Assembly: GCF_900198195.1 (NCBI RefSeq) | Contig: NZ_LT899436.1 | Coordinates: forward strand, 4,550,880 to 4,614,879 | Length of the DNA stretch: 64,000 nucleotides | Origin: Tenacibaculum jejuense | GTDB lineage: Bacteria; Bacteroidota; Bacteroidia; Flavobacteriales; Flavobacteriaceae | Direction of reading: 5' to 3' | Shown here: piece by piece, positions 1 through 64,000 of the stretch | Layout: each line of letters starts with the position of its first letter | How positions within the stretch are numbered: the first letter of the stretch is position 1 | Made by a program: the position numbers and the translations under genes | Notes under the pieces: generated by a model | Databases searched by the model: none | What the model saw: only the letters and a program-made list of their open reading frames with translations | Told to the model about the DNA's origin: nothing

Positions 1-200
1 TCGTCTTGACCCGTTTCTGCAATTGCAACTGGAATTGTTAACTCTATATTTTCAGCCTTGAAACGTGGTATAGAAAAATGTTTTAACAAATCGTGTTTAG
101 CAAATTGCTCTGCAACTTCTAGAGATTTTAAATCAGAAACTAATCTTGCTTCAGCAATACTAGAAGCGATACTTCCTAAATATTCATTAAGTTTTACCAT
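1..200 (-). CDS. Partial gene, small protein related to the DUF2589 neighbour
   Basis: The gene starts with ATG at 198-200 and runs off the left edge, so only about 66 N-terminal residues are visible (MVKLNEYLGSIASSIAEARL at the start). A later stretch, IPRFKAENIELTIPVAI, resembles the 'iP.l.i..v.v.' pattern of the DUF2589 protein immediately upstream on the same strand. No signal peptide or membrane segment is visible. It follows the DUF2589 gene with a 77-bp gap and is probably co-transcribed. Function unknown; relation to DUF2589 is my reading of short sequence similarity. Confidence 0.7.
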   Translation of the reverse strand, partial: MVKLNEYLGSIASSIAEARLVSDLKSLEVAEQFAKHDLLKHFSIPRFKAENIELTIPVAIAETGQD

Positions 201-277
201 TGTTTTGTTTTAAGTTTTTAAAATGAAGGCCATTCAAAATGAATGACCTCCGTGGTTAGATTAATTCAAATAAATTA

Positions 278-898
278 CTAAGCTATAGTAGCAATACTAT
301 CTTCTAACATGCCTAAAATTCTATTTAATCCTTCTGGTAATTCTTCGTTTACAGCTCTAACTCTAACACCTAAGTTGTATGTTTTATCAACTTTAGTTCC
401 TTGAGTTGTATTTCTTCTGTAAGAAGCAGAAGCTTTAAATTTGATGAACTTGAACTTTAAACCTAGTTTAGCATCTAAAGCAAACTTTGTATCGATACTT
501 CTAGTTTCAACAGAACTTAAACGTGCATTAAAGTCAACATTTACTTCATCTATACGTAAAGATGGGATTGTTAACATTGTTAAAAACGGAACCTTTATTG
601 CCACGTTACTTTCTAAAAACTGATTATCAGTATCTGTGTCGGCTGGTAAACCTTCATCAGAAAGTTCGATAGCAGTTTTTCCAAAATGTGGATTAGCTGT
701 AGATTTCTTATATTTAAAATCTACATAACGTAAGTTATCTGGCTTTGCTGGATCAACATCTTTTTCAAACCCTACTCTTTCAATGAAATCTACAGTAGCC
801 ATAGAAGCTTCTGTTTGGGCTTGGATTGCCGCTTGTAACGGACCTCCGATATACACGTTGAAATCTAAACTGTTTAATTCTGGTACTAAATTTGGCAT
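278..898 (-). CDS. DUF2589 domain protein
   Basis: A 206-aa protein. Residues 18-45 (IGGPLQAAIQAQTEAS and following) and residues about 100-130 (VPFLTMLTIPSLRIDEVNVD) have the pattern I associate with the DUF2589 family, whose biochemical role is not established. No signal peptide or transmembrane segment. The second half is basic and beta-rich in appearance. It lies between the JAMM-toxin/immunity pair and a partial related gene on the same strand, so it is probably part of the toxin locus. Start chosen at the only reasonable ATG, 896-898. Confidence 0.75.
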   Translation of the reverse strand: MPNLVPELNSLDFNVYIGGPLQAAIQAQTEASMATVDFIERVGFEKDVDPAKPDNLRYVDFKYKKSTANPHFGKTAIELSDEGLPADTDTDNQFLESNVAIKVPFLTMLTIPSLRIDEVNVDFNARLSSVETRSIDTKFALDAKLGLKFKFIKFKASASYRRNTTQGTKVDKTYNLGVRVRAVNEELPEGLNRILGMLEDSIATIA

Positions 899-1145
899 AA
901 TAAATAGGATGGTTTTAAAATATACGTACTCTGTTTTTTATATGGTTTTTCTGCTTTCCTCCATAAGAGTTTTAATTTGGTTCTTTCATAAAATGTTTTG
1001 TCCTCTTCTATTAATTCACATACAGATACACCCGAAAAAGGTGAACAGATTGCAGTTTTATAGCATCATGATTCAAATGATAAGCGCTTGACTATAAAAG
1101 CTTCAAAAAATATGTTGGAATTAATGTTGAAGAGATTTTAAAAAA

Positions 1146-1265
1146 ATGAAGAAACTCAAGTTAAAACCTCAAAAAAAGTACCGTTTGGAATTCATACAAA
1201 ATAGCTCGATTTGCGACTGTATGCCAACTGACGATTACGAGTACAAATATACAACCTTTTTTTAG
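1146..1265 (+). CDS. Possible 39-aa cysteine-containing peptide
   Basis: A short open frame, MKKLKLKPQKKYRLEFIQNS at the N-terminus, followed by a CDC motif and an acidic, tyrosine-rich tail. The basic 'MKKLKLK' start resembles leaders of short Bacteroidetes natural-product precursors, but there is no GG site and no neighbouring modification enzyme. It sits alone in the 490-bp gap between two minus-strand genes, 55 bp from the terminator at 1321. It could equally be a chance frame or a cassette remnant. The rest of the gap 899-1390 shows no other gene. Confidence 0.3.
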   Translation: MKKLKLKPQKKYRLEFIQNSSICDCMPTDDYEYKYTTFF

Positions 1266-1320
1266 TTTTCACAAACTTTTTGCTGTTTTTTTTGTAAAAT
1301 GTTTTATTTTAACGTAGTAA

Positions 1321-1347
1321 AAATCCCGAAAGATAATTTCGGGATTT
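1321..1347 (-). terminator. Intrinsic terminator after the 177-aa gene
   Basis: AAATCCCGAAA and TTTCGGGATTT form an 11-bp stem around a short loop, with T/A-rich flanks on both sides. It lies 44 bp beyond the stop of the 177-aa gene on the minus strand and could act in both directions. Confidence 0.75.
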
Positions 1348-1390
1348 AATTTTTTGTGATATTGCTGGTTTCTTAAAGCTAAATAATATA

Positions 1391-1924
1391 CTAATAAACA
1401 ATTTTATCTTGATGGATATGAATAGTAATAATATCTTTAGTTACTTCTATGAAGTTTATTGGACTGTCGGAAACTGTATAAATCATTACTCCGTCTTCTT
1501 CTTTTTTTGTATCGATTTTATCACTTAACTCAGATGTTACCCAAGAAAAAACCATAGGTTGAGATTCTTTAAAATGAACTGCAACACTCTGAATACCACC
1601 GTAATCATCTTCTTTTACAACCATAGGTTTAATGTCTTGTAATTTTCGAGTGTTAACATCTTCGTAAAAAGGTGTGTTCTCTTTATCTAATCCCCACATA
1701 CATGTTTCTATACTTGCAAATTCAATAGGATATTGATCTTTAAAAATCCAAATTAAAGTTTTTACAAAATCATCAAGACCACTCTCTATAATTTGACTGC
1801 AAAATATTTCTTCATTCGGAAAATATAAGTCAACCCATTTTGGATCATCCCACTTATCTCGACCAATTGCTCTATGGTATATACTTTTATAAAAAAGCCA
1901 TTCTGTTACATTTCTATCTATCAT
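1391..1924 (-). CDS. Candidate immunity protein for the JAMM-type toxin
   Basis: A 177-aa soluble acidic protein with no signal peptide and no family I can name. It starts 9 bp after the stop of the 934-aa toxin-like gene and is followed by a terminator, the usual place and size for a polymorphic-toxin immunity gene. The inference of immunity rests on position, size and acidity only. Residues such as the paired Trp/Asp in 'GRDKWDDPKW' do not match SUKH or SUFU patterns. Confidence 0.6.
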   Translation of the reverse strand: MIDRNVTEWLFYKSIYHRAIGRDKWDDPKWVDLYFPNEEIFCSQIIESGLDDFVKTLIWIFKDQYPIEFASIETCMWGLDKENTPFYEDVNTRKLQDIKPMVVKEDDYGGIQSVAVHFKESQPMVFSWVTSELSDKIDTKKEEDGVMIYTVSDSPINFIEVTKDIITIHIHQDKIVY

Positions 1925-1933
1925 AATTGTTCA

Positions 1934-4738
1934 TTATATGAAAATTCTATAATCTATTTTATTCCCAAAAGTATTAAGTAGAAACTCTTCTTCAAAGTCT
2001 TGTAATAAAATACGATCAGTCTCTTCTTTAATATTAAGATTAAATTGTTTAATCCATTGTTTCTTTTTTCTTCTTAAAACCTTAAAGCCTTTAGTTACTT
2101 CTTGTCTTGTCAACTTAAATCCATTTTTGAGTTTAATACTATAAATAATACCATCAGTATTAATAGCTCTCATTTCCTTTAGTTGATACTGTAAAAATGT
2201 TTTGATATCTGCATTACTAAATCTTGTGAAGTTTGGATGATTATGAGTATATATTGCTCCTTTAAAACTCTTAAGCCTATCAATTGTAAGTTCACCAACA
2301 TCAAAAGCATCATCAATATTTATATAAGTTTTAGCATTAGATGTAAAGGGTTTTAAAGTTCTAAAACCTTTGGATTCATTATAAATAAATGCGTACTCTA
2401 ATTGGTTTTCAGGTAAAGTTTTACCATTAGGTCCTTTTGCTAATTTCAATATATCTTCTTCTGCTTTCTTAATAATTTTAGAAACATCATCAGATTTTAC
2501 ACTTACAAAACGAACAAATTTTTGCGCAACTCTATCAACATCTAAACGTTTTTTAATTCCTTTTTTGGAAATCAAACGCATTTCAGCAGTGATTTTGACC
2601 TTATCTACATCGTTTAAATCTCCTTTTTTAACCAAGTCATCCAAAGATCCCTCAAACTTAGAGTTTTTAACTAATTCTGTAGCTGTATTTTTTAACTTAC
2701 GCTCTAATGAAGCTGAAATTCCTCCAGCCAAAGAAGCCATTTCTAAATAAAATAAATATTTAGCTGCTAACTTTCCTAGCTCTGTATCTTCGGCTCCTGT
2801 TAATTTCAATAAAGCATTTACAGTTCCAGAGGTAACTTCTACTACTCCATCAGCAAACTCTGCTACGGTTTTTACTCCTTGCGTTGTTTTATAAAAAACA
2901 GTTTTTCCTTTCTGTAATACTCGTAATAAACGTCCTGCTTTAATGATATTTGCAACTCCAGATATTGTTGTCACTACATCTAAAGCATATTCTAAACTAG
3001 TAAATACATTTTCCCAGAATGCTTTTTCATTATTGGCAAATAAAACAAAAGCAGGTAGAATTGTTTTCGTTGCATTTGTAGTTTCTCCATCTTGTAATAA
3101 AAACTGTGGATTTTCGCTATTTACAAATGATATCGGTGAAAAAGGATGGTACTGATAATCGATATGTTGGAAAACATCTATAATCCTCGTTTCTCCCGTA
3201 TCTTCAAAAGTTACTTTACCATCATCAAAATTAATTCTAGGTTTTGGCACCTCCTTTTCTCCAGATTTTACTCGCACTGTAACGTCTAACTGGTTTTGCT
3301 CATCTTTCCAAGTAATTTCTGCATTATCGGTATAAAAACCTAACACTTTATTGGTTCTATAATCTAGTAATACAGGGCTAGTTTTGGTTATTTTTACCTT
3401 TTCATTTTTAGTTTCTTCTGTTACTGCGTAACTACTATTCTTCCAAATTTGCCATATAAAATCAATAAACTTAATAAACTGTTCTCCATCTATTCTTTTA
3501 GTTAACTTATACAACAGTGAGCTTTTGTCTTTTGTTCTCCTTTTTAAAAGTTCTTCTAAAAACAGATCGTTTTTCTTTTGATCTACATTATATTCATCGT
3601 CTTGATTTAGCTTTATTGCTTCTAAAAGTTTTAAAACTATATCCTCTTTATTGGTTCTGAAATTAGTAATAGCTTCTTCCGCTGCTTCTTGTACTAACTG
3701 CCACAGGTACTCTTCTCCAAAGTTTAAACCTCTAAATTTTTTCTGAAAGATTTCTTGCGGAACATAATATAAATAAGTCAGCTTTTCAGTAATGTTATTT
3801 TTACTCCTCTTTTTTAATAAAATCTGGATAATTTCTATATATTTTGTACTGAAATCAGATTTTCTATTTCCACTACCTTCAGTTGTATTTAAAATTGATA
3901 CACCATTTAAAAAATAAACCTCTACCATAAAACCTAAAAAACCTTCTGGGTCTCTAAATTTCAATTTTATAGCATAATCTTCTTTGAGTGGTTCTACCTC
4001 ATAGTCATCGTTTTCAATCATGTCGTAGTCGTAATAAACTGTAACTTGATCTTTATCGATTTGAAAATCTGGAAACCTATATAATTTACCTGGTTTAGGA
4101 TTTAAAGTTAAGTTTACATGTCTTCTATTAAGATCTTCTTCAGAAATTTCAGTTGTGATTTTTCCTAATGTTCTATCTATAAAATTATCCCTGTATCCTT
4201 TTGCATTGGTATAATCGACATAATATACTCCGCTAGATAACCCTCCTAGTTCTTTAGGATTGTACTCTAATGTTTTTCGTACGGATATTATAACTTCCCT
4301 TAATACTACATTTAAAAGATATACACTATTTTGTTCTTCATTATAAAATAGAGCCTCTTCTGTTACTACTCTTATCGCTATAAATGCTGAGTCATCTAAC
4401 GCTAAAAAATTTTCTTCTGAGGTTTCTCCTTTGATTAAATCTTCTATAGAAATGTATTTAGTTTGTCCGTTAAAATCTTTCTGAAAGAAGTAAGTTAAAC
4501 TCTTATTTGCTGTACTTACATATAGTGGTAATTCTGTAATGATTTCTGAAAATGGATTGTTAAATGGTCGACCATCTTTATATCTTATAACTCTAGTAAG
4601 GTTATTGCTTTTTAAATCTTGATTTTCATTGATAAAATCGTTGTCAATCCGTATAAATTGATATTCTTCTCTTCTTCTATCCCCGTTTTGACCTCGGTAA
4701 GGATTTAGAAAATTGATTAAATTATTAAAATCACTCAT
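1934..4738 (-). CDS. Polymorphic toxin-like protein, JAMM-like C-terminal domain
   Basis: A 934-aa protein without an N-terminal signal peptide. The first ~560 residues are a beta-rich, unrecognised delivery region. Residues ~570-730 are hydrophobic and helical (for example VVTTISGVANIIKAG), typical of pre-toxin regions. Near the C-terminus, H832-N-H-P835 followed by S841 and D844 resembles the JAMM/MPN+ metalloprotease signature HxHP(x6)SxxD, with one residue fewer in the spacer; an upstream Glu is present in the same domain. About 90 residues follow the motif. JAMM-like domains are known as toxin and processing modules in polymorphic toxins. The adjacent downstream gene is the candidate immunity protein. 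Target unknown. Confidence 0.65.
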   Translation of the reverse strand: MSDFNNLINFLNPYRGQNGDRRREEYQFIRIDNDFINENQDLKSNNLTRVIRYKDGRPFNNPFSEIITELPLYVSTANKSLTYFFQKDFNGQTKYISIEDLIKGETSEENFLALDDSAFIAIRVVTEEALFYNEEQNSVYLLNVVLREVIISVRKTLEYNPKELGGLSSGVYYVDYTNAKGYRDNFIDRTLGKITTEISEEDLNRRHVNLTLNPKPGKLYRFPDFQIDKDQVTVYYDYDMIENDDYEVEPLKEDYAIKLKFRDPEGFLGFMVEVYFLNGVSILNTTEGSGNRKSDFSTKYIEIIQILLKKRSKNNITEKLTYLYYVPQEIFQKKFRGLNFGEEYLWQLVQEAAEEAITNFRTNKEDIVLKLLEAIKLNQDDEYNVDQKKNDLFLEELLKRRTKDKSSLLYKLTKRIDGEQFIKFIDFIWQIWKNSSYAVTEETKNEKVKITKTSPVLLDYRTNKVLGFYTDNAEITWKDEQNQLDVTVRVKSGEKEVPKPRINFDDGKVTFEDTGETRIIDVFQHIDYQYHPFSPISFVNSENPQFLLQDGETTNATKTILPAFVLFANNEKAFWENVFTSLEYALDVVTTISGVANIIKAGRLLRVLQKGKTVFYKTTQGVKTVAEFADGVVEVTSGTVNALLKLTGAEDTELGKLAAKYLFYLEMASLAGGISASLERKLKNTATELVKNSKFEGSLDDLVKKGDLNDVDKVKITAEMRLISKKGIKKRLDVDRVAQKFVRFVSVKSDDVSKIIKKAEEDILKLAKGPNGKTLPENQLEYAFIYNESKGFRTLKPFTSNAKTYINIDDAFDVGELTIDRLKSFKGAIYTHNHPNFTRFSNADIKTFLQYQLKEMRAINTDGIIYSIKLKNGFKLTRQEVTKGFKVLRRKKKQWIKQFNLNIKEETDRILLQDFEEEFLLNTFGNKIDYRIFI

Positions 4739-4882
4739 AATATTTCTTTTTCTTTAACAAATTAATTGTCCATCATTTCATAAACACCTAATTGAATAGT
4801 CGTAAAACCTGAGTAATAAAACCTAGATTCTCAACACTACTCAAAAAGGTGTTTTTTAACATCTAAAAAGAATTAGAAATAG

Positions 4883-5932
4883 TTATGGTGTGTATACATT
4901 AGTCATGTATGTTATTGTAGCTATAATTCTACCATTTGTAAAACTTACATTTTCTTGCACCGAATTAACATCTATCTGACCCAAATTAAAATTATCTAAT
5001 AAACTTGCATGAATACATGATTTAGCTATTGCTATTTCACTTAAATCCGAGCCTCTGAGTTGATACAATTGACCCGCTGAATATGAGTTTATTGGAAAAG
5101 GAGCTGATATTGCTATTGGTCCAGAATTTCCATTAATATTGTTAACATCTATATTAACAGTTACTTTGTTTCCTATTCTAACATAATTACAATTTGAATT
5201 TGCAAAAGTATAACCAGTTCCTAAGTTTGGAGAATAAACTCCTTCCTCGTAAAAATTAGCTTTCATTAACCCATTACTATCTTTACTTGCAATTGGAATC
5301 ACATCACTTTTTTCTGTGCTAGGTTCAATTGGAATAACTAAAATATTTTTATAAAATGAACCTTCGCTATCGGGTACAAAAAGATCATAAGCAGCACTAT
5401 ATGTATTTTCTAGTTTGAAAACAATATAATCATTCAATACAATCTCATTTGTTCTTTGCATAATTAAACTTAAATTAAACAAAGTATCATCATAAAATAA
5501 AATTTGTAGCTTTTCTTTATTTCTAAGATATAATAAGTTTACATTTTCACTAATTCCTGTTTGTTTTACCAATAAATAGTTTCCATTATTTGTTCCGTCG
5601 TTGTAATTTGTAAAAAACACTAACAATGAACCATTTTCCCAAAGGAATGTAGGAAGTGCATCTCTATCTTTGAAATGATTAAAATCTAGTCTGCCAAACC
5701 TTTTTGTTAATGTTTTCAGCTTTTTAATTTCTAACTCAGAGAAATTACTTGTTTGAGCTGTTTCAGAACTTAAGGATACATCACCATTTTCATCAATAAT
5801 AAATCTTCGATTTGGTTCACCTACAGGCTGTTTTGCATCTATAAAACTATCAATTAAATCTGCATACTGTTCCTGTGTAGGTTTATCTCCAGTTTCAAAG
5901 TATGTTTTTAATTCTTCTTTTGTCTTTTTCAT
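4883..5932 (-). CDS. Fibre-like protein with KEELK N-terminal module (paralogue 2)
   Basis: About 349 aa from the ATG at 5930-5932; a longer frame to 5983 would overlap the preceding gene and lacks the family start. The N-terminus (MKKTKEELKTYFETGDKPTQ, then EQYADLIDSFID) is a module seen in Bacteroidetes phage tail-fibre-like proteins. The rest is beta-rich and ends in a Asn/Ser/Gly-rich region (~260-349) like a fibre tip or pectin-lyase-like head. It begins 4 bp after the stop of its paralogue. A role in surface recognition or scaffolding within the toxin system is inference. Confidence 0.6.
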   Translation of the reverse strand: MKKTKEELKTYFETGDKPTQEQYADLIDSFIDAKQPVGEPNRRFIIDENGDVSLSSETAQTSNFSELEIKKLKTLTKRFGRLDFNHFKDRDALPTFLWENGSLLVFFTNYNDGTNNGNYLLVKQTGISENVNLLYLRNKEKLQILFYDDTLFNLSLIMQRTNEIVLNDYIVFKLENTYSAAYDLFVPDSEGSFYKNILVIPIEPSTEKSDVIPIASKDSNGLMKANFYEEGVYSPNLGTGYTFANSNCNYVRIGNKVTVNIDVNNINGNSGPIAISAPFPINSYSAGQLYQLRGSDLSEIAIAKSCIHASLLDNFNLGQIDVNSVQENVSFTNGRIIATITYMTNVYTP

Positions 5933-5936
5933 ATGC

Positions 5937-6665
5937 TTACATTGTAATTGGTGATCTTGATGTGTTAGATACACTGTCTTCAAATGCAGGTTGCCAATCT
6001 ACAGCAACATTTCCAGATCCAAAATAAATATTAGATACTAAAACTCTAGGTGTATCCGGCACATCAATAATTAAATTACATGTTAAACTTCTTAACAAAG
6101 CATCTCCAAAAAAAGATGAAAAACCACTTATTCTTTCTAAATAATTTCTACCGCCAACATCTGTAATGTTATCTTTAGGAAGACCTATTTTTTCTGTAAT
6201 TACTGTTCCGTCTTCTGTTGTAGCAACAAACTCTATTGCAATCTCTCCACCTGGATTTGTTTTACCAGTAACTTGAAAATCTGCTGACATAAAGTAAGAA
6301 CTTGTTTTTGGCTCAGTAGCTCCATACATTTTTACTAATGGTACTTTGCATTCGTAAGTATCACCATTGGTTGTTTTTCGCTCATGACTTTTTAACACGT
6401 AATTACGAGTAGGTACTTTAATTAATTTTTCTAACTCTGGTTTATTCTTGATATAATCTGGCTGAGTAGCGTCTGATTGAGTCCAATTTGATTGTTGACT
6501 TACAAGATTTATCTCTCCATTTTCATTTATGTTAAATGTTCGGTTCGCTTCTCCTAAAGGCTGTTTTTCATCTATAAAACTATCTATTAAATCTGCATAT
6601 TGTGCTTGTGTAGGTTTGTCTCCTTTTTCAAAATAGCTCTTTAATTCTTCTTTACTTTTTTTCAT
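5937..6665 (-). CDS. Fibre-like protein with KEELK N-terminal module (paralogue 1)
   Basis: 242 aa from the ATG at 6663-6665, chosen because the conserved module MKKSKEELKSYFEKGDKPTQ starts there. The first ~55 residues are nearly identical to the next gene, then the two diverge: this one has a beta-rich C-terminal part (residues ~90-242) with no recognised fold. No signal peptide. First gene of a run continuing through the second paralogue and the JAMM toxin. Shared N-terminal anchor with different C-terminal domains is the usual plan of phage-like fibres. Confidence 0.6.
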   Translation of the reverse strand: MKKSKEELKSYFEKGDKPTQAQYADLIDSFIDEKQPLGEANRTFNINENGEINLVSQQSNWTQSDATQPDYIKNKPELEKLIKVPTRNYVLKSHERKTTNGDTYECKVPLVKMYGATEPKTSSYFMSADFQVTGKTNPGGEIAIEFVATTEDGTVITEKIGLPKDNITDVGGRNYLERISGFSSFFGDALLRSLTCNLIIDVPDTPRVLVSNIYFGSGNVAVDWQPAFEDSVSNTSRSPITM

Positions 6666-7381
6666 TATTATATTTTTAATTTTGTGAAATAAATACACAT
6701 AAAACTCAGGAATTACTTCACTATAAAAATCCCTGGGTTATTGATATGTAATCATCTTAATCTCTAAAATAGAGACATGTTCATACTACAGTACACCTAA
6801 GTGTCTGTTCGAAGATCTTTTCACTGATTTTTCTTTTTTAAATTAAAATGTTTTTTATATCTAAAACATTGATTTAAAATTGTTCATGCAAGTGTTTTTT
6901 TAAATAAAAAGAGATAAATAATGAATTGATTCTTTCTTTTTCTTTTTGTCTTAACTAGATTGTAGTTTAATCAATTTTTCTTTCTCCTCTGCAATACTGT
7001 TGTACTGTTAAATAAGCATTGCAAATATAACAAACATATTACAGTTTTAAAAACATTTTACAGTTAAAGTGTTGTGAAGGTTTTTAAATCGGTAGTTAAT
7101 CTAATTTCTATTAGGTCAAAAGTTGTATTCTCGATACGATTTTTCTCTATTTCATTCCAAAAAATCACTTGAATTGACAGCATTTTGCTCAAATACATAA
7201 CAGACTTACAGCAATAAACCTATTGTTACATACAATTCTTTATCACTAATATCCTGATTCAAAACAAGATAATATACACTTGATTTGAGCTTCTTCTTTC
7301 TATAACATTTAACTACTTTTCACTGTAAGTTGTACTGATTTTATAGTTACTTTTGAGGAAAATTTAAAAATTAAATTCGCA
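6666..7381 (-). promoter_or_regulatory. Intergenic region with candidate promoter for the fibre/JAMM-toxin run
   Basis: 716 bp without a convincing gene. On the minus strand two -7-like boxes are present, TATGTTTG (7031-7038) and TATATTTG (7022-7029), matching TAnnTTTG. Just upstream lies a 19-bp-spaced direct repeat of AACTGTAAnATG and the 12-mer AAGTGTTGTGAA (7067-7078, plus-strand reading), which also occurs at 18817-18828 ahead of the 1250-aa gene. The 7140-7381 part is AT-rich; it should hold the plus-strand promoter of the lipoprotein but I cannot place it. Confidence 0.45.
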
Positions 7382-8185
7382 ATGAAAAACAAAAAGTTAC
7401 TACTTGCTTTATTACCATTTTTATTAACAGCATGTGATGCCAATGAACTTCATGATATTAATGAAGAGCTTATAACTAATAACGAATCACATAAAAATAT
7501 AAGCAAATCTGAGGTTCAATTATTTTTAGACATGAATTCTGGTTCTTTAAATAAAAAAGTGCATCTAGAGGAAAATAGCTTTCAAAAATCAAATCTTGAT
7601 TTTTTGTGTGCCAATTCTTTAACTATTGTTTCAGATAAAGAAAGGAAAGTACTATCATACAATTTAGTACATAAAAATGATAACAGCTGTAATCCTTTAG
7701 ATCTAGTAAACTCTGACTTTGATTTAATTAGAAATCCTCACATTTGGCAAATCCCTCTTAATGTTGAAGCTCCTTACTATTTATATAATATATCTGCCGA
7801 CTCTAATCATGTAGGTAGTGTTGGTTATATATTAGAAAATGCTCTTAGAGGATTAAGGAATCAGGGAGTTCCTCCTGTTTTAGCACCAGGGACTAAAACT
7901 GAGTGGATAGAAACTAGTAATTTTGAAATATATTTTGATAATTTTTTCCACCATGATAGATTTCTTACTTCAGATTTAGAAATAATGAGAGATAGAATAG
8001 CTTGTTTAATTTTAGAGACTTATTTTAATAGTTATAACACCGTTAATTCTAATGGTATTTTACAAACTATAGGTAGAATTAAAGTAAGGCCAGATGCAAC
8101 TTTTTGTGGTGGTAAAGCTATTTTCACAACAGTTTCAATTGGTTACATAAAATATTCGCAAGATAATGATGAAGTTTTATTTTAA
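7382..8185 (+). CDS. Unknown lipoprotein inside the toxin locus
   Basis: 267 aa. A hydrophobic signal with the lipobox LLTAC (Cys at about residue 18) predicts lipidation by signal peptidase II. The mature part has a few cysteines and no family I recognise; a possible zinc-protease-like 'FFHHDRF' stretch near residue 197 is too weak to call. It is the only plus-strand gene in the toxin locus and shares a bidirectional terminator with the end of the immunity array. Whether it belongs to the system or is a passenger is open. Confidence 0.75.
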   Translation: MKNKKLLLALLPFLLTACDANELHDINEELITNNESHKNISKSEVQLFLDMNSGSLNKKVHLEENSFQKSNLDFLCANSLTIVSDKERKVLSYNLVHKNDNSCNPLDLVNSDFDLIRNPHIWQIPLNVEAPYYLYNISADSNHVGSVGYILENALRGLRNQGVPPVLAPGTKTEWIETSNFEIYFDNFFHHDRFLTSDLEIMRDRIACLILETYFNSYNTVNSNGILQTIGRIKVRPDATFCGGKAIFTTVSIGYIKYSQDNDEVLF

Positions 8186-8211
8186 GAATTGAAAATCATT
8201 ATCAGTTTTAT

Positions 8212-8249
8212 AAAAAAGAAGAGGTGCAAAATAGCACCTCTTCTTTTTT
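8212..8249. terminator. Bidirectional terminator
   Basis: AAGAAGAGGTGC and GCACCTCTTCTT form a 12-bp stem with A-run and T-run on either side. It closes the lipoprotein gene on plus and the immunity array on minus. Confidence 0.85.
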
Positions 8250-8290
8250 AATTGTAAAATATTACAAACACTTATTAAAATTTGTTTCTG

Positions 8291-8318
8291 CACTCGACAT
8301 AAGTTGAGCGCTAGCTTC
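8291..8318 (-). repeat. Left border repeat, copy 1
   Basis: On the plus strand, CACTCGACATAAGTTGAGCG followed by CTAGCTTC. It is related to 9704-9729; both contain a CGACnnnAGTyGAGCGCTAGCT core. Each copy lies just past the stop codon of an orphan immunity-like gene (8345 and 9751). Confidence 0.65.
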
Positions 8319-8344
8319 ATGTTATGCGGTTACCTTAAACAAAA

Positions 8345-8743
8345 CTAATTTCTGAACTCCTTTTTTCTAGTTTCTTTACTATTTAAAGTTACTTTTTTAT
8401 TTTCTCTAATGAATTCTCTTAACTCTTTCTTTTTTTCTTTTGATACTGACTTGTTAAATTTTATAGAGTCGTTATCTATAAATAAAAAATCACCTAGAGA
8501 ACTCTGTTCCAATAAATTTTGATAATCAGTTTTATTTCTATCTTTCAAAGATAATTCAGTTTCAACACTTATTTCTAAATCTATAAATACTGGGTGATTC
8601 CATACTAAGATCTCTTGAAACATTACGGATAATCTTTTATCATCTATTTTCTCATTAACTTTTTGAAAATAGATTAACTTGTAATTTTCAGTATCTACAA
8701 ATCTTATCATTTCATTCAAAAGATTTATTACATTGTTTTTCAT
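8345..8743 (-). CDS. Orphan immunity-like protein, 132 aa
   Basis: A 132-aa soluble protein, acidic in the middle and very Lys/Arg-rich at the C-terminus (residues ~100-132). I do not recognise a family. It is the last gene of the array. It lies between a left-border repeat (8291-8318) and a right-border repeat (8776-8812), has no complete toxin beside it, and is close in size to its immunity-like neighbours. Immunity function is inferred from this context only. Confidence 0.55.
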   Translation of the reverse strand: MKNNVINLLNEMIRFVDTENYKLIYFQKVNEKIDDKRLSVMFQEILVWNHPVFIDLEISVETELSLKDRNKTDYQNLLEQSSLGDFLFIDNDSIKFNKSVSKEKKKELREFIRENKKVTLNSKETRKKEFRN

Positions 8744-8775
8744 TTTAATATTTATCTTTTGTTAATCTCTTCTCT

Positions 8776-8812
8776 GACAAGAAAATACTTTCTATACTTT
8801 ACTTTAAAATAT
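8776..8812 (-). repeat. Right border repeat, copy A
   Basis: GAAAATACTTTCTATACTTT then ACTTTAAAAT on the plus strand. It is related to 10115-10152 and 10971-11008. Located just upstream (minus strand) of the 132-aa immunity-like gene. Confidence 0.7.
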
Positions 8813-9226
8813 TAATCATCTGATTTAATCAACCCTTTTATAAACTCAGTAAAAGAGCTAGCTAAATCTAAACGATTTCCGTCTGGGAAAAAAGCATAAA
8901 TAGATCCATTATCTCCTTTTTTTGTAAGAGACATACATAATTTGCCTCCTCTTATAGCGCCTATATATATCTGTTTTAGGTAAGATATTTTCTTTAGCAA
9001 CTAAAGCATTTTCCATATTATCATCTTCGAACTTTATTGGGAGAAAATACGAAAACTTTATATCATCATCTAAATACCATTCATAAAATTCTAATGTACC
9101 ACCCCCATTGTATTTAAGCATATGATTTCTATAGTCATCAGGTAGTTTTAAACCATTAAGTTTTATTTCAAAATTATTTAATTCTTCTTCTGTAATTAAC
9201 TCATTTTCTATTTCAAATTCTATCAT
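8812..9226 (-). pseudogene. SUKH (SMI1/KNR4-like) immunity gene, frameshifted
   Basis: Two overlapping frames together make one ~138-aa SUKH-1-type protein. The first (from 9226) has the family hallmark LPDDYRNHMLKYNGG at residues ~28-42. The second (to 8812) supplies GSIYAFFPDGNRLDLASSFT and the usual C-terminal helix. The break falls in an AT dinucleotide tract at about 8962-8970; adding one AT unit restores a single frame. SUKH proteins are known immunity proteins of nuclease-type polymorphic toxins. It follows the WHH toxin remnant by 7 bp. It could be inactivated, phase-variable or a sequencing slip. Confidence 0.75.
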
Positions 9227-9233
9227 ATTATTT

Positions 9234-9572
9234 TTATTTTACTAATGTTAATAATTTCTCTAATTGGAAGAAACTTCCAAGATGCTGAAATGTCTGATCA
9301 TGAACAACGGAATGAACTAATTCAAGTGAACTTTTGACATCAGTATCTAAGTCATCAAGGTGATGCCATGTTAGTTTTAATTTGGGTTTTATGTTTGCTC
9401 CTAGAGCAACTTCAATACCCATGGGGAGATCGATTAAGCATAAAATAGAGTAGTATAACTGCATTGCTTTTTCTTTTCTACAATAGTTAATACTATCCAC
9501 TAAAACATTAAAATAAGACTGTCTTGTGAAAACACCAATCCAGTATACAATTGTAAAGCTCACAAAGTACAC
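9234..9572 (-). pseudogene. WHH-type HNH nuclease toxin remnant
   Basis: The C-terminal ~60 codons carry LKLTWHHLDD, then LELVHSVVHDQTFQHLG, the pattern of the WHH branch of HNH/Endo VII toxin nucleases (W-H-H with later H and H-x-G). There is no ATG; the frame opens with GTG at 9570-9572 and continues open upstream into a terminator, and the residues before the motif do not look like a delivery domain. I read it as a severed toxin C-terminal domain next to its SUKH immunity gene. Confidence 0.65.
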
Positions 9573-9626
9573 TCCTGATGTATTATGAAATTTATAACTT
9601 CTACTTACAGCAATACTAAAATATAA

Positions 9627-9658
9627 AAAACCACAACACTTATTAAAAATGTTGTGGT
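9627..9658 (-). terminator. Hairpin in the WHH cassette
   Basis: ACCACAACA and TGTTGTGGT form a 9-bp stem with A/T runs. It lies between the 98-aa immunity-like gene and the WHH remnant, so it probably ends the upstream transcript. Confidence 0.65.
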
Positions 9659-9703
9659 AATATGTTTTTTAAAACACTGATTTTATTATTTTAACTTATT
9701 TTT

Positions 9704-9729
9704 CATTCGACAGGAGTCGAGCGCTAGCT
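9704..9729 (-). repeat. Left border repeat, copy 2
   Basis: CATTCGACAGGAGTCGAGCG then CTAGCT on the plus strand, with an internal CGACnnnnGTCG dyad and GCGCTAGC. It lies 21 bp past the stop of the 98-aa immunity-like gene, as copy 1 does for the 132-aa gene. Confidence 0.65.
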
Positions 9730-9750
9730 GGGTTACATAGCTGTTAAAAT

Positions 9751-10047
9751 TTAATTTTTCAATAATTCATACTCTTCATTTTCCATAAAAGATTTAAACT
9801 TCATTAAGTATATATAAATTTCATCATTGGAAAAGCTGATCTCCTTACTATTAGGTATATTTTCCAAAACACTACTGAAATCATAATTTTTATCAATAGA
9901 GTTAATCACGGAATAAAGATACTGTCTATCAACAATATTATATTCTTTCATGTTTTCCACTAAGATTGTGTCAAAATTTACATTGTCAATTGATTTGACA
10001 TTATATAATAACCATAATGGTATTATTAAAACATTTTTATTATCCAT
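9751..10047 (-). CDS. Orphan immunity-like protein, 98 aa
   Basis: 98 aa from the ATG at 10045-10047; a TTG start at 10071 is possible but less likely. Small, acidic, soluble, with no recognised family (MDNKNVLIIPLWLLYNVKSI at the N-terminus). It lies between left-border copy 2 and right-border copy B. The ~20 codons before it, open from about 10133, may be the tail of a lost toxin. Immunity role is by context only. Confidence 0.5.
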   Translation of the reverse strand: MDNKNVLIIPLWLLYNVKSIDNVNFDTILVENMKEYNIVDRQYLYSVINSIDKNYDFSSVLENIPNSKEISFSNDEIYIYLMKFKSFMENEEYELLKN

Positions 10048-10114
10048 ATTAATTATACTTTTATTAAACAACTATTTTTTCTATCAAATTTGTATCAATA
10101 CTAGAATTAACCTT

Positions 10115-10152
10115 CGCTGGCGCGGAAATACTTTCCGTGCTTTACTTTAAAA
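10115..10152 (-). repeat. Right border repeat, copy B
   Basis: CGCTGGCGCGGAAATACTTT then CCGTGCTTTACTTTAAAA on the plus strand. It is nearly identical to 10971-11008 and abuts the 36-bp palindrome at 10151. Confidence 0.8.
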
Positions 10153-10186
10153 AATTATAGCTTGGAAATTTCCAAGCTATAATTTT
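10151..10186. repeat. Perfect 36-bp palindrome, copy 1
   Basis: AAAATTATAGCTTGGAAA followed by its exact reverse complement. It recurs with one change at 11008-11039 and 11662-11692. As RNA it forms an 18-bp hairpin; the position after each immunity gene suggests a terminator, but exact conservation suggests it also travels with the cassettes. Confidence 0.85.
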
Positions 10187-10218
10187 ATCTATTATTATTT
10201 TAAACGAACTAAAGTCAA

Positions 10219-10635
10219 CTAAACCAATAACCAGTTTGGTAAATTATCTTTATTTTCTATTTCTCTTATAGAATAAAAATCATCTAAAGACTCATCCCCT
10301 ACCAACATTTCTGGATATATCTTTAAAAATTCCCTTAAAAATTTATTTAAATAAGGTAATGCTTCAGAATCGTGATCTAAATCTATGACAATGAAATATT
10401 TTTGACCATTAATTACAATTTCATCTCTTTTGAACTCATTTTCTTCCATACTCCAAAATGTAATTAAATAAGTAGCCTCTTCATCTATATCAATATAGAA
10501 ATTTAAATCATCTAACTCTGTATACAAATTTTCAGTTAAAATTTGAAAGTTTAAGCTTTCAGCAATTTCTTTTGCTTTATCTATTAACTCTTTTTTATCA
10601 ACATATCTTTTTGAAATTAATGTTTTATTATTCAT
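10219..10635 (-). CDS. Orphan immunity-like protein, 138 aa
   Basis: A 138-aa very acidic protein (pairs such as DIDEEATYLITFW, IDLDHDSEALPYL). It ends in a charged helix and 'NLPNWLLV'. No signal peptide and no family I can name. It starts 2 bp after the end of a decayed toxin fragment (10638-10988), the tight spacing typical of toxin-immunity pairs, so it is probably the immunity gene of that lost toxin. Confidence 0.6.
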   Translation of the reverse strand: MNNKTLISKRYVDKKELIDKAKEIAESLNFQILTENLYTELDDLNFYIDIDEEATYLITFWSMEENEFKRDEIVINGQKYFIVIDLDHDSEALPYLNKFLREFLKIYPEMLVGDESLDDFYSIREIENKDNLPNWLLV

Positions 10636-10637
10636 TG

Positions 10638-10988
10638 TTAATATAATTTTTTTAATTTTTCAATTCCATCTATAAAAATTACTACTTTTTTACTCAATGG
10701 ATTCATATACTTCAATGAGCTGCTAGAATTCGTTGGTATATATTTCTCTATTTGTTTAGCCAACTTTATTAGTTCTTTTTCAGAACTTAAATTTGGCTTT
10801 GCTTCAAAAATATATTTTTTGGTAGCACAACCTATATCTCCATTTTTTATTTTAAACTTACCTCTAGCTGTTTTAGAAAATACATTATTTGAAAAATCCG
10901 TAACCTCATCTTAAAATTTTTCGTAAGCTCAAAATATTTCCTTCCCTACCAATGCTTCAAATAAATCTCCCGCTGGCGCGAAAATACT
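10638..10988 (-). pseudogene. Decayed toxin C-terminal domain
   Basis: One reading frame from 10988 down to the TAA at 10638-10640 encodes IFAPAGDLFEALVGKEIF, a TGA, AYEKF, a TAA, then about 90 open codons (SKTARGKFKIKNGDIGCATK, later YIFEAKPNLSSEKELIKLAK). Two in-frame stops and the absence of an ATG mark it as dead. The look is of a nuclease-type toxin tail, but I cannot name the family. It begins within right-border copy C and is followed at 2 bp by the 138-aa immunity-like gene. Confidence 0.6.
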
Positions 10989-11008
10989 TTTCCCTCTTTA
11001 CTTTAAAA
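10971..11008 (-). repeat. Right border repeat, copy C
   Basis: CGCTGGCGCGAAAATACTTT then TCCCTCTTTACTTTAAAA on the plus strand, almost identical to copy B and again joined to the palindrome. Confidence 0.8.
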
Positions 11009-11039
11009 ATTATAGCCTGGAAATTTCCAAGCTATAATT
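11008..11039. repeat. Palindrome, copy 2
   Basis: AATTATAGCCTGGAAATTTC followed by CAAGCTATAATT: same palindrome as 10151-10186 with one mismatch in the stem. Confidence 0.8.
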
Positions 11040-11058
11040 ATAAATGCTATTATTTATT

Positions 11059-11075
11059 ACGGATTACAAATCCGT
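11059..11075. repeat. ACGGATT/AATCCGT inverted repeat, copy 1
   Basis: ACGGATTACAAATCCGT, a 7-bp inverted repeat just past the end of the frameshifted SUKH gene. A near copy lies at 11713-11729, also between an immunity gene and the palindrome. Confidence 0.65.
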
Positions 11076-11083
11076 TATTTGAA

Positions 11084-11568
11084 TCACCATGGTTGTAAAC
11101 CTTTAAGGGCTCTATCAACCATAGTATTTACTAAATCACTAAATGTTGGGTGAGGAACTTTCCAAATCATTTCTCCATCTTCAAAATCATAATCTTCATC
11201 TACAGAGCAATTCCAAGGTTGTGGGTCATCTCCTTCATCTAAATAAACATAAAGCTATCTCCTTCAAAATTGTCAAAAATCATAAAAGGTCGTTCAATCT
11301 TAACCCCTCTTTCAACTAGTTTTTTATTATAAAATTTTCGAAGACCTATATAATCTCCATCAATAACATCAAATCCTAAAGGACAAAACTTGCCTGATAT
11401 ATATAAATACTCTTTTAATGCTTTGGGTAGCTCTTTTCCTCCATTAAATTTATTTTCATATTCCGATATTTCTTCCATTGAATTTCCCTCTGGATTCCTA
11501 GAAATTGTTGGATACTTTTCTAAAGTATCTTTATTTTCTAAAAGTTTTTGTAAATAAATAAATTCCAT
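11084..11568 (-). pseudogene. SUKH-type immunity gene, frameshifted
   Basis: The first frame (11568 to 11239) encodes a SUKH-like N-terminus with NKFNGGKELPKALKEYLYIS and ends after FEGDSFMFI. In another frame the sequence continues FYVYLDEGDDPQPWNCSVDE and ends KVPHPTFSDLVNTMVDRALK plus a short tail, stopping at 11084. Adding one T to the TTT run at about 11250-11254 joins them into one ~161-aa SUKH protein. As with the gene at 8812-9226, the break is at a simple-sequence tract. No complete toxin remains beside it; an 18-codon remnant precedes it. Confidence 0.75.
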
Positions 11569-11661
11569 ATTTTATTTTAATTTATCAAATAAGTTTTGTC
11601 CTGTTTTTATACTTTCATCACTATGAACAACCTAGCTGAAATGGAAAATGTTACTTTAAAA

Positions 11662-11692
11662 AAATATAGCCTGGAAATTTCCAAGCTATAAT
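11662..11692. repeat. Palindrome, copy 3, with partial right border
   Basis: ATAGCCTGGAAATTTCCAAG core as in the other two copies. The adjoining 11632-11662 keeps only the GTTACTTTAAA end of the right-border repeat. Confidence 0.75.
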
Positions 11693-11712
11693 TGTAAATG
11701 TTATTATTTTTC

Positions 11713-11729
11713 ACGGATTATAAATCAGT
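11713..11729. repeat. ACGGATT/AATCCGT inverted repeat, copy 2
   Basis: ACGGATTATAAATCAGT, related to 11059-11075, 30 bp past the SUKH-3 gene stop. A CGCTAG fragment of the left border follows at about 11746. Confidence 0.5.
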
Positions 11730-11758
11730 ACTATTTAGGTCAAACGCTAGTGTAAAAT

Positions 11759-12238
11759 TTAATATTCTTCTTTTTTCCATTGTTTTATGTCTGGATGCCA
11801 TTCCTTTGTATCACTATAATCTTCCATTAAAATTTTTTCTATCCCTGTTTTAAAGTCATCAGAAACTAAAGTTGGAAAATCTCCAACCATATATACTTTT
11901 CCTTCTTTATCACATTGTAATAAAGAAACATCTAGATGATAATATCCTAATGGAAACGTATAAAGATTATTTCCAAAATCTTTTCTAGGTGAATCTAAAA
12001 ATTCATTTAGATTATATCTTTTACCTGATAATATAGTTAAGTCTAAATAAGCAGTAATATCATTTTTGTCATATTTATATGTTTCAACATTCAAATCTCC
12101 ATATTCATATAAAAAATCTTTTAAAAAGTCGGGGTACTCATGAAATCGAGGTATCTTATCAAAAATATCTCTGACATTCCTTCCTTCAAACCAGCCACTT
12201 TTTTTAAATAACTCTTCTACTTCTGTTTTAAATTTCAT
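11759..12238 (-). CDS. SUKH-3 immunity protein for the deaminase toxin
   Basis: 159 aa. The N-terminus EELFKKSGWFEGRNVRD is the SUKH-3 signature (GW..GR.V near residues 15-22), followed by 'FLKDFLYEYGDLNV' and late 'CDKEGKVYMVGDFP' elements of the fold. SUKH-3 proteins are established as immunity proteins, often beside deaminase and nuclease toxins. It starts 2 bp after the toxin stop codon. This is the only intact named immunity gene of the array, so this pair is probably the live cassette and the rest are older displaced ones. Confidence 0.85.
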   Translation of the reverse strand: MKFKTEVEELFKKSGWFEGRNVRDIFDKIPRFHEYPDFLKDFLYEYGDLNVETYKYDKNDITAYLDLTILSGKRYNLNEFLDSPRKDFGNNLYTFPLGYYHLDVSLLQCDKEGKVYMVGDFPTLVSDDFKTGIEKILMEDYSDTKEWHPDIKQWKKEEY

Positions 12239-12240
12239 AG

Positions 12241-14796
12241 TTAAAAAACTTGTTTAATATTAAAATAACTTAATAAGGGATTGCACGTTCTGCAAGCATT
12301 TTTGTGCAAACCATGTGATAATTTGTCAACACCAGAATTTTCAATTGACTTTGCCTTAGAAACTACATCCGAAAAAATTACCCTAGCTTGATCAATTGTC
12401 ATACCATTTTTTTTAATTCCTAAAGATTCTTCTGACTTAAAGAGCCATTCAGAAATATTAATTGGTTCTGCACATCTTCCATGATTACGCCTTTGAAATA
12501 AATGAGGGTAATCTCTTTTCGCTATGATTTCTAACCAGTTATCAACTAATTTATGCCTTCTACCTCTAATTTGAGATTTTTTTAATCCCTTAGATGTATA
12601 ATTCACCAATACTTCTAACTTTCCATTAATTGTTCCTTCTAAGACAGCCGCCGCACCTGTTCTAATTTCTTTTGGTATTTGTAAAGCTTCATCAACAAAA
12701 GTATCAAGTTTAGATAATCCTACTCTCGAAAGCTTTAAAGTTCCGTTTGATTTATCTAAGATTCTGTTTATTAATTTACTTTTAGACTTATCGTTTAATC
12801 TTTCTAAAACTTTACTTAATTCTTGAACTTGTTTTTTGGTGCCTCTAAATATTTCCTTACCATCTTTTATTAAAGCAAATAAACCGTCTCCGACAGGAAT
12901 GGGAATACCACTAGCCAGAATAGGTTGTTTAGGTGCTTTTTTGATGCCAATACCTAATTTTTCAAAAATAGTATACACATCATCTGAAAAAGGCCTAGCT
13001 ATTTTCCTTAAATTCCTTATAAAATCGCCTATTAACTTTTCTAAAGTTTTAATATGCTGCGGTATATTTTTAGAAAATTCAATAATAATATCCCACAATC
13101 GTGCAAAAGTATCCATGCCAAACTTTACGGTGGCATTTGCAACTTTAGCCGTATTCTTAACTACTGTACTTGGAATCGTTAGTATTTCTCGATACGATTT
13201 TAGTACTGCTTTTAAGGCTTTAGTAATGTTTCCAGTTCCTCCTGAGGCAAAAAACGTGGCTACTTCAGAAGCTATAAAACCAACGAAAAAACCAAGATAA
13301 TAACCTATAGCACTAGGATCAATATTAATTGAAATCGGTGTATTGATAATAGCAACTACAGCAGTGTAGGCGAACTTTGGTAAACTTGCAATAAAAACGA
13401 AGAATTGTTTTAAGTTTTTAAGCGTAAAAATATTTACAAAAGTGTCGATTAAATTCTCAAAGTTTTCAGCAAATAAGCTCAAATAACTTCCTGGACTTTC
13501 AAAGAACTTGGTGCCTTGTATAATACCATTTAAGACATCAAACAGCATGGCTAAAATATCAAAAAAAGATTTGATAAAATCGATAATACTATTAATAAGC
13601 CCAACTAATAGTCCATTAATAAAATGGTAGAGATCGGCTAAGCTATCAATTACAGTTTCAAAGAATTCTTGTAATAACTCTGGAATTGTATCAAGTACTT
13701 TAATTATTCTATTTAAGTCAAAAGGAACCAGTCTAGCTAAAACTTTATTACTCAATATTTCCTGTGTTACTTTTGTGGCTTTTTCTGTAAGTGGAAATAT
13801 GTAGTTGCTATATACCGATTTTATAAACGCCTCGGTATTTATTCCTTTTGTTTCATCTTTAAGTTTGGGTAATAATGGATTAAATTTTGGGTTTTCTTTA
13901 CCGTCTATTTCCATTCGCCAATAGGTATCACCTAACTTTAAAGCATCTATCTCTTTACTTATCGATTGTACTCCTGAAGAAACACCAGTAAAAATTTCAT
14001 CGGAAGTCCAACGAATCACTTTTCCACCATAGGATAATGCTTTTTTAGCAACAAGATAAAACTGACTATCGTCGTCTTTTAATTCTTCTTGAACCATTGT
14101 GGTTAATTCGTAACTATTTATTTCCACTCCATATGCCTTAGCAATCTGGCTTAATGTAATTCGATCTACTTCTAGCAATGTTTTCACATTTTTTCCCTTT
14201 TTTAATCGAAAAACAGTTCCGAAAGCATTTGTACCTCCATTAGCCTCTATGAAAATAACGATCTGGTGTGCGCTTACATCAGTAATTCTTTGATATGCTG
14301 CTTCAAGTTTTGCACCATTATCAGAAATTAGTAAAGTGATAAATGCATCATATTCTATACTTTGAATTGGTCTTGGTTTTGGAGAAGGTTTTGCTTGAAT
14401 AACAATTTCATCTAAATCAAGATTATTGTCAATTTTGATGTAAAAATTTTCATTAATTTGATAATATGGAATTTCTTGACCACTAAAATCTGCAATATAT
14501 GTATCGATAAAAGCAATAGATTCTTCTGTATTAATAGATTCGAAACCGTCTGTAATTGTACCAAAAGGATCGTTGTTTTCTATATAGAAATCACCATATT
14601 CACCAGAAAGTCTACTATTAAAATGAATAAACCATTTATTTGGAGTATTTACTCCTTTTTCAATTTCTAAATAAATATTTTTACTTGAGGGTAAAGTATC
14701 TTTTATTTTAGTTTGTTGTGTATCTGAAAACACTACCAAGTTGTTAAAGTTGGTTTTATGTTTAAAGTTTTTCAACCCATATTCATGTGCGTACAT
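12241..14796 (-). CDS. Polymorphic toxin-like protein with C-terminal deaminase domain
   Basis: 851 aa, no signal peptide. Residues ~150-300 include an unrecognised conserved-looking block (IFIEANGGTNAFGTVFRLKK). Residues ~370-560 are strongly hydrophobic and helical, a pre-toxin translocation-like segment. The C-terminal ~140 residues carry GRCAEPINISEWL with C775-A-E777, then ACRTCNPLL with C835 and C838: the [H/C]AE...CxxC zinc and catalytic signature of the nucleic-acid deaminase superfamily, closest in look to YwqJ-like toxin deaminases. Partner SUKH-3 immunity follows at 2 bp. It follows the 1250-aa gene after a terminator. Nucleobase target unknown. Confidence 0.75.
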   Translation of the reverse strand: MYAHEYGLKNFKHKTNFNNLVVFSDTQQTKIKDTLPSSKNIYLEIEKGVNTPNKWFIHFNSRLSGEYGDFYIENNDPFGTITDGFESINTEESIAFIDTYIADFSGQEIPYYQINENFYIKIDNNLDLDEIVIQAKPSPKPRPIQSIEYDAFITLLISDNGAKLEAAYQRITDVSAHQIVIFIEANGGTNAFGTVFRLKKGKNVKTLLEVDRITLSQIAKAYGVEINSYELTTMVQEELKDDDSQFYLVAKKALSYGGKVIRWTSDEIFTGVSSGVQSISKEIDALKLGDTYWRMEIDGKENPKFNPLLPKLKDETKGINTEAFIKSVYSNYIFPLTEKATKVTQEILSNKVLARLVPFDLNRIIKVLDTIPELLQEFFETVIDSLADLYHFINGLLVGLINSIIDFIKSFFDILAMLFDVLNGIIQGTKFFESPGSYLSLFAENFENLIDTFVNIFTLKNLKQFFVFIASLPKFAYTAVVAIINTPISINIDPSAIGYYLGFFVGFIASEVATFFASGGTGNITKALKAVLKSYREILTIPSTVVKNTAKVANATVKFGMDTFARLWDIIIEFSKNIPQHIKTLEKLIGDFIRNLRKIARPFSDDVYTIFEKLGIGIKKAPKQPILASGIPIPVGDGLFALIKDGKEIFRGTKKQVQELSKVLERLNDKSKSKLINRILDKSNGTLKLSRVGLSKLDTFVDEALQIPKEIRTGAAAVLEGTINGKLEVLVNYTSKGLKKSQIRGRRHKLVDNWLEIIAKRDYPHLFQRRNHGRCAEPINISEWLFKSEESLGIKKNGMTIDQARVIFSDVVSKAKSIENSGVDKLSHGLHKNACRTCNPLLSYFNIKQVF

Positions 14797-14898
14797 AACA
14801 TTTTTTCTTTTTCTTTACATTGATTCCATAGAAATACTAACCTAATTTAAAAAAGAGGTTTTACTAATTTCTAGAAAACAATAAATTTTATAAAAGAG

Positions 14899-14925
14899 GC
14901 TGCCTAAAAAATACTTTTAGACAGC
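14899..14925 (-). terminator. Terminator after the 1250-aa gene
   Basis: GCTGCCTAAAA and TTTTAGACAGC form a stem with one mismatch, 29 bp past the stop at 14954. Confidence 0.6.
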
Positions 14926-14953
14926 ACTCAAAATTTCGATAAAAGTTAATGGG

Positions 14954-17900
14954 TTATTGGATGGTATTTGTTTCACCAACAATATCAAAATCTACACCCT
15001 TAGAAGAAGGTGTGGAACCAGAGTTTCCGTCTCCAAGCTTATATGTACTTGTTTCAAATAAGTGATGTTCATTACAATCTGAATTACACGGAAGTCCTCC
15101 TTCTTTCAACACAACAGAGTCTGCTTGAAGAATTGTTAAGGCTGTAGGTACACGAGTTTCCCACGGTTCACCTTCAACAACACCTTCAGGCTCTGTCATT
15201 TCTTCAGAAATAGAAACATATAAATCATCTTCTATATCAGTTATCATTCCTTGTCCGCCCCATAATTCACCAGTACTCATAAACCAGTTTACAGCATCTT
15301 CAAAACCAGGTTGTACAGGCACAACACTTCTAGCCATTCCACTTTGTAAAAATGCTTTAAATATTGGATCGTTAGTATCTAAATATTCAAAGTTGTCTCC
15401 CCAATCTGACTGATTTTTATAGAAATATGGATAAAAGGTATATGCCATTATTTCCCAATCGAAAGCTTGTTCAAAGAACTTAACAACTGAACCGTGATCA
15501 TTCAGTACTTTACGATTATTAATAGTAATATTATCATTTTGGTAATGATTTTGACTCACTGTAAATTTCTTAATAAAAGGTGCCGTCATTAAATCAATTG
15601 CAATACGTTTCAATTCACGTTTTTCAATTCCTCTATTTAATTGCGAGCTAAATTCTTTTTGTTTTTCTTTTTCTTCTGGTGAAACTTCTTGTGCTTGTCT
15701 GAATTCATTATATTCTTGAACACGATCGTAATATGCATTCATGATGGCATTAAATGTTTCGTTTTGCCATTGTTGATAGTACTCGTTTGTTCTTACACAA
15801 TTAACACTTACATTTAAAGCTCCTTCAAAGTAGTTGAATAAAACAGCAGAAACTGGAACTTCATTGATATAATTATCTATATTTGTTGGAATTCCATCTT
15901 TATGAAGAGGTGAACTACTACCAGCCTCTCCGATTTTTTTATTTCCTATATGAATATAAAAACCTTTTCGAGATGAATCTCCATTATCCGTAGCACTATA
16001 ACCAACAGTAGCTTGAGTCGACTTATAACCTTCAGGCAACTCTACTTTACCATTTAAGTTTGCAGATTCATTTGTTGATGTTGATTTAGTATAACTTAAA
16101 CTAAAAGATTTACCAACTGTAATAAGTTGCTTAGGGAATGGGGCAACTTCAGCATTATATGTAGATGCTATTCTTTGATAATTTGCTTCATTTATTTGCG
16201 ATGCGTTTTTTAATCCTTCCGTTAATCCTATCAACACTAAATCTTTAGGGTTTATAGGCTTTGTAAATGAAATTAAATTGTTTCTACTATTGTTTTGATC
16301 GTTGTTTTCATTATTCTTAAAAATACTTTCAACATAAAATTTAGCTGGTTCTGGTATTGTAAATTCATACATTAAACGTTTACCATAATTAACTAACTTA
16401 TTTTTATAAATAATATCTACCCATCGATACACTCCAGTTACATGCTCATCTCCTTTTCTATTATCAAAACCGTGAGTTATATTCTCTTCGTACTCTTTTA
16501 AAACTCTAGTAGTACGTTTTTTACTAACTTTCTCTACCACACGCTCTAAAGCTCTTTCTGTTACTTCTTGGGCATAAGTTTGTGCTCTAAGATTTGAATC
16601 GGAAGTAGCATTACTCGATGACGTATTAACACTTGAACCAAAACTAAAAGTAGTTCCTATACCTCCAGTTACACTAGCGTTTGCTCCAAAATTTGTAGCA
16701 TTATCTTCATTAACAATAGACGAAGCTTCATTTTGTAGTTCGTTTCGTTCTGTAGAAGTTGTATCTGTTAATACTTCTGCTTCTCTTTCAGAATTTTGCT
16801 CTGTAATATTTTCTGAAGATGTTAAATTTCGAGTATTTCTTTCCTTATATTCACGAGCCATAACATTCTCAATATGAGAAACCTCTCCTGGAACATAGCA
16901 ACAAACCTCTTGTTCTACTCGTCTAAAATCAGCTATACCTAATTGTGTTACTCCATAAATTGTATTGTCTTGTTCTGGTGTTTCAATATCTACTGAAGTA
17001 TTTCCAGAATTTATGATTCTTGCAAGTCCAATTGTAGCACCATCTAAAACTGAGTTTTTAAAAGCTAAGGTAATATCTGCATCAAATGCAACTATGGTAC
17101 CATCAGAAAATGTAACTTCCCCTTTAAAATTGTACGTTCCTACAGGTACTGTAAGTCCTTTAGGGAAAATTTTGATCTTCTCATCCTCTTCATAACGTGG
17201 ATTTAAAACTCTAAATTCACTATTAGAAGCTTTAAAACTATTTTCATCATTCTTAATTTCGTAAGATACCCCTGTGATTTTCTTAGAGATATCATTCACA
17301 TTTATATTTAAATCGAATGTTGTTAGGGTTTGAAAAGTTATGTTATTAGCAACGATTGAAAACGCGTAACTAGGTGAAACGTCACTATTAGTTGTATTAG
17401 CTATTCCGCTAGTATTTGTATTCTGCGTAGGTCTTTGAGTATTATCAATAATAACTCTATTTTCCTTATCAATCTTAGTTCTTAATAAAGTTTTAACCTC
17501 TGCAAACGTATCATAAATTTCAAATTCTGAAGAATTAATTAATGCTAATGTAGCTGTAGACATTTGCGCTAATATTTTAGCTTCTGATGCATTAAGTGTT
17601 ACTCCTTCGGTAGGTCTTATAATTTCAGGAGATTTAACATAATCAAACCTTATGTATTCATTCGGTGTAACACCTGGAATATCTTCAGTTGAAACTACAT
17701 CTGATGAGGTGTTATCTGGATTTGTTAAACCATCTATTGTTATTGAAGCTTGACTATTAGCAACTCTTCTCTGATGGTCAATAACAGCTTGTTCGTATTT
17801 TTTTGCCTCCTCTTTATTATATACTAATTCTGCTCTATTCACTTCATCTAAAGCAGTCTCATAAGTTTCTAAAAGCAACTTTGCCTGATCCACCTTCGTT

Positions 17901-18706
17901 GCTTTTTCCAAGAAATTCTTTTGATCAAAAGTTAAATTAGGATTCTCGGTAGTATTGATATTTTCATTTTTTGGGCTATACAATACTTCTTTAGGAATAA
18001 TAACACTAGCATTGGCTCTTAAAACAAATTCTTTTTTTTCTTGCTCAGTAAATACAATAGTAGCTTCTGAAGACTGTTTTATAACTCTCTGGCCTGTCAA
18101 TGCATCTTCAACTCTTGTTATATTTTCTGTTCTTTCACCAGAATTACCTGATGCATCTTGAAATACAACATAAACTTCGTTAAAAGCTTTTAAGAAACGG
18201 TTTGCAATTAACATTTGAACTATTGTTTCACGAACAGGAGTTGAAATTTTATGTATTGTTTGATAAAATAAATTATTCCACAATAAAACTTCATCATCAC
18301 TATTCAACAACAAACTATTTTCTATGGTAGGTGTTACTTCTGAAGTTCTACTTCCAGAATAAAGAATTACATTAATATTCTCTAAAATACTTTGAGCTGT
18401 GAAATAATTCTTATTCCGCATTAACCAATTTGAAAAATCATATAATTTTGCATATTCATTTTTCAAATATTGTCTGTTTTCAATAGCTTGAAAGTTTTCA
18501 GTTGTATATGCATTAGCCAGAGCTTCTACTCTTTCTTTTTCTTCTGTTGGTGCTAATTTCGCTACTGATCTGTGAGCTATACTCTCGGATTCTTTTTCCT
18601 TAGGATAGCTAACAAATAAAAATTCTCTTTTTCTTTCATCTGCCAATTGTGGCGTACGCAATGTTACAAATCTAAATAGACTTGATGTAATGGGCTTTTT
18701 TTCCAT
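14954..18706 (-). CDS. Large conserved-looking protein of unknown function (1250 aa)
   Basis: First gene of the toxin locus. No signal peptide. Landmarks: helical N-terminal ~130 residues; a beta domain at ~440-590; EVCCYVPGEVSHIENVMA near residues 600-617 with adjacent C602 and C603; an Asn/Ser/Gly low-complexity stretch at ~680-730 followed by a charged coil; and a C-terminal domain with WETRVPTALTILQ and GLPCNSDC. The CCYVPGEVSHIENVM block and the 'PWE.RVPT.L' block look like strongly conserved motifs that I associate with large unannotated bacterial proteins, but I cannot name a family. Position suggests a structural or delivery component serving the toxins behind it. Confidence 0.7.
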   Translation of the reverse strand: MEKKPITSSLFRFVTLRTPQLADERKREFLFVSYPKEKESESIAHRSVAKLAPTEEKERVEALANAYTTENFQAIENRQYLKNEYAKLYDFSNWLMRNKNYFTAQSILENINVILYSGSRTSEVTPTIENSLLLNSDDEVLLWNNLFYQTIHKISTPVRETIVQMLIANRFLKAFNEVYVVFQDASGNSGERTENITRVEDALTGQRVIKQSSEATIVFTEQEKKEFVLRANASVIIPKEVLYSPKNENINTTENPNLTFDQKNFLEKATKVDQAKLLLETYETALDEVNRAELVYNKEEAKKYEQAVIDHQRRVANSQASITIDGLTNPDNTSSDVVSTEDIPGVTPNEYIRFDYVKSPEIIRPTEGVTLNASEAKILAQMSTATLALINSSEFEIYDTFAEVKTLLRTKIDKENRVIIDNTQRPTQNTNTSGIANTTNSDVSPSYAFSIVANNITFQTLTTFDLNINVNDISKKITGVSYEIKNDENSFKASNSEFRVLNPRYEEDEKIKIFPKGLTVPVGTYNFKGEVTFSDGTIVAFDADITLAFKNSVLDGATIGLARIINSGNTSVDIETPEQDNTIYGVTQLGIADFRRVEQEVCCYVPGEVSHIENVMAREYKERNTRNLTSSENITEQNSEREAEVLTDTTSTERNELQNEASSIVNEDNATNFGANASVTGGIGTTFSFGSSVNTSSSNATSDSNLRAQTYAQEVTERALERVVEKVSKKRTTRVLKEYEENITHGFDNRKGDEHVTGVYRWVDIIYKNKLVNYGKRLMYEFTIPEPAKFYVESIFKNNENNDQNNSRNNLISFTKPINPKDLVLIGLTEGLKNASQINEANYQRIASTYNAEVAPFPKQLITVGKSFSLSYTKSTSTNESANLNGKVELPEGYKSTQATVGYSATDNGDSSRKGFYIHIGNKKIGEAGSSSPLHKDGIPTNIDNYINEVPVSAVLFNYFEGALNVSVNCVRTNEYYQQWQNETFNAIMNAYYDRVQEYNEFRQAQEVSPEEKEKQKEFSSQLNRGIEKRELKRIAIDLMTAPFIKKFTVSQNHYQNDNITINNRKVLNDHGSVVKFFEQAFDWEIMAYTFYPYFYKNQSDWGDNFEYLDTNDPIFKAFLQSGMARSVVPVQPGFEDAVNWFMSTGELWGGQGMITDIEDDLYVSISEEMTEPEGVVEGEPWETRVPTALTILQADSVVLKEGGLPCNSDCNEHHLFETSTYKLGDGNSGSTPSSKGVDFDIVGETNTIQ

Positions 18707-18902
18707 GTAAATACTTTTTTTTATAAATTTTAAACTTTAAGAAGCTAGTGTTGCCTTCTTGTTTAGCTTATTTAACAGCAAAACAACAAGCATATAAAGT
18801 TTAAATCAGTAAAATAAGTGTTGTGAAATTTTAAAATAGAAGCACTAAAAAAATGATTCATAGCAAATTAATACTTCTAAAAGATTAGCAATTTTTCACA
18901 TA

Positions 18903-18934
18903 TGTTTAGAATTTACTATATTTGCATCTAAACA
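18903..18934 (+). promoter_or_regulatory. Operator and promoter of the XRE/S24 repressor
   Basis: TGTTTAGA and TCTAAACA form a perfect 8-bp inverted repeat separated by 16 bp. A -7 box TATATTTG (18917-18924) lies inside it, about 80 bp before the XRE gene. A repressor bound here would block its own promoter; the toxin operon starts in the opposite direction from the same 299-bp gap. Inference: autoregulated LexA/CI-type operator. A 12-mer AAGTGTTGTGAA at 18817-18828 is shared with 7067-7078. Confidence 0.6.
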
Positions 18935-19005
18935 CGAGACAAAAATACAAACATTTTACATAAAAACAATTGTTCTGTTTTTAATTTTATGTTAAAAAGA
19001 CAAGT

Positions 19006-19803
19006 ATGGATATTTCAAAAAAAATAGCTGAGATTAGAGATTTTCACAAATTAAACAATTTGTCGTTTTCTAAAAGAATTGGTGTAACTGGTACAACTGT
19101 AGACAGTATTGTAAATGGTCGCCCACAGCCAGATGGTACTCGAAAAAAAACAAAACCTGGTTACGATGTATTAACTTCTATTATCAATGAATTTAATATT
19201 AATCCTGATTATTTATTTGGTAAAAGTGATATTATGCTTTACGAAGATGTTCCAAACAGTAATTATAGCGGAACACCTAAAGTCGTAGCAACTAATTCTT
19301 CTGGAGATGAAAATATCGTTTTTGTTCCTACTCAAGCCCGAGCTGGATACTTAAATGGATATGGAGATTCTGAATACATTCAAAATCTTCCTTCCTTTCA
19401 CATGCCCCATTTACGTCATGGATCTTTTCGCTGTTTTGAAGTTCAAGGAAATTCAATGGTTCGTACTTTTTTTGATGGTGATTTAGTCTTCGGTCAGTAT
19501 GTTGAAGATTTATATGATATTAAAGATGGAAGAGTATATATAATTGTTAGTAAAAATGATGGAATTGTTTTAAAGCGTGTAATTAACAGAATTCAAGAAA
19601 GAGGTAAACTTATATTGAAAAGTGATAATAAAAATGGAAACTACCCAACTTACACCATAAATGCAGATGAAATAATGGAAGTTTGGTATGTAACGATGTA
19701 TGCTTCTAAACAAATGCCAGAACCAGTAGATATTTATGATCGTCTGCATGATTTAGAAACTCAAATTGCTTTATTGCAAGAACAAGCAAATCTGAAAAAT
19801 TAA
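19006..19803 (+). CDS. XRE-family repressor with S24 LexA-like protease domain
   Basis: 265 aa. Residues ~3-70 are a helix-turn-helix of the Cro/CI type (KIAEIRDFHKLNNLSFSKRI). Residues ~100-235 are an S24 peptidase domain: putative Ala-Gly cleavage bond in QARAGYLNGY, catalytic Ser in VQGNSMVRTFFDGD, and Lys in GIVLKRVI. The C-terminus is a short coiled coil. Such repressors cleave themselves when RecA filaments form. It is divergent from the toxin operon and has an inverted-repeat operator, so DNA-damage control of the toxin locus is plausible but unproven. Confidence 0.85.
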   Translation: MDISKKIAEIRDFHKLNNLSFSKRIGVTGTTVDSIVNGRPQPDGTRKKTKPGYDVLTSIINEFNINPDYLFGKSDIMLYEDVPNSNYSGTPKVVATNSSGDENIVFVPTQARAGYLNGYGDSEYIQNLPSFHMPHLRHGSFRCFEVQGNSMVRTFFDGDLVFGQYVEDLYDIKDGRVYIIVSKNDGIVLKRVINRIQERGKLILKSDNKNGNYPTYTINADEIMEVWYVTMYASKQMPEPVDIYDRLHDLETQIALLQEQANLKN

Positions 19804-19830
19804 AAAAAGCCTTTTAATCAGGCTTTTTTT
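19802..19830. terminator. Bidirectional terminator
   Basis: AAAAAAAGCC and GGCTTTTTTT flank a short loop between two converging genes. Confidence 0.9.
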
Positions 19831-20911
19831 ATTGTTCTAAATCTCTTTTTAACATCTTATGAAAATGATGAACTCCAGTTTCTCTAGTTGCTGAAAATCG
19901 GCCGTCTGTGTAAAAGCGTGAACGTAATCCTTTTTGTACACCTTCAACCACCCATTCATCTTCTTGTTGTGTTTTTTCTCCTAATTGTTCTCCACTCATT
20001 CGCTCCCAGATTTCTCTGTCTTTAATGTAATATAGAAATTCAACCTTTGTAAAATTTTCCGTGTAAGGTCTTACGATATTTAATTGTACTCCCCAAGGAT
20101 AAAAATTCAACATGAAATTCGGATAAAACCAATAATAATATGCCGAAATATTTTTACCGTAATCTGGATGATCTTCAGGGAATTTGAAGACTTCAGCTCC
20201 ATTTTCTCCATAACCAATTTGTAATACCATATCTCCATCACAAATTGTATCATAACTTCCATAGTCTAAAATACTGTTCAAAGCAGGATGTACAAATGGA
20301 ATATGAAATCCTTCTAAATAATTATCGATATACAATGCCCAATGTGATTGCACATTATAAGTTTTTGAATATTCTGGAGCAAACTCAAAATCGTCTGCAT
20401 TTAAAAAGCCTACTCTACTTTCTAATTCATTTAAAATTTTAGAGAAATCCTGCTGAGGTGCCAAACTCGTAAATAAAAATTTCGACCATTTTTTTAACTC
20501 TAATTGATGTAAATGCTCACAGGGTCTGGGAAAATTTTCTACTTCTTTAAACTCTGGCATAAACTCAAACTTTCCTTCTAAATCAAAACGTCTTCCATGA
20601 TAAGAACATACCAACTTTCTGTTCTTTCCTGGGTGATGGGAAATAATAAAACCTCGGTGTGTGCATACATTTGATAAACATCGAACTTCATCCTTTTGCT
20701 TTGTTAAGACTAAAGGTTCTTCAATATATTTTTCTAAAAGATAAAATGGATATGTATTTACAGCAACATTAAAAATCTCTTGTTCATCTCCTATGTATTG
20801 CCAACTTTTAGCAAATACCTTTTCCTTCATTGCTTCCCAAATTTTAGTATCAAAGTAAAAATCAGATGGTAATGTAGCCGATTCAGAAATTTTAGCTGTT
20901 ACTTTTTTCAT
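19829..20911 (-). CDS. Rieske non-haem iron oxygenase, alpha subunit
   Basis: 360 aa. The Rieske [2Fe-2S] centre is CTH (in NVCTHRGF) and CSYHGRRF, about residues 84-106. The mononuclear iron site is NYLEGFHIPFVHP (two His) with a later Asp. It belongs to the aromatic ring-hydroxylating/choline-carnitine monooxygenase-like group; substrate is not determinable here. A stand-alone gene with its own terminator and no reductase beside it. Not linked in function to either neighbour. Confidence 0.85.
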   Translation of the reverse strand: MKKVTAKISESATLPSDFYFDTKIWEAMKEKVFAKSWQYIGDEQEIFNVAVNTYPFYLLEKYIEEPLVLTKQKDEVRCLSNVCTHRGFIISHHPGKNRKLVCSYHGRRFDLEGKFEFMPEFKEVENFPRPCEHLHQLELKKWSKFLFTSLAPQQDFSKILNELESRVGFLNADDFEFAPEYSKTYNVQSHWALYIDNYLEGFHIPFVHPALNSILDYGSYDTICDGDMVLQIGYGENGAEVFKFPEDHPDYGKNISAYYYWFYPNFMLNFYPWGVQLNIVRPYTENFTKVEFLYYIKDREIWERMSGEQLGEKTQQEDEWVVEGVQKGLRSRFYTDGRFSATRETGVHHFHKMLKRDLEQ

Positions 20912-21128
20912 AATAAAAGATATTCAATAATTTGTAATAATTAATGCAGTATTCCTAACAAAAAAAATCATTTTATGATGAAAAAAAAACAACATAGTTT
21001 TATGAAACTTAGCCAATCTTTTATTTAAACCCATTCTAAATATAAAACAAAAGAATATTTAATCCTTGTACAAACAGTACATAGGTCTTAACTTTGCTAG
21101 TAATTATTTCATTCAACAATTAAAAATA

Positions 21129-21803
21129 ATGAGCGGATTATTAAAATCTTCTATAGGAAGGAAGTTTGCTATGGCACTTTCGGCACTCTTCCTAATGGTT
21201 TTCTTACTACAACATTTTGCAATTAACATTTTATCGGTATTCAGTCCTGATGCTTTTAATGAAGCTTCTCACTTTATGGGAACATTCTGGGCAGTTCAGT
21301 ATTTATTACAGCCTGTTTTAATTTTTGGTGTAATCTTCCATTTTGCAATGGGGTTTGTATTAGAAATTAAAAACAATGCTGCTCGTACTGTAAAATACGC
21401 TAAAAACAATGGAGCTGCAAATTCTACTTGGATGAGTAGAAACATGATTTATAGTGGATTATTTATTCTAATCTTCTTAATCATTCACTTTATTGATTTT
21501 TGGATTCCTGAAATGAATATAAAATATGTTCAAGGAGATCTTTCTGGAATGCATAATGGAGAATTTAGATATTTCCATGAATTACAAGAAAAATTTGTTC
21601 CAATTTGGCGTGTGGCATTATACTGTTTAGGTTTTGTCTTTTTGGCATTACACTTATTACATGGATTTAATTCTGCTTTCCAATCAGTAGGAGCAAATAA
21701 TAAATACACTAAAGGGTTGAAAACATTTAGTAAAATTTATGCAATTGGTCTTCCATTAGGGTTTATCATTATTGCTTTATTTCACCATTTCAATCACCAC
21801 TAA
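21129..21803 (+). CDS. sdhC: Succinate dehydrogenase cytochrome b subunit
   Basis: 224 aa from ATG 21129 (MSGLLKSSIGRKF, the usual family start); an upstream TTG start is unlikely. Five hydrophobic helices with conserved haem-ligand-type His residues in QHFAIN, HFAMGF, IHFIDF and HLLHGF. This is the single-polypeptide, di-haem type-B anchor typical of Bacteroidetes succinate:quinone oxidoreductase. First gene of sdhCAB. Confidence 0.92.
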   Translation: MSGLLKSSIGRKFAMALSALFLMVFLLQHFAINILSVFSPDAFNEASHFMGTFWAVQYLLQPVLIFGVIFHFAMGFVLEIKNNAARTVKYAKNNGAANSTWMSRNMIYSGLFILIFLIIHFIDFWIPEMNIKYVQGDLSGMHNGEFRYFHELQEKFVPIWRVALYCLGFVFLALHLLHGFNSAFQSVGANNKYTKGLKTFSKIYAIGLPLGFIIIALFHHFNHH

Positions 21804-21815
21804 TACACTTTAAGT

Positions 21816-23816
21816 ATGGCAACTTTAGATTCAAAAATACCACAAGGTCCATTAGCTGATAAATGGACTAATCATAAAAATAAAATTAACTTAGTTAACC
21901 CAGCAAACAAGCGTTTAATTGACGTAATTGTTGTTGGTACAGGTTTGGCAGGAGGTTCTGCTGCCGCAACTTTAGCTGAGTTAGGATATAATGTAAAGGC
22001 GTTTTGTTTTCAAGATTCTCCACGTCGTGCGCACTCTATCGCTGCACAAGGAGGAATTAACGCTGCAAAAAATTATCAAGGAGACGGTGACTCTACCTAC
22101 AGATTATTTTACGATACTGTAAAAGGTGGTGACTATCGTTCTCGTGAAGCAAACGTTTATCGTTTAGCTGAAGTATCAGCAAATATTATCGACCAATGTG
22201 TAGCACAAGGTGTTCCTTTTGCTCGTGATTATGGTGGATTATTAGATAACCGTTCTTTTGGAGGAGTTTTAGTATCTAGAACTTTCTATGCAAAAGGACA
22301 AACTGGACAGCAATTATTATTAGGAGCATATTCTGCAATGAACCGTCAGATCGGTCGTGGAAAAATCAAAATGTATAACCGTCACGAAATGCTAGACGTT
22401 GTAATTGTTGATGGTAAAGCTCGTGGAATTATTGCTCGAAACTTAGTTACTGGAGAAATTGAGCGTCATTCTGCTCATGCTGTTGTACTAGGAACTGGAG
22501 GTTATGGAAACGTATTCTTCTTATCTACTAATGCAATGGGAAGTAATGTAACAGCTGCTTGGAAAGCTCACAAAAAAGGAGCTTACTTTGCAAATCCTTG
22601 TTATACACAAATTCACCCAACTTGTATTCCTGTATCTGGAGATCATCAATCTAAATTAACGTTAATGTCTGAATCATTACGTAATGATGGTCGTATATGG
22701 GTTCCTAAAAATATGGATGATGTAATCGCAATACGTGAAGGTAAAAAGAAACCTACAGAACTTTCTGAAGATGAAAGAGATTACTATTTAGAGCGTCGTT
22801 ATCCTGCATTCGGTAATTTAGTTCCTCGTGATGTTGCATCGCGTGCAGCTAAAGAAAGATGTGATGCTGGTTACGGAGTAAATGCAACTGGAGAAGCTGT
22901 ATATTTAGATTTTGCTTCTGCTATCGAACGTTATGGTAAAGAACAAGCAACTATAAAAGGTTTAAATGTAAACGATGCTGCTTTAGTTAAAAAATTAGGT
23001 CAAAATGTAGTTCGTGCAAAATATGGGAATTTATTCCAAATGTACGAGAAGATTGTTGACGAGAATCCATACGAGACTCCAATGATGATTTTCCCTGCTG
23101 TTCACTATACAATGGGTGGAATTTGGGTAGATTACAACTTAATGACAACTGTTCCAGGATTATATGCTATTGGAGAAGCTAACTTCTCTGATCACGGAGC
23201 CAACCGTTTAGGTGCTTCTGCTTTAATGCAAGGTTTAGCTGATGGTTATTTTGTTTTACCTTACACTATTGGTGATTACTTAGCTGATGATATCCGTACA
23301 GGACCAATTTCAACTGAAACTCCTGAATTTGAAGCAGCTGAAAAAAATGTTCGTGAGTCTATTGACAAATTAGTAAATAACAATGGAACAAAATCTGTTG
23401 ATTATTTCCACAGACGTTTAGGAAAAATCATGTGGAATAAATGTGGAATGGCTCGTAACGAAAAAGAACTGAAAGAAGCTATCGAAGAAATCTCTGCTTT
23501 ACGTGCTGAATTCTGGAGTGATGTTAGAGTTCCTGGTGAAGCAAATGAATTTAATGAAGAATTAGCAAAAGCTGGTAGAGTAGCTGATTTCCTAGAATTA
23601 GGAGAGTTATTTGCTAAAGACGCATTACAAAGAGAAGAATCTGCTGGTGGTCACTTTAGAGAAGAGTACCAAACAGAAGAAGGTGAAGCAAAACGTAGAA
23701 AAGAATTCCAATATGTTTCTGCGTGGGAGTACAAAGGAGAGCCAAAAGATGCAGTATTGCATCAGGAAGATTTGGTTTATGAAAATATAGAAGTAAAAGA
23801 ACGTTCATATAAATAA
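21816..23816 (+). CDS. sdhA: Succinate dehydrogenase flavoprotein subunit
   Basis: 666 aa. An N-terminal FAD-binding motif [17 protein letters not shown], the covalent-FAD His in [15 protein letters not shown], substrate loop HPTCIPVSG, and the C-terminal [17 protein letters not shown]. It begins 12 bp after sdhC and ends 10 bp before sdhB. Oxidises succinate to fumarate on the cytoplasmic face of the inner membrane. Confidence 0.97.
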
Positions 23817-23826
23817 GGAAAAAATT

Positions 23827-24573
23827 ATGAATTTAACGTTAAAAATATGGCGTCAGAAAAACGCAAGCGCTAAAGGAAAAATGGTTGATTATAAAATCAA
23901 TGAAGTATCGCCAGATATGTCTTTCCTTGAAATGCTAGATGTATTAAATACACAACTAATTGAAACTGGTGACGAGCCAGTAGCTTTTGATCATGATTGC
24001 CGTGAAGGTATTTGTGGAATGTGTTCTTTATACATTAATGGTGAGGCACACGGTCCTGATAGGGGCGTAACTACTTGTCAATTACACATGAGAAAATTCA
24101 AAGATGGAGATACAATTTTTATTGAGCCATTTAGAGCTAAAGCTTTTCCAGTAATTAAAGATTTAGCTGTAGATAGATCTGCTTTTGATAGAGTTCAACA
24201 TGCTGGAGGATTTATCTCTGTGAATACATCAGGAAATACACAAGATGCAAATTCAATCCCTGTAAACAAAGAAAATGCTGATAAAGCATTTGATGCAGCG
24301 ACTTGTATTGGTTGTGGGGCATGTGTTGCTACTTGTAAAAATTCATCTGCAATGTTATATGTTTCTGCAAAAGTTTCTCAATTTGCTTTATTACCACAAG
24401 GTCAAGTTGAAGCTGCAGATCGTGTATTAAACATGGTAAAACAAATGGATGAAGAAGGTTTTGGTAACTGTACAAATACAGGAGCTTGTGAAGTAGAATG
24501 TCCGAAAGGAATTTCTTTAGAAAACATTGCTCGTATGAATACAGAATACTTAAAAGCAAGTTTAAAAGGATAA
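23827..24573 (+). CDS. sdhB: Succinate dehydrogenase iron-sulfur subunit
   Basis: 248 aa. [2Fe-2S] ligands in [15 protein letters not shown] and VTTC; then [11 protein letters not shown] and the C-terminal [14 protein letters not shown] supply the further clusters. Passes electrons from SdhA to the cytochrome b anchor. Ends in a strong terminator at 24595. Confidence 0.97.
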
Positions 24574-24594
24574 AAATAAACTTTCATATACTTA

Positions 24595-24623
24595 AAAACC
24601 CAAGGCTTAGTCTTGGGTTTTTT
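24595..24623 (+). terminator. Terminator of sdhCAB
   Basis: AAAACCCAAG, loop, CTTGGGTTTTTT, 22 bp after the sdhB stop. Confidence 0.9.
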
Positions 24624-24650
24624 GTTTCTTTACACTATCAAATAGTATAC

Positions 24651-26420
24651 ATGATAAATCATATAGACTTTTATAAAGCACAAGAAGAAAAACACCTTGA
24701 AGAACTTAAACTAATTAAGAAACAAATATCAAACTTAAGCATATTAAGATTACTCATATTCTTAGCTACCGCTTTTGGAATATATCTTTCTTTAGATTTA
24801 TGGAAAGTATCCATTGGTATAGCAACAGTTGGAATACTAATTTTTGTTGTTTTACTATTAAAGTACACTAAAACAAAAAGAAAACAAGAGTTACTTTCAA
24901 CTTTAGCATCGATAAATAAAGAAGAGCTTCATATCATTTATGGAGATTACTACCATAAAGAAGATGGAATAGATTTTAAAGACCCTAAACACGACTACAG
25001 TTTAGATATTGATTTATTCGGACCTGGTTCTTTTTTTCAATTTATAAACAGAACCAAAATACAAGAAAGCAAATTAAAATTAGCCAATCTTTTAACTGCT
25101 AATCATATTAAAGATATTAAGCTACGTCAAGAAGCTATAAAAGAGCTAGCAACAAAACCTAATTGGAGTCAGAAATATCAGGCTATTTCTAGCCTGATTA
25201 AGACAGAAACTTCTACGGCTAACATTGTTGGATGGTTAAAGCAATATAAGCCCTTTGTACCTCATAAAATGCAGTGGTTATCTTTTGGATTTTCTTTGAT
25301 TTCCGTTACATTATTCGCTTGCGTTCTTTTAGATTTTGTGAATACTAACATTCTTCTTTATTGGATGATTTTAGGACTAAGTATAACTGGTCGATACCTA
25401 AAGAAGGTTAATAACTTATCCCAGAACTCAGATAAAATCAAAGAAACTTTTCGTCAATATTCTCAATTATTAAATGAAATTGAAAACGAAACATTTACTT
25501 CTTCTTTATTAAAGGAAAAACAATCTGATATACAATCAGAAGCTGAGAAGGCTTCTACTATTTTTAACACCTTCACTAAAGCACTTGATGCTCTCGATAA
25601 TAGAAACAATATTATTATTGCTATTCTAGGAAATGGTTTTTTTCTATTTGATATTAAAAACAGTTATCGTGTTGAGCAATGGATTAATTCATATAAAGAC
25701 GTAGTTGAAAATTGGTTTAATGTTGTTACATTTTTTGATGCATACAATAGTTTAGGTAATTATACTTTCAATCATCCTGAATACATATTCCCAGAAATAA
25801 AAGAAAGTAAAACAATCCTTCAAACGGAAAGCTTAGGACATCCTTTACTTAAAAAAGATAAAAGAGTAGACAACGACATAATTATCGATAAGGAGCAATT
25901 CTTTATTATTACTGGTGCAAATATGGCTGGTAAAAGTACCTTTTTAAGAACTGTATCACTTAACATTGTTATGGCAAATATCGGTTTACCTGTATGTGCT
26001 AAATCATGTAGATACTCTCCTATTAAGTTGATTACAAGTATGCGAACCAGTGATTCGTTGGTTGAAGATAGTTCTTATTTCTTTTCGGAATTAACACGTT
26101 TAAAGTTTATAGTAGATCAAATTAAAGAAACTCCTTATTTTATTATTCTTGATGAAATCTTAAAAGGAACTAACAGCACAGATAAAGCTATTGGATCACA
26201 AAAATTTGTCGAGAAACTGGTAGAGTCTAACTCAACTGGTATTATAGCTACACATGATTTAAGTCTGTGTGAAATTGAGAAAAAGTTAGACGAAGTAAAG
26301 AATTTCTACTTTGATGCAGAGATTATTAATGATGAACTTTATTTCGATTATCGTTTCAAGAAAGGTATTTGTCAAAATATGAATGCTAGCTTTTTATTAA
26401 AAAAGATGGAAATTATTTAA
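24651..26420 (+). CDS. Membrane-associated MutS-family ATPase
   Basis: 589 aa from ATG 24651 (MINHIDFYKAQEEKHLEELK); a longer frame through the sdh terminator is not credible. Two hydrophobic pairs (~35-75 and ~205-250) are followed by a MutS-type ATPase: Walker A GANMAGKST at ~422-430, a conserved YFFSELTRLK, and Walker B FIILDEILKGTNS at ~495. It lacks the mismatch-recognition and connector domains of MutS1 (see 35629). This MutS-like group with membrane segments is common in Bacteroidetes and its function is unclear. Low chance of a role in mismatch repair. Confidence 0.8.
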   Translation: MINHIDFYKAQEEKHLEELKLIKKQISNLSILRLLIFLATAFGIYLSLDLWKVSIGIATVGILIFVVLLLKYTKTKRKQELLSTLASINKEELHIIYGDYYHKEDGIDFKDPKHDYSLDIDLFGPGSFFQFINRTKIQESKLKLANLLTANHIKDIKLRQEAIKELATKPNWSQKYQAISSLIKTETSTANIVGWLKQYKPFVPHKMQWLSFGFSLISVTLFACVLLDFVNTNILLYWMILGLSITGRYLKKVNNLSQNSDKIKETFRQYSQLLNEIENETFTSSLLKEKQSDIQSEAEKASTIFNTFTKALDALDNRNNIIIAILGNGFFLFDIKNSYRVEQWINSYKDVVENWFNVVTFFDAYNSLGNYTFNHPEYIFPEIKESKTILQTESLGHPLLKKDKRVDNDIIIDKEQFFIITGANMAGKSTFLRTVSLNIVMANIGLPVCAKSCRYSPIKLITSMRTSDSLVEDSSYFFSELTRLKFIVDQIKETPYFIILDEILKGTNSTDKAIGSQKFVEKLVESNSTGIIATHDLSLCEIEKKLDEVKNFYFDAEIINDELYFDYRFKKGICQNMNASFLLKKMEII

Positions 26421-26440
26421 TAACCTCCATCTTCTAAATT

Positions 26441-26827
26441 TTATAATTGTACTTCTTTGCTTGATTTTTTTGCTACAAAGCCTTTTATCTTAAGCATTTT
26501 TCGCTCTTGTTTGGCATTAGAAAATACAGTAATAGCTTTTGAAAAATTACCCGGTCTTTTCGTATCATAAGAAATAGCTATTTTTCCTTTTTCACCTGGC
26601 ATAATTGGTTTTTCTGGCTTCTGAGGAACTGTACATCCACAAGTGGATTTAATGTGTTTTATAATTAATGGAGCGTCACCAATATTAGTGAACTCAAAAA
26701 CTCGTACTCCATCGGAACCCTGAGCTATTTTTCCATAATTGATTAATTCTTTCTCAAACTTAAACTCTTGACTGTGTAATAGTATTCCTGAAAGAAATAC
26801 AAATACTAATGTGATTTTTACGTTCAT
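26441..26827 (-). CDS. DUF1573 secreted protein
   Basis: 128 aa. A signal peptide (MNVKITLVFVFLSGILLHSQ) is followed by a single immunoglobulin-like DUF1573 domain: GKIAQGSDGVRVFEFTNIGD, CGCTVPQKP, GKIAISYDTKRPG. Exported, with unknown function. It lies 11 bp after the thioredoxin/TPR gene and is probably co-transcribed with it. Confidence 0.88.
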   Translation of the reverse strand: MNVKITLVFVFLSGILLHSQEFKFEKELINYGKIAQGSDGVRVFEFTNIGDAPLIIKHIKSTCGCTVPQKPEKPIMPGEKGKIAISYDTKRPGNFSKAITVFSNAKQERKMLKIKGFVAKKSSKEVQL

Positions 26828-26838
26828 AATTTATTATT

Positions 26839-27723
26839 TTAAATGTGATGTTCTATTTCTTTTATTAACTCTTTTGCCTTTTCATTTTTTGAATTCAAAC
26901 TCAAAGATTTATATAATGACTCTAGCGCTTTTTTGTAGTTCTTTTCCTGATAATAAAACTTTCCTAAACTAAAATGTGTTACATAGTGATTAGGATAAAC
27001 TTTCGCGTTTAATTCGAAAGCATATCTTGCTTTTTCTAATTCATTAGCGTAGAGTTTAACAAAACCATATGTGTTTAATTCTTTCACTCCTTCAGCTATT
27101 TCTGGTAAATAACGAATCAATTGTTTTTCTTGAGTTTCTAAACTTTCTCTTTGATTGTTTAACAATGTATCAATCAATTTAACAGCCTTGTATTTTGAAA
27201 CATACTTTTTTCCCTGTATTATTTTTAATATATCACGCTCAAATGTTTCTTTTGGATGTTCTACAATTCGATTAATTTCTTTTCCGTCTTTATAAAAAAT
27301 AAAAGTTGGTACACGATGAATGTTTAATCCTTTTTCTGCTCTATTTGGCGATTGTTTATAAGCCTCATCTTTTCTATCTAAAGCAATAATTTCTATATGC
27401 TCTTTTGATAAATTCGATTCATCTAAAATCTTTAAAAAAACAGGTACATTACGTTTACTGTCTCCACACCATGAACCAAAAAACACTTTTATTTTATATG
27501 ATTGAAGTTCATCTTTTAAAAGATTAATAATCTTATCGTTCGATAAATAAGCATCGTAATTTTTAGAAAACCAATCAAAATCTTTGTGATTAAAAGAAGC
27601 TCTATTTACTTCTCCTAACAACATAGATTTCCCTTTTTCATTTGTAACTAATCCTTTTGTATGTTGAGTAAAGCCAACATTAAAAAGAAAGAAACTTATT
27701 AAAATTAAAATCTGTTTTTTCAT
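26839..27723 (-). CDS. Thioredoxin-fold protein with C-terminal TPR
   Basis: About 294 aa from ATG 27721-27723, which starts a signal peptide (MKKQILILISFFLFNVGF). A thioredoxin-like domain follows with WCGDSKRNVP in place of CxxC, so only one of the two redox cysteines is present, and cis-Pro in HRVPTFIFY. Residues ~200-290 contain TPR-like helices (GKFYYQEKNYKKALESLYKS). Probably periplasmic. The CGDS form recurs in this family, so it may act as a thiol sensor or peroxidase rather than a disulfide oxidoreductase. Confidence 0.8.
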   Translation of the reverse strand: MKKQILILISFFLFNVGFTQHTKGLVTNEKGKSMLLGEVNRASFNHKDFDWFSKNYDAYLSNDKIINLLKDELQSYKIKVFFGSWCGDSKRNVPVFLKILDESNLSKEHIEIIALDRKDEAYKQSPNRAEKGLNIHRVPTFIFYKDGKEINRIVEHPKETFERDILKIIQGKKYVSKYKAVKLIDTLLNNQRESLETQEKQLIRYLPEIAEGVKELNTYGFVKLYANELEKARYAFELNAKVYPNHYVTHFSLGKFYYQEKNYKKALESLYKSLSLNSKNEKAKELIKEIEHHI

Positions 27724-27910
27724 AATTAACACATTGTTTTTCACAAACATACACGCTTTTAAAAGTGATAAAAAATGAAATAAACGTTCTACCTTTAAAC
27801 AAGTACAAACAACTATTTTTTAGTAGTTTACGTAGTTCATACCTACATTTATGCATTTTATACGCTTGCATTGCGAAATGTTATATTAATATGTATTTTC
27901 ATCTGTTCAT

Positions 27911-28879
27911 ATGGAAATGATTAAAAAACATATCACCGAAACAATTGTTCATTTACTTTTTTGGACACTCTTTTGTTTTATTTCCCTATTTGTTTTTTCA
28001 CAATACTATTGGTCTGAAAATCCTTTTTTACAATATGTATTTATACTATTAATTATAGTTTATACGAATCATTTCTTTTTGCTTCCTTTCTTTGTAAAGC
28101 GAAAATGGTATTTGTTATATGCTATACTTTTTGCTTCAGTTTCTTTCTTTGCAACACAATTTTACTGTAACGTATTTACTTCTTGTGGCTGCACTATAAT
28201 GAAATGTTTAAGTAATTATTTATGGCAAACTATTGTTCCACTTATCTTTTTTTCTTTTATATGGTTGTTATTTAAATATTTAAGCAAAGAAGAAGAAATT
28301 CGTAAAGCGCAAGAAGAGAAAACTGCTATGGAGTTAAAGTTTTTAAAATCTCAAATTAATCCACATGTACTTTTTAATAACTTAAATACAGTATATGCTT
28401 ACGCCATAGAAAAACCTGAAGAAACTCCAGATTTGATTTTAAAATTATCTGAGAATTTAAAGCATGTTCTGTACGAAAGTAATGCTGATTACATTCCTTT
28501 GGAAAAAGAATTAAATTATATTGATAATTATATTGCATTTCAAAAAATTAGAACAGAAGGAATTAAAAAGGTGTACTACAAAAAATCAATACATTCTTCT
28601 CAATACACAATTGCTCCGTTGCTATTAATTACACTAATAGAAAATGCTTTTAAGCATAGTACAATAAATAGCGATATTCATATTACTATTGATGTTAATG
28701 AAGGAAACTTAATTTGTACTTGTGAAAACGAGTATAAAACTTCTGAAGACAAAGTAAATCAAAGTATTGGATTACAAAATATGGAGAAACGATTACATCT
28801 TCTATATGAAAACCGTTACAGTTTAAAAATAGATAAATCGAAAACATATTTTGTTTCTTTAAAATTAAAGTTGGTATGA
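27911..28879 (+). CDS. LytS-type sensor histidine kinase
   Basis: 322 aa. Four transmembrane helices at ~12-130, a linker coil, then the His_kinase (PF06580) domain with phospho-acceptor His ~149 in SQINPHVLFNNLN, and an ATPase domain with LITLIENAFKHS and GLQNMEKRL. No periplasmic sensor domain. The stop overlaps the start of the LytTR regulator by 4 bp (ATGA), so the two are translationally coupled. Confidence 0.9.
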   Translation: MEMIKKHITETIVHLLFWTLFCFISLFVFSQYYWSENPFLQYVFILLIIVYTNHFFLLPFFVKRKWYLLYAILFASVSFFATQFYCNVFTSCGCTIMKCLSNYLWQTIVPLIFFSFIWLLFKYLSKEEEIRKAQEEKTAMELKFLKSQINPHVLFNNLNTVYAYAIEKPEETPDLILKLSENLKHVLYESNADYIPLEKELNYIDNYIAFQKIRTEGIKKVYYKKSIHSSQYTIAPLLLITLIENAFKHSTINSDIHITIDVNEGNLICTCENEYKTSEDKVNQSIGLQNMEKRLHLLYENRYSLKIDKSKTYFVSLKLKLV

Positions 28880-29562
28880 TTACATGTATTATTATTGAAG
28901 ATGAACTTCCAGCTCAGAAGGTTTTAAAGAGTTTTTTAAACAAAACATTAAACATAGAATTATTAGCTAGTTTTCAAACAGCAAAAGAAGCTCACCGTTT
29001 TTTACAAACAAATACTGTCGACTTTGTTTTCTTAGATATAAACTTACCTGATATTATGGGAATTGATTTTATGAAAACGCTAATCAATCCACCTTTTATA
29101 ATTATCACTACAGCGTATCCAGATTATGCTTTAGATAGTTTTGATTTAGAAACTATTGTAGATTATTTAGTAAAACCTTTTTCTTTCGATCGGTTTTTAA
29201 AAGCGATTCGTAAAATAGAACAACGCGTAAAACAAATAGAAACAGAACCAAATGACTGTATATTTTTAAATATCGATAAAACTTTACATAAAGTTTTACT
29301 TCATGAGATATTATATGTAGAGTCAGACAGAAATTACTTAACCTTTATAACTCACGAAAAGAAATACGTTTTTATAGATTCTTTAAAAAATTGGATTACC
29401 AAACTTCCTCAACATTTTGTTCAAATTCACAAATCATATATTGTCAATTTAAATCACATCGATAAAATAGCCGGAAACGAAATTCATATCGGTAAAATTT
29501 GTATACCGGTAGGAAGAACTTTTAAATCAAATTTCATGATGAAATTTAATGCTGAAAATTGA
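28876..29562 (+). CDS. LytTR-family response regulator
   Basis: 228 aa. Receiver domain with acidic pocket EDE at 9-11, phospho-acceptor Asp ~54 in VFLDINLPD and Lys in LVKPFSFD. A LytTR DNA-binding domain occupies ~130-225 (LHEILYVESDRNYLTF, QIHKSYIVNLNHIDKI, IPVGRTFK). LytTR proteins bind two ~9-bp direct repeats about 22 bp apart. Sites with this geometry occur nearby at 30471-31416, so it is one candidate regulator of those sites. Confidence 0.92.
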   Translation: MITCIIIEDELPAQKVLKSFLNKTLNIELLASFQTAKEAHRFLQTNTVDFVFLDINLPDIMGIDFMKTLINPPFIIITTAYPDYALDSFDLETIVDYLVKPFSFDRFLKAIRKIEQRVKQIETEPNDCIFLNIDKTLHKVLLHEILYVESDRNYLTFITHEKKYVFIDSLKNWITKLPQHFVQIHKSYIVNLNHIDKIAGNEIHIGKICIPVGRTFKSNFMMKFNAEN

Positions 29563-29909
29563 CACAAATTTTAAACTTCACGCACAAATCTGACGTCCAT
29601 TTTTTCACCTAAAAACACCTTAAATTAACAGTGTTTTTTGAATTTTTTATTTTTTTAAATTGAATATTCAATATTAAAATAGCCTTTTTTAATGTTTTTG
29701 GTAATTTTTATTCAACGAAGACATATTTTTTATGAGAATTATTCAATGTTTCCTAAATGTAAATTTTTAGAGAACTTTAACAAAAACTACCCTAAAATAG
29801 ACGTTTTATTAACATTTTTCATAGTCAAAAATAAAGAAGGCTGAACTACTTTTGGAGTATCAAAATTTAATAAAAAAAATTATTTAAAACCCGAAAAAAA
29901 ACCAGAACA
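29563..29909 (+). promoter_or_regulatory. Gap with promoter of the 110-aa secreted protein
   Basis: 347 bp, very AT-rich, no gene. A -7 box TACTTTTG at 29847-29854 lies about 55 bp before the next start. No obvious terminator for the two-component pair was found. Confidence 0.5.
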
Positions 29910-30242
29910 ATGAAAAAGCTAGTAACATTAATCGTAGTAACATTAATTAACTTCTCAGCATTTGCTAACACAGAAAAGCCAACAAGAAAAACTGTTAAGG
30001 CTGATTTAAGAACTGAAATCGTTAAGCTTTTAGGAAAAGCTGATTTTGATTATACTAGAAATATTTCTACTAACATAGAATTTACTATCAACAACAAAGG
30101 TGAAATCATCGTATTAACTGTTGATACTGATGATATCAATGTTAATTCATATGTAAAAAATAAATTAAACTATAAAGTAGTTACTTCTGAAGCTAAAGTT
30201 ATTGGTCAAACATATAAAATGCCTTTAACAATCTTAAAGTAA
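29910..30242 (+). CDS. Small secreted protein of unknown function
   Basis: 110 aa with a signal peptide cleaved about residue 20 (LINFSAFANTEKP). The mature ~90 residues resemble a short beta/alpha domain with 'IEFTINNKGEIIVLTVDTDD', the kind of pattern seen in TonB C-terminal-like periplasmic proteins of Bacteroidetes (value grows from 'nnkGeI.vl'). No cysteine. It follows the LytS/LytTR pair and has its own promoter and terminator, so it may be a target of that system; this is inference. Confidence 0.75.
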   Translation: MKKLVTLIVVTLINFSAFANTEKPTRKTVKADLRTEIVKLLGKADFDYTRNISTNIEFTINNKGEIIVLTVDTDDINVNSYVKNKLNYKVVTSEAKVIGQTYKMPLTILK

Positions 30243-30277
30243 GAAAAAAACGAAAGGAAATATAAATTTATTTGATT

Positions 30278-30318
30278 AAAAAGCGACTAGTTAATGTTTT
30301 AAACTAGTCGCTTTTTTT
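30278..30318 (+). terminator. Terminator of the 110-aa gene
   Basis: AAGCGACTAGTT, loop, AACTAGTCGCTTTTTTT: a 12-bp stem with T-run. Confidence 0.9.
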
Positions 30319-30345
30319 ATATAGAATAAGTAGTAAGTTTCTGTT

Positions 30346-30430
30346 AAAAAAGAGGTTGATTTTTAGTGATCAACCTCTCATATAATCCCCTAAAATGTTT
30401 TCACCCGATCTATTACATCGATGATGATCA
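30346..30430 (-). ncRNA. Candidate small RNA, copy 1 of tandem family
   Basis: On the minus strand a -7 box TACATTTG (plus coordinates 30436-30443) is followed by an ~85-nt sequence ending in the intrinsic terminator AGAGGTTGAT/ATCAACCTCT plus a T-run (30345-30377). No open frame of note. The 5' end GTGATCA is complementary to TGATCAC next to the terminator stem, allowing an alternative fold. Two half-sites at 30471-30501 sit exactly 27 bp upstream of the -7 box. It is ~80% like 30812-30895. Transcription start is estimated. Confidence 0.7.
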
Positions 30431-30470
30431 CATTACAAATGTAATACAAGGTCACACTTTACTAAAGGGG

Positions 30471-30501
30471 ATTTCCGCAGCTAAGAATGTGGATTTATGC
30501 A
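30471..30501 (-). promoter_or_regulatory. Direct-repeat regulator site, copy 1
   Basis: Plus-strand reading: ATTTCCGCA (30471-30479) and ATTTATGCA (30493-30501), 22 bp apart, joined by a spacer ending GTGG. The near half-site ends 27 bp from the -7 box of the small RNA at 30346. Spacing of two helical turns and location near -43/-65 fit activator sites of LytTR-like regulators. Confidence 0.7.
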
Positions 30502-30681
30502 TGCCAGATTTTCTCTCATAAAAAACCTTTAAAAACTCTACTAAAACACTAAAAATCAAAACTTAAATTCCTTTTGTAAAACATCTTAAAAAACTTCAGT
30601 AGAGAGCAAAAAATCTATTGAAATTACATATTGAGAAGTGTGATATAATTTAAACTAGAATCAAAAATTTATAGAAAAGGG

Positions 30682-30712
30682 ATTTCTGTAATTAAAAGTG
30701 CGGATTTCCGCA
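30682..30712 (-). promoter_or_regulatory. Direct-repeat regulator site, copy 2 (no promoter)
   Basis: ATTTCTGTA (30682-30690) and ATTTCCGCA (30704-30712), again 22 bp apart. At the expected -7 position (30647-30654) the minus strand reads TTTAAATT, which does not match TAnnTTTG, and no compact terminator follows. Probably a decayed fourth unit. Confidence 0.6.
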
Positions 30713-30811
30713 AAACAATTCCATATCAATCACGATTAACTTTTAAATACATATTTGTATACTTGGTAATTTGAATAAAAAAGTTACTGGAATTAAAAAT
30801 ATGTATTCATA

Positions 30812-30895
30812 AAAAAAGAGGCTGACGTAGTGATCAACCTCTCATATATAATCCCCTAAATGTTTTCACCCTCTTTGTTACATCGATGATGATCA
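30812..30895 (-). ncRNA. Candidate small RNA, copy 2 of tandem family
   Basis: Same architecture as 30346-30430: -7 box TACATTTG at 30901-30908, an ~84-nt transcript containing GTGATCATCATCGATGTAA, and a terminator stem AGAGGTTGA/TCAGCCTCT with T-run (30812-30843). The promoter and RNA body are conserved between copies while the sequence between the two units is not, which supports a functional unit. Confidence 0.7.
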
Positions 30896-30935
30896 CATGA
30901 CAAATGTACTACAAGGTCACACTTTACTAAAGGTA

Positions 30936-30966
30936 ATTTCCGCAATTAGAAATGTGGATTTATGCA
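30936..30966 (-). promoter_or_regulatory. Direct-repeat regulator site, copy 3
   Basis: ATTTCCGCA (30936-30944) and ATTTATGCA (30958-30966), 22 bp apart, with the near edge 27 bp from the -7 box at 30908. Confidence 0.7.
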
Positions 30967-31252
30967 TCTGTATTTTATAGCATTTGCTCATGAAAAGCTT
31001 ATTATACCTGATAAAACAAAAAACTAATCTTCTTTTTAACTGATATACAGTTCTGTACGATTATTATTACTTTTTTTTAAAAAAGTAACTTCTAACAATA
31101 AGAGTCTTTGATAAAAGATTTTTTAGGAGTCACTAGTTTTTAAAAATAAAAATGAAGAAAAAACTTCATGATCATCCATAACGTATAATCAGAAGTTGAT
31201 CGTAATTTAAAACTAGTTCAGGTATTCAATTTTACTATAAAACTTTTCCCCA

Positions 31253-31344
31253 CAAAAAAACCCTTTAAGCTAAGCTTAAAGGGCATATTCTTCTTTCTAA
31301 TCTTTTTCAGGAATTCTTCCCTAATTTTGAATTATTTGATTAAT
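31253..31344 (-). ncRNA. Candidate small RNA, third unit, different sequence
   Basis: A -7 box TATCTTTG (31351-31358) is followed by ~90 nt without an open frame and ends in the strong terminator CCCTTTAAGC/GCTTAAAGGG plus a run of seven T (31254-31283). The RNA body is unrelated to the two tandem copies, but the control region is the same: half-sites at 31386-31416 lie exactly 27 bp upstream. It starts immediately downstream of the response-regulator gene on the same strand. Confidence 0.65.
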
Positions 31345-31385
31345 TCGATTCAAAGATAATTAAGGAGCTTAAATCTGAAAAAGGG

Positions 31386-31416
31386 ATATCTGTAAACAAA
31401 AATGTGGTTTTCCGCA
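31386..31416 (-). promoter_or_regulatory. Direct-repeat regulator site, copy 4
   Basis: ATATCTGTA (31386-31394) and TTTTCCGCA (31408-31416), 22 bp apart and 6 bp from the stop of the response-regulator gene. The near edge is 27 bp from the -7 box of the third small RNA. Confidence 0.65.
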
Positions 31417-31421
31417 GCAGA

Positions 31422-32099
31422 TTAATCTAAAATACCTAACTCTTTAGCTTTCAACACTAAATCGGTATTGTTATTCGCTTGCAAATCTGTTCGTAATTTT
31501 GCTAATTTATTTTCAATCGATCGAATTTTTAGTAAACTGCCATCATCTTTTGTAATGATTCCTTCTAGATTACTAATTTTAGGATGATTCGGTAATTCTT
31601 TTAAAATTTGAATTGCTACATCATCCATTTGAATTTCTATTAAAGCTCTTTTTAATAGTTTTTGATGGATTTCATGAGTATAATAAATCTCATCTGACAA
31701 CATTTTTTGAATGGCAAAATTCAATTCGTTTGTGTTGCATTTTCCTTTCAATAAATATGCAGACGGATTTAAATTTTGAATTACATTAAAAATTCTATTC
31801 GTTTCAGAATGGCCTGTAATAACACCTACTTTAATAGGAATTTCTTCTCTATTAATTGTTTTAATTAAGTTTTCGCCACTATCAATCTTACAGGTTTCAT
31901 CAACATTATCGAAGCTTAAATCGGTAAATAAAATTTGAAAAGGTTCATCTACTAGAGCAACTTTTATCTTAGCATAGGCATCATCACAAGAATTTGTGGT
32001 TTCTATTTCTAAGTTATCAATTCCTTTTAAATAAGAAAGTATTCCTTCTATAATGAGCTGATGATCATCAGCAATAAGTATTTTAGTTGTTTCAGGCAT
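31422..32099 (-). CDS. Response regulator with divergent C-terminal domain
   Basis: 225 aa. Receiver domain with DD at ~11-12 and phospho-acceptor Asp ~60 in ILFTDLSFDN. The C-terminal ~75 residues (SIENKLAKLRTDLQANNNTD, KAKELGILD) are helical, as expected for a DNA-binding helix-turn-helix, but do not match the usual LuxR pattern. It overlaps the kinase gene by 8 bp, so the two are coupled. The cluster of direct-repeat sites begins 6 bp past its stop, making it the best candidate to control the small RNAs downstream. Confidence 0.85.
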   Translation of the reverse strand: MPETTKILIADDHQLIIEGILSYLKGIDNLEIETTNSCDDAYAKIKVALVDEPFQILFTDLSFDNVDETCKIDSGENLIKTINREEIPIKVGVITGHSETNRIFNVIQNLNPSAYLLKGKCNTNELNFAIQKMLSDEIYYTHEIHQKLLKRALIEIQMDDVAIQILKELPNHPKISNLEGIITKDDGSLLKIRSIENKLAKLRTDLQANNNTDLVLKAKELGILD

Positions 32100-33936
32100 T
32101 TAATGGCACTTGAATTTCTATATTGGTTCCTTTCTGAACTTCACTAGAAATTATCAGCTTACCTTGTAGCTCTTCAACGCGTTCTTGCATGTTTTGTAAA
32201 CCAATACCTTTTTTAGAAGTCGTAGTATCGAAACCAATACCATTGTCTTGTATTTTCAAAAGTACTGATTTTTTATGGACTTTAAAACTGATATCTACTC
32301 TTGAGGCTTGAGCATATTTTTCGCAATTCTGAATACTTTCACGAATGCTTAGGTACAAAACTCTTTTTATTGGATTATCAACCTCTTCCCAATTAATATC
32401 TTTTAAATGATGTGCTCTAATGATAAAATTTGGCGCAAAATAATCGCTAATTAAATTAATGATTTGATCGGTAAAATTTACTTTTTCGAAACTAACACTA
32501 CTTAATTGATGCGATAAATTACGAACATTATCTTTTACCAATTCTAACTTTTCTGCTTCTACCAATAAGTTTGTTTGTGCTAATTTTTGATGCAATAAAC
32601 GTAAATCTCCCGCAACCTCATCGTGCAACGATTTTGCTATTTGCCTACGTTCCTTTTCTCTGGCTTCTACTTTTTGTAACTGCGCTTGAAATAACAACTT
32701 TTTTCTACGGAATGAAAAGAAGGAAACACTAGAACCTAAAATTAAAATACTTAATGTAGCCACCAGCCAACCAATAGTTTTTTGCTGACGCTGCTTCTCT
32801 ACTTCTGCCAATCGTTTTTCATTCTCTGACTTTAAGAAAGTATTTTCTTTTTCTTTTTTATCTGTTTCGTAACGAATTTTTGCAAACTGATTTTTTAATT
32901 GCCTTTCTTGAGTAATTAAACTATCGTTTAAAGTGATGTATTCTTCTAAATATTCTTTTGATTCGTTACCAGAACTTAAACCTGATAGCAAATATAATGC
33001 TTCTAACAACCTTTGATTATTGTGAGTTTGCTTAGCATAACTTAAACCTAGCTCAGCATGATGTTTTGCTTTAGTACTCTCTTTATTATCAAAATAATAA
33101 TTAGCAATATTTAGATGTGTTGTACACAGTTCATTATTCTCTTTAAACTTTTTTCTTATTTTCAGAACTTCTTCATATCTATCTATAATAAAATCTTTTT
33201 TACCTAGTTTATACTCACTAAAAGTTAAATTTTCTAAGAGAGTGGCATAATCAATTTTTATGTAATCATCTAAATTTATAGAATCTAAACCTCTTTTAAA
33301 AAATGATACAGCTTTTTTATGATCGTTAGATCTTTGATACAATAACCCCAAATTATTGTTTATTGATGATCTTTGACTTTGGTCATCTATAAGTTTATTG
33401 AACTCAAGGGCTTTGTAATAATAACTTTTAGCATCTTCTAATTGATTTAACTCTTCAGAAACTAAACCTAAATTATTATAAACATAAACTAAAAAGACAT
33501 ACGATTTTTTTGGTTCTAAAAACTTTAATGCTTCAATTGAACTTATTTCACTACCTAAAAAATCCCTAACTTGTCTTTGTAAGTTTGCAATACTTAATAA
33601 ACGCCTACCTACCTGTATTGAATCATTTGTTTTTTTTGATATGTTTTTTGATCTATGATAATAAAAAAAAGCACTATCATTCTGGTATACAAGCTTCTTT
33701 TGTAATGCTTTAAAATGATAATATTTAGCCAATAAGGCAGAATCTTTATCTTTCGTGTACATCGAAAAGACTTTCTCTGTACTACTTTCTAATTTATCTA
33801 AGTCTTTATCAAAATACGCCTGTCTTCCCTTTTCAATAATAACCTGTTTAATAGAATCATAATTATCATTATAACCAAATTGAGCTTTAACAAAAAAGGG
33901 AAAGCATAAGAAAAATAGTAGTGTTTGTCGGATCAT
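32092..33936 (-). CDS. TPR-containing sensor histidine kinase
   Basis: 614 aa. A signal peptide (residues 1-18, ending VKA), then ~350 periplasmic residues of tetratricopeptide repeats, a coiled coil, one transmembrane helix (~388-408, TIGWLVATLSILILG), a HisKA_3 dimerisation domain with His ~435 in QIAKSLHDEVAGDL, and an HATPase domain with DNGIGFDTTTSKKGIGLQNM. NarL-type kinase architecture. It senses an unknown periplasmic signal through the TPRs. The 43-aa glycine-rich peptide gene lies 72 bp upstream. Confidence 0.9.
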   Translation of the reverse strand: MIRQTLLFFLCFPFFVKAQFGYNDNYDSIKQVIIEKGRQAYFDKDLDKLESSTEKVFSMYTKDKDSALLAKYYHFKALQKKLVYQNDSAFFYYHRSKNISKKTNDSIQVGRRLLSIANLQRQVRDFLGSEISSIEALKFLEPKKSYVFLVYVYNNLGLVSEELNQLEDAKSYYYKALEFNKLIDDQSQRSSINNNLGLLYQRSNDHKKAVSFFKRGLDSINLDDYIKIDYATLLENLTFSEYKLGKKDFIIDRYEEVLKIRKKFKENNELCTTHLNIANYYFDNKESTKAKHHAELGLSYAKQTHNNQRLLEALYLLSGLSSGNESKEYLEEYITLNDSLITQERQLKNQFAKIRYETDKKEKENTFLKSENEKRLAEVEKQRQQKTIGWLVATLSILILGSSVSFFSFRRKKLLFQAQLQKVEAREKERRQIAKSLHDEVAGDLRLLHQKLAQTNLLVEAEKLELVKDNVRNLSHQLSSVSFEKVNFTDQIINLISDYFAPNFIIRAHHLKDINWEEVDNPIKRVLYLSIRESIQNCEKYAQASRVDISFKVHKKSVLLKIQDNGIGFDTTTSKKGIGLQNMQERVEELQGKLIISSEVQKGTNIEIQVPLNA

Positions 33937-33948
33937 ATTTAAAAAAAT

Positions 33949-33979
33949 AAAAACTACTATTTCAAAAATAGTAGTTTTT
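33949..33979. terminator. Hairpin between peptide gene and kinase
   Basis: AAAAACTACTATTT and AAATAGTAGTTTTT form a perfect 14-bp stem with a 3-nt loop. It ends the peptide transcript; the kinase would need its own start or readthrough. Confidence 0.85.
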
Positions 33980-34008
33980 ATCTTATCTGTGGATATAAAA
34001 GATTCTTA

Positions 34009-34140
34009 TTATTTGTCTCCTCCTCCGTTACTACCACTTCCACCGCCTCCGCCAACAGTTCCTCCACCTCCATCGGTATCGCTATCTCCTCCTGGGAATT
34101 TAATGTTTTCTAAAATCTGAGTTTGAGTAAAAATTTTCAT
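34009..34140 (-). CDS. 43-aa glycine-rich peptide
   Basis: Frame from ATG 34138-34140 to TAA 34009-34011. The N-terminal half MKIFTQTQILENIKFPGGD looks like a leader, followed by DSDTDGGGGTVGGGGG and an SGSNGGGDK tail. The leader-like part ending in a GG pair and a simple glycine-rich C-terminus suggest an exported peptide or peptide precursor. It is too GC-rich locally to be random in this genome. It is 72 bp upstream of a TPR sensor kinase on the same strand. Peptide signal, RiPP-like precursor, or neither: open. Confidence 0.55.
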   Translation of the reverse strand: MKIFTQTQILENIKFPGGDSDTDGGGGTVGGGGGSGSNGGGDK

Positions 34141-34420
34141 ACACTGTCTTTTTTAAATTAGTAAAATAATATATTGTTAGCGTTTTAAAATTAGCTCTTT
34201 TATTGTAATTCTGCAAGGTAATACAAGGTTTACTAGATTTTTTGGCTAACTGCATCTTTTTCATTGTGAAAAATGCTACTCCTAAGATATTATTCTTTTA
34301 TTTTTTATAGCTTTTATATCGTTGAACTTCGTATTTACAACGATAAATGTCCTTTTCACATAAGATTAGTGACAAAAATAAACACTTTTACAAATAAAAT
34401 GTAACGATAATTCATAAAAT

Positions 34421-34552
34421 AATTCTGGCTTCGACTTGGCTCAGCCACCGAATTATTCTAACTATAGTTTTGTGTGATTCTCAAATAAATTCAGAATGAC
34501 GTTACCTGTTATTTTTATTCGTCATGCTGAACTGGTTTCAGCATCTCATTAT
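34421..34552. repeat. ~130-bp intergenic repeat, copy 1
   Basis: AATTCTGGCTTCGACTTGGC onward through CGTCATGCTGAACTGGTTTC and CAGCATCTCATTA. It repeats at 34741-34872 with a few changes and includes two short dyads (AATTCTG.. / ..TTCAGAAT and ATGCTGAA / TTCAGCAT) like REP elements. The gap 34141-34952 has no gene; a longer frame over it is an artefact. Confidence 0.85.
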
Positions 34553-34740
34553 TATTAATTGAAATTCTCAAAATTGTCAATTCGAGTGATTTTCGATAGA
34601 AAATTGTATCGAGAAAGGCAATTTTGAACACCAAAACATAGTTCTCGATACACTTTTTCGTACCTCAAAAGCACTCGAACTGACAGTTTAAGATTATTTA
34701 TGCTTCTAAATGCACAACGGGTAGTAATATATATTATCAT

Positions 34741-34872
34741 AATTCTGGCTTCGACTGTGCTCAGCCACCGAATTATTCAAACTATAATTTTGTGAGATTC
34801 TGAAATAAATTCAGAATGACGTTACTTGTTATTTTTATTCGTCATGCTGAACTGGTTTCAGCATCTCATTAT
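34741..34872. repeat. ~130-bp intergenic repeat, copy 2
   Basis: AATTCTGGCTTCGACTGTGC onward, ~93% like 34421-34552 by eye. The CGTCATGCTGAA..TTCAGCATCTCATTA part recurs at 38295-38326. Confidence 0.85.
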
Positions 34873-34902
34873 CGTTCCCTGAGGTTCTCGAAAGGAAAAC
34901 AA

Positions 34903-34930
34903 AAAACCGCTACTAAAAAGTAACGGTTTT
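34903..34930 (-). terminator. Terminator after the RNA methyltransferase
   Basis: AAAACCGCTACT, AAAA loop, AGTAACGGTTTT, 23 bp past the stop at 34953. Confidence 0.8.
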
Positions 34931-34952
34931 CATTATATTTTAAGCGTATTTA

Positions 34953-35483
34953 TTAATTACTCATTTTGCTAAACAAATCCCATAAAACAACACCGCAACT
35001 TACCGATATATTTAATGAGTGTTTGGTTCCTAACTGAGGAATTTCAATACATTTATCTGATGCAGAAACTACTTCTTGCTGTACTCCTTTTACTTCATTT
35101 CCAAAAACTACAGCATACTTCTGATTTGTTTCTGGTGTAAATTCATTCAGCATGGTGCTGTTTTCTGCTTGTTCAATTGACAATACTTTTACATTTTCAG
35201 ATTTTAATCTTTCTACTAACTCTAAAGTATCTTCAACATATTCCCAAGACACAGATTCTGTAGAACCTAAAGCTGTTTTATGAATTTCTTTACTTGGCGG
35301 AGTTGCTGTAATTCCACATAAATATATTTTTTCAATAAGAAAAGCATCCGAAGTTCTAAATACAGATCCGATATTATTTAAACTTCTAATATTATCTAAC
35401 ACCACAATAATTGGTGTCTTTGCCGCTGTTTTAAATTCCTCAACGGAAATTCTTCCTAACTCGCTATTTCTTAATTTTCTCAT
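34953..35483 (-). CDS. SpoU/TrmH-family RNA 2'-O-methyltransferase
   Basis: 176 aa from ATG 35481-35483 (MRKLRNSELGR); a TTG five codons earlier is less likely. Three SPOUT motifs: IRSLNNIGSVFRTSD (motif 1), YAVVFGNEVKGV (motif 2) and IPQLGTKHSLNISVSCGVV (motif 3). These form the trefoil-knot SAM site. Methylates a tRNA or rRNA ribose; which one is not decidable here. Stand-alone gene. Confidence 0.9.
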   Translation of the reverse strand: MRKLRNSELGRISVEEFKTAAKTPIIVVLDNIRSLNNIGSVFRTSDAFLIEKIYLCGITATPPSKEIHKTALGSTESVSWEYVEDTLELVERLKSENVKVLSIEQAENSTMLNEFTPETNQKYAVVFGNEVKGVQQEVVSASDKCIEIPQLGTKHSLNISVSCGVVLWDLFSKMSN

Positions 35484-35628
35484 TTCTTCGATTAACAATA
35501 ATCAGTGATCAAATATCAATTATCAGCCTTCAAAATTACTCTTTTATTACTTACTGATAATTGTTCATTGTAAAGTGAGCACTAAGTATTTTTTCTATCT
35601 TCGCAAAACTAACTTAAAATAGATAAAC

Positions 35629-38238
35629 TTGGCAAAAACGAAGGCAAAAAAGGTAACCCCATTAATGCAACAGTACAACGGAATTAAAGCGAAATATCCG
35701 GATGCCATGTTATTATTTCGTGTGGGTGATTTCTACGAAACCTTTGGTGAAGATGCTATTAAAGCCTCAGAAGTTTTAGGTATTGTATTAACCAAACGTG
35801 GAAATGGAAGTGAAAGTGAAACGGCCTTGGCTGGCTTTCCGCATCATTCGTTAAATACCTATTTACCTAAGTTAGTAAAATCTGGACTTCGTGTTGCAAT
35901 TTGCGATCAATTAGAAGACCCGAAAATGACCAAAAAGATTGTAAAACGTGGTGTAACAGAATTGGTAACTCCAGGAGTTTCTTTAAATGATGAGGTATTA
36001 CAATCGAAAACTAATAATTTCTTAGCTGCAATTCACTTCGGAAAAAAACGATTAGGCGTTTCTTTTTTAGATGTTTCTACAGGTGAATTTTTAGTAGCTC
36101 ATGGAGATGAAGCTTACATCGATAAATTATTACAAAACTTTTCGCCAAGTGAAATCTTGGTGCAAAAACAAAATAAACAACGTTTTTTAGAAGCGTTTAC
36201 TAACGATTTTCACACCTTTTATTTAGAAGATTGGGTTTTTCAAAAAGATTATGGTTACGAAACATTAATCAATCATTTTAAAGTTCAGAATTTAAAAGGT
36301 TTTGGTGTTGAAGAAATTACAGATGGTATTATTGCTGCTGGTGCAGTAATGTATTATTTATCTGAAACACAACTAAATAAAATAGAACATATTCAATCTG
36401 TAGGACGAATTGCTGAAGATCTATATGTTTGGATGGATCGTTTTACGGTTAAGAATTTAGAATTGTACGGTGGTAATTCTGTAAACTCGGTTTGTTTATT
36501 AGACATTATCGACAAAACCATTTCTCCTATGGGAGGACGTTTATTAAAACGTTGGTTGGCTTTACCGTTGAAAGATTTAAAACCAATTCAGCAACGACAA
36601 GAACAGGTTCAGTTTTTAATTGATAACGAATCATTTTTTGATACGGTTACCTATCAACTAAAACAGATTTCCGATTTAGAACGTTTAATTTCTAAAGTTG
36701 CTACAGGTAAAGTTTCTCCTAGAGAAGTTGTTTTATTAAAAAACTCATTAAAAGCGATTCATCCGATAAAATCTGCTGCTGAAAGCACTAAAAATGCTAC
36801 AGTAAAAATGATTGGTTCTTTACTGAAAGATTGTAATGATTTAATTGAAAAAATAAACACAACTTTATTTGAAGATGCTCCTGTAAATATTAATAAAGGA
36901 AATGCTATTGCTGATGGTGTTTCAGAAGAGCTAGATGAATTAAGAAATATAGCAAATTCTGGAAAAGAGTATTTAGACAATATGTTGGCTCGTGAGACTG
37001 AACGTACAGGAATTCCGAGTTTAAAAATAGCTTTTAATAATGTTTTCGGATACTATATTGAAGTTCGAAATACACATAAAGATAAAGTTCCTGAAGATTG
37101 GATTCGTAAACAGACTTTAGTAAATGCTGAACGTTATATTACTGAAGAACTTAAAGAATACGAAGCAAAAATTTTAGGTGCAGAAGATAAAATTCAGTCG
37201 TTAGAAGCTGATTTATTTATCGAACTAATTCAATACATCGTAAAAGATGTTCAAGATGTACAAAGCAACGCGCAATTAATTGCGCAACTCGATTGTTTAT
37301 TGTCTTTTGCAAACTTGGCAAAAGAAAACGATTATGTGCGTCCTGTTGTTGACAATTCTACAATACTAGAAATAAAAAATGGTCGTCATCCTGTAATTGA
37401 AAAACAATTACCAATTGGTGAAGAATATGTGGCAAACGATGTGGTTTTAAATCGCGAAAACCAACAAATCATAATGATTACTGGTCCGAATATGTCGGGT
37501 AAATCTGCGATTTTACGTCAAACTGCATTAATCGTTTTATTAGCACAAATGGGAAGTTATGTTCCTGCAACTGAAGCGAAAATTGGAATTGTAGATAAAA
37601 TATTTACTCGTGTGGGTGCTAGCGACAACATTTCTATGGGAGAATCTACATTTATGGTAGAAATGAATGAAACTGCTTCGATCTTAAATAACATCTCAGA
37701 ACGTAGTTTAGTTTTATTAGATGAAATTGGAAGAGGTACTTCTACTTACGATGGAATTTCTATTGCCTGGGCAATTACCGAATATTTACATGAACATCCT
37801 TCAAAAGCGAAAACATTGTTTGCTACGCATTATCATGAATTAAATGAAATGACAACTACGTTTGAGCGAATTAAAAACTTTAATGTTTCTGTAAAAGAAT
37901 TAGAAGACAGCATTATCTTTTTACGTAAACTCGTTGCTGGTGGAAGTAATCATAGTTTCGGAATTCACGTTGCTAAATTGGCTGGAATGCCAAATGTGGT
38001 GATTAGAAAAGCGAATAAGATCTTAAAACAGTTAGAAGAAAGTCATGCTAACAAAAATGTGGAAGACACGTTAAAAGATGTTCAAAATAACGACATGCAA
38101 ATGAGCTTCTTCCAATTAGATGATCCTTTGTTAGAAGATTTAAGAGAAGAGATTTTAGCTACAGATATCGACACGTTAACACCTATTGAAGCCTTGATGA
38201 AATTGAACGAAATTAAGCGAATGTTGGTAAAAAAATAA
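35629..38238 (+). CDS. mutS: DNA mismatch repair protein MutS
   Basis: 869 aa. The start is a TTG at 35629 (reads [16 protein letters not shown]); the next Met is residue 13, which would cut into the conserved N-terminus, so TTG is preferred. The mismatch-binding motif is [11 protein letters not shown], with the Phe-x-Glu pair. Walker [10 protein letters not shown] is near residue 620 and Walker [16 protein letters not shown] near 698; the C-terminus has dimerisation helices. Recognises mismatches and recruits MutL. Confidence 0.97.
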
Positions 38239-38294
38239 TTTCAGTTTTCTGTTATTGGTGATTAATTATCAGTTATTAGTAAACTCTATATTAT

Positions 38295-38326
38295 CGTCAT
38301 GCTGAATTCATTTCAGCATCTCATTA
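38295..38326. repeat. REP-like element before the 184-aa gene
   Basis: CGTCATGCTGAATTCATTTC then AGCATCTCATTA; same family as the ends of 34421-34552 and 34741-34872. It contains an ATG in frame with the next gene, giving a false longer start at 38299. A degenerate partner, AACCTGAAATAAATTCAGGT, follows the gene at 38914. Confidence 0.7.
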
Positions 38327-38328
38327 TC

Positions 38329-38883
38329 ATGTCAATCAAAAAACTAAACATATATCAAATATTAGATTATCTTGAAAAAAGAAAAGCCTTGTATTTAGGT
38401 AATCATTATTCTTTTAATTCTCTTGATGCTTTTATTAACGGCTATAGTTGTACTGCAGATGATAGTCATTGGTATAGCGAGGAGTTTAACGATTTTTCCT
38501 TTTTTAATGTTTGGTTACTCGGTCATTTACCAAAACATTTTGGCGAAACTGGAGGTTGGTATTGGCAAATTCACAATAGAAATTTAAATGACGATGAAAA
38601 TGCTTTTAAAGAATTTTTCTTCTTTCTAAATCTATTCAAAACTTCTAAAAAGTTTACTGATGAAATAACAGATTTTTTTTATTCTATTGAAAACAAAACA
38701 ACTGCAACTGCCCATAAAATAGATACTGTAGAAAAAGTAACTTTTGAAAACTCTAGATCAACATGGATTTTTAGTTATTCAAATAACGAGTTAGTAGATG
38801 AAAATTGGTTTGTTACAGAAGTTAATTTTTTAAAATGGGTGCAACAGGTTAATAATACTGTCATTACCAAAGAAGATTTTTGA
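38329..38883 (+). CDS. Hypothetical protein, 184 aa
   Basis: Start at ATG 38329 (MSIKKLNIYQILDYLEKRKA), because the 10 residues before it are encoded by a REP-like repeat. Acidic and rich in Trp, Phe and Tyr (GETGGWYWQIHNRN, ENWFVTEVNFLKWV). No signal peptide or membrane segment and no family recognised. It sits between two REP-like elements, suggesting an inserted or strain-variable gene. Confidence 0.65.
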   Translation: MSIKKLNIYQILDYLEKRKALYLGNHYSFNSLDAFINGYSCTADDSHWYSEEFNDFSFFNVWLLGHLPKHFGETGGWYWQIHNRNLNDDENAFKEFFFFLNLFKTSKKFTDEITDFFYSIENKTTATAHKIDTVEKVTFENSRSTWIFSYSNNELVDENWFVTEVNFLKWVQQVNNTVITKEDF

Positions 38884-38942
38884 GGAAAAAGCTTGATTAC
38901 AAATATTCATGAGAACCTGAAATAAATTCAGGTCGACGTTAT

Positions 38943-39602
38943 TTACTCTACATTCTTAAAGTCACAAATCTTAAAAAATTCATTTCGAATACTTGCTTCG
39001 TTATAACGACCTCCGTATTCTACAGTAGTAGTGAAGCTTTCCTTGTCTTTAATTCCTCTTGATGAAACACATAAATGTTTGGCATTTACCACCACAATTA
39101 CATCTTCTGTTCCTAAAGTTTCTTGAAGATCTTTTAAAATTTGAATACACAATCGCTCTTGTACTTGTGGACGATGCGAATAATAGTCTACCAATCGATT
39201 TATTTTAGATAATCCCACAACTTTATCCTTCGGAATATAGCCTACGTGTGCGTATCCTGTAATTGGTAAAAAATGATGTTCACAAGAAGAATCTATCGTA
39301 ATATTTTGCTCGACTAACATCTTTTGATATCCGTACTTATTTTCAAAAGTAGAAATCTTAGGCTTGTTCGCAGGATTTAATCCATAGAATAACTCTTTCA
39401 CATACATTTTTGCAAAGCGATATGGAGTACCAGATAAACTATCATCTGTTAAATCTAAACCTAACTCTTCCATGATCTTTTTAAAATGAACCTGAATGTT
39501 AGCTATTTTTTCATCATCAGACTTATCAAAAGCATTAGGAACCATTGGGGTTTTAATGTTTGTAAGTATATGATTATCTCCTATGTGATCGTGTTTTTCC
39601 AT
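38943..39602 (-). CDS. folE: GTP cyclohydrolase I
   Basis: 219 aa. Zn ligands in DSSCEHHFLPITGYAHVGY (Cys, His, His) and the second Cys in NAKHLCVSSRGIKD; conserved GLSKINRLVDYYSHRPQVQE. Converts GTP to dihydroneopterin triphosphate for folate and pterins (queD at 45031 uses the same product). It lies 13 bp after the merC-like gene, with a Fur-family regulator divergent. Confidence 0.95.
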   Translation of the reverse strand: MEKHDHIGDNHILTNIKTPMVPNAFDKSDDEKIANIQVHFKKIMEELGLDLTDDSLSGTPYRFAKMYVKELFYGLNPANKPKISTFENKYGYQKMLVEQNITIDSSCEHHFLPITGYAHVGYIPKDKVVGLSKINRLVDYYSHRPQVQERLCIQILKDLQETLGTEDVIVVVNAKHLCVSSRGIKDKESFTTTVEYGGRYNEASIRNEFFKICDFKNVE

Positions 39603-39615
39603 GAATATTAGATTT

Positions 39616-40017
39616 TTAGCTTACTGTACAACATGTTTCATTTGAGCACTGGCAATATTTACTATTATATAAATGTAATCCTACTAAGCTTAAAGAAACT
39701 ACATATATAGCTGCTTCTGGAATAGCGAATAACGCAATTTTCTCATTTATAATAATGAATGCTAATAATACCCAACTCGAAAATAAAGCATATTTCATCC
39801 ATTCTTTTGATGTTTGGCTTACTGACTTAAAAATAGCAAAAAAAGAAATTACTAAAAAAATATAATCAATACTCTTCCACCAAATTGGTGCAGTTGTCCC
39901 TTCACAACATGCTCCATGAGATTGAATAACAAATAAAAAAGGTGTAAAAACACAGTGGATTAAACATAAACCGCTCGATAATGCGCCTAAAGCATCTGAT
40001 TTTTGGTTTAATAACAT
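39616..40017 (-). CDS. MerC-domain membrane protein
   Basis: 133 aa with four predicted transmembrane helices and Cys-rich ends: CLIHCVFTPFLF in helix 1 (CxxxC typical of MerC), HGACCEG in the first loop, and a tail with KYCQCSNETCC. MerC proteins move mercury in resistance operons, but in flavobacteria stand-alone copies often sit beside metal-responsive regulators. Here the divergent Fur-family gene and co-transcribed folE suggest a zinc or other metal role. Confidence 0.8.
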   Translation of the reverse strand: MLLNQKSDALGALSSGLCLIHCVFTPFLFVIQSHGACCEGTTAPIWWKSIDYIFLVISFFAIFKSVSQTSKEWMKYALFSSWVLLAFIIINEKIALFAIPEAAIYVVSLSLVGLHLYNSKYCQCSNETCCTVS

Positions 40018-40071
40018 CTATTTTTTTAATTTTGTAATTTGGTTGACAAAAATACGGTAATTTATTCTTTC

Positions 40072-40084
40072 GCAACACCGTTGC
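40072..40084. promoter_or_regulatory. Candidate Fur/Zur-type operator
   Basis: GCAACACCGTTGC is a perfect 5-bp inverted repeat (GCAAC/GTTGC) with a 3-bp centre, 14 bp before the regulator start and 54 bp before the divergent merC-like gene. Position between divergent genes suggests control of both; assignment to Zur is inference. Confidence 0.5.
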
Positions 40085-40098
40085 TTTAATTTTGTGAT

Positions 40099-40482
40099 AT
40101 GGGAATCATTAGGAAAACAAAAGCAGTAAAAATTTTACTTGATTTATTCGAGAATGAATTCTCAGCAATTTTAGCTGTTGATTTAGTAGAACGATTAAAA
40201 AATGAAATGAATAAAACTACGGTTTATCGAGCATTAGATCGTTTAGAAGATGAAGGTATTGTACATTCTTTCGTTGGAAAAAATGGTTTAAAATGGTATG
40301 CAAAATGTAAAAATAACTGTACTTCTGACCATCATAATGACATTCATCCGCATTTCGAATGTAAAAAATGTAAAAAAGTAATCTGTTTACCAGTAGAAGT
40401 TTCAATTCCAAACATTCCAAATTACACCATCGATAATACTGCTATTTTTATAACTGGTACTTGCGACAATTGTAACGATTAA
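40099..40482 (+). CDS. Fur-family metal-responsive repressor (Zur-like)
   Basis: 127 aa. A winged helix at ~1-75 with KTTVYRALDRLEDEGIVH. The metal-binding C-terminal half has HPHFECKKCKKVICL (structural Zn CxxC) and a second CDNC pair at the very end, with the His-rich SDHHNDIHPHF loop. Fur-family proteins dimerise and bind inverted repeats. Divergent from merC/folE. Zinc specificity is guessed from these partners and from the lack of iron genes nearby. Confidence 0.85.
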   Translation: MGIIRKTKAVKILLDLFENEFSAILAVDLVERLKNEMNKTTVYRALDRLEDEGIVHSFVGKNGLKWYAKCKNNCTSDHHNDIHPHFECKKCKKVICLPVEVSIPNIPNYTIDNTAIFITGTCDNCND

Positions 40483-40955
40483 TTAAAGTTTAAATCATCT
40501 TTAGTATTTATCTCTTTATCACTTCCTGCTGAGGATAAAAAATATGTGTCTTCAATAACTTTATAAGAGAAAGTTGTTCCCCAACCATCGGCTAGTAAAT
40601 AGTTGCGAAGCGGATTGTTTCTTTTGATTATATTTAACTCATCAGGATATTTACCAAAAACTTCTTTTTCCTTTTCTAAGAGCGCTTTTATTTCAACAAC
40701 TTTATTTTTAGTCACGCTTTCATTCAAACTATTTCCAGAGAAAAAAAATATAATTTTCAGTACAATAATAACTCCCATAAGTACACCTAATAAAATACCA
40801 ACTCTTTCATAAGGTGATCTCATTTTCTTTGGTGGTAAATTATTGGCTTTTTCATATGCTCTTCTTTTTTCTCTCTTTCTTCTGAAAAGAAATTCTTGTA
40901 TATCTAAAGCTATAGAACCGAATATCTATATAATGCTTCCTATAAATTCTAACAT
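40479..40955 (-). pseudogene. GspG-like pseudopilin-fold protein with in-frame stop
   Basis: An intact 114-aa frame (40823 to 40479) has one transmembrane helix (VGILLGVLMGVIIVLKIIFF) and a C-terminal DGWGTTFSYK...SAGSDKEINTKDDL, the type II secretion GspG calcium-loop pattern. In the same frame upstream the DNA encodes MLEFIGSII, a TAG (40926-40928), then DIQEFLFRRKREKRRAYEKA and NNLPPKKMRS, which reads as a natural N-terminus. The gene therefore looks interrupted by one stop; alternatively translation restarts at 40823. Overlaps the convergent Fur-family gene by 4 bp. Confidence 0.6.
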
Positions 40956-41016
40956 AGAAACAATTTATTAAAATTTCATTTTCAAGATTCAATAATAACT
41001 ATTTTTGCTGACTGTT

Positions 41017-42354
41017 ATGCAACACGATATTAGTTTTAAATATATTAATAAATTAGCTATTCCTGCTTTAATAACTGGTGTTGCAGAACCTTTGCTATCT
41101 ACAACAGATTTAGCCATTGTTGGAAACATTAAAGAAAATGCTACCGAAAGTATTGCTGCTATTGGAATTGTTGGTGCTTTTTTATCTATGCTAATCTGGG
41201 TATTTGGCCAAACTCGTAGTGGAATTTCTTCTATTGTTTCTCAATATGTTGGCGCACAGCGTATCGATGAAATTAAAAATTTACCTGCACAAGCCACAGT
41301 AATAATTGTTGGTGTTAGTTTACTAATTTTAGGATTAAGTTATCCGTTTGCAAAAGAAATTTTTCAGTTTTATAATGCATCCGGACAAGTTTTAGAGTAT
41401 TCTGTTGATTATTATAAAATCAGAGCTTTTGGTTTTCCTTTTACTTTATTTACAATCGCTGTTTACGGAACTTTTAGAGGTTTACAAAACACGTTTTATC
41501 CTATGGTTATTGCAATTATAGGAACTGTTGTAAACATTGTTTTAGACTTAGCTTTTGTTTACGGAATTGAAGGATATATTCCTGCCATGCATATCGAAGG
41601 AGCTGCCTATGCAAGTGTTATTGCACAAATTGTAATGGCTGTAATTGCTTTGGTTTTATTATACAAAAAGACTTCAATTTCTTTACGTTTTAAACTACCA
41701 TTTAATCAAGAAATTCCGAGATTTATTTCTATGGTTCTTAATCTATTTGTTAGAACTATAGCTTTAAATTTAGCTTTGTATTTCGGAACTTCTTATGCTA
41801 CAGCTTACGGAAACGAATATATCGCTGCCTATACAATTGGACTCAACTTATGGTTGATGGGTGCATTTATAATGGACGGATATTCTTCTGCAGGAAATAT
41901 TTTATCAGGAAAATTATTAGGTGCAAAAGCTTATAAAACTTTAGTAGAACTAGGAAATCGTTTGATTTTATATGGGTTTTTATTAGGAATAGCTTTGGCA
42001 ATTATTAGTTTTATTTTATATCAACCTATCGGAAGGTTATTTACACAAGAAACCGAAGTTTTAACGAGCTTCTACGAAGTGTTTTGGGTGATTTTACTAA
42101 TGCAACCTTTCTGTTCTTTGGCGTTTATTTATGACGGAATGTTTAAAGGTATGGGAGAAATGGAATATTTGCGAAATTTATTATTGTTATCGACAGGATT
42201 AGTATTTATTCCAACATTGCTTTTTTTCGATTATTTAGACTATAAATTATACGCTATTTGGATCGCTTTCTTCGCTTGGATTATTGCTCGTGGATTACCA
42301 CTAATTCTTAAGTTTAGAAGTAAGTTTTTAAGATTGTCTAAAGACGAATTATAA
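41017..42354 (+). CDS. MATE-family efflux transporter (DinF-like)
   Basis: About 445 aa from ATG 41017 (MQHDISFKYINKLAIPALIT). Twelve hydrophobic segments in two six-helix halves, with the family N-terminal pattern 'ITGVAEPLLSTTDLAIVG' and GQTRSGISSIVSQYVGA. Inner-membrane Na+ or H+ drug antiporter family; substrate unknown. Ends overlapping the convergent GNAT gene by 6 bp. Confidence 0.88.
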   Translation: MQHDISFKYINKLAIPALITGVAEPLLSTTDLAIVGNIKENATESIAAIGIVGAFLSMLIWVFGQTRSGISSIVSQYVGAQRIDEIKNLPAQATVIIVGVSLLILGLSYPFAKEIFQFYNASGQVLEYSVDYYKIRAFGFPFTLFTIAVYGTFRGLQNTFYPMVIAIIGTVVNIVLDLAFVYGIEGYIPAMHIEGAAYASVIAQIVMAVIALVLLYKKTSISLRFKLPFNQEIPRFISMVLNLFVRTIALNLALYFGTSYATAYGNEYIAAYTIGLNLWLMGAFIMDGYSSAGNILSGKLLGAKAYKTLVELGNRLILYGFLLGIALAIISFILYQPIGRLFTQETEVLTSFYEVFWVILLMQPFCSLAFIYDGMFKGMGEMEYLRNLLLLSTGLVFIPTLLFFDYLDYKLYAIWIAFFAWIIARGLPLILKFRSKFLRLSKDEL

Positions 42355-42798
42355 CTCTTTCTCAAAAACAATCTTTTGTTGTCCGCTAGTATTGGTGTAT
42401 ACTTGAACAATATCAAATCCGTTTTTAATATTTAAAATCAGCATTGGTTTAAAACGATTCATCGATTTTGTTCGAAGCTTTTTATATCCTTTCTTTTTTA
42501 CTAATTCTTCTTGTTTCTTAGCTAGTTCTTGTGCAATTCCTTTTCTTCTGAAATCAGGTAACACTCCCCCAACCCAACTGTAAAAAGTAGTTTCATTATA
42601 TCGATATCCTATTTTAAATCCAACTGGTGAATTTTCAAAATAAGTCAATACAATTATTATATCTGTTTTAGTTGTAATTCTATCAATAAAAAAATCAGGC
42701 TTTGCATCATCGAAAATTGTTTGATACAAGTGCAAAAGTTCCTTTAAAATAGTATCTTTAGGAATACCTTCAATAATTACCATTTTTATGCTTTTCAT
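42349..42798 (-). CDS. GNAT acetyltransferase
   Basis: About 149 aa from ATG 42796-42798; the longer frame to 43008 would run inside the divergent enoyl-CoA hydratase and is rejected. The acetyl-CoA loop is visible in GGVLPDFRRKGIAQELAKKQ, followed by the beta-bulge strand and KSMNRFKPMLILNIKNGF. Substrate unknown. Confidence 0.82.
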   Translation of the reverse strand: MKSIKMVIIEGIPKDTILKELLHLYQTIFDDAKPDFFIDRITTKTDIIIVLTYFENSPVGFKIGYRYNETTFYSWVGGVLPDFRRKGIAQELAKKQEELVKKKGYKKLRTKSMNRFKPMLILNIKNGFDIVQVYTNTSGQQKIVFEKEL

Positions 42799-42856
42799 GC
42801 TTCTTTTTTTCAGAAAAAATAAAATTAAGACTATTTTTGAACAAACAACTAAATAA

Positions 42857-43624
42857 ATGACAACAACAAGACTTAACGGAAGTTTATATACACATATAGA
42901 GAATAAAATAGCTACAATAGAATTTGGGCATCCTGCCAGTAATTCTTTTCCTAGTGAATTATTAGATCGCTTGACAAAAGAATTGAATACATTATCAAAC
43001 AACAACACTGTAAATATTATTGTTTTAAAATCTGAAGGAGAACGTGCTTTTTGTGCTGGTGCTTCTTTTGATGAATTAGTTGCAATTGATAATTTAGATA
43101 ATGGAAAAAAATTCTTTTCCGGATTTGCTAATGTAATTAATGCGATTCGTACTTGTTCGAAATTAGTTATCGGTAGAGTTCAAGGAAAAGTTGTAGGTGG
43201 AGGTGTTGGTTTAGCAGCTGCCTGTGATTATGTGTTAGCTACTGAAGCGGCAAGTATTAAACTTTCTGAATTTACTATTGGTATCGGACCTTTTGTTATT
43301 GCTCCTGCAGTAGAACGAAAAATTGGAGTAAGTGGTTTGGCAGAATTAACTTTAGATGCTACAAGCTGGAAAAATGCATATTGGGCAAAAGACAAAGGTT
43401 TATATGCTAAAGTTTTCGATTCTCTTTCTGAATTAGATAAAGAAGTGAACTTGTTAGCTGAAAAATTAGCTTCTTATAATCCTGATGCTTTATTTGAAAT
43501 GAAAAAAACACTTTGGGAAGGAACTGAAAACTGGAGTGAATTATTAGTTGAAAGAGCAAAAATTACAGGAAGATTAGTACTTTCTGAGTTTACTAAAAAT
43601 GCACTAGCTAAATTCAAAAAATAA
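42857..43624 (+). CDS. Enoyl-CoA hydratase/isomerase family protein
   Basis: 255 aa. Crotonase fold: AFCAGASFDELVAI (oxyanion hole) and GKVVGGGVGLAAACDYVLAT, with TLWEGTENWSELLVERA at the C-terminus. The catalytic Glu of classical hydratases is not obvious (SEFTIGIGPF), so isomerase or another crotonase reaction is possible. It is 14 bp ahead of the SUFU gene and likely shares its transcript. Confidence 0.85.
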   Translation: MTTTRLNGSLYTHIENKIATIEFGHPASNSFPSELLDRLTKELNTLSNNNTVNIIVLKSEGERAFCAGASFDELVAIDNLDNGKKFFSGFANVINAIRTCSKLVIGRVQGKVVGGGVGLAAACDYVLATEAASIKLSEFTIGIGPFVIAPAVERKIGVSGLAELTLDATSWKNAYWAKDKGLYAKVFDSLSELDKEVNLLAEKLASYNPDALFEMKKTLWEGTENWSELLVERAKITGRLVLSEFTKNALAKFKK

Positions 43625-43638
43625 TAAGAAACAAAACT

Positions 43639-44358
43639 ATGGAAAAGTCTAAATCAGGATCGCCAATTTACAGATACGACGAAAACAATAAAAATAAATT
43701 TGAAATAGCTTCTGGAGAATCTTCTCTGGAAGCTATTTCAGATCATATAGAAAAACACGTAGGAGAAATCGATATGGTTTTTCATGAAATTGTTTCTGAT
43801 CAAGTACATATTGATGTACATTGGGTTAAACCAACTGCAACAAAACCTTTTCACACTTTAGTTACTTCTGGTATGAGCGATAAACCTATGAATACTCCAG
43901 AAGGTATTGAAGGTTGTAATTATGCAGAATTAAGCATTTGTTTACCTGAAGATTGGAAAATTTCTGAAGAAGATTTTAAAGATGAAAGCAATTACTGGCC
44001 AATTCGATGGTTAAAATTTTTAGCATGTTTTCCTAATGAATACAACACATGGTTAGCTTACGGACATACTATGCCAAATGGAGATCCTGCGCAACCTTTT
44101 GATGCTAAAACTAAACTAAGTTCTGTTGTTTTATTACCTTCTATTGTTTTTAATGAACAATTTCACACGTTAACTTTAGAAAATAAATCTATAGATTTTT
44201 ACACATTAATTCCTTTATATCAAGAAGAGTTAGATCTTAAAATGACCAAAGGTGTTGAATCTCTTTTTAATGGTTTTGATAAACACAATATTTCTGATGT
44301 TTTGAATTTAACTAGACCTAATATTGCTAAACGTAAAAAGTTATTTGGATTGTTTTAA
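43639..44358 (+). CDS. Suppressor-of-fused (SUFU) domain protein
   Basis: 239 aa. The SUFU domain (PF05076) covers ~30-200: VHIDVHWVKPTATKPFHTLV, TSGMSDKPMNTPEG, YAELSICLPEDWKI and PIRWLKFLACFPNEYNTWL. No signal peptide. SUFU-domain proteins act as immunity proteins in some polymorphic toxin systems, but many stand alone, and here the neighbours are metabolic and GNAT genes with no toxin. Function unknown. Confidence 0.85.
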   Translation: MEKSKSGSPIYRYDENNKNKFEIASGESSLEAISDHIEKHVGEIDMVFHEIVSDQVHIDVHWVKPTATKPFHTLVTSGMSDKPMNTPEGIEGCNYAELSICLPEDWKISEEDFKDESNYWPIRWLKFLACFPNEYNTWLAYGHTMPNGDPAQPFDAKTKLSSVVLLPSIVFNEQFHTLTLENKSIDFYTLIPLYQEELDLKMTKGVESLFNGFDKHNISDVLNLTRPNIAKRKKLFGLF

Positions 44359-44371
44359 ATCGTATTGAATT

Positions 44372-44821
44372 ATGATATCTCTTGTTAGAACCGATTCAGA
44401 AAACAAAGATTTTAGAGCTTTAGTAAAACAATTGGATGCTTTTTTAGCTGTTACAGATGGTGATGATCATGATTTTTACAATCAATACAACAAACTCGAT
44501 CTTATCAAACATGTTGTTCTTATTTATGTTGATAACGAACCTTTAGCTTGTGGAGCCATTAAACAATACGATACAACTACAATGGAAATTAAAAGAATGT
44601 TTACTTCTGAAAAAGCAAGAGGTAAAGGTTTGGCTTCACAAATACTAAAAGCATTAGAAATTTGGGCAAAAGAACTTTCTTTTAATCGATGTATTTTAGA
44701 AACTGGAATTAGACAAGTTGAAGCAGTTCATCTTTACAAAAAAAACAATTATAAAATCATAGAAAATTACGGACAGTATTCTGGTTTAGAAGAAAGTATT
44801 TGTTTTGAAAAAAGAATTTAA
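44372..44821 (+). CDS. GNAT acetyltransferase
   Basis: 149 aa. Acetyl-CoA motif FTSEKARGKGLASQILKALE; ETGIRQVEAVHLYKKNNYK at the end. Follows SUFU at 13 bp and is probably co-transcribed. Small-molecule or protein N-acetyltransferase; substrate unknown. Confidence 0.88.
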   Translation: MISLVRTDSENKDFRALVKQLDAFLAVTDGDDHDFYNQYNKLDLIKHVVLIYVDNEPLACGAIKQYDTTTMEIKRMFTSEKARGKGLASQILKALEIWAKELSFNRCILETGIRQVEAVHLYKKNNYKIIENYGQYSGLEESICFEKRI

Positions 44822-44906
44822 AAATATCTTCTAACTTTTATATCACTACATTATTAACTCTTTAATTTTTTAAATTAACGTATGCAATGCGAGTGAATTA
44901 AAATTG

Positions 44907-44914
44907 TATTTTTG
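44907..44914 (+). promoter_or_regulatory. -7 box for the small membrane protein/queD
   Basis: TATTTTTG matches TAnnTTTG, 21 bp before the ATG at 44936. Confidence 0.6.
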
Positions 44915-44935
44915 CGGAATATTTTAATTGAAATT

Positions 44936-45031
44936 ATGGGAGAAAATATTTTATTTCTTGGATTAGCATTAGCTGTTGGCGTTGTATACTTTGTTAACAA
45001 GTATAGAAATAATAAAAAATTTAGAAGGTAG
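44936..45031 (+). CDS. 31-aa single-span membrane protein
   Basis: MGENILFLGLALAVGVVYFV forms one transmembrane helix, followed by the basic tail NKYRNNKKFRR. It has its own -7 box and its stop codon overlaps the GTG start of queD by one base (TAGTG), so it is probably real and coupled to queD. Function unknown. Confidence 0.6.
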   Translation: MGENILFLGLALAVGVVYFVNKYRNNKKFRR

Positions 45032-45483
45032 TGAGTAAGATTAGAATAACAAAAAAGTTCACTTTCGAAACAGCTCATGCTTTATATGGGTATGACGGAA
45101 AGTGTAAAAATATTCATGGACACAGTTACAAGTTATTTGTTACTGTAATCGGTGAACCAATATCTGATACCAATAACCCAAAATACGGAATGGTAATTGA
45201 TTTTGGTGATTTAAAAAAGATCGTAAATAAAGAAATCGTTGATGAGTTTGATCACTCGACTTTATTCAATAAAAATACACCTCATCTCGAATTAGCTGAA
45301 TATCTTAAGGAACTTGGACATCATATTCTTTTAGTGGATTATCAGCCGTCAAGCGAAATGATGGTCATTGATTTTGCTAAAAAAATATCTGGAAATTTAC
45401 CAGAAGGAATTCGTTTACATTCATTAAAGTTACAAGAAACTGAAAGTTGTTATGCAGAATGGTTTGCATCAGACAATATTTAG
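45031..45483 (+). CDS. queD: 6-carboxy-tetrahydropterin synthase (QueD/PTPS family)
   Basis: 150 aa, GTG start at 45031 overlapping the stop of the preceding gene. Zn-binding His residues in FETAHALYGYDGKCKNIHGHSY; catalytic Cys in the same loop; later Asp-His EFDHSTLFN and Glu in LQETESCYAEWF. Uses the FolE product in queuosine synthesis (or pterin synthesis). Confidence 0.9.
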   Translation: MSKIRITKKFTFETAHALYGYDGKCKNIHGHSYKLFVTVIGEPISDTNNPKYGMVIDFGDLKKIVNKEIVDEFDHSTLFNKNTPHLELAEYLKELGHHILLVDYQPSSEMMVIDFAKKISGNLPEGIRLHSLKLQETESCYAEWFASDNI

Positions 45484-45544
45484 TTCTTTTTTTCTTTAGA
45501 TATATAAAAGATATATTCAATAAAACTTAAAAAAGATATAAGCC

Positions 45545-46078
45545 ATGAAATTATTAAAGTCATTTATTTTATTTGTTGCTTTTGCAACATTAGCGAGTTG
45601 TGGTGGTGATGACGATGCACCTGTATTCGAATTAACTACAGAAAACTTTGCAGGAACTTATGCTGTAACAAAATTAAGAGGTACCAACAAAACTTCAACA
45701 ACGGCTTCTGGTCAAACTGTAGATATTTCTACTGAATCTTATGAAGGAGATACATTTCAAGTTGATTTAGTGCTTTCTGCTAACGGATCGTTTACCTATT
45801 CTGGAGAATATAGAGAAGTTGCAGTTACTAAGCTAAATAATGGATCTGCGCCTGTACAAGAAACTAGTATTGAAACTGAAAATAGTTCTGGAACCTATAC
45901 TTTAGATTCTTTAAATAGAAGAGTTACTTTTACAGATACTAATATTGGTGTAATTAATGGAATTTTTGAAATTACTTCTTTTAGTGCGAATACTTTAGTA
46001 CTTTCTAAAGAAGCAGAAGCTACAGACAATCAAATTACAACAACTGAAGAAATAACTATTACTTTTGAGAGACAATAG
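45545..46078 (+). CDS. Lipocalin-like lipoprotein
   Basis: 177 aa. Lipobox TLASC with Cys ~19, followed by GGDDD, the acidic surface-export signal seen in Bacteroidetes lipoproteins. The mature part is Thr/Ser-rich and beta-stranded (TENFAGTYAVTKLRG, GTYTLDSLNRRVTFT), consistent with a lipocalin-like barrel. Ligand unknown. Probably surface exposed. Confidence 0.8.
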   Translation: MKLLKSFILFVAFATLASCGGDDDAPVFELTTENFAGTYAVTKLRGTNKTSTTASGQTVDISTESYEGDTFQVDLVLSANGSFTYSGEYREVAVTKLNNGSAPVQETSIETENSSGTYTLDSLNRRVTFTDTNIGVINGIFEITSFSANTLVLSKEAEATDNQITTTEEITITFERQ

Positions 46079-46100
46079 AAATTAGTTACTAAATCATATT

Positions 46101-46132
46101 AAAAAAGCAGACAAATAATTGTCTGCTTTTTT
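46101..46132. terminator. Terminator between lipoprotein and pth
   Basis: AAAAAAGCAGAC, loop, GTCTGCTTTTTT; serves both converging genes. Confidence 0.9.
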
Positions 46133-46154
46133 AGTTTATGAACTCTTTTGTTTT

Positions 46155-46793
46155 TTACTTACCATTAAACTCATTCATAGTATTTGAAATTCCAGCATTT
46201 ATAAACGATGTAATCGCGTTTACACTTTTTGGTATTCTCTCTATAAGCTGACTCTCTTCTTCATCGCTCCATTGTCCTAAAACGAAGTCTACTTGTCTTC
46301 CTTTTTTATATTCTGAACCTACACCAAAACGGAATCTAGGATAAGAACCTGTATTTAATTTTTCTTGAATATCCTTTAAACCATTGTGTCCACCTGCGCT
46401 ACCTCTACTTTTTATTCTTAGTTTTCCAAAATCTATATTCAAATCATCCGTAATAATTAATACATTTTCAATTTGAATATTTTCTTTCTTCATCCAGTAC
46501 AAAACAGCTTTTCCACTTAAATTCATATAAGTGTTTGGTTTTAATACAAAAACAGTTTTTCCTTTTACTTTTAATTGTGCTAAATCACCTAATTTCTCTG
46601 TAGAAAAAGAAGCTTCGTTTTCTTTTACAAAAGCATCTACAATTTTAAAGCCTATATTATGTCTAGTATTATCATACTTTTCACCAATATTTCCTAGACC
46701 TACAATTAAAAATTTCTTCATAATATCTTCTTCTGATTCTTGTTTTTGGCCAAAAATTCTACCAACTAAGGAAAGAAAATTCATCATAAACAT
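46155..46793 (-). CDS. pth: Peptidyl-tRNA hydrolase
   Basis: 212 aa. The conserved core starts at Met25 (MKKFLIVGLGNIG, ATG near 46721), with catalytic His in YDNTRHNIGF, Asn in KPNTYMNLSG and GSAGGHNGLKDIQEKL. The extra N-terminal 24 residues (MFMMNFLSLVGRIFG...) are usual in flavobacterial Pth. A -7 box TAGATTTG (46806-46813) lies 13 bp upstream. Recycles peptidyl-tRNAs. Confidence 0.93.
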   Translation of the reverse strand: MFMMNFLSLVGRIFGQKQESEEDIMKKFLIVGLGNIGEKYDNTRHNIGFKIVDAFVKENEASFSTEKLGDLAQLKVKGKTVFVLKPNTYMNLSGKAVLYWMKKENIQIENVLIITDDLNIDFGKLRIKSRGSAGGHNGLKDIQEKLNTGSYPRFRFGVGSEYKKGRQVDFVLGQWSDEEESQLIERIPKSVNAITSFINAGISNTMNEFNGK

Positions 46794-46816
46794 TAATTTA
46801 TAAATGCAAATCTATA

Positions 46817-46844
46817 AAAGAAGCATCGATTTTCATGCTTTTTT
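46817..46844 (+). terminator. Stand-alone hairpin upstream of the small-RNA array
   Basis: AAGCAT, loop, ATGCTTTTTT. It has no plus-strand gene before it, so it may be the tail of a decayed small-RNA unit. Confidence 0.5.
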
Positions 46845-46894
46845 GATATTTATCTATAGTCAAATATTTATCAACTTACATAAAGTTCCGTTCA

Positions 46895-46936
46895 TCGATA
46901 ATTCAAAAGATCAATCTTCCATTTTTCCTAATTTTA
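46895..46936 (+). promoter_or_regulatory. Control region of small-RNA unit 1
   Basis: TCGATA at 46895-46900 inside TTCATCGATAATT, then exactly 34 nt (start to start) to the -7-like box TAATTTTA at 46929-46936. The same arrangement repeats in units 2-4. Confidence 0.65.
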
Positions 46937-46942
46937 CAGTGT

Positions 46943-47048
46943 TAGTTAGTATTTCATATAAACAAAATATAGATAATAATAGCTCGGGGGGGAGTTATCA
47001 TTTATAAACAAAGAAGTCACCTTTATTACTGAGGTGACTTCTTTGTTT
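46943..47048 (+). ncRNA. Candidate small RNA with G-rich loop, unit 1
   Basis: An ~105-nt transcript predicted from the -7 box to the terminator CAAAGAAGTCACCT/AGGTGACTTCTTTG (47006-47048). Before the terminator, ATAGCT and AGTTAT pair with one wobble and present CGGGGGGG as the loop (46977-46999 region). No open frame with coding character. Units 1 and 2 are over 90% alike; the G-loop hairpin and terminator are also present, with different stems, in units 3 and 4. Start site is estimated. Confidence 0.7.
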
Positions 47049-47128
47049 ACTACTATTTTTAATCTATGATTCAAATATAATCTTTATCCTAAATTCAATG
47101 TTTTCAAACTACATATAACTACGATTCA

Positions 47129-47170
47129 TCGATAATTTAAAAGATCAATCTTCTCTTTTTCCTAATTTTA
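47129..47170 (+). promoter_or_regulatory. Control region of small-RNA unit 2
   Basis: TCGATA at 47129-47134 and -7-like TAATTTTA at 47163-47170, 34 nt apart. Confidence 0.65.
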
Positions 47171-47176
47171 CAGTGT

Positions 47177-47282
47177 TAGTTAGTATTTCATATAAACAAA
47201 ATATAGATAATAATAGCTCGGGGGGGCGTTATCATTTATAATCAAAGAAGTCACCTTTATTACTGAGGTGACTTCTTTGTTT
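47177..47282 (+). ncRNA. Candidate small RNA with G-rich loop, unit 2
   Basis: Near-duplicate of unit 1. The hairpin ATAGC/GTTAT carries seven G; one base after the G-run differs from unit 1 (C for A) and shortens the stem. The terminator CAAAGAAGTCACCT/AGGTGACTTCTTTG is identical. Confidence 0.7.
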
Positions 47283-47363
47283 ACTACTATTTTTATCTAT
47301 GATTCAACAATAATTCTTCATCTCTAAATTCAATGTTTTCAAACTACATATAACTGCTATTCA

Positions 47364-47405
47364 TCGATAATTTTAAACTTAGAAAAACAATCATTCATAA
47401 TTTTG
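47364..47405 (+). promoter_or_regulatory. Control region of small-RNA unit 3
   Basis: TCGATA at 47364-47369 and TAATTTTG at 47398-47405, a perfect TAnnTTTG box, 34 nt apart. Confidence 0.7.
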
Positions 47406-47411
47406 ATATAT

Positions 47412-47489
47412 ACTATAAATAGTATGATTCGAAGGGGGATTATACAGATTATAGTGCTTTGCCACCTTAGTTAATAGGTGGCATTTTTA
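47412..47489 (+). ncRNA. Candidate small RNA with G-rich loop, unit 3
   Basis: About 78 nt. GTATGAT and ATTATAC pair (one G-U) around TCGAAGGGGG, then the terminator GCCACCT/AGGTGGC with T-run (47459-47489). Stem sequences differ from unit 1 while pairing and the G-run remain: compensatory evidence for the hairpin. Confidence 0.7.
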
Positions 47490-47631
47490 TTTCTAATAAA
47501 CTATTTGTGAAACAAAATAAGTAACTAAATCTTATATAAAACAAAGAGTAGCACGTTAGCAATTAGAAAAATCTATTTTTTATCGTTAATCTACATTGAA
47601 ACCTTTATGAACTCTATAAAATTACCATTCG

Positions 47632-47673
47632 TCGATAGTTAAAACAAAAAAAGTAGAATTAATAGTAAATTTA
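47632..47673 (+). promoter_or_regulatory. Control region of small-RNA unit 4
   Basis: TCGATA at 47632-47637 and -7-like TAAATTTA at 47666-47673, 34 nt apart; the sequence between has diverged from the other units. Confidence 0.6.
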
Positions 47674-47679
47674 AAGTGG

Positions 47680-47787
47680 AAAGAAAGTAGTAAATGAGTT
47701 TCTGAATAACAAAATTTAAGGTTTATAGTTCGGGGGGACTATAGTTATTTAGACACATAAAGCCGTCTCAATGAGACGGCTTTTTAT
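47680..47787 (+). ncRNA. Candidate small RNA with G-rich loop, unit 4
   Basis: About 108 nt. TATAGT and ACTATA pair around TCGGGGGG, then the terminator AGCCGTCTC/GAGACGGCT with T-run (47761-47790), which can also end the converging aldehyde dehydrogenase transcript. The 5' half is unrelated to the other units. Confidence 0.7.
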
Positions 47788-47807
47788 TTTTTCAATATCT
47801 TTTTATA

Positions 47808-49349
47808 CTATAAATCGAACTTAATTCCTTGTGCTAAAGGTAATTCTGTAGTATAATTAATTGTATTTGTTTGACGACGCATATAAATTTTCCAAGCATC
47901 TGAACCAGATTCTCTTCCTCCTCCAGTTTCTTTCTCACCACCAAAAGCTCCACCAATTTCAGCTCCAGAAGTTCCTATGTTTACATTTGCAATACCACAA
48001 TCTGATCCAGCGTGCGATAAGAAACGTTCAGCTTCACGCAAATTGTTGGTCATAATTGCAGAAGATAAACCTTGTGCAACACCATTTTGCAAATTAATTG
48101 CATTCTCTACATCACCTGAATACTTTAATAAATATAAAACTGGAGCAAATGTTTCATGTTGAACGATTTCATAATCATTTGCAGCTTCTGCAATAGCAGG
48201 TTTTACATAACAACCACTTTCATATCCTTCACCTTCTAAAACTCCTCCTTCTACAATAATGTTTCCACCTTCAGCTACAACTTTCTCTAAAGCTTTGTTA
48301 TACATTGCAACTGCATCTTTATCGATTAACGGTCCCACATGATTGTTTTCATCTAAAGGATTACCAATACGTAATTGTTTATAAGCATCTACAACTGCAT
48401 TTTTTACTTTATCGTAAATAGAATCATGAATAATTAATCTTCGTGTAGAAGTACAACGTTGTCCTGCTGTTCCTACAGCTCCAAAAACAGCTCCAATTAC
48501 TGTCATTTTAATATCAGCATCCGGAGTAACAATAATTGCATTATTTCCTCCTAATTCTAATAAACTTTTACCTAAACGACCTGCAACTTCACTAGCAACA
48601 ATTTTACCCATACGAGTAGAACCTGTAGCAGAAACTAAAGGAATTCTAGTATCTTTAGAAATAAACTCTCCAACTACATAATCTCCATTTACTAAACAAG
48701 AAATTCCTTCTGGTAAATTGTTTTCTTGTAAAACCTCAGTAATTATGTTCTGACAAGCTACACCACATAATGGAGTTTTCTCAGAAGGTTTCCAAACACA
48801 AACATCACCACAAATCCAAGCTAAAGCTGTGTTCCAAGACCAAACAGCTACTGGAAAGTTAAATGCAGAAATAATTCCTACAACTCCTAACGGATGATAT
48901 TGTTCATACATTCTATGTCCTGGTCTTTCAGAATGCATTGTTAACCCATGTAACTGACGCGATAATCCGACAGCAAAATCACAGATATCAATCATTTCTT
49001 GAACCTCACCTAAACCTTCTTGGTAACTTTTACCCATTTCATAAGAAACTAATTTACCTAAAGCTTCTTTCTTTTCTCTCAATTTCTCTCCAAACTGACG
49101 TACAATTTCACCACGTTGAGGAGCTGGCATTACTCTCCAAGTTTTAAATGCTTCAGTAGCGGCAGTCATTACATTCTCATAATCTTCTTTAGTAGAAGCT
49201 TTTACTTTAGCAATTAGTTTTCCATCTACTGGAGAATAACTTTCAATAAGTTCTCCATTAGAAAACCACTTAGAACCTGTAGATGTTCCTTCATTTATAT
49301 CATTAACCCCTAAGGTTTTTAATGCTTCTTTAATACCAAAATCTGTCAT
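47808..49349 (-). CDS. Aldehyde dehydrogenase, ALDH7 (aminoadipic semialdehyde type)
   Basis: 513 aa. Catalytic Cys in GTAGQRCTSTRRL, general-base Glu in LELGGNNAI, cofactor loop SATGSTRMGKIV. The opening GIKEALKTLGVND and NIGTSGAEIGGAFGGEKETG fit the ALDH7A1/AmaB group, which oxidises 2-aminoadipate 6-semialdehyde in lysine breakdown using NAD+. Single gene. Confidence 0.88.
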   Translation of the reverse strand: MTDFGIKEALKTLGVNDINEGTSTGSKWFSNGELIESYSPVDGKLIAKVKASTKEDYENVMTAATEAFKTWRVMPAPQRGEIVRQFGEKLREKKEALGKLVSYEMGKSYQEGLGEVQEMIDICDFAVGLSRQLHGLTMHSERPGHRMYEQYHPLGVVGIISAFNFPVAVWSWNTALAWICGDVCVWKPSEKTPLCGVACQNIITEVLQENNLPEGISCLVNGDYVVGEFISKDTRIPLVSATGSTRMGKIVASEVAGRLGKSLLELGGNNAIIVTPDADIKMTVIGAVFGAVGTAGQRCTSTRRLIIHDSIYDKVKNAVVDAYKQLRIGNPLDENNHVGPLIDKDAVAMYNKALEKVVAEGGNIIVEGGVLEGEGYESGCYVKPAIAEAANDYEIVQHETFAPVLYLLKYSGDVENAINLQNGVAQGLSSAIMTNNLREAERFLSHAGSDCGIANVNIGTSGAEIGGAFGGEKETGGGRESGSDAWKIYMRRQTNTINYTTELPLAQGIKFDL

Positions 49350-49455
49350 TTTGTAGTTACGTTTTAGTTGTTTAAATTGAAGTCAAATTTACAAATAAAT
49401 CACTATTATTAAAATTAAACAAAACCTATAATTTTTGTTTAAAATATAACTTACC

Positions 49456-50502
49456 ATGAAAACCTTATTAACCAGTTTATCTTTAGTATTTCTTTTAATT
49501 AGTTGTAAAACAGAACCAGAAAAAAAAGAAATCCAAAATGAAAAAATTAATGAATTTGCTATTGTAATCCATGGTGGAGCTGGAACTATTCTAAAGAAAA
49601 ACATGACTCCTGAAAAAGAAAAAGCATATCAAGACAAATTGAAAGAAGCAATAAAAGTAGGATATGACATACTTAAAAATGGTGGTAAAAGTATTGATGC
49701 CGTTGAGCAAACTATTCATGTTTTAGAAAATTCTCCATTATTTAATGCTGGAAAAGGAGCTGTTTTTACTCATGAAGAAACTAATGAATTAGACGCTTCT
49801 ATAATGACTGGAAATGATTTAAATGCTGGTGCTATAGCTGGTGTTACTGATATTAAAAACCCAATTTCTCTAGCAAGAAAAGTAATGGAAAACTCTGAAC
49901 ATGTAATGCTTTCTGGCAAAGGAGCTTCTGTTTTTGCTAAATCTCAAGGTATTGAAATTGTTGACTCTAGTTACTTTTACACAGAAAATAGATTTAAATC
50001 TTTACAACGTGTTAAAGAAAAAATGAAAGCTGAATTAGATCACGATGCTAAAACTGCTTTTTACGACCCTATTATTAAAGATTCTAAATTCGGAACCGTG
50101 GGTTGCGTTGCTTTAGATAAAGATGGAAATATTACTGCCGGAACTTCTACTGGTGGAATGACTAACAAACGTTGGAATAGAATTGGTGATGCTCCAATTA
50201 TTGGTTCTGGAACTTATGCAAATAATGCTACTTGTGGTGTTTCTTCTACAGGTTGGGGTGAATATTTTATAAGAGCTCAAGTAGCTCACGATATTTCTGC
50301 TTTGATGGATTATAAAGGTTTATCGTTAAAAGAAGCTGCAAAAGAAGTTATTCAGAATAAACTTACCAAATTAGGTGGTACAGGTGGAATTATTGCTGTT
50401 GATAAAAATGGAAATATGGTTTTTGAATTTAATACCGCAGGAATGTATAGAGCTTCTATGAACGCTAAAGGTGAAACTGAAGTGAAAATTTATAAAGAGT
50501 AA
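49456..50502 (+). CDS. Isoaspartyl peptidase/L-asparaginase (Ntn), lipoprotein form
   Basis: 348 aa. A lipobox-like LLISC signal gives a lipid-anchored protein. The type 2 asparaginase fold has IVIHGGAGT near the start, the autocleavage Thr in KFGTVGCVALDKDG, and GTSTGGMTNKRWNRIGDAPIIG with the substrate Arg. Self-processes into alpha and beta chains and hydrolyses isoaspartyl peptides or asparagine in the periplasm. Confidence 0.9.
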   Translation: MKTLLTSLSLVFLLISCKTEPEKKEIQNEKINEFAIVIHGGAGTILKKNMTPEKEKAYQDKLKEAIKVGYDILKNGGKSIDAVEQTIHVLENSPLFNAGKGAVFTHEETNELDASIMTGNDLNAGAIAGVTDIKNPISLARKVMENSEHVMLSGKGASVFAKSQGIEIVDSSYFYTENRFKSLQRVKEKMKAELDHDAKTAFYDPIIKDSKFGTVGCVALDKDGNITAGTSTGGMTNKRWNRIGDAPIIGSGTYANNATCGVSSTGWGEYFIRAQVAHDISALMDYKGLSLKEAAKEVIQNKLTKLGGTGGIIAVDKNGNMVFEFNTAGMYRASMNAKGETEVKIYKE

Positions 50503-50599
50503 AATTTTAGTATTAGTTATACTTCTAAAGAACTATGATAAACCATAGCTCTTTTTGTTTGATTGTTTTTTTATTAAATGTTCCATGTGAAACGAACTT

Positions 50600-51970
50600 T
50601 TAAAAATCAAATGTTACTCCAGAATATATTCCGAAAATAAAAGGACTAAATCCATTAGAGTTTTCTGAAAATGTATTTAACTGCGCTTTTAACATTGGAT
50701 TAAAGTTTAAATTCAATTTTTTAGATAATTGAACATCAATATTAATTCCTAAGTTTCCACTGAAATTTAATGCATTTAAATTATTTGCTTCTCCTATAGG
50801 TTGATTTAAAATACTTGAGTTTAACGCTACGGAGTTTTCATTTAAAAACAAAGTACTAAACCCTGTTACAAACTGAGTTTTAAATGTTTTGTTTTCATAG
50901 AATTGGTATTGAACTTCTACAGGTATTTCAAAATAACTATATGTTTGTGCGATATTTCCTATTTGAGCAGTATTAGTACCTTGACTATCTGGTCCTAATG
51001 ATAAACCGTCTTTTTCGGTAGGTTCTAAACTAATAAAGGTAAATGTATCATTAATTGAAAAATTAACTGCTTTTAAATTATTATCAGAAGTTGTACTAGA
51101 AAATAAACCTACGTTCTCTGTATTTATAATATTTTTTTGAAACTGCAAACCTGTTCTAATTGACCATTTCTCATTTAATTGATATCCTACTTTTATTCCA
51201 TATGCTAAAGTTCCATCTGTTGAAATAGAATTGGAGTTTAAGCTTTTATCTATTGAAGATCCACCAGAAAATGCACTTGACCCTGTAACTCCAACAATGG
51301 GTGTAACACTCCATTTTTTTGAAATTTTGATTTTCTCTTCTTCCTTAAAATTTTCATCAACTAAAGCTACTAATGCTTGTTTTTTTTCTTTTGTTTTCTT
51401 AGATATTTTATCTTTTTTACTTTTTGTTTTTTCTACTTTATTATCTGCTATTAAAACATTGTTTTTAAGTTCATTTACTTGTTTCTTTTTTAAAATTTTA
51501 TTTGTCTCTTTTTTAGATGAATTAGTTTTAGTTTTTAATTTCTCTTTGAAACTTTTATTCGTTTCAGATTTAGCAATTTCAATTTTTGTGCTTGTTACAC
51601 TATTATTTTTCTTTTGATTTATGTTATTGTTTACCATCTCGGTTACAACCTCTTCTTTTGATATTTTTTCTTTTGTCGTTGAAATTATTGTGTCAATATT
51701 CATTTGTTGCGTTTCAACAACAGGGAAATGATCATTTATTGGTGTAGAAAAATCAATATTAGAGTCGTCTTTAAAAGGATTTGTAATTAGTAAAGTAATT
51801 AATAAAATTGCTGCGGCTCCAGAAGATAACCACCAAAAAGGTATGATTCTTTTCTTTTTTTTCTTTGAAAGTTTATTTTCAATATTCTGCCATAATTCTG
51901 GGTTTGGCATTACTTCAAAGTCTTTCAACTTTTCTTGAAATAATCTGTCTATGTTTTTATCTTCCATCAT
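50600..51970 (-). CDS. Anti-sigma-like membrane protein with outer-membrane-barrel domain
   Basis: 456 aa. Cytoplasmic N-terminus ~1-38 (MMEDKNIDRLFQEKLKDF), one transmembrane helix ~43-63, a long Lys/Thr-rich periplasmic linker ~80-205, and a C-terminal beta-barrel-like domain ~210-456 (TPIVGVTGSSAFSGG, YGIKVGYQLNEKWSIRTGL). The arrangement and its 1-bp overlap with the upstream sigma factor gene suggest it binds that sigma factor. Anti-sigma function is inference. Confidence 0.7.
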   Translation of the reverse strand: MMEDKNIDRLFQEKLKDFEVMPNPELWQNIENKLSKKKKKRIIPFWWLSSGAAAILLITLLITNPFKDDSNIDFSTPINDHFPVVETQQMNIDTIISTTKEKISKEEVVTEMVNNNINQKKNNSVTSTKIEIAKSETNKSFKEKLKTKTNSSKKETNKILKKKQVNELKNNVLIADNKVEKTKSKKDKISKKTKEKKQALVALVDENFKEEEKIKISKKWSVTPIVGVTGSSAFSGGSSIDKSLNSNSISTDGTLAYGIKVGYQLNEKWSIRTGLQFQKNIINTENVGLFSSTTSDNNLKAVNFSINDTFTFISLEPTEKDGLSLGPDSQGTNTAQIGNIAQTYSYFEIPVEVQYQFYENKTFKTQFVTGFSTLFLNENSVALNSSILNQPIGEANNLNALNFSGNLGINIDVQLSKKLNLNFNPMLKAQLNTFSENSNGFSPFIFGIYSGVTFDF

Positions 51971-52509
51971 TATGCCTTTTCTAATTTTAACTGATATGCT
52001 TCTAATTTACTCTTCAAAATTTTCTTTGCTCTAGATAGATTTGATTTAGATGTTCCTTCAGAAATGTTTAATAAGTCTGCTATTTCTTTATGAGAAAAAT
52101 TATCTAATACATAAAGATTGAAAACCAAACGGTAACGGTCTGGAAGTTCTTGAATTAAACTTAGTAATACATCAATATCAATGTTACTTTCATCTAAACT
52201 TACCTCCTCTTCCTTTACATCTATTTCTTCTTTTACTAAGTAAAGTTGTGTTTTATCTTTGTATTTTTGAAGTGCTGTTGTAATCACAACTCTTCGTAAC
52301 CATCCTTCAAAAGATCCTTTGTTTTTGTATTGATTAATTTTATCAAAAGCTTTTAAAAAACTATCTTGAAGAACATCTTCTGCATCTTGATAATTTCTAC
52401 AGTATTTTAAACTCAAAGCAAAGAGTTTCCCAGCAAAGATTTGATAAATCTGAGATTGCGCTTGTAAATTATTGCGCTTACATTCTTCTATGAGTTTATG
52501 TATTTTAAT
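51970..52509 (-). CDS. ECF-type RNA polymerase sigma factor, non-AUG start
   Basis: Region 2 is YCRNYQDAEDVLQDSFLKAF and region 4 is LPDRYRLVFNLYVLDNFSHK plus EGTSKSNLSRAKKILKSKL. The first AUG/GUG/UUG-type start in frame is a TTG at 52414-52416, but that would remove the start of region 2. The same frame upstream encodes KIHKLIEECKRNNLQAQSQI and YQIFAGKLFAL, a normal ECF N-terminus, back to an ATT at 52507-52509. I therefore place the start at that ATT (an AUU codon, as in infC) or the ATA at 52501-52503, giving ~179 aa. It is 8 bp after the lipoprotein gene. Confidence 0.7.
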   Translation of the reverse strand: MKIHKLIEECKRNNLQAQSQIYQIFAGKLFALSLKYCRNYQDAEDVLQDSFLKAFDKINQYKNKGSFEGWLRRVVITTALQKYKDKTQLYLVKEEIDVKEEEVSLDESNIDIDVLLSLIQELPDRYRLVFNLYVLDNFSHKEIADLLNISEGTSKSNLSRAKKILKSKLEAYQLKLEKA

Positions 52510-52516
52510 AATTGAG

Positions 52517-52912
52517 TTATTTATTATTTGTTGTATAATAAATTAGAACAGCTTTTCCATCTTCACATGCTACACTAACTGGTTGAGTAATTAAACTACA
52601 ATCAGAAATTGCTCCTGTTTTCTTATTTAATTCGGTATTAAGTTCATTAAAATCAGCTACTTTTTGTAAAAATAAACTTACATCAATCGTCGTTGGATAT
52701 GCTATATATCCCCAAGGTCCTCCACATGGTTTTACACCATAAGAAGTAAATGACCATTCTGATGCATCTGTACAAGATTTACTACTTGCTAACGCTTTAA
52801 TTTCATTAAACATTTCTTGTAATTGTTCTTGATCTCTTTCTAAATCTGATGCGTTATCCTTACAAGAAATAAACGCTAAAAATAAAATGAAAATAAATTT
52901 AAAACTTTTCAT
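52517..52912 (-). CDS. Small lipoprotein, 131 aa
   Basis: Signal peptide with lipobox FISC (Cys ~17). The mature part has a coiled region (DLERDQEQLQEMFNEIKALA) and four cysteines (SKSCTDASEW, KPCGGPWGYIAY, DCSLITQ, ACEDG), probably disulfide-bonded. Unknown function. Third gene of an operon that ends with the sigma factor and its putative anti-sigma partner. Confidence 0.75.
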   Translation of the reverse strand: MKSFKFIFILFLAFISCKDNASDLERDQEQLQEMFNEIKALASSKSCTDASEWSFTSYGVKPCGGPWGYIAYPTTIDVSLFLQKVADFNELNTELNKKTGAISDCSLITQPVSVACEDGKAVLIYYTTNNK

Positions 52913-52924
52913 GTAAGGCTATTT

Positions 52925-53341
52925 TTATCTAATTAAAGTATATCGAACATCATCGAAAGCAATGCCATAATCAATAGTAATTTTATTATCATTCATTACT
53001 ATAACTCCTTTCCTATCCTCAACAACTAAAATATCGTTTCCATTTTCTGTTTCGATAGTAAATTTATAGACTCCTGTATGATTTTGACTAAAAAAAGGTT
53101 GAATACCTACTTGAATGTCTACAGAATTATTTATAGTTATTGTATTATTTTTAAAGTTAAAAGACCATTCTATTTCTCCTTTAGTATAGGTTGTAGGTTG
53201 CGCCAAACTTCCTTCTATCATTACCATATTCCAACTTCCTTCTAGTACATTCTGTACTTCATCATTAGTTTCGTCTTCACTACAGGCTGCCAAACTAAAA
53301 ATAAGTACTAAAATTGCTGTTATATAAACTTTACTTTTCAT
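52925..53341 (-). CDS. Lipocalin-like lipoprotein, 138 aa
   Basis: Lipobox LAAC (Cys ~20) followed by SEDETNDE, acidic residues that fit a surface-export signal. The mature part 'GSWNMVMIEGSLAQPTTYT' then beta strands resembles flavobacterial lipocalin-like domains. Same operon as its neighbours (7-bp and 13-bp gaps). Confidence 0.75.
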   Translation of the reverse strand: MKSKVYITAILVLIFSLAACSEDETNDEVQNVLEGSWNMVMIEGSLAQPTTYTKGEIEWSFNFKNNTITINNSVDIQVGIQPFFSQNHTGVYKFTIETENGNDILVVEDRKGVIVMNDNKITIDYGIAFDDVRYTLIR

Positions 53342-53347
53342 TATTTC

Positions 53348-54043
53348 TTAATAATTATAATTTATTGGTGAATTCCACTGATCTAAATTTAATATCATTT
53401 CATCATACTGTGCTGATCGTAATTTTGAAATATTAAATTTTACCTCTCTGGTTACTATTGCTAAACATGCTTCTTCATTAATAAACTTTAATCTTAAATT
53501 TCTTTGAATAGGAAAAGATTCTAGAATTTGTTCCGAATCAATTAAATTCATAATCCAACTATCTCCACTACAACCTGAAGAAGTTATTTCGAGCGTTAAA
53601 ATATTATTTTCTACAGAAGCCGAAGTTATAGTATAGTTACTAGTATCCGTAGAGTCATATCTTTCTTTATCAATAATCAACTGATTATAATTTCTCCAAA
53701 TTACTCCAACTAACTTTGCTTCTTCTTGAAAATTTGTACACGTATTTACTCCTGCAATACCTCCAAACTCACAAATTACATCTCCAAAACTGTTATACAC
53801 TTTTGTTAAAGCATCGGTGCAATCAATACAATCATTGATTAAAAACACATTCTCATCTTCATACCTGAATTGAATTATTTCTACTTTTACAGAATTCATT
53901 AATCTTTCAAAATTTTCCTTTTTCTCTTTTAGCCATTGCAAACTTTCTAAAGGATTTGTTGGATTAAAATTTGTAATATTTTCGTCTTTCAAGCAAGACA
54001 TAAATGAAAGACTAATGAATAAACTGTAAAAGACCCTTCTCAT
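53348..54043 (-). CDS. Lipoprotein of unknown function, 231 aa
   Basis: Signal with lipobox SFMSC (Cys ~17). Mature part has cysteines in NDCIDCTDAL and CEFGGIAGVNTC, possibly a metal or disulfide site, and beta strands in the second half. First gene of the lipoprotein-sigma operon. Function unknown. Confidence 0.75.
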   Translation of the reverse strand: MRRVFYSLFISLSFMSCLKDENITNFNPTNPLESLQWLKEKKENFERLMNSVKVEIIQFRYEDENVFLINDCIDCTDALTKVYNSFGDVICEFGGIAGVNTCTNFQEEAKLVGVIWRNYNQLIIDKERYDSTDTSNYTITSASVENNILTLEITSSGCSGDSWIMNLIDSEQILESFPIQRNLRLKFINEEACLAIVTREVKFNISKLRSAQYDEMILNLDQWNSPINYNY

Positions 54044-54142
54044 AATTTAACTATTAACTTTAATTTTTAATTCTTTTATTTACCTAATAGATGGGCTTTT
54101 TTTGTAAAGGTTGCGTGAGTAACTTGTATTTTTGTATGTATT

Positions 54143-55117
54143 ATGGAAAATTGTTTCACAAATATTAATTCTACTGATGAATTTGAAGCAAAGGCTTTAC
54201 AAACTTTTGCATATCAATTCGAAAATAATCGTGTATATCGATCTTTTTGTGATCTATTATATACACATCCTAGTGATATAAAAGAAATACATGAAATTCC
54301 TTTTTTACCTATCCAATTCTTTAAATCACATGAAGTTATAAGTGGAACAGCTCCTATTCAAGAAACTTTTAGTAGTTCTGGAACCACTGGAAGTGTTACT
54401 AGTAAACATTATGTTTCTGATATTTCTTTATATGAAAAGAGTTATTTAGAAGGTTTTGAACATTTTTATGGAAATATAGAAGATTATGTTGTTTTAGCGC
54501 TTTTACCAAACTATTTGGAAAGAAAAGGTTCATCTTTAATATATATGGTGAACGACCTTATAAAAAGATCTAAAAACGCCGACAGTGGGTTTTATTTAAA
54601 CAACTTAAATGAACTTGCTGATAAACTAACTTCTTTAGATAATGGACATAAAAAAGTACTTTTAATTGGTGTTTCTTTTGCTCTTTTAGATTTAGTTGAA
54701 ATGCATCAATTTAATTTTAAAAATACCATTATTATGGAAACTGGTGGTATGAAAGGTAGAAGAAAAGAGTTGATTAGAACAGAACTTCACCATATTTTAA
54801 AAAGTGGATTTGGTGTTGATAAAATTCATTCTGAATATGGTATGACAGAACTTTTAAGTCAAGGTTATTCTACAGGAGATGGAATTTTTAATTGTCCTCC
54901 TTGGATGAAAATTCTTACCAGAGATACAGAAGATCCATTAACTATCACAAAAACAAAAAAAACTGGCGGAATAAACGTTATTGATTTAGCCAATTATAAT
55001 TCTTGCTCTTTTATTGCAACACAAGATTTAGGAAAGATTTACGACGATAATTCTTTTGAAATTATTGGTCGTTTTGATAATTCTGATATCCGTGGTTGTA
55101 ATTTAATGGTATTTTAA
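54143..55117 (+). CDS. LuxE-like acyl-protein synthetase family protein
   Basis: 324 aa. FSSSGTTGSVTSKHYVSD is the ATP-binding loop of the adenylate-forming LuxE/acyl-protein synthetase family; IIMETGGMKGRRKELIR and IHSEYGMTELLSQGY are further motifs. Probably activates a carboxylic acid by adenylation; substrate unknown. Divergent from the lipoprotein operon. Confidence 0.8.
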   Translation: MENCFTNINSTDEFEAKALQTFAYQFENNRVYRSFCDLLYTHPSDIKEIHEIPFLPIQFFKSHEVISGTAPIQETFSSSGTTGSVTSKHYVSDISLYEKSYLEGFEHFYGNIEDYVVLALLPNYLERKGSSLIYMVNDLIKRSKNADSGFYLNNLNELADKLTSLDNGHKKVLLIGVSFALLDLVEMHQFNFKNTIIMETGGMKGRRKELIRTELHHILKSGFGVDKIHSEYGMTELLSQGYSTGDGIFNCPPWMKILTRDTEDPLTITKTKKTGGINVIDLANYNSCSFIATQDLGKIYDDNSFEIIGRFDNSDIRGCNLMVF

Positions 55118-55162
55118 GAGACAAATAAATATATTTATAAACTGATTTAAAATAGTTTACCA

Positions 55163-55612
55163 ATGAAAAAAACAATCTTTCTTCTATTTACAATTTTTGC
55201 ATCTATTACATTTTATCAATGCGGACCAAAAACAGATGATAAAGTAGCTGTTGGTGGTTACGATGTAGTTTCTTACTATTCAACTGATGGACCTGTAAAA
55301 GGAAATGAAACATTTACCACAGATATTGATGGAAAAACGTACTATTTTTCTAATAAAGAAAGTTTAGAAGAATTTACGAATAACCCTAATAAATATATTC
55401 CTCAGTATGGGGGATATTGTGCTTATGCTGTCGCTGAAAAGAAGATTAAAATGGGTGTAGATCCAGAAGTTTATGAAATAAGAGATGGTAAATTATATCT
55501 TTTTTATAACTCCTTTTTTGCGAATAAATTAAATGACTGGCAAGAAGGAGATACTAAAGCTTTACAAGCTAAAGGAGATAAAAACTGGGAAGAGATAAAA
55601 AATTCAAAATAA
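55163..55612 (+). CDS. YHS-domain lipoprotein
   Basis: 149 aa. Hydrophobic signal with YQC (Cys ~20), then GYDVVSYYS, TYYFSNKESLEEFTNNPNKY and PQYGGYCAYAV, the YHS pattern. YHS domains are small and may bind metal. It is 5 bp before a paralogue, a tandem duplication. Confidence 0.8.
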   Translation: MKKTIFLLFTIFASITFYQCGPKTDDKVAVGGYDVVSYYSTDGPVKGNETFTTDIDGKTYYFSNKESLEEFTNNPNKYIPQYGGYCAYAVAEKKIKMGVDPEVYEIRDGKLYLFYNSFFANKLNDWQEGDTKALQAKGDKNWEEIKNSK

Positions 55613-55617
55613 ATAAC

Positions 55618-56058
55618 ATGAATCGTTTTTTATTCGTTTTACTATTTGTAACAGCTACTGTGTTTGGACAAAAAGAGCATCTTAACACTAAAAAAGGAGT
55701 TGTAGCGAAAGGTTATGATGTTGTGGCTTATTTTAATAACACTGCCGTTAAAGGGAAAAAACAATTAAGTATAAATCATAACGGTGCAACTTACCGTTTC
55801 TCTTCTGAAGGAAATTTAGTAGCCTTTAAAAAGAATCCAGATAAATATTCACCACAATATGGCGGATACTGTGCTTACGCTATTGGTGTTAATGGTAAAA
55901 AAGTAGACATAAATCCGAAAACTTTTGAAATAAGAGACGGAAAATTATATCTTTTCTATAATTCTTGGGGAACTAATACCTTAAAATTATGGCTAAAAGA
56001 AGATCCTAAAAAATTAAAAGAGCAAGCAGATAAGAACTGGTCGAAAATTACTAATTAG
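55618..56058 (+). CDS. YHS-domain secreted protein (paralogue)
   Basis: 146 aa. Cleavable signal without lipobox Cys (FVTATVFGQKEH). Same core as the preceding gene: GYDVVAYFNN, YRFSSEGNLVAFKKNPDKY, PQYGGYCAYAIG, RDGKLYLFYNSWG. One copy lipid-anchored and one soluble suggests divided roles. Ends overlapping the converging MFS gene by 8 bp. Confidence 0.8.
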   Translation: MNRFLFVLLFVTATVFGQKEHLNTKKGVVAKGYDVVAYFNNTAVKGKKQLSINHNGATYRFSSEGNLVAFKKNPDKYSPQYGGYCAYAIGVNGKKVDINPKTFEIRDGKLYLFYNSWGTNTLKLWLKEDPKKLKEQADKNWSKITN

Positions 56059-57322
56059 CTTTTTCTTCCTGTTCTTGCATATCTTTAGTTAAATCCAGCC
56101 TTCTCAAGGTTGGATTTAATATTCCTGTACTAATCACAGTTAATAAAGTCATTGTTCCTCCAAAAACAACAGCCGTAACTGTTCCCATTAATTTAGCTGT
56201 TAATCCACTTTCTAAAGCTCCTAATTCATTAGATGATCCTACAAACATTGAGTTTACTGAAGCTACTCTACCTCGCATATGGTCTGGTGTTTTTAACTGT
56301 AAAATGGTTTGTCTGATAACCATAGAAACTCCATCAGTAACACCACTAAAAAATAAAGCAATAAGTGATATCCAAAAACTTGTTGATAAACCAAAAATTA
56401 TAATACATAAACCAAATCCAAAAATCGCAGCTAATAATTTCATTCCTGCATTTTTACTAATTGGTATATACGCGGTAGTTAACATCGTAAGAAAAGCTCC
56501 TACGGCAGGTGCAGCTCTTAAAAAACCAAATCCTTTAGAACCTACTTGTAAAATATCTTGAGCAAAAACAGGTAATAAAGCTATTGCACCTCCAAAAAGA
56601 ACAGAAATCATATCTAAAGTTATAGCACCTAGTATAGCTTTTGTTTTAAAAACAAATGAAATACCTTCTTTTAAACTTTTAGAAACAGGCTCACCTTTTT
56701 TAGGATTCATAATTGGTTTTCTCTTTATAAGAAATACTAAAAAAGAAGAAAGTAAAACTAGACTAAAAACAATACATAAAGATAAATTTACACCTATTAA
56801 ATATATAGTATATCCTGCAAAAGCTGGTCCTAAAACACTTGCCATTTGCCAAGTGGAACTACTCCATGTTGCTGCATTTGGATATAATTTTTTTGGTACA
56901 ATTAAAGCTATTAAAGAAAAAATTGTTGGTCCGAAGAAAGAACGTAATAATCCTCCAAAAAACACTAATGCATAAATTGAATATAAAACGGTATTAGAAC
57001 TCCAACCAGAGATAAAATCTGGATTAGTTAAAAAATATAGTCCAAAACTTATTAATGAAAATAAACCAATACATAATGCAAAAAGATTCCTCTTCTCTTT
57101 CTGATCCACAATATGACCAGCAAATAAAGCCATAGAAAAAGCTGGTAAGAATTCGAATGCTCCTATTAAACCTAAACTCCATGGATCTTTAGTTATCGAA
57201 TATACTTGCCACTCAATTATTATAAATTGCATAGACCAAGCAAATACAAGTAAAAACCTTACCAATAAAAAAATATTAAACTCTTTAATTCGTAAAGACG
57301 CGTAGGGATCTTGTTTTTGCAT
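56051..57322 (-). CDS. MFS transporter
   Basis: 423 aa with about 12 transmembrane helices. Family loop GHIVDQKEKRNLFA (between helices 2 and 3) and DHMRGRVASVNSMFVGSSNE in the second half, the pattern of the MFS_3/enterobactin-exporter-like group. Substrate unknown. 6 bp after the ACT-domain gene on the same strand. Confidence 0.88.
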   Translation of the reverse strand: MQKQDPYASLRIKEFNIFLLVRFLLVFAWSMQFIIIEWQVYSITKDPWSLGLIGAFEFLPAFSMALFAGHIVDQKEKRNLFALCIGLFSLISFGLYFLTNPDFISGWSSNTVLYSIYALVFFGGLLRSFFGPTIFSLIALIVPKKLYPNAATWSSSTWQMASVLGPAFAGYTIYLIGVNLSLCIVFSLVLLSSFLVFLIKRKPIMNPKKGEPVSKSLKEGISFVFKTKAILGAITLDMISVLFGGAIALLPVFAQDILQVGSKGFGFLRAAPAVGAFLTMLTTAYIPISKNAGMKLLAAIFGFGLCIIIFGLSTSFWISLIALFFSGVTDGVSMVIRQTILQLKTPDHMRGRVASVNSMFVGSSNELGALESGLTAKLMGTVTAVVFGGTMTLLTVISTGILNPTLRRLDLTKDMQEQEEKAN

Positions 57323-57328
57323 AAAGTG

Positions 57329-57988
57329 TTAGCTTAATTTCAAATCCATTAGGATTGAAAACGTTTCATTTACATCATTCTCTTTTACAACAATTGTCAT
57401 TTCATGTGTTGTTGAAATTACTTCTTGAACAGCAATGTTTGCCCAAGCAAATTGTTTTAAGATGAAATAATAAATTCCAGATTGTTCTAAGTTTTCTTTT
57501 GGTAATTTTATAGTAATAGAAGCTAAATTGTCTACATTATTAATTAGAATCTCTTTCAAAAAAGTTTCTTGAATTAAAGGTTGTAAGCTTTTACTGGCTA
57601 CAATATTTGTTTCAAAAATACCTTGAGATATGGTTAAAAATAAATCGTTATTCTCTGCAGATTCTCCTAAAATAATGGCTATCTTTTTAAATAAAGTAGG
57701 AGAATTTTTAAAAGTAAAATCACATAAATCCGAACGCACAATTACATCTCCTAAATCTAAAGCTAGCTTCTTAATATTCTTTCGAATACGTAATTCATTA
57801 GCTGGCGACAATCTATTAATTGCCATCATTACAGCTCCAACTTTTACTTCTTTTTTAAGTTGTTGGGCTACTTCAGGTAAAATTAACCTGGCTAATGAGG
57901 AAACATTGATTAACTTTTCGTTTAAGGCTTCTTCAATAAATGGGGTTTTTCTTATAGTAATTTCAACAGCTTCTTGAATTGTTTTCAT
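57329..57988 (-). CDS. ACT-domain-like protein, 219 aa
   Basis: Soluble; a helical N-terminal half (EEALNEKLINVSSLARLILP, VGAVMMAINRLSPANELRIR) is followed by two regions that look like ACT repeats (~95-145 and ~150-219: ASITIKLPKENLEQSGIYYF). It resembles the regulatory part of aspartokinase without the catalytic domain. May bind an amino acid. It is probably co-transcribed with the MFS gene; a link to its substrate is inference. Confidence 0.65.
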   Translation of the reverse strand: MKTIQEAVEITIRKTPFIEEALNEKLINVSSLARLILPEVAQQLKKEVKVGAVMMAINRLSPANELRIRKNIKKLALDLGDVIVRSDLCDFTFKNSPTLFKKIAIILGESAENNDLFLTISQGIFETNIVASKSLQPLIQETFLKEILINNVDNLASITIKLPKENLEQSGIYYFILKQFAWANIAVQEVISTTHEMTIVVKENDVNETFSILMDLKLS

Positions 57989-58196
57989 CGTTGTTTAAAA
58001 ATATACTAGTTGTTGTAAAAATATTAAAATTTGTTAATTTTTATTTAACTTTTTCCAAAATATTTAATAACCTATTTGTATTGCTAAAATTTTTTTTTCG
58101 TTTACTTTTGTGGCGTAAAATTTTAGGCGTTAGATGATGTTTGATTTCATTTTGTAGGTATTATTTGAAGGGTTTTTATACTTTTAATTTGAAAAA

Positions 58197-59192
58197 TTAA
58201 TCTAACATATTTGTTAGTTTCTCAAACACTTCTTTCGCCTCTTTTTTTCCATATAAAATGCTGTAAATAGCATCTATAATAGGCGTTTTAGCACCATTTT
58301 CTTCATTAATCTTGTAGGCACTTTTTGTAGCATAATATCCCTCTGCAACCATATTCATTTCTAACATCGCAGACTTTACTGTATATCCTTTACCAATCAT
58401 GTTTCCAAACATTCTATTTCTACTGAAAACAGAGTAACCTGTTACTAGTAAATCTCCTAAATAGGCAGAGTTATTAATATTTCGTTTCATTCGGTGTACT
58501 TTTTTAATGTATCGTTTCATTTCACGAATAGCATTACTCATTAACACCGACTGAAAATTATCACCATATCCTAATCCATGAGCTATACCTGCAGCAATTG
58601 CATAAATATTCTTCAACATGGCAGAATATTCTGTTCCAAAAATATCGTCTGATACTTTTGTTTTTATATATCTTCCTTTAATACATTTACTAAGCTCCTT
58701 TGCTTTCTTTTCATCTTGAGAAGCAATTGTTAAATACGATAAACGTTCCATAGCAACTTCTTCTGCATGACAAGGTCCAGCAATTACTCCAATATTTTCA
58801 TAAGATACATTATAGTTTTTATGAAAATGTTCACCAACAATTAACCCTGTTTCTGGAACAATACCTTTTATTGCTGAAAAGATAATTTTATTATCTAATC
58901 CTATAGTTAATTTTTCTAACTCTGAATTTAAAAAAGCTGAAGGAATAGCGAAAATTAAAACATCATAATTTTCTACTAAAGTATTGATATCGTTTGTTAA
59001 ATCTAATTGTTCTGGGTGTAATTCTGCAGAACTTAAATAATTCGGATTATGCTTGTTTCTCTTAATATGTTCTATAGCATATATGCTTCTCATATACCAA
59101 CCGATTTTGGCTTTATTTTCTGAAAGCATTTTAACAATTGCAGTAGCCCAACTTCCTCCACCAATAACGGCTATTTTTTCAAATTCGCTCAT
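58197..59192 (-). CDS. gpsA: NAD(P)H-dependent glycerol-3-phosphate dehydrogenase
   Basis: 331 aa. N-terminal Rossmann fold GGGSWATAIVKML; active-site Lys in EYSAMLKNIYAIAAGIAHGL; GYSVFSRNRMFGNMIGKGYT in the C-terminal domain. Makes sn-glycerol 3-phosphate for phospholipids. Single gene with a 205-bp AT-rich gap on its 3' side holding nothing I recognise. Confidence 0.93.
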   Translation of the reverse strand: MSEFEKIAVIGGGSWATAIVKMLSENKAKIGWYMRSIYAIEHIKRNKHNPNYLSSAELHPEQLDLTNDINTLVENYDVLIFAIPSAFLNSELEKLTIGLDNKIIFSAIKGIVPETGLIVGEHFHKNYNVSYENIGVIAGPCHAEEVAMERLSYLTIASQDEKKAKELSKCIKGRYIKTKVSDDIFGTEYSAMLKNIYAIAAGIAHGLGYGDNFQSVLMSNAIREMKRYIKKVHRMKRNINNSAYLGDLLVTGYSVFSRNRMFGNMIGKGYTVKSAMLEMNMVAEGYYATKSAYKINEENGAKTPIIDAIYSILYGKKEAKEVFEKLTNMLD

Positions 59193-59287
59193 TTATGTTG
59201 TTTGTTTTACGATGCTAAATTAATAAAACTATAATCTAGTGCGTAATTGTTAGTATTATTTATCTTTGAAACGCTAAAAAATGTGAA

Positions 59288-59719
59288 ATGAACGTTGAAA
59301 TAATTAATAAATCTAAGCATCAAATTCCTACTTATGAAACAGAAGGTTCTGCGGGAATGGACTTAAGAGCTAATTTAAATGAACCTGTTGTTCTAAAACC
59401 TTTAGAAAGAGCAATTATTAAAACAGGATTATTTATTGCATTGCCTCAAGGATATGAAGCACAAGTAAGACCAAGAAGTGGTTTAGCAGCTAAAAAAGGA
59501 ATTACTGTTTTAAATTCTCCTGGTACTGTAGATGCAGATTATAGAGGTGAAATTGGAGTGATTTTAGTAAATCTTTCTAATGATGAATTTACTGTGAACG
59601 ATGGTGAGCGAATTGCACAATTAGTAATAGCTAAACACGAACGTGTAAACTGGCAAGAAGTTTCTGTTTTAAATGAAACAGAAAGAGGTGCTGGTGGGTT
59701 TGGAAGTACTGGAGTTTAA
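59288..59719 (+). CDS. dut: dUTP diphosphatase
   Basis: 143 aa with all five motifs: [44 protein letters not shown] and the C-terminal GAGGFGSTG arm. Trimeric; hydrolyses dUTP. It overlaps the convergent GNAT gene by 4 bp. Confidence 0.96.
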
Positions 59720-60258
59720 TTTAGTATTTTATACACCTGACTCATTTTCCTGTATTTATCATACAATAAATCAAAAGGTAAAAAGCAATGTGAATGGTAT
59801 TGGTAGCCTAGTTTTTTATAAAACTCAAAAGCCTGTGGTTTTTCATCCATAGCATCTAACCAAATCATTTCATATTGTTTTTTCTTTGCTTCATTTTCTA
59901 ACCATAGTAATAATTGTTTTCCAACACCTTTACCTTGTGTTTTAGAATGTAAGTAAATTCGATGTAGTTTTACTGCTTTTCTTTTCTCAGTAAAGTTTTC
60001 TAATTCACTATTCCAGTTAATTTTTAAGTTACCAACTTTTTCTCCATCAACAACTACAAAATAATAATCTGAATTCAGCTCTGACAACTCTTTTACTATA
60101 TTTTCTTTAGAATATTGACTATTTACATACCAGTTTCCATCATCTTTCCAAAAATAATCATACGCTTGTGGATATACTTCGTTCATTAAATTGAATAGAA
60201 TTGCAGTATCACTCGAAGTTATAGGAACTAGACTTAGTTGCTCATTTATTATAATCAC
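59716..60258 (-). CDS. GNAT acetyltransferase
   Basis: 180 aa. Acetyl-CoA loop [20 protein letters not shown], then [20 protein letters not shown], typical GNAT C-terminal strand and helix. Substrate unknown. Upstream of it a terminator-like hairpin separates it from recA. Confidence 0.88.
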
Positions 60259-60278
60259 TTTTTTCTTTTAAAAATAAA

Positions 60279-60308
60279 AAAACAGCTGTAGTTAAACTAC
60301 AACTGTTT
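60279..60308 (-). terminator. Terminator after recA/before GNAT gene
   Basis: AAACAGCTGTAGTT and AACTACAACTGTTT form a stem with one mismatch, 29 bp past the recA stop. Confidence 0.75.
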
Positions 60309-60336
60309 CTATATTAAACAAGATTCTTTCTAATGT

Positions 60337-61344
60337 TTATTCTTGATTTTCTATAGCTTCCTTAATTTTATTTTCAAGCTCTTCCATTAATTCAGGATTA
60401 TCTTTAATAATACCTTTTACAGCATCTCTACCCTGACCTAATTTTGTGTCTCCGTAACTAAACCAAGATCCACTCTTTTTAACAATACCAAGTTCTACAC
60501 CGATATCTAAAATTTCACCAACTTTAGAAATACCTAATCCATACATAATATCAAATTCTGCTGTTTGGAAAGGTGGTGCTACTTTGTTTTTAACAATTTT
60601 CACTTTTGTACTGTTACCAATAACACGATCTCCATCTTTAATTTGCGTTCTTCTACGAATATCTAAACGAACAGAAGCATAGAATTTTAATGCATTACCA
60701 CCCGTTGTAGTTTCTGGATTTCCAAACATAACACCAATCTTTTCACGTAATTGGTTAATAAAGATTACTGTACAGTTAGTTTTACTAATAGTAGCTGTTA
60801 ACTTACGTAATGCCTGAGACATTAAACGTGCATGTAATCCCATTTTAGAATCACCCATTTCACCTTCAATCTCAGATTTTGGTGTTAAAGCTGCTACAGA
60901 ATCGACAACAACAATATCAATAGCTCCAGAACGAATTAAGTTATCCGCAATTTCTAATGCTTGTTCACCATGATCTGGTTGTGATATAATTAAGTTATCA
61001 ACATCTACACCTAAACTTTCAGCATAAAAACGATCGAAAGCATGTTCTGCATCGATAAATGCTGCAATTCCACCAGCTTTTTGAGCTTCAGCAATGGCAT
61101 GTATAGTTAAGGTTGTTTTACCAGAAGATTCTGGTCCGTATATTTCAATAATTCTTCCTCTAGGATATCCACCTACACCTAACGCTAAATCTAAACCTAA
61201 AGAACCAGAAGAAATCGCATCTACATCGTCGATTACTTTGTCTCCTAATTTCATTACAGTTCCCTTTCCGTAAGACTTATCTAATTTATCTAGAGTGAGT
61301 TGAAGCGCTTTTAATTTCGCTTCTTTTTCTTTATCTGTTGCCAT
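60337..61344 (-). CDS. recA: Recombinase RecA
   Basis: 335 aa. Walker [12 protein letters not shown], Walker [14 protein letters not shown]-binding loop L2 [20 protein letters not shown], and a short acidic C-terminus ([15 protein letters not shown]). Promotes strand exchange and stimulates self-cleavage of S24 repressors; the XRE/S24 protein at 19006 is a candidate substrate. Confidence 0.98.
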
Positions 61345-61435
61345 AAAATTGGTAAAAATTATTATAAAATAAGATATGCTAAGTTATGAAAAAAGTAGTG
61401 TAATTTTGATTCCTTTTTCAGATTAACTATTTATT

Positions 61436-62005
61436 ATGGAACATCGTCATTTTATTATTCATAAACCTTTCGGATTTCTTTCTCAGTTTATCAACAATCA
61501 AACTAAGAGACAGAAAAAAATGTTAGGAGAATTATATGATTTTCCTGAAGGAACAATGGCTATTGGACGTTTAGATGTAAAATCTGAAGGTTTATTATTG
61601 TTAACAACAGATGGAAAAGTAAGTGATTTTATTACGACACGTGGTAAAGTAGAAAAAGAATACTATGTGCAAGTAGATGGTGCAATTACTAACAAAGAAA
61701 TTGAATTGTTAAAAACTGGTGTTAAAATTGGAATTAAAGGTGAAAAATATTTAACCAAACCTTGTAAAGTTAAGCATATTGATCCTCCTAATTTTCCAGA
61801 ACGTTCCATGAAAATTAGAGACGATAGACACGGACCAACATCTTGGATTTCAATTATATTACAAGAAGGGAAATATCGTCAGGTTCGTAAAATGACTTCT
61901 GCTGTTGGTTTTCCAACACTACGTTTAGTTCGAGTTCGAATAGGAAATATACATTTAAACGATTTACCATCTGGAGGTGTTAAAGAAGTTTCAAAATTAA
62001 TTTAA
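61436..62005 (+). CDS. RluE/RsuA-type pseudouridine synthase
   Basis: 189 aa. Catalytic Asp in IGRLDVKSEGLLLLT; KVEKEYYVQVDG; GKYRQVRKMTSAVGFPTLRLVRVRIG. Lacks an N-terminal S4 domain, as in RluE, which modifies U2457 of 23S rRNA. Exact target not provable here. Confidence 0.88.
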   Translation: MEHRHFIIHKPFGFLSQFINNQTKRQKKMLGELYDFPEGTMAIGRLDVKSEGLLLLTTDGKVSDFITTRGKVEKEYYVQVDGAITNKEIELLKTGVKIGIKGEKYLTKPCKVKHIDPPNFPERSMKIRDDRHGPTSWISIILQEGKYRQVRKMTSAVGFPTLRLVRVRIGNIHLNDLPSGGVKEVSKLI

Positions 62006-62118
62006 AAGATTCTTTTGACTTACAAAATCAGTTTTGAAAAAAAGTAATACGCTTCTGAGATAATCATTGACTTTATTAATAGAAAAATAGATTTTCACTT
62101 CTCAAAAATCTAATTTAT

Positions 62119-62280
62119 ATGAAAAACTCAATCTTAAATTTTGGTAAAGTACTAAACAAGGAAACACAACAACAAATTAATGGTGGTTTCTCTTCAAAAC
62201 GATGTAAAATTGAAATAGACTGTCCTGGTGGTTTTTACTTTGACAATTACCTGTGTAGTTGTAAGGAAATTATATTTTAA
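62119..62280 (+). CDS. Double-glycine-leader peptide (bacteriocin/RiPP-type precursor)
   Basis: 53 aa. Leader MKNSILNFGKVLNKETQQQI then NGG at residues 21-23, a classic GG leader processed by C39-peptidase ABC exporters. The core FSSKRCKIEIDCPGGFYFD then YLCSCKEIIF has four cysteines, enough for disulfides or thioether bridges. No transporter or modification enzyme in the window, so they would have to act from elsewhere. Followed by a terminator; -7 box not clear. Confidence 0.7.
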   Translation: MKNSILNFGKVLNKETQQQINGGFSSKRCKIEIDCPGGFYFDNYLCSCKEIIF

Positions 62281-62284
62281 AAAT

Positions 62285-62313
62285 AAAGGCTGTGTAAATT
62301 ACACAGCCTTTTT
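62285..62313 (+). terminator. Terminator of the GG-leader peptide gene
   Basis: AAAGGCTGTGT, loop, ACACAGCCTTTTT, 5 bp past the stop; also positioned to end the convergent GNAT gene. Confidence 0.9.
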
Positions 62314-62320
62314 AAGTTAT

Positions 62321-62761
62321 TTAGTTTTTTATCATATGAATATGAGGAATTCCATCTTCAATGTAACCATCACCAACTTGTTGAAAACCGTGAGATTCGT
62401 AAAACTTCTGTAAATAGGTTTGTGCACCTATTTTAATAGTATTTGTAGAAAACTTGTTAATAACAGTATCAATAGAGAATTTCATTAAATCGTGACCGTA
62501 ACCATATTTACGTTCCGATTGTTTTACAATAACTCTACCTATACTAGCTTCTTCAAAATAATCAGATGGTTTAAATAAACGCGTATACGCTATAATTTCA
62601 TTATTCTTAACACCTAAAACATGTAAAGCTTTTTCATCTTTACCATCGATATCTTGATACACACAATCTTGTTCAACAACAAATACTTCTGAACGTAATT
62701 GTAATAAGCTATAAAGCTCCATTAAAGAGAGCTCATTAAAAGATTTTACTAAAAATTCCAT
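62321..62761 (-). CDS. ElaA-family GNAT acetyltransferase
   Basis: 146 aa. LRSEVFVVEQDCVYQDIDGK is the ElaA signature; IGRVIVKQSERKYGYGHDLM is the acetyl-CoA loop; QTYLQKFYESHGFQQVGDGY ends the domain. Substrate unknown. It follows rpiB at 11 bp and is probably co-transcribed. Confidence 0.9.
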   Translation of the reverse strand: MEFLVKSFNELSLMELYSLLQLRSEVFVVEQDCVYQDIDGKDEKALHVLGVKNNEIIAYTRLFKPSDYFEEASIGRVIVKQSERKYGYGHDLMKFSIDTVINKFSTNTIKIGAQTYLQKFYESHGFQQVGDGYIEDGIPHIHMIKN

Positions 62762-62772
62762 TGGTTAACTAA

Positions 62773-63207
62773 TTATGAACTACAAGCGATTTTAGCTACT
62801 CTATTTTGGTGACGACCACCTTCGAATTCTGTAGCTAAGAAAATTTTTACAAAGCCTAATGCTTGTTGTAATGAAACAAAACGAGCCGGAATTGTTAATA
62901 TGTTCGCATTATTATGTTGTCTTGACAGAGCAACCAATTCGTTGTTCCAACATAATGCAGCTCTAATTCCTTGATGTTTATTTGCAGTCATTTGTGCTCC
63001 GTTACCACTTCCGCATAAAATAATACCTAAATCGACTTCATTATTTTCAACTGCATTAGCTGTTGGATGAATTGTGTCTGGATAATCCATACTACCATTA
63101 TCATCTGTTCCAAAATTAACTACAGTATGACCTAATTCTTCTAATAATTTGATGATTTCAAACTTATATTCTGTTCCTGCGTGATCATTACCAATAGCAA
63201 TAGTCAT
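62773..63207 (-). CDS. rpiB: Ribose-5-phosphate isomerase B
   Basis: 144 aa. GNDHAGTEYKFEI at the start, active-site Cys and phosphate loop in LCGSGNGAQMTANKHQGIRA, and NANILTIPARF. Interconverts ribose 5-phosphate and ribulose 5-phosphate. First gene of rpiB-elaA. Confidence 0.95.
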   Translation of the reverse strand: MTIAIGNDHAGTEYKFEIIKLLEELGHTVVNFGTDDNGSMDYPDTIHPTANAVENNEVDLGIILCGSGNGAQMTANKHQGIRAALCWNNELVALSRQHNNANILTIPARFVSLQQALGFVKIFLATEFEGGRHQNRVAKIACSS

Positions 63208-63768
63208 AATTTCTTGATTTTAATTGTGTTGTTGGCCACAAAAATAGTGTTATTAACGGTTATCAACAGTAATTAACAATGCTTTTTTTGAAAAGGGTAA
63301 TAAACAACTTAAAATAAACGATTTACCAATATTTCTAAATTGTTAAGAACTACTAAGAAGTTTATCAAAAGAATTTTTGTCTTTCTTAGTTTTTTTTACA
63401 ATACAGCGGTCTACATGAATTATGCAACTTTTTTTTTAGTTTTTTAATTTGAATTTATCAACATAAAATTTACAATTTATTTACAGTGAACAAGAAATTA
63501 ACTATTCATAAAAAGAAGTGTATTTCTATTCAAGCTGATTGTTAATAACTATGTTTTATAGTTGATTTTCAATCTATTTTTATACTCACAAATTGTTAAT
63601 TTCATTTAATAAGTGATAAAACCAAATTTAAATTCAGAAAACAATTCCACAAATTAACACACTATTATAATCAGTTGTCTTTTTTTTAAAATTTTAAATA
63701 AAACAATTAATAATAATATAAGTTGTTAATAAGGAAAACTCAGCTAAGAAATTTTGATTAAGTAAGGA
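63208..63768. other. 561-bp AT-rich non-coding stretch with DnaA-box-like sequences
   Basis: No gene. It contains TTATCAACA twice (63260-63268 and 63455-63463) and several TGTTAATAA-like words, one mismatch from the TTATCCACA DnaA box. Clusters like this occur at origins, but neighbours dnaA and dnaN are not in the window and the words may be chance in such AT-rich DNA. Confidence 0.3.
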
Positions 63769-63909
63769 ATGTCTTTTTTTGAAGAAACAACTGTTGAGGA
63801 ATCTTTTTTACTTAGTGTTGTATTTATACTTACTGCAGCAATAATAATTCCTGTAATGAATATTACAAGAAAGAAGATTATTATTTTACGTAAGTTTTTC
63901 ACTTTGTAG
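63769..63909 (+). CDS. Possible 46-aa membrane peptide
   Basis: MSFFEETTVEESFLLSVVFI then LTAAIIIPVMNITRKK: an acidic N-terminus, one hydrophobic helix and a basic end, the pattern of short one-span membrane proteins. No promoter box or family recognised; the remaining sequence to 64000 has nothing else. Low certainty. Confidence 0.35.
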   Translation: MSFFEETTVEESFLLSVVFILTAAIIIPVMNITRKKIIILRKFFTL

Positions 63910-64000
63910 TAGTTAGTTTATATAAAGACGAGAAAATTTAAGAGATGTTACATTTTTCTTAAGATTTTTTTAAGAAATATTATCCGTGGATAATTCTTTG

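Follow-up and report, generated by a model that had tools for sequence, protein, structure and literature searches.

What do the four tandem units between pth and an aldehyde dehydrogenase gene of Tenacibaculum jejuense encode, what would switch them on, and through which part would their products act? The units lie on the plus strand, with both neighbouring genes on the minus strand, inside a stretch of 64,000 nucleotides that was analysed as a whole and is called the window below. As far as the DNA itself can tell, each of them is very probably a small-RNA gene with its own promoter and terminator (Table 1). Both the type of -7 box and the gene content fit a Flavobacteriaceae-like member of the Bacteroidota.

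Table 1. Features of the array and of its flanking genes, in positions of the window.
Feature	Position	Strand	Remarks
Flanking gene pth	46155..46793	-	Outside the array; marker of the conserved locus, same neighbour in G326 and G276
Unit 1 regulator box CCGTTCATCGATAATT, TCGATA at 46895	46888..46903	+	8/9 to AlgR core
Unit 1 -7 box TAATTTTA, 34 nt past TCGATA	46929..46936	+	
Unit 1 predicted small RNA	46941..47048	+	Assumed start: 12 nt from the first base of the -7 box
Unit 1 G-loop hairpin, G run 46986-46992	46968..47010	+	Model R2, 33.6 bits (training-set member)
Unit 1 intrinsic terminator	47005..47049	+	Terminator scan
Unit 2 regulator box, TCGATA at 47129	47122..47137	+	
Unit 2 -7 box TAATTTTA	47163..47170	+	
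Unit 2 predicted small RNA and its terminator; tandem copy of unit 1	47175..47282	+	
Unit 2 G-loop hairpin, G run 47220-47226	47202..47242	+	Model R2, 32.0 bits (training-set member)
Unit 3 regulator box, TCGATA at 47364	47357..47372	+	
Unit 3 -7 box TAATTTTG	47398..47405	+	
Unit 3 predicted small RNA	47410..47492	+	
Unit 3 two-part G-loop hairpin, G run 47434-47438	47411..47456	+	Missed by R2 at E 0.05
Unit 3 intrinsic terminator	47460..47483	+	Terminator scan
Unit 4 regulator box CCATTCGTCGATAGTT, TCGATA at 47632	47625..47640	+	8/9 to AlgR core
Unit 4 -7 box TAAATTTA	47666..47673	+	
Unit 4 predicted small RNA	47678..47792	+	
Unit 4 G-loop hairpin, G run 47732-47737	47714..47754	+	Model R2, 40 bits (training-set member)
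Unit 4 intrinsic terminator	47759..47783	+	Terminator scan
Flanking gene L-piperidine-6-carboxylate dehydrogenase	47808..49349	-	Outside the array; marker of the conserved locus, same neighbour in G326 and G276

The preliminary description of this locus had placed TCGATA exactly 34 nt before a -7 box in every unit, and this distance to TANNTTT(A/G) is indeed found in all four. The combination of box, -7 box and G run is unique to the array: the window has 57 TCGATA on its two strands, and only those of the four units have both partners. TANNTTT at +34 accompanies five of them (the units and position 666), and a run of at least five G within 34-110 nt likewise five (the units and 42604 on the minus strand). 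Scanning the whole window for box plus -7 box returned the four units only. The rarity of G runs holds as well, as the window contains seven runs of at least five G or C when read on the plus strand, four of which are those of the units, with lengths of 7, 7, 5 and 6 in units 1 to 4. In each unit the run caps a two-part hairpin, and the folding energies of the four G-hairpins correspond to z values of -2.4, -3.0, -4.0 and -3.7, respectively, relative to Markov shuffles. Intrinsic terminators, also part of the original claim, were recovered three times between 46800 and 47850, against 0.2 expected in shuffles; the terminator of unit 2 is nearly identical to that of unit 1 but absent from the list produced by the scan.

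Two other statements required adjustment. The RNAs had been estimated at 78-108 nt; with a start assumed 12 nt after the beginning of the -7 box, as was done for all lengths, 108, 108, 83 and 115 nt are predicted for units 1 to 4, so that unit 4 exceeds the range. Moreover, four units are present, but they are not four independent ones. Unit 2 is 94% identical to unit 1 over 200 nt and is taken as its recent tandem copy, and the array therefore counts as three independent units.

That the units represent a small-RNA family with homologous arrays in relatives, as had been proposed, is borne out by two genomes of the genus, G326 and G276, and by further genus genomes discussed below. A DNA search with unit 1 in 146 genus genomes gave one long outside match, in G326 (80% over 147 of 201 nt), where three units occupy the same locus and the pth and dehydrogenase neighbours are kept. 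G276 also has three units at this locus, with a promoter-model match of only 18.6 bits. By order and sequence, the three units of both relatives correspond to units 1, 3 and 4; unit 2 was found only here. Across the ten units of the three genomes, the distance from box to -7 box is 34 nt in nine cases and 33 nt in one, and it is retained in unit 3 of G326 and G276, where the box is degenerate. Judged by eye, the terminators of the relatives vary in sequence but are constantly present; the stems vary too, while the G-loop persists. At E <= 1 the promoter model (R1) has matches in every one of the 166 genus genomes, and evidence from it was restricted to seven matches of at least 29 bits (G000, G326) and to inspected loci, G276 included. 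Promoter and hairpin were aligned apart, because MAFFT misaligned full-length units. Plain pattern searches yielded candidates that were set aside: one across 199 family genomes had matches in 19, which look like chance from L033, the locus inspected outside the own genome, and a contig-wide scan gave 62 matches across many phyla, judged from record titles alone.

Beyond these arrays, the window units belong to an RNA family that is spread through the genus and has no model in Rfam 15. Through the promoter model, a box was located in G307 (L162) that directly follows the gene of a LytTR response regulator and has a G-loop hairpin and a terminator downstream of it. This regulator has a match at E <= 1e-60 in 115 of 166 genus genomes, and among the 30 best loci of that search a G-loop hairpin stands 107-168 nt behind the regulator gene in 25, with none behind it in the other five (L316, L317, L327, L329, L335). 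A terminator was called by script in 24 of the 25 hairpin loci. By a criterion written after the loci had been viewed, (A/T)CGA lies 33-34 nt before TnnnTTT(G/A) in 20 of them (reverse-strand control, 0/25), and a looser box pattern matched in 16. An Hpt gene adjoins the regulator gene wherever the neighbours were inspected (G307, G282, G000, L373, L376, L384, L385; Pfam was run on two of these loci), and Pfam confirmed the LytTR genes beside the RNAs, which constitutes genetic linkage.

A covariance model (R2) was built from 36 copies, 26 of them regulator-linked and ten from the arrays; L335, a chance G run on a terminator, was dropped from the hairpin alignment, and L307 was dropped as a near-duplicate of L306. 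R2 matches 42 of 166 genus genomes at E <= 1e-3, of which 19 are outside the training set, and under the stricter filters of this run it misses five of 28 training genomes (G307, G223, G300, G326, G276). Units 1, 2 and 4 match R2 as members of its training set and unit 3 does not; the family traits seen in the window are the -7 box and terminator, in all four units, and the G-loop hairpin. Eleven of 20 fetched R2 regions adjoin accC- or Lrp-like genes, with or without response-regulator, Hpt and LytTR genes (names by eye). Another four (L367, L368, L369, L372) are dispersed sets of two to three copies beside a dipeptidase-like gene, and in three of these a cysteine-synthase-like gene, again named by eye, flanks the other side. 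Arrays distant from a regulator, like that of the window, therefore occur elsewhere in the genus.

Compensatory change in the stems, which had been read from the units themselves, is upheld only in part. In the 36-row alignment, the 12 pairs of the proposed hairpin are standard in 83.6% of cases, compared with 77.7% in shuffles (0/500 as high), and this share falls to 37-53% when the pairing is slid. The covariation score is 0.328 versus 0.244 shuffled (1/500 as high), and cells changed on both sides number 33 versus 12.7 (0/500). Neither doubly changed pairs (5 vs 5.3) nor pair types (19 vs 20.6) rise above shuffles, and RNAalifold predicted no common structure on the same alignment. The aligned stems thus offer evidence that we regard as real but partial. 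The best-conserved part of the hairpin alignment is the loop, and the 5' ends vary across the genus.

As to what switches the units on, we infer with good support that a response regulator of the Hpt/LytTR type uses the box as its promoter-proximal half-site. According to two papers on such promoters, the AlgR core is the 9-mer CCGTTCGTC, and the repeats bound by most LytTR regulators are 9-11 nt long with spacers of 11-13 nt (PMC4064291, PMC4847170). Unit 1 (CCGTTCATC) and unit 4 (CCATTCGTC) match the core at 8/9, and the boxes of units 2 and 3 at only 6/9. This resemblance alone is weak, because 24 nine-mers of the whole window match at 7/9 or better. Each unit has one clear half-site, the second being degenerate by eye.

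A firmer connection comes from a family-wide relative, the type A regulator (G000:C1:3140609-3141325, minus strand), whose gene comes after genes for a PAS histidine kinase and an Hpt protein. At E <= 1e-50 this regulator is matched in 83 of 199 genomes, the own genome included. The box behind the type A gene and that of unit 3 in the same genome have CTATTCATCGA in common. In other genera, a strict box, written as a pattern after the loci had been viewed, lies within 350 nt behind the type A gene in 13 of the 29 best loci, compared with a resampled mean of 0.26 and maximum of 3 (500 resamplings) and with 1/29 on the reverse strand. Nine of these 13 loci have a second half-site 21-22 bp further on (9/29 with LytTR repeat spacing), and in every one of the nine a -7 box follows after another 33-34 nt. 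Since this distance is also that of the window, it provides the strongest link between the box and LytTR regulators. The single regulator first proposed to act through the box is better described as one regulator type, probably LytTR. LytTR control is the best-supported input of the small RNAs, and the promoter logic, as read from these comparisons, can be considered well supported.

What follows the box in other genera seems by eye to be mostly a protein gene rather than a small RNA, and genes for secreted-looking proteins seem to lie downstream in L278, L279, L282, L283, L294, L297-L299 and others of L277-L305. The own genome has 37 LytTR matches. A LytTR operon under the same box and -7 box was sought in 36 own-genome LytTR loci and none was found: no locus came near the scores of the units (27.9-36.3), and a single weak match of 14.4 occurred at L236. 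The window itself has, at 27911-29562 and 17 kb from the array, genes for a kinase-like protein and a LytTR response regulator (Pfam). In G282 (L163, about 1500-2612), ATTCGTCGATT stands 34 nt before TATTTTTG, ahead of a LytS-like kinase gene and then a response-regulator gene; these genes are a possible protein-coding target of the same box type.

About 3.3 kb downstream of the type A gene lies another array, with some ten small-RNA-like units in tandem (L271, G000:C1:3133000-3148000). These have box-like sites, -7 boxes TATCTTTG or TATTTTTG and starts like AAGTGTAAATAAG, and their terminators carry C-rich loops (GACCCCAATT, CTCCCAACTG). Judged by eye, the 34-nt geometry of the window box is mostly missing from this array. 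Counterparts exist in G326 (L272) and G276 (L273), and L272, at the end of contig G326:C30, shows a tandem GTAA run at a predicted RNA start (beginning AGTGTTGAAAGTAAGTAAG).

The remaining question is which part of the RNAs would act. The loop typical of the genus is GUUGGGGGAU, and the window units carry loops like UUCGGGGGG. The exact 10-mer ATCCCCCAAC, which is complementary to GUUGGGGGAU, was counted 116 times in 40 genomes, and its reversed control 11 times. Already known copies account for 42 of the 116 loop 10-mers, and the other 74 divide into 33 in open frames and 41 between genes. A stem score of at least 6 around the loop was obtained for 20 of the 41 intergenic sites; when the flanks were swapped 500 times, the mean was 1.8 sites and the maximum 6. 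Of the 33 sites in open frames, three reached this score. Five of the 74 (two in L396 and one each in L422, L426 and L463) look by eye like more regulator-linked copies, and many remaining sites have a -7 box before and a terminator after them. Some sites lie beside membrane LytTR proteins (L393, L415 and one of two sites in L437; Pfam for L415 and L437), others beside another LytTR response regulator (L419, L432, L448, L462; Pfam for L419 and L448), and all four of the latter loci show TTTAGAACATT-like repeats 20-21 bp apart. Among the sequences examined, the own genome holds one further loop candidate at about 4518528 on the minus strand (L227). Strong GUUGGGGGAU-loop hairpins that lack a scripted terminator also occur 48-50 nt upstream of a thioredoxin-like gene (L405, L460) and 164-187 nt upstream of a lipoprotein-like gene (L388, L400).

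The opposite orientation is represented too. Apparent RNAs in L398, L401, L418, L431, L464, L450 and L455 contain one or two copies of AUCCCCCAAC, which is exactly complementary to the genus G-loop. Their sites include one locus in two species (L398, L401), one locus in three species (L418, L431, L464) and L450, all with an upstream -7 box; terminators were found by script in L398, L401 and L464 and by eye in L418, L431 and L450. Together with the genus loop these RNAs form strong predicted duplexes, but the sites had been picked for complementarity. Three of four tested C-rich stretches of the type A array beat most shuffles when paired with the genus loop (3, 5 and 14 of 300 shuffles as good), while the fourth does not (119 of 300); against unit 4, the same four barely exceed shuffles (25-118 of 300 equally good). 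The analysis identified no mRNA with a conserved C-rich target. At G000:C1:3872582-3873794, TTGATCGATAGTT recurs five times on the minus strand in 300-base steps and is probably a repeat unit.

Taking these observations together, we think it probable that the array encodes sibling small RNAs that are driven by a LytTR regulator and act by base pairing through the G-loop. The four RNAs would be made when the LytTR/Hpt relay is active, because the box is read as a LytTR half-site. The G-loop would be the active part, a step with moderate support, pairing loop-to-loop or loop-to-single-strand with C-rich RNAs, some of which look like small RNAs themselves; the multiple copies would raise the dose. 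More tentatively, a two-sided network may be envisaged, in which several LytTR regulators each drive a small RNA with the same G-loop on interchangeable stems, other small RNAs present the exact C-loop, and phosphorelay signals converge on one loop-loop code.

A fixed loop on changing stems fits base pairing and protein titration alike. Titration of the Gac/Rsm kind, in which an RNA-binding protein would recognise the G-loops and be drawn by the regulator-driven RNAs away from other RNAs with the same loop, would also agree with the occurrence of this loop between genes and close upstream of the thioredoxin-like (L405, L460) and lipoprotein-like (L388, L400) genes, whose names were assigned by eye, and such systems are known to work with multi-copy RNAs under response-regulator control. 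Titration has, however, no need of exact 10-nt loop complements, and it is because other apparent RNAs carry them that pairing is preferred and titration is considered rather unlikely; to our knowledge, CsrA is absent from these bacteria. Less likely still is that the small RNAs are real but work through a different region, such as the 5' end with repeats like GUUAGUUAGUA or GAAAGAAAGUAGUAA, and that the G-loop serves chiefly for stability: in units 1, 2 and 4 the 5' ends resemble by eye those of the type A array (AAGTGTAAGTAAGTAG), but genus-wide it is the loop that is most conserved and the 5' ends that vary. A non-functional repeat, be it a mobile hairpin or a tandem duplication devoid of an RNA role, would explain multi-copy, intergenic, hairpin-shaped units and the recent duplication of units 1 and 2, but it is highly improbable given that loop, promoter and spacing are kept despite divergent stems and terminators, and a mobile repeat would be expected to retain its stem as well.

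Should one LytTR branch, or perhaps several, drive small RNAs with a shared loop, LytTR systems would gain a testable output, and a candidate for a general pairing (or protein-binding) code would emerge in Bacteroidota. Within this phylum, Bacteroides is reported to have no obvious homologue of Hfq or ProQ (PMC7366714). Kinship to Flavo-1 or another Rfam family was not recovered, as Rfam 15, Flavo-1 included, gave no gathering-threshold match in the window, in eight related loci or in 20 loop-bearing loci; a permissive mode returned only sub-threshold matches, the best of them on terminators. No description of this RNA family was found in the literature searched, which left supplements and most subscription papers outside its scope, so that an earlier description is possible. 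A recurring family absent from Rfam 15 would point to an RNA-based signalling circuit.

Among known systems, Gac/Rsm and Csr also use multi-copy RNAs that are driven by a response regulator and display a short G-containing motif in hairpin loops. Their motif is GGA, whereas that of the present family is GUUGGGGGAU or UUCGGGGGG. The csRNAs of the streptococcal CiaR regulon, as described in the available portions of PMC3091779 and PMC8186281, are likewise several sibling small RNAs with their own promoters and a response-regulator site. Several copies and own promoters are seen in the window by sequence, and a common regulator would complete the likeness. CiaR belongs to another regulator class and phylum, and the present family differs further in its tandem copies and in a G-rich loop whose stems change. 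Rfp18 of Flavobacterium psychrophilum (PMC9723704), compared by description only and from the part of the paper at hand, is similarly a structured flavobacterial small RNA conserved beyond its species. Finally, the AlgR/LytTR promoters, so far as the excerpts of PMC4064291 and PMC4847170 cover them, share with the present family a CCGTTCGTC-like 9-mer and, in the related loci, repeats about 21 bp apart; the differences are a degenerate second repeat in the window units and outputs that here appear to be small RNAs.
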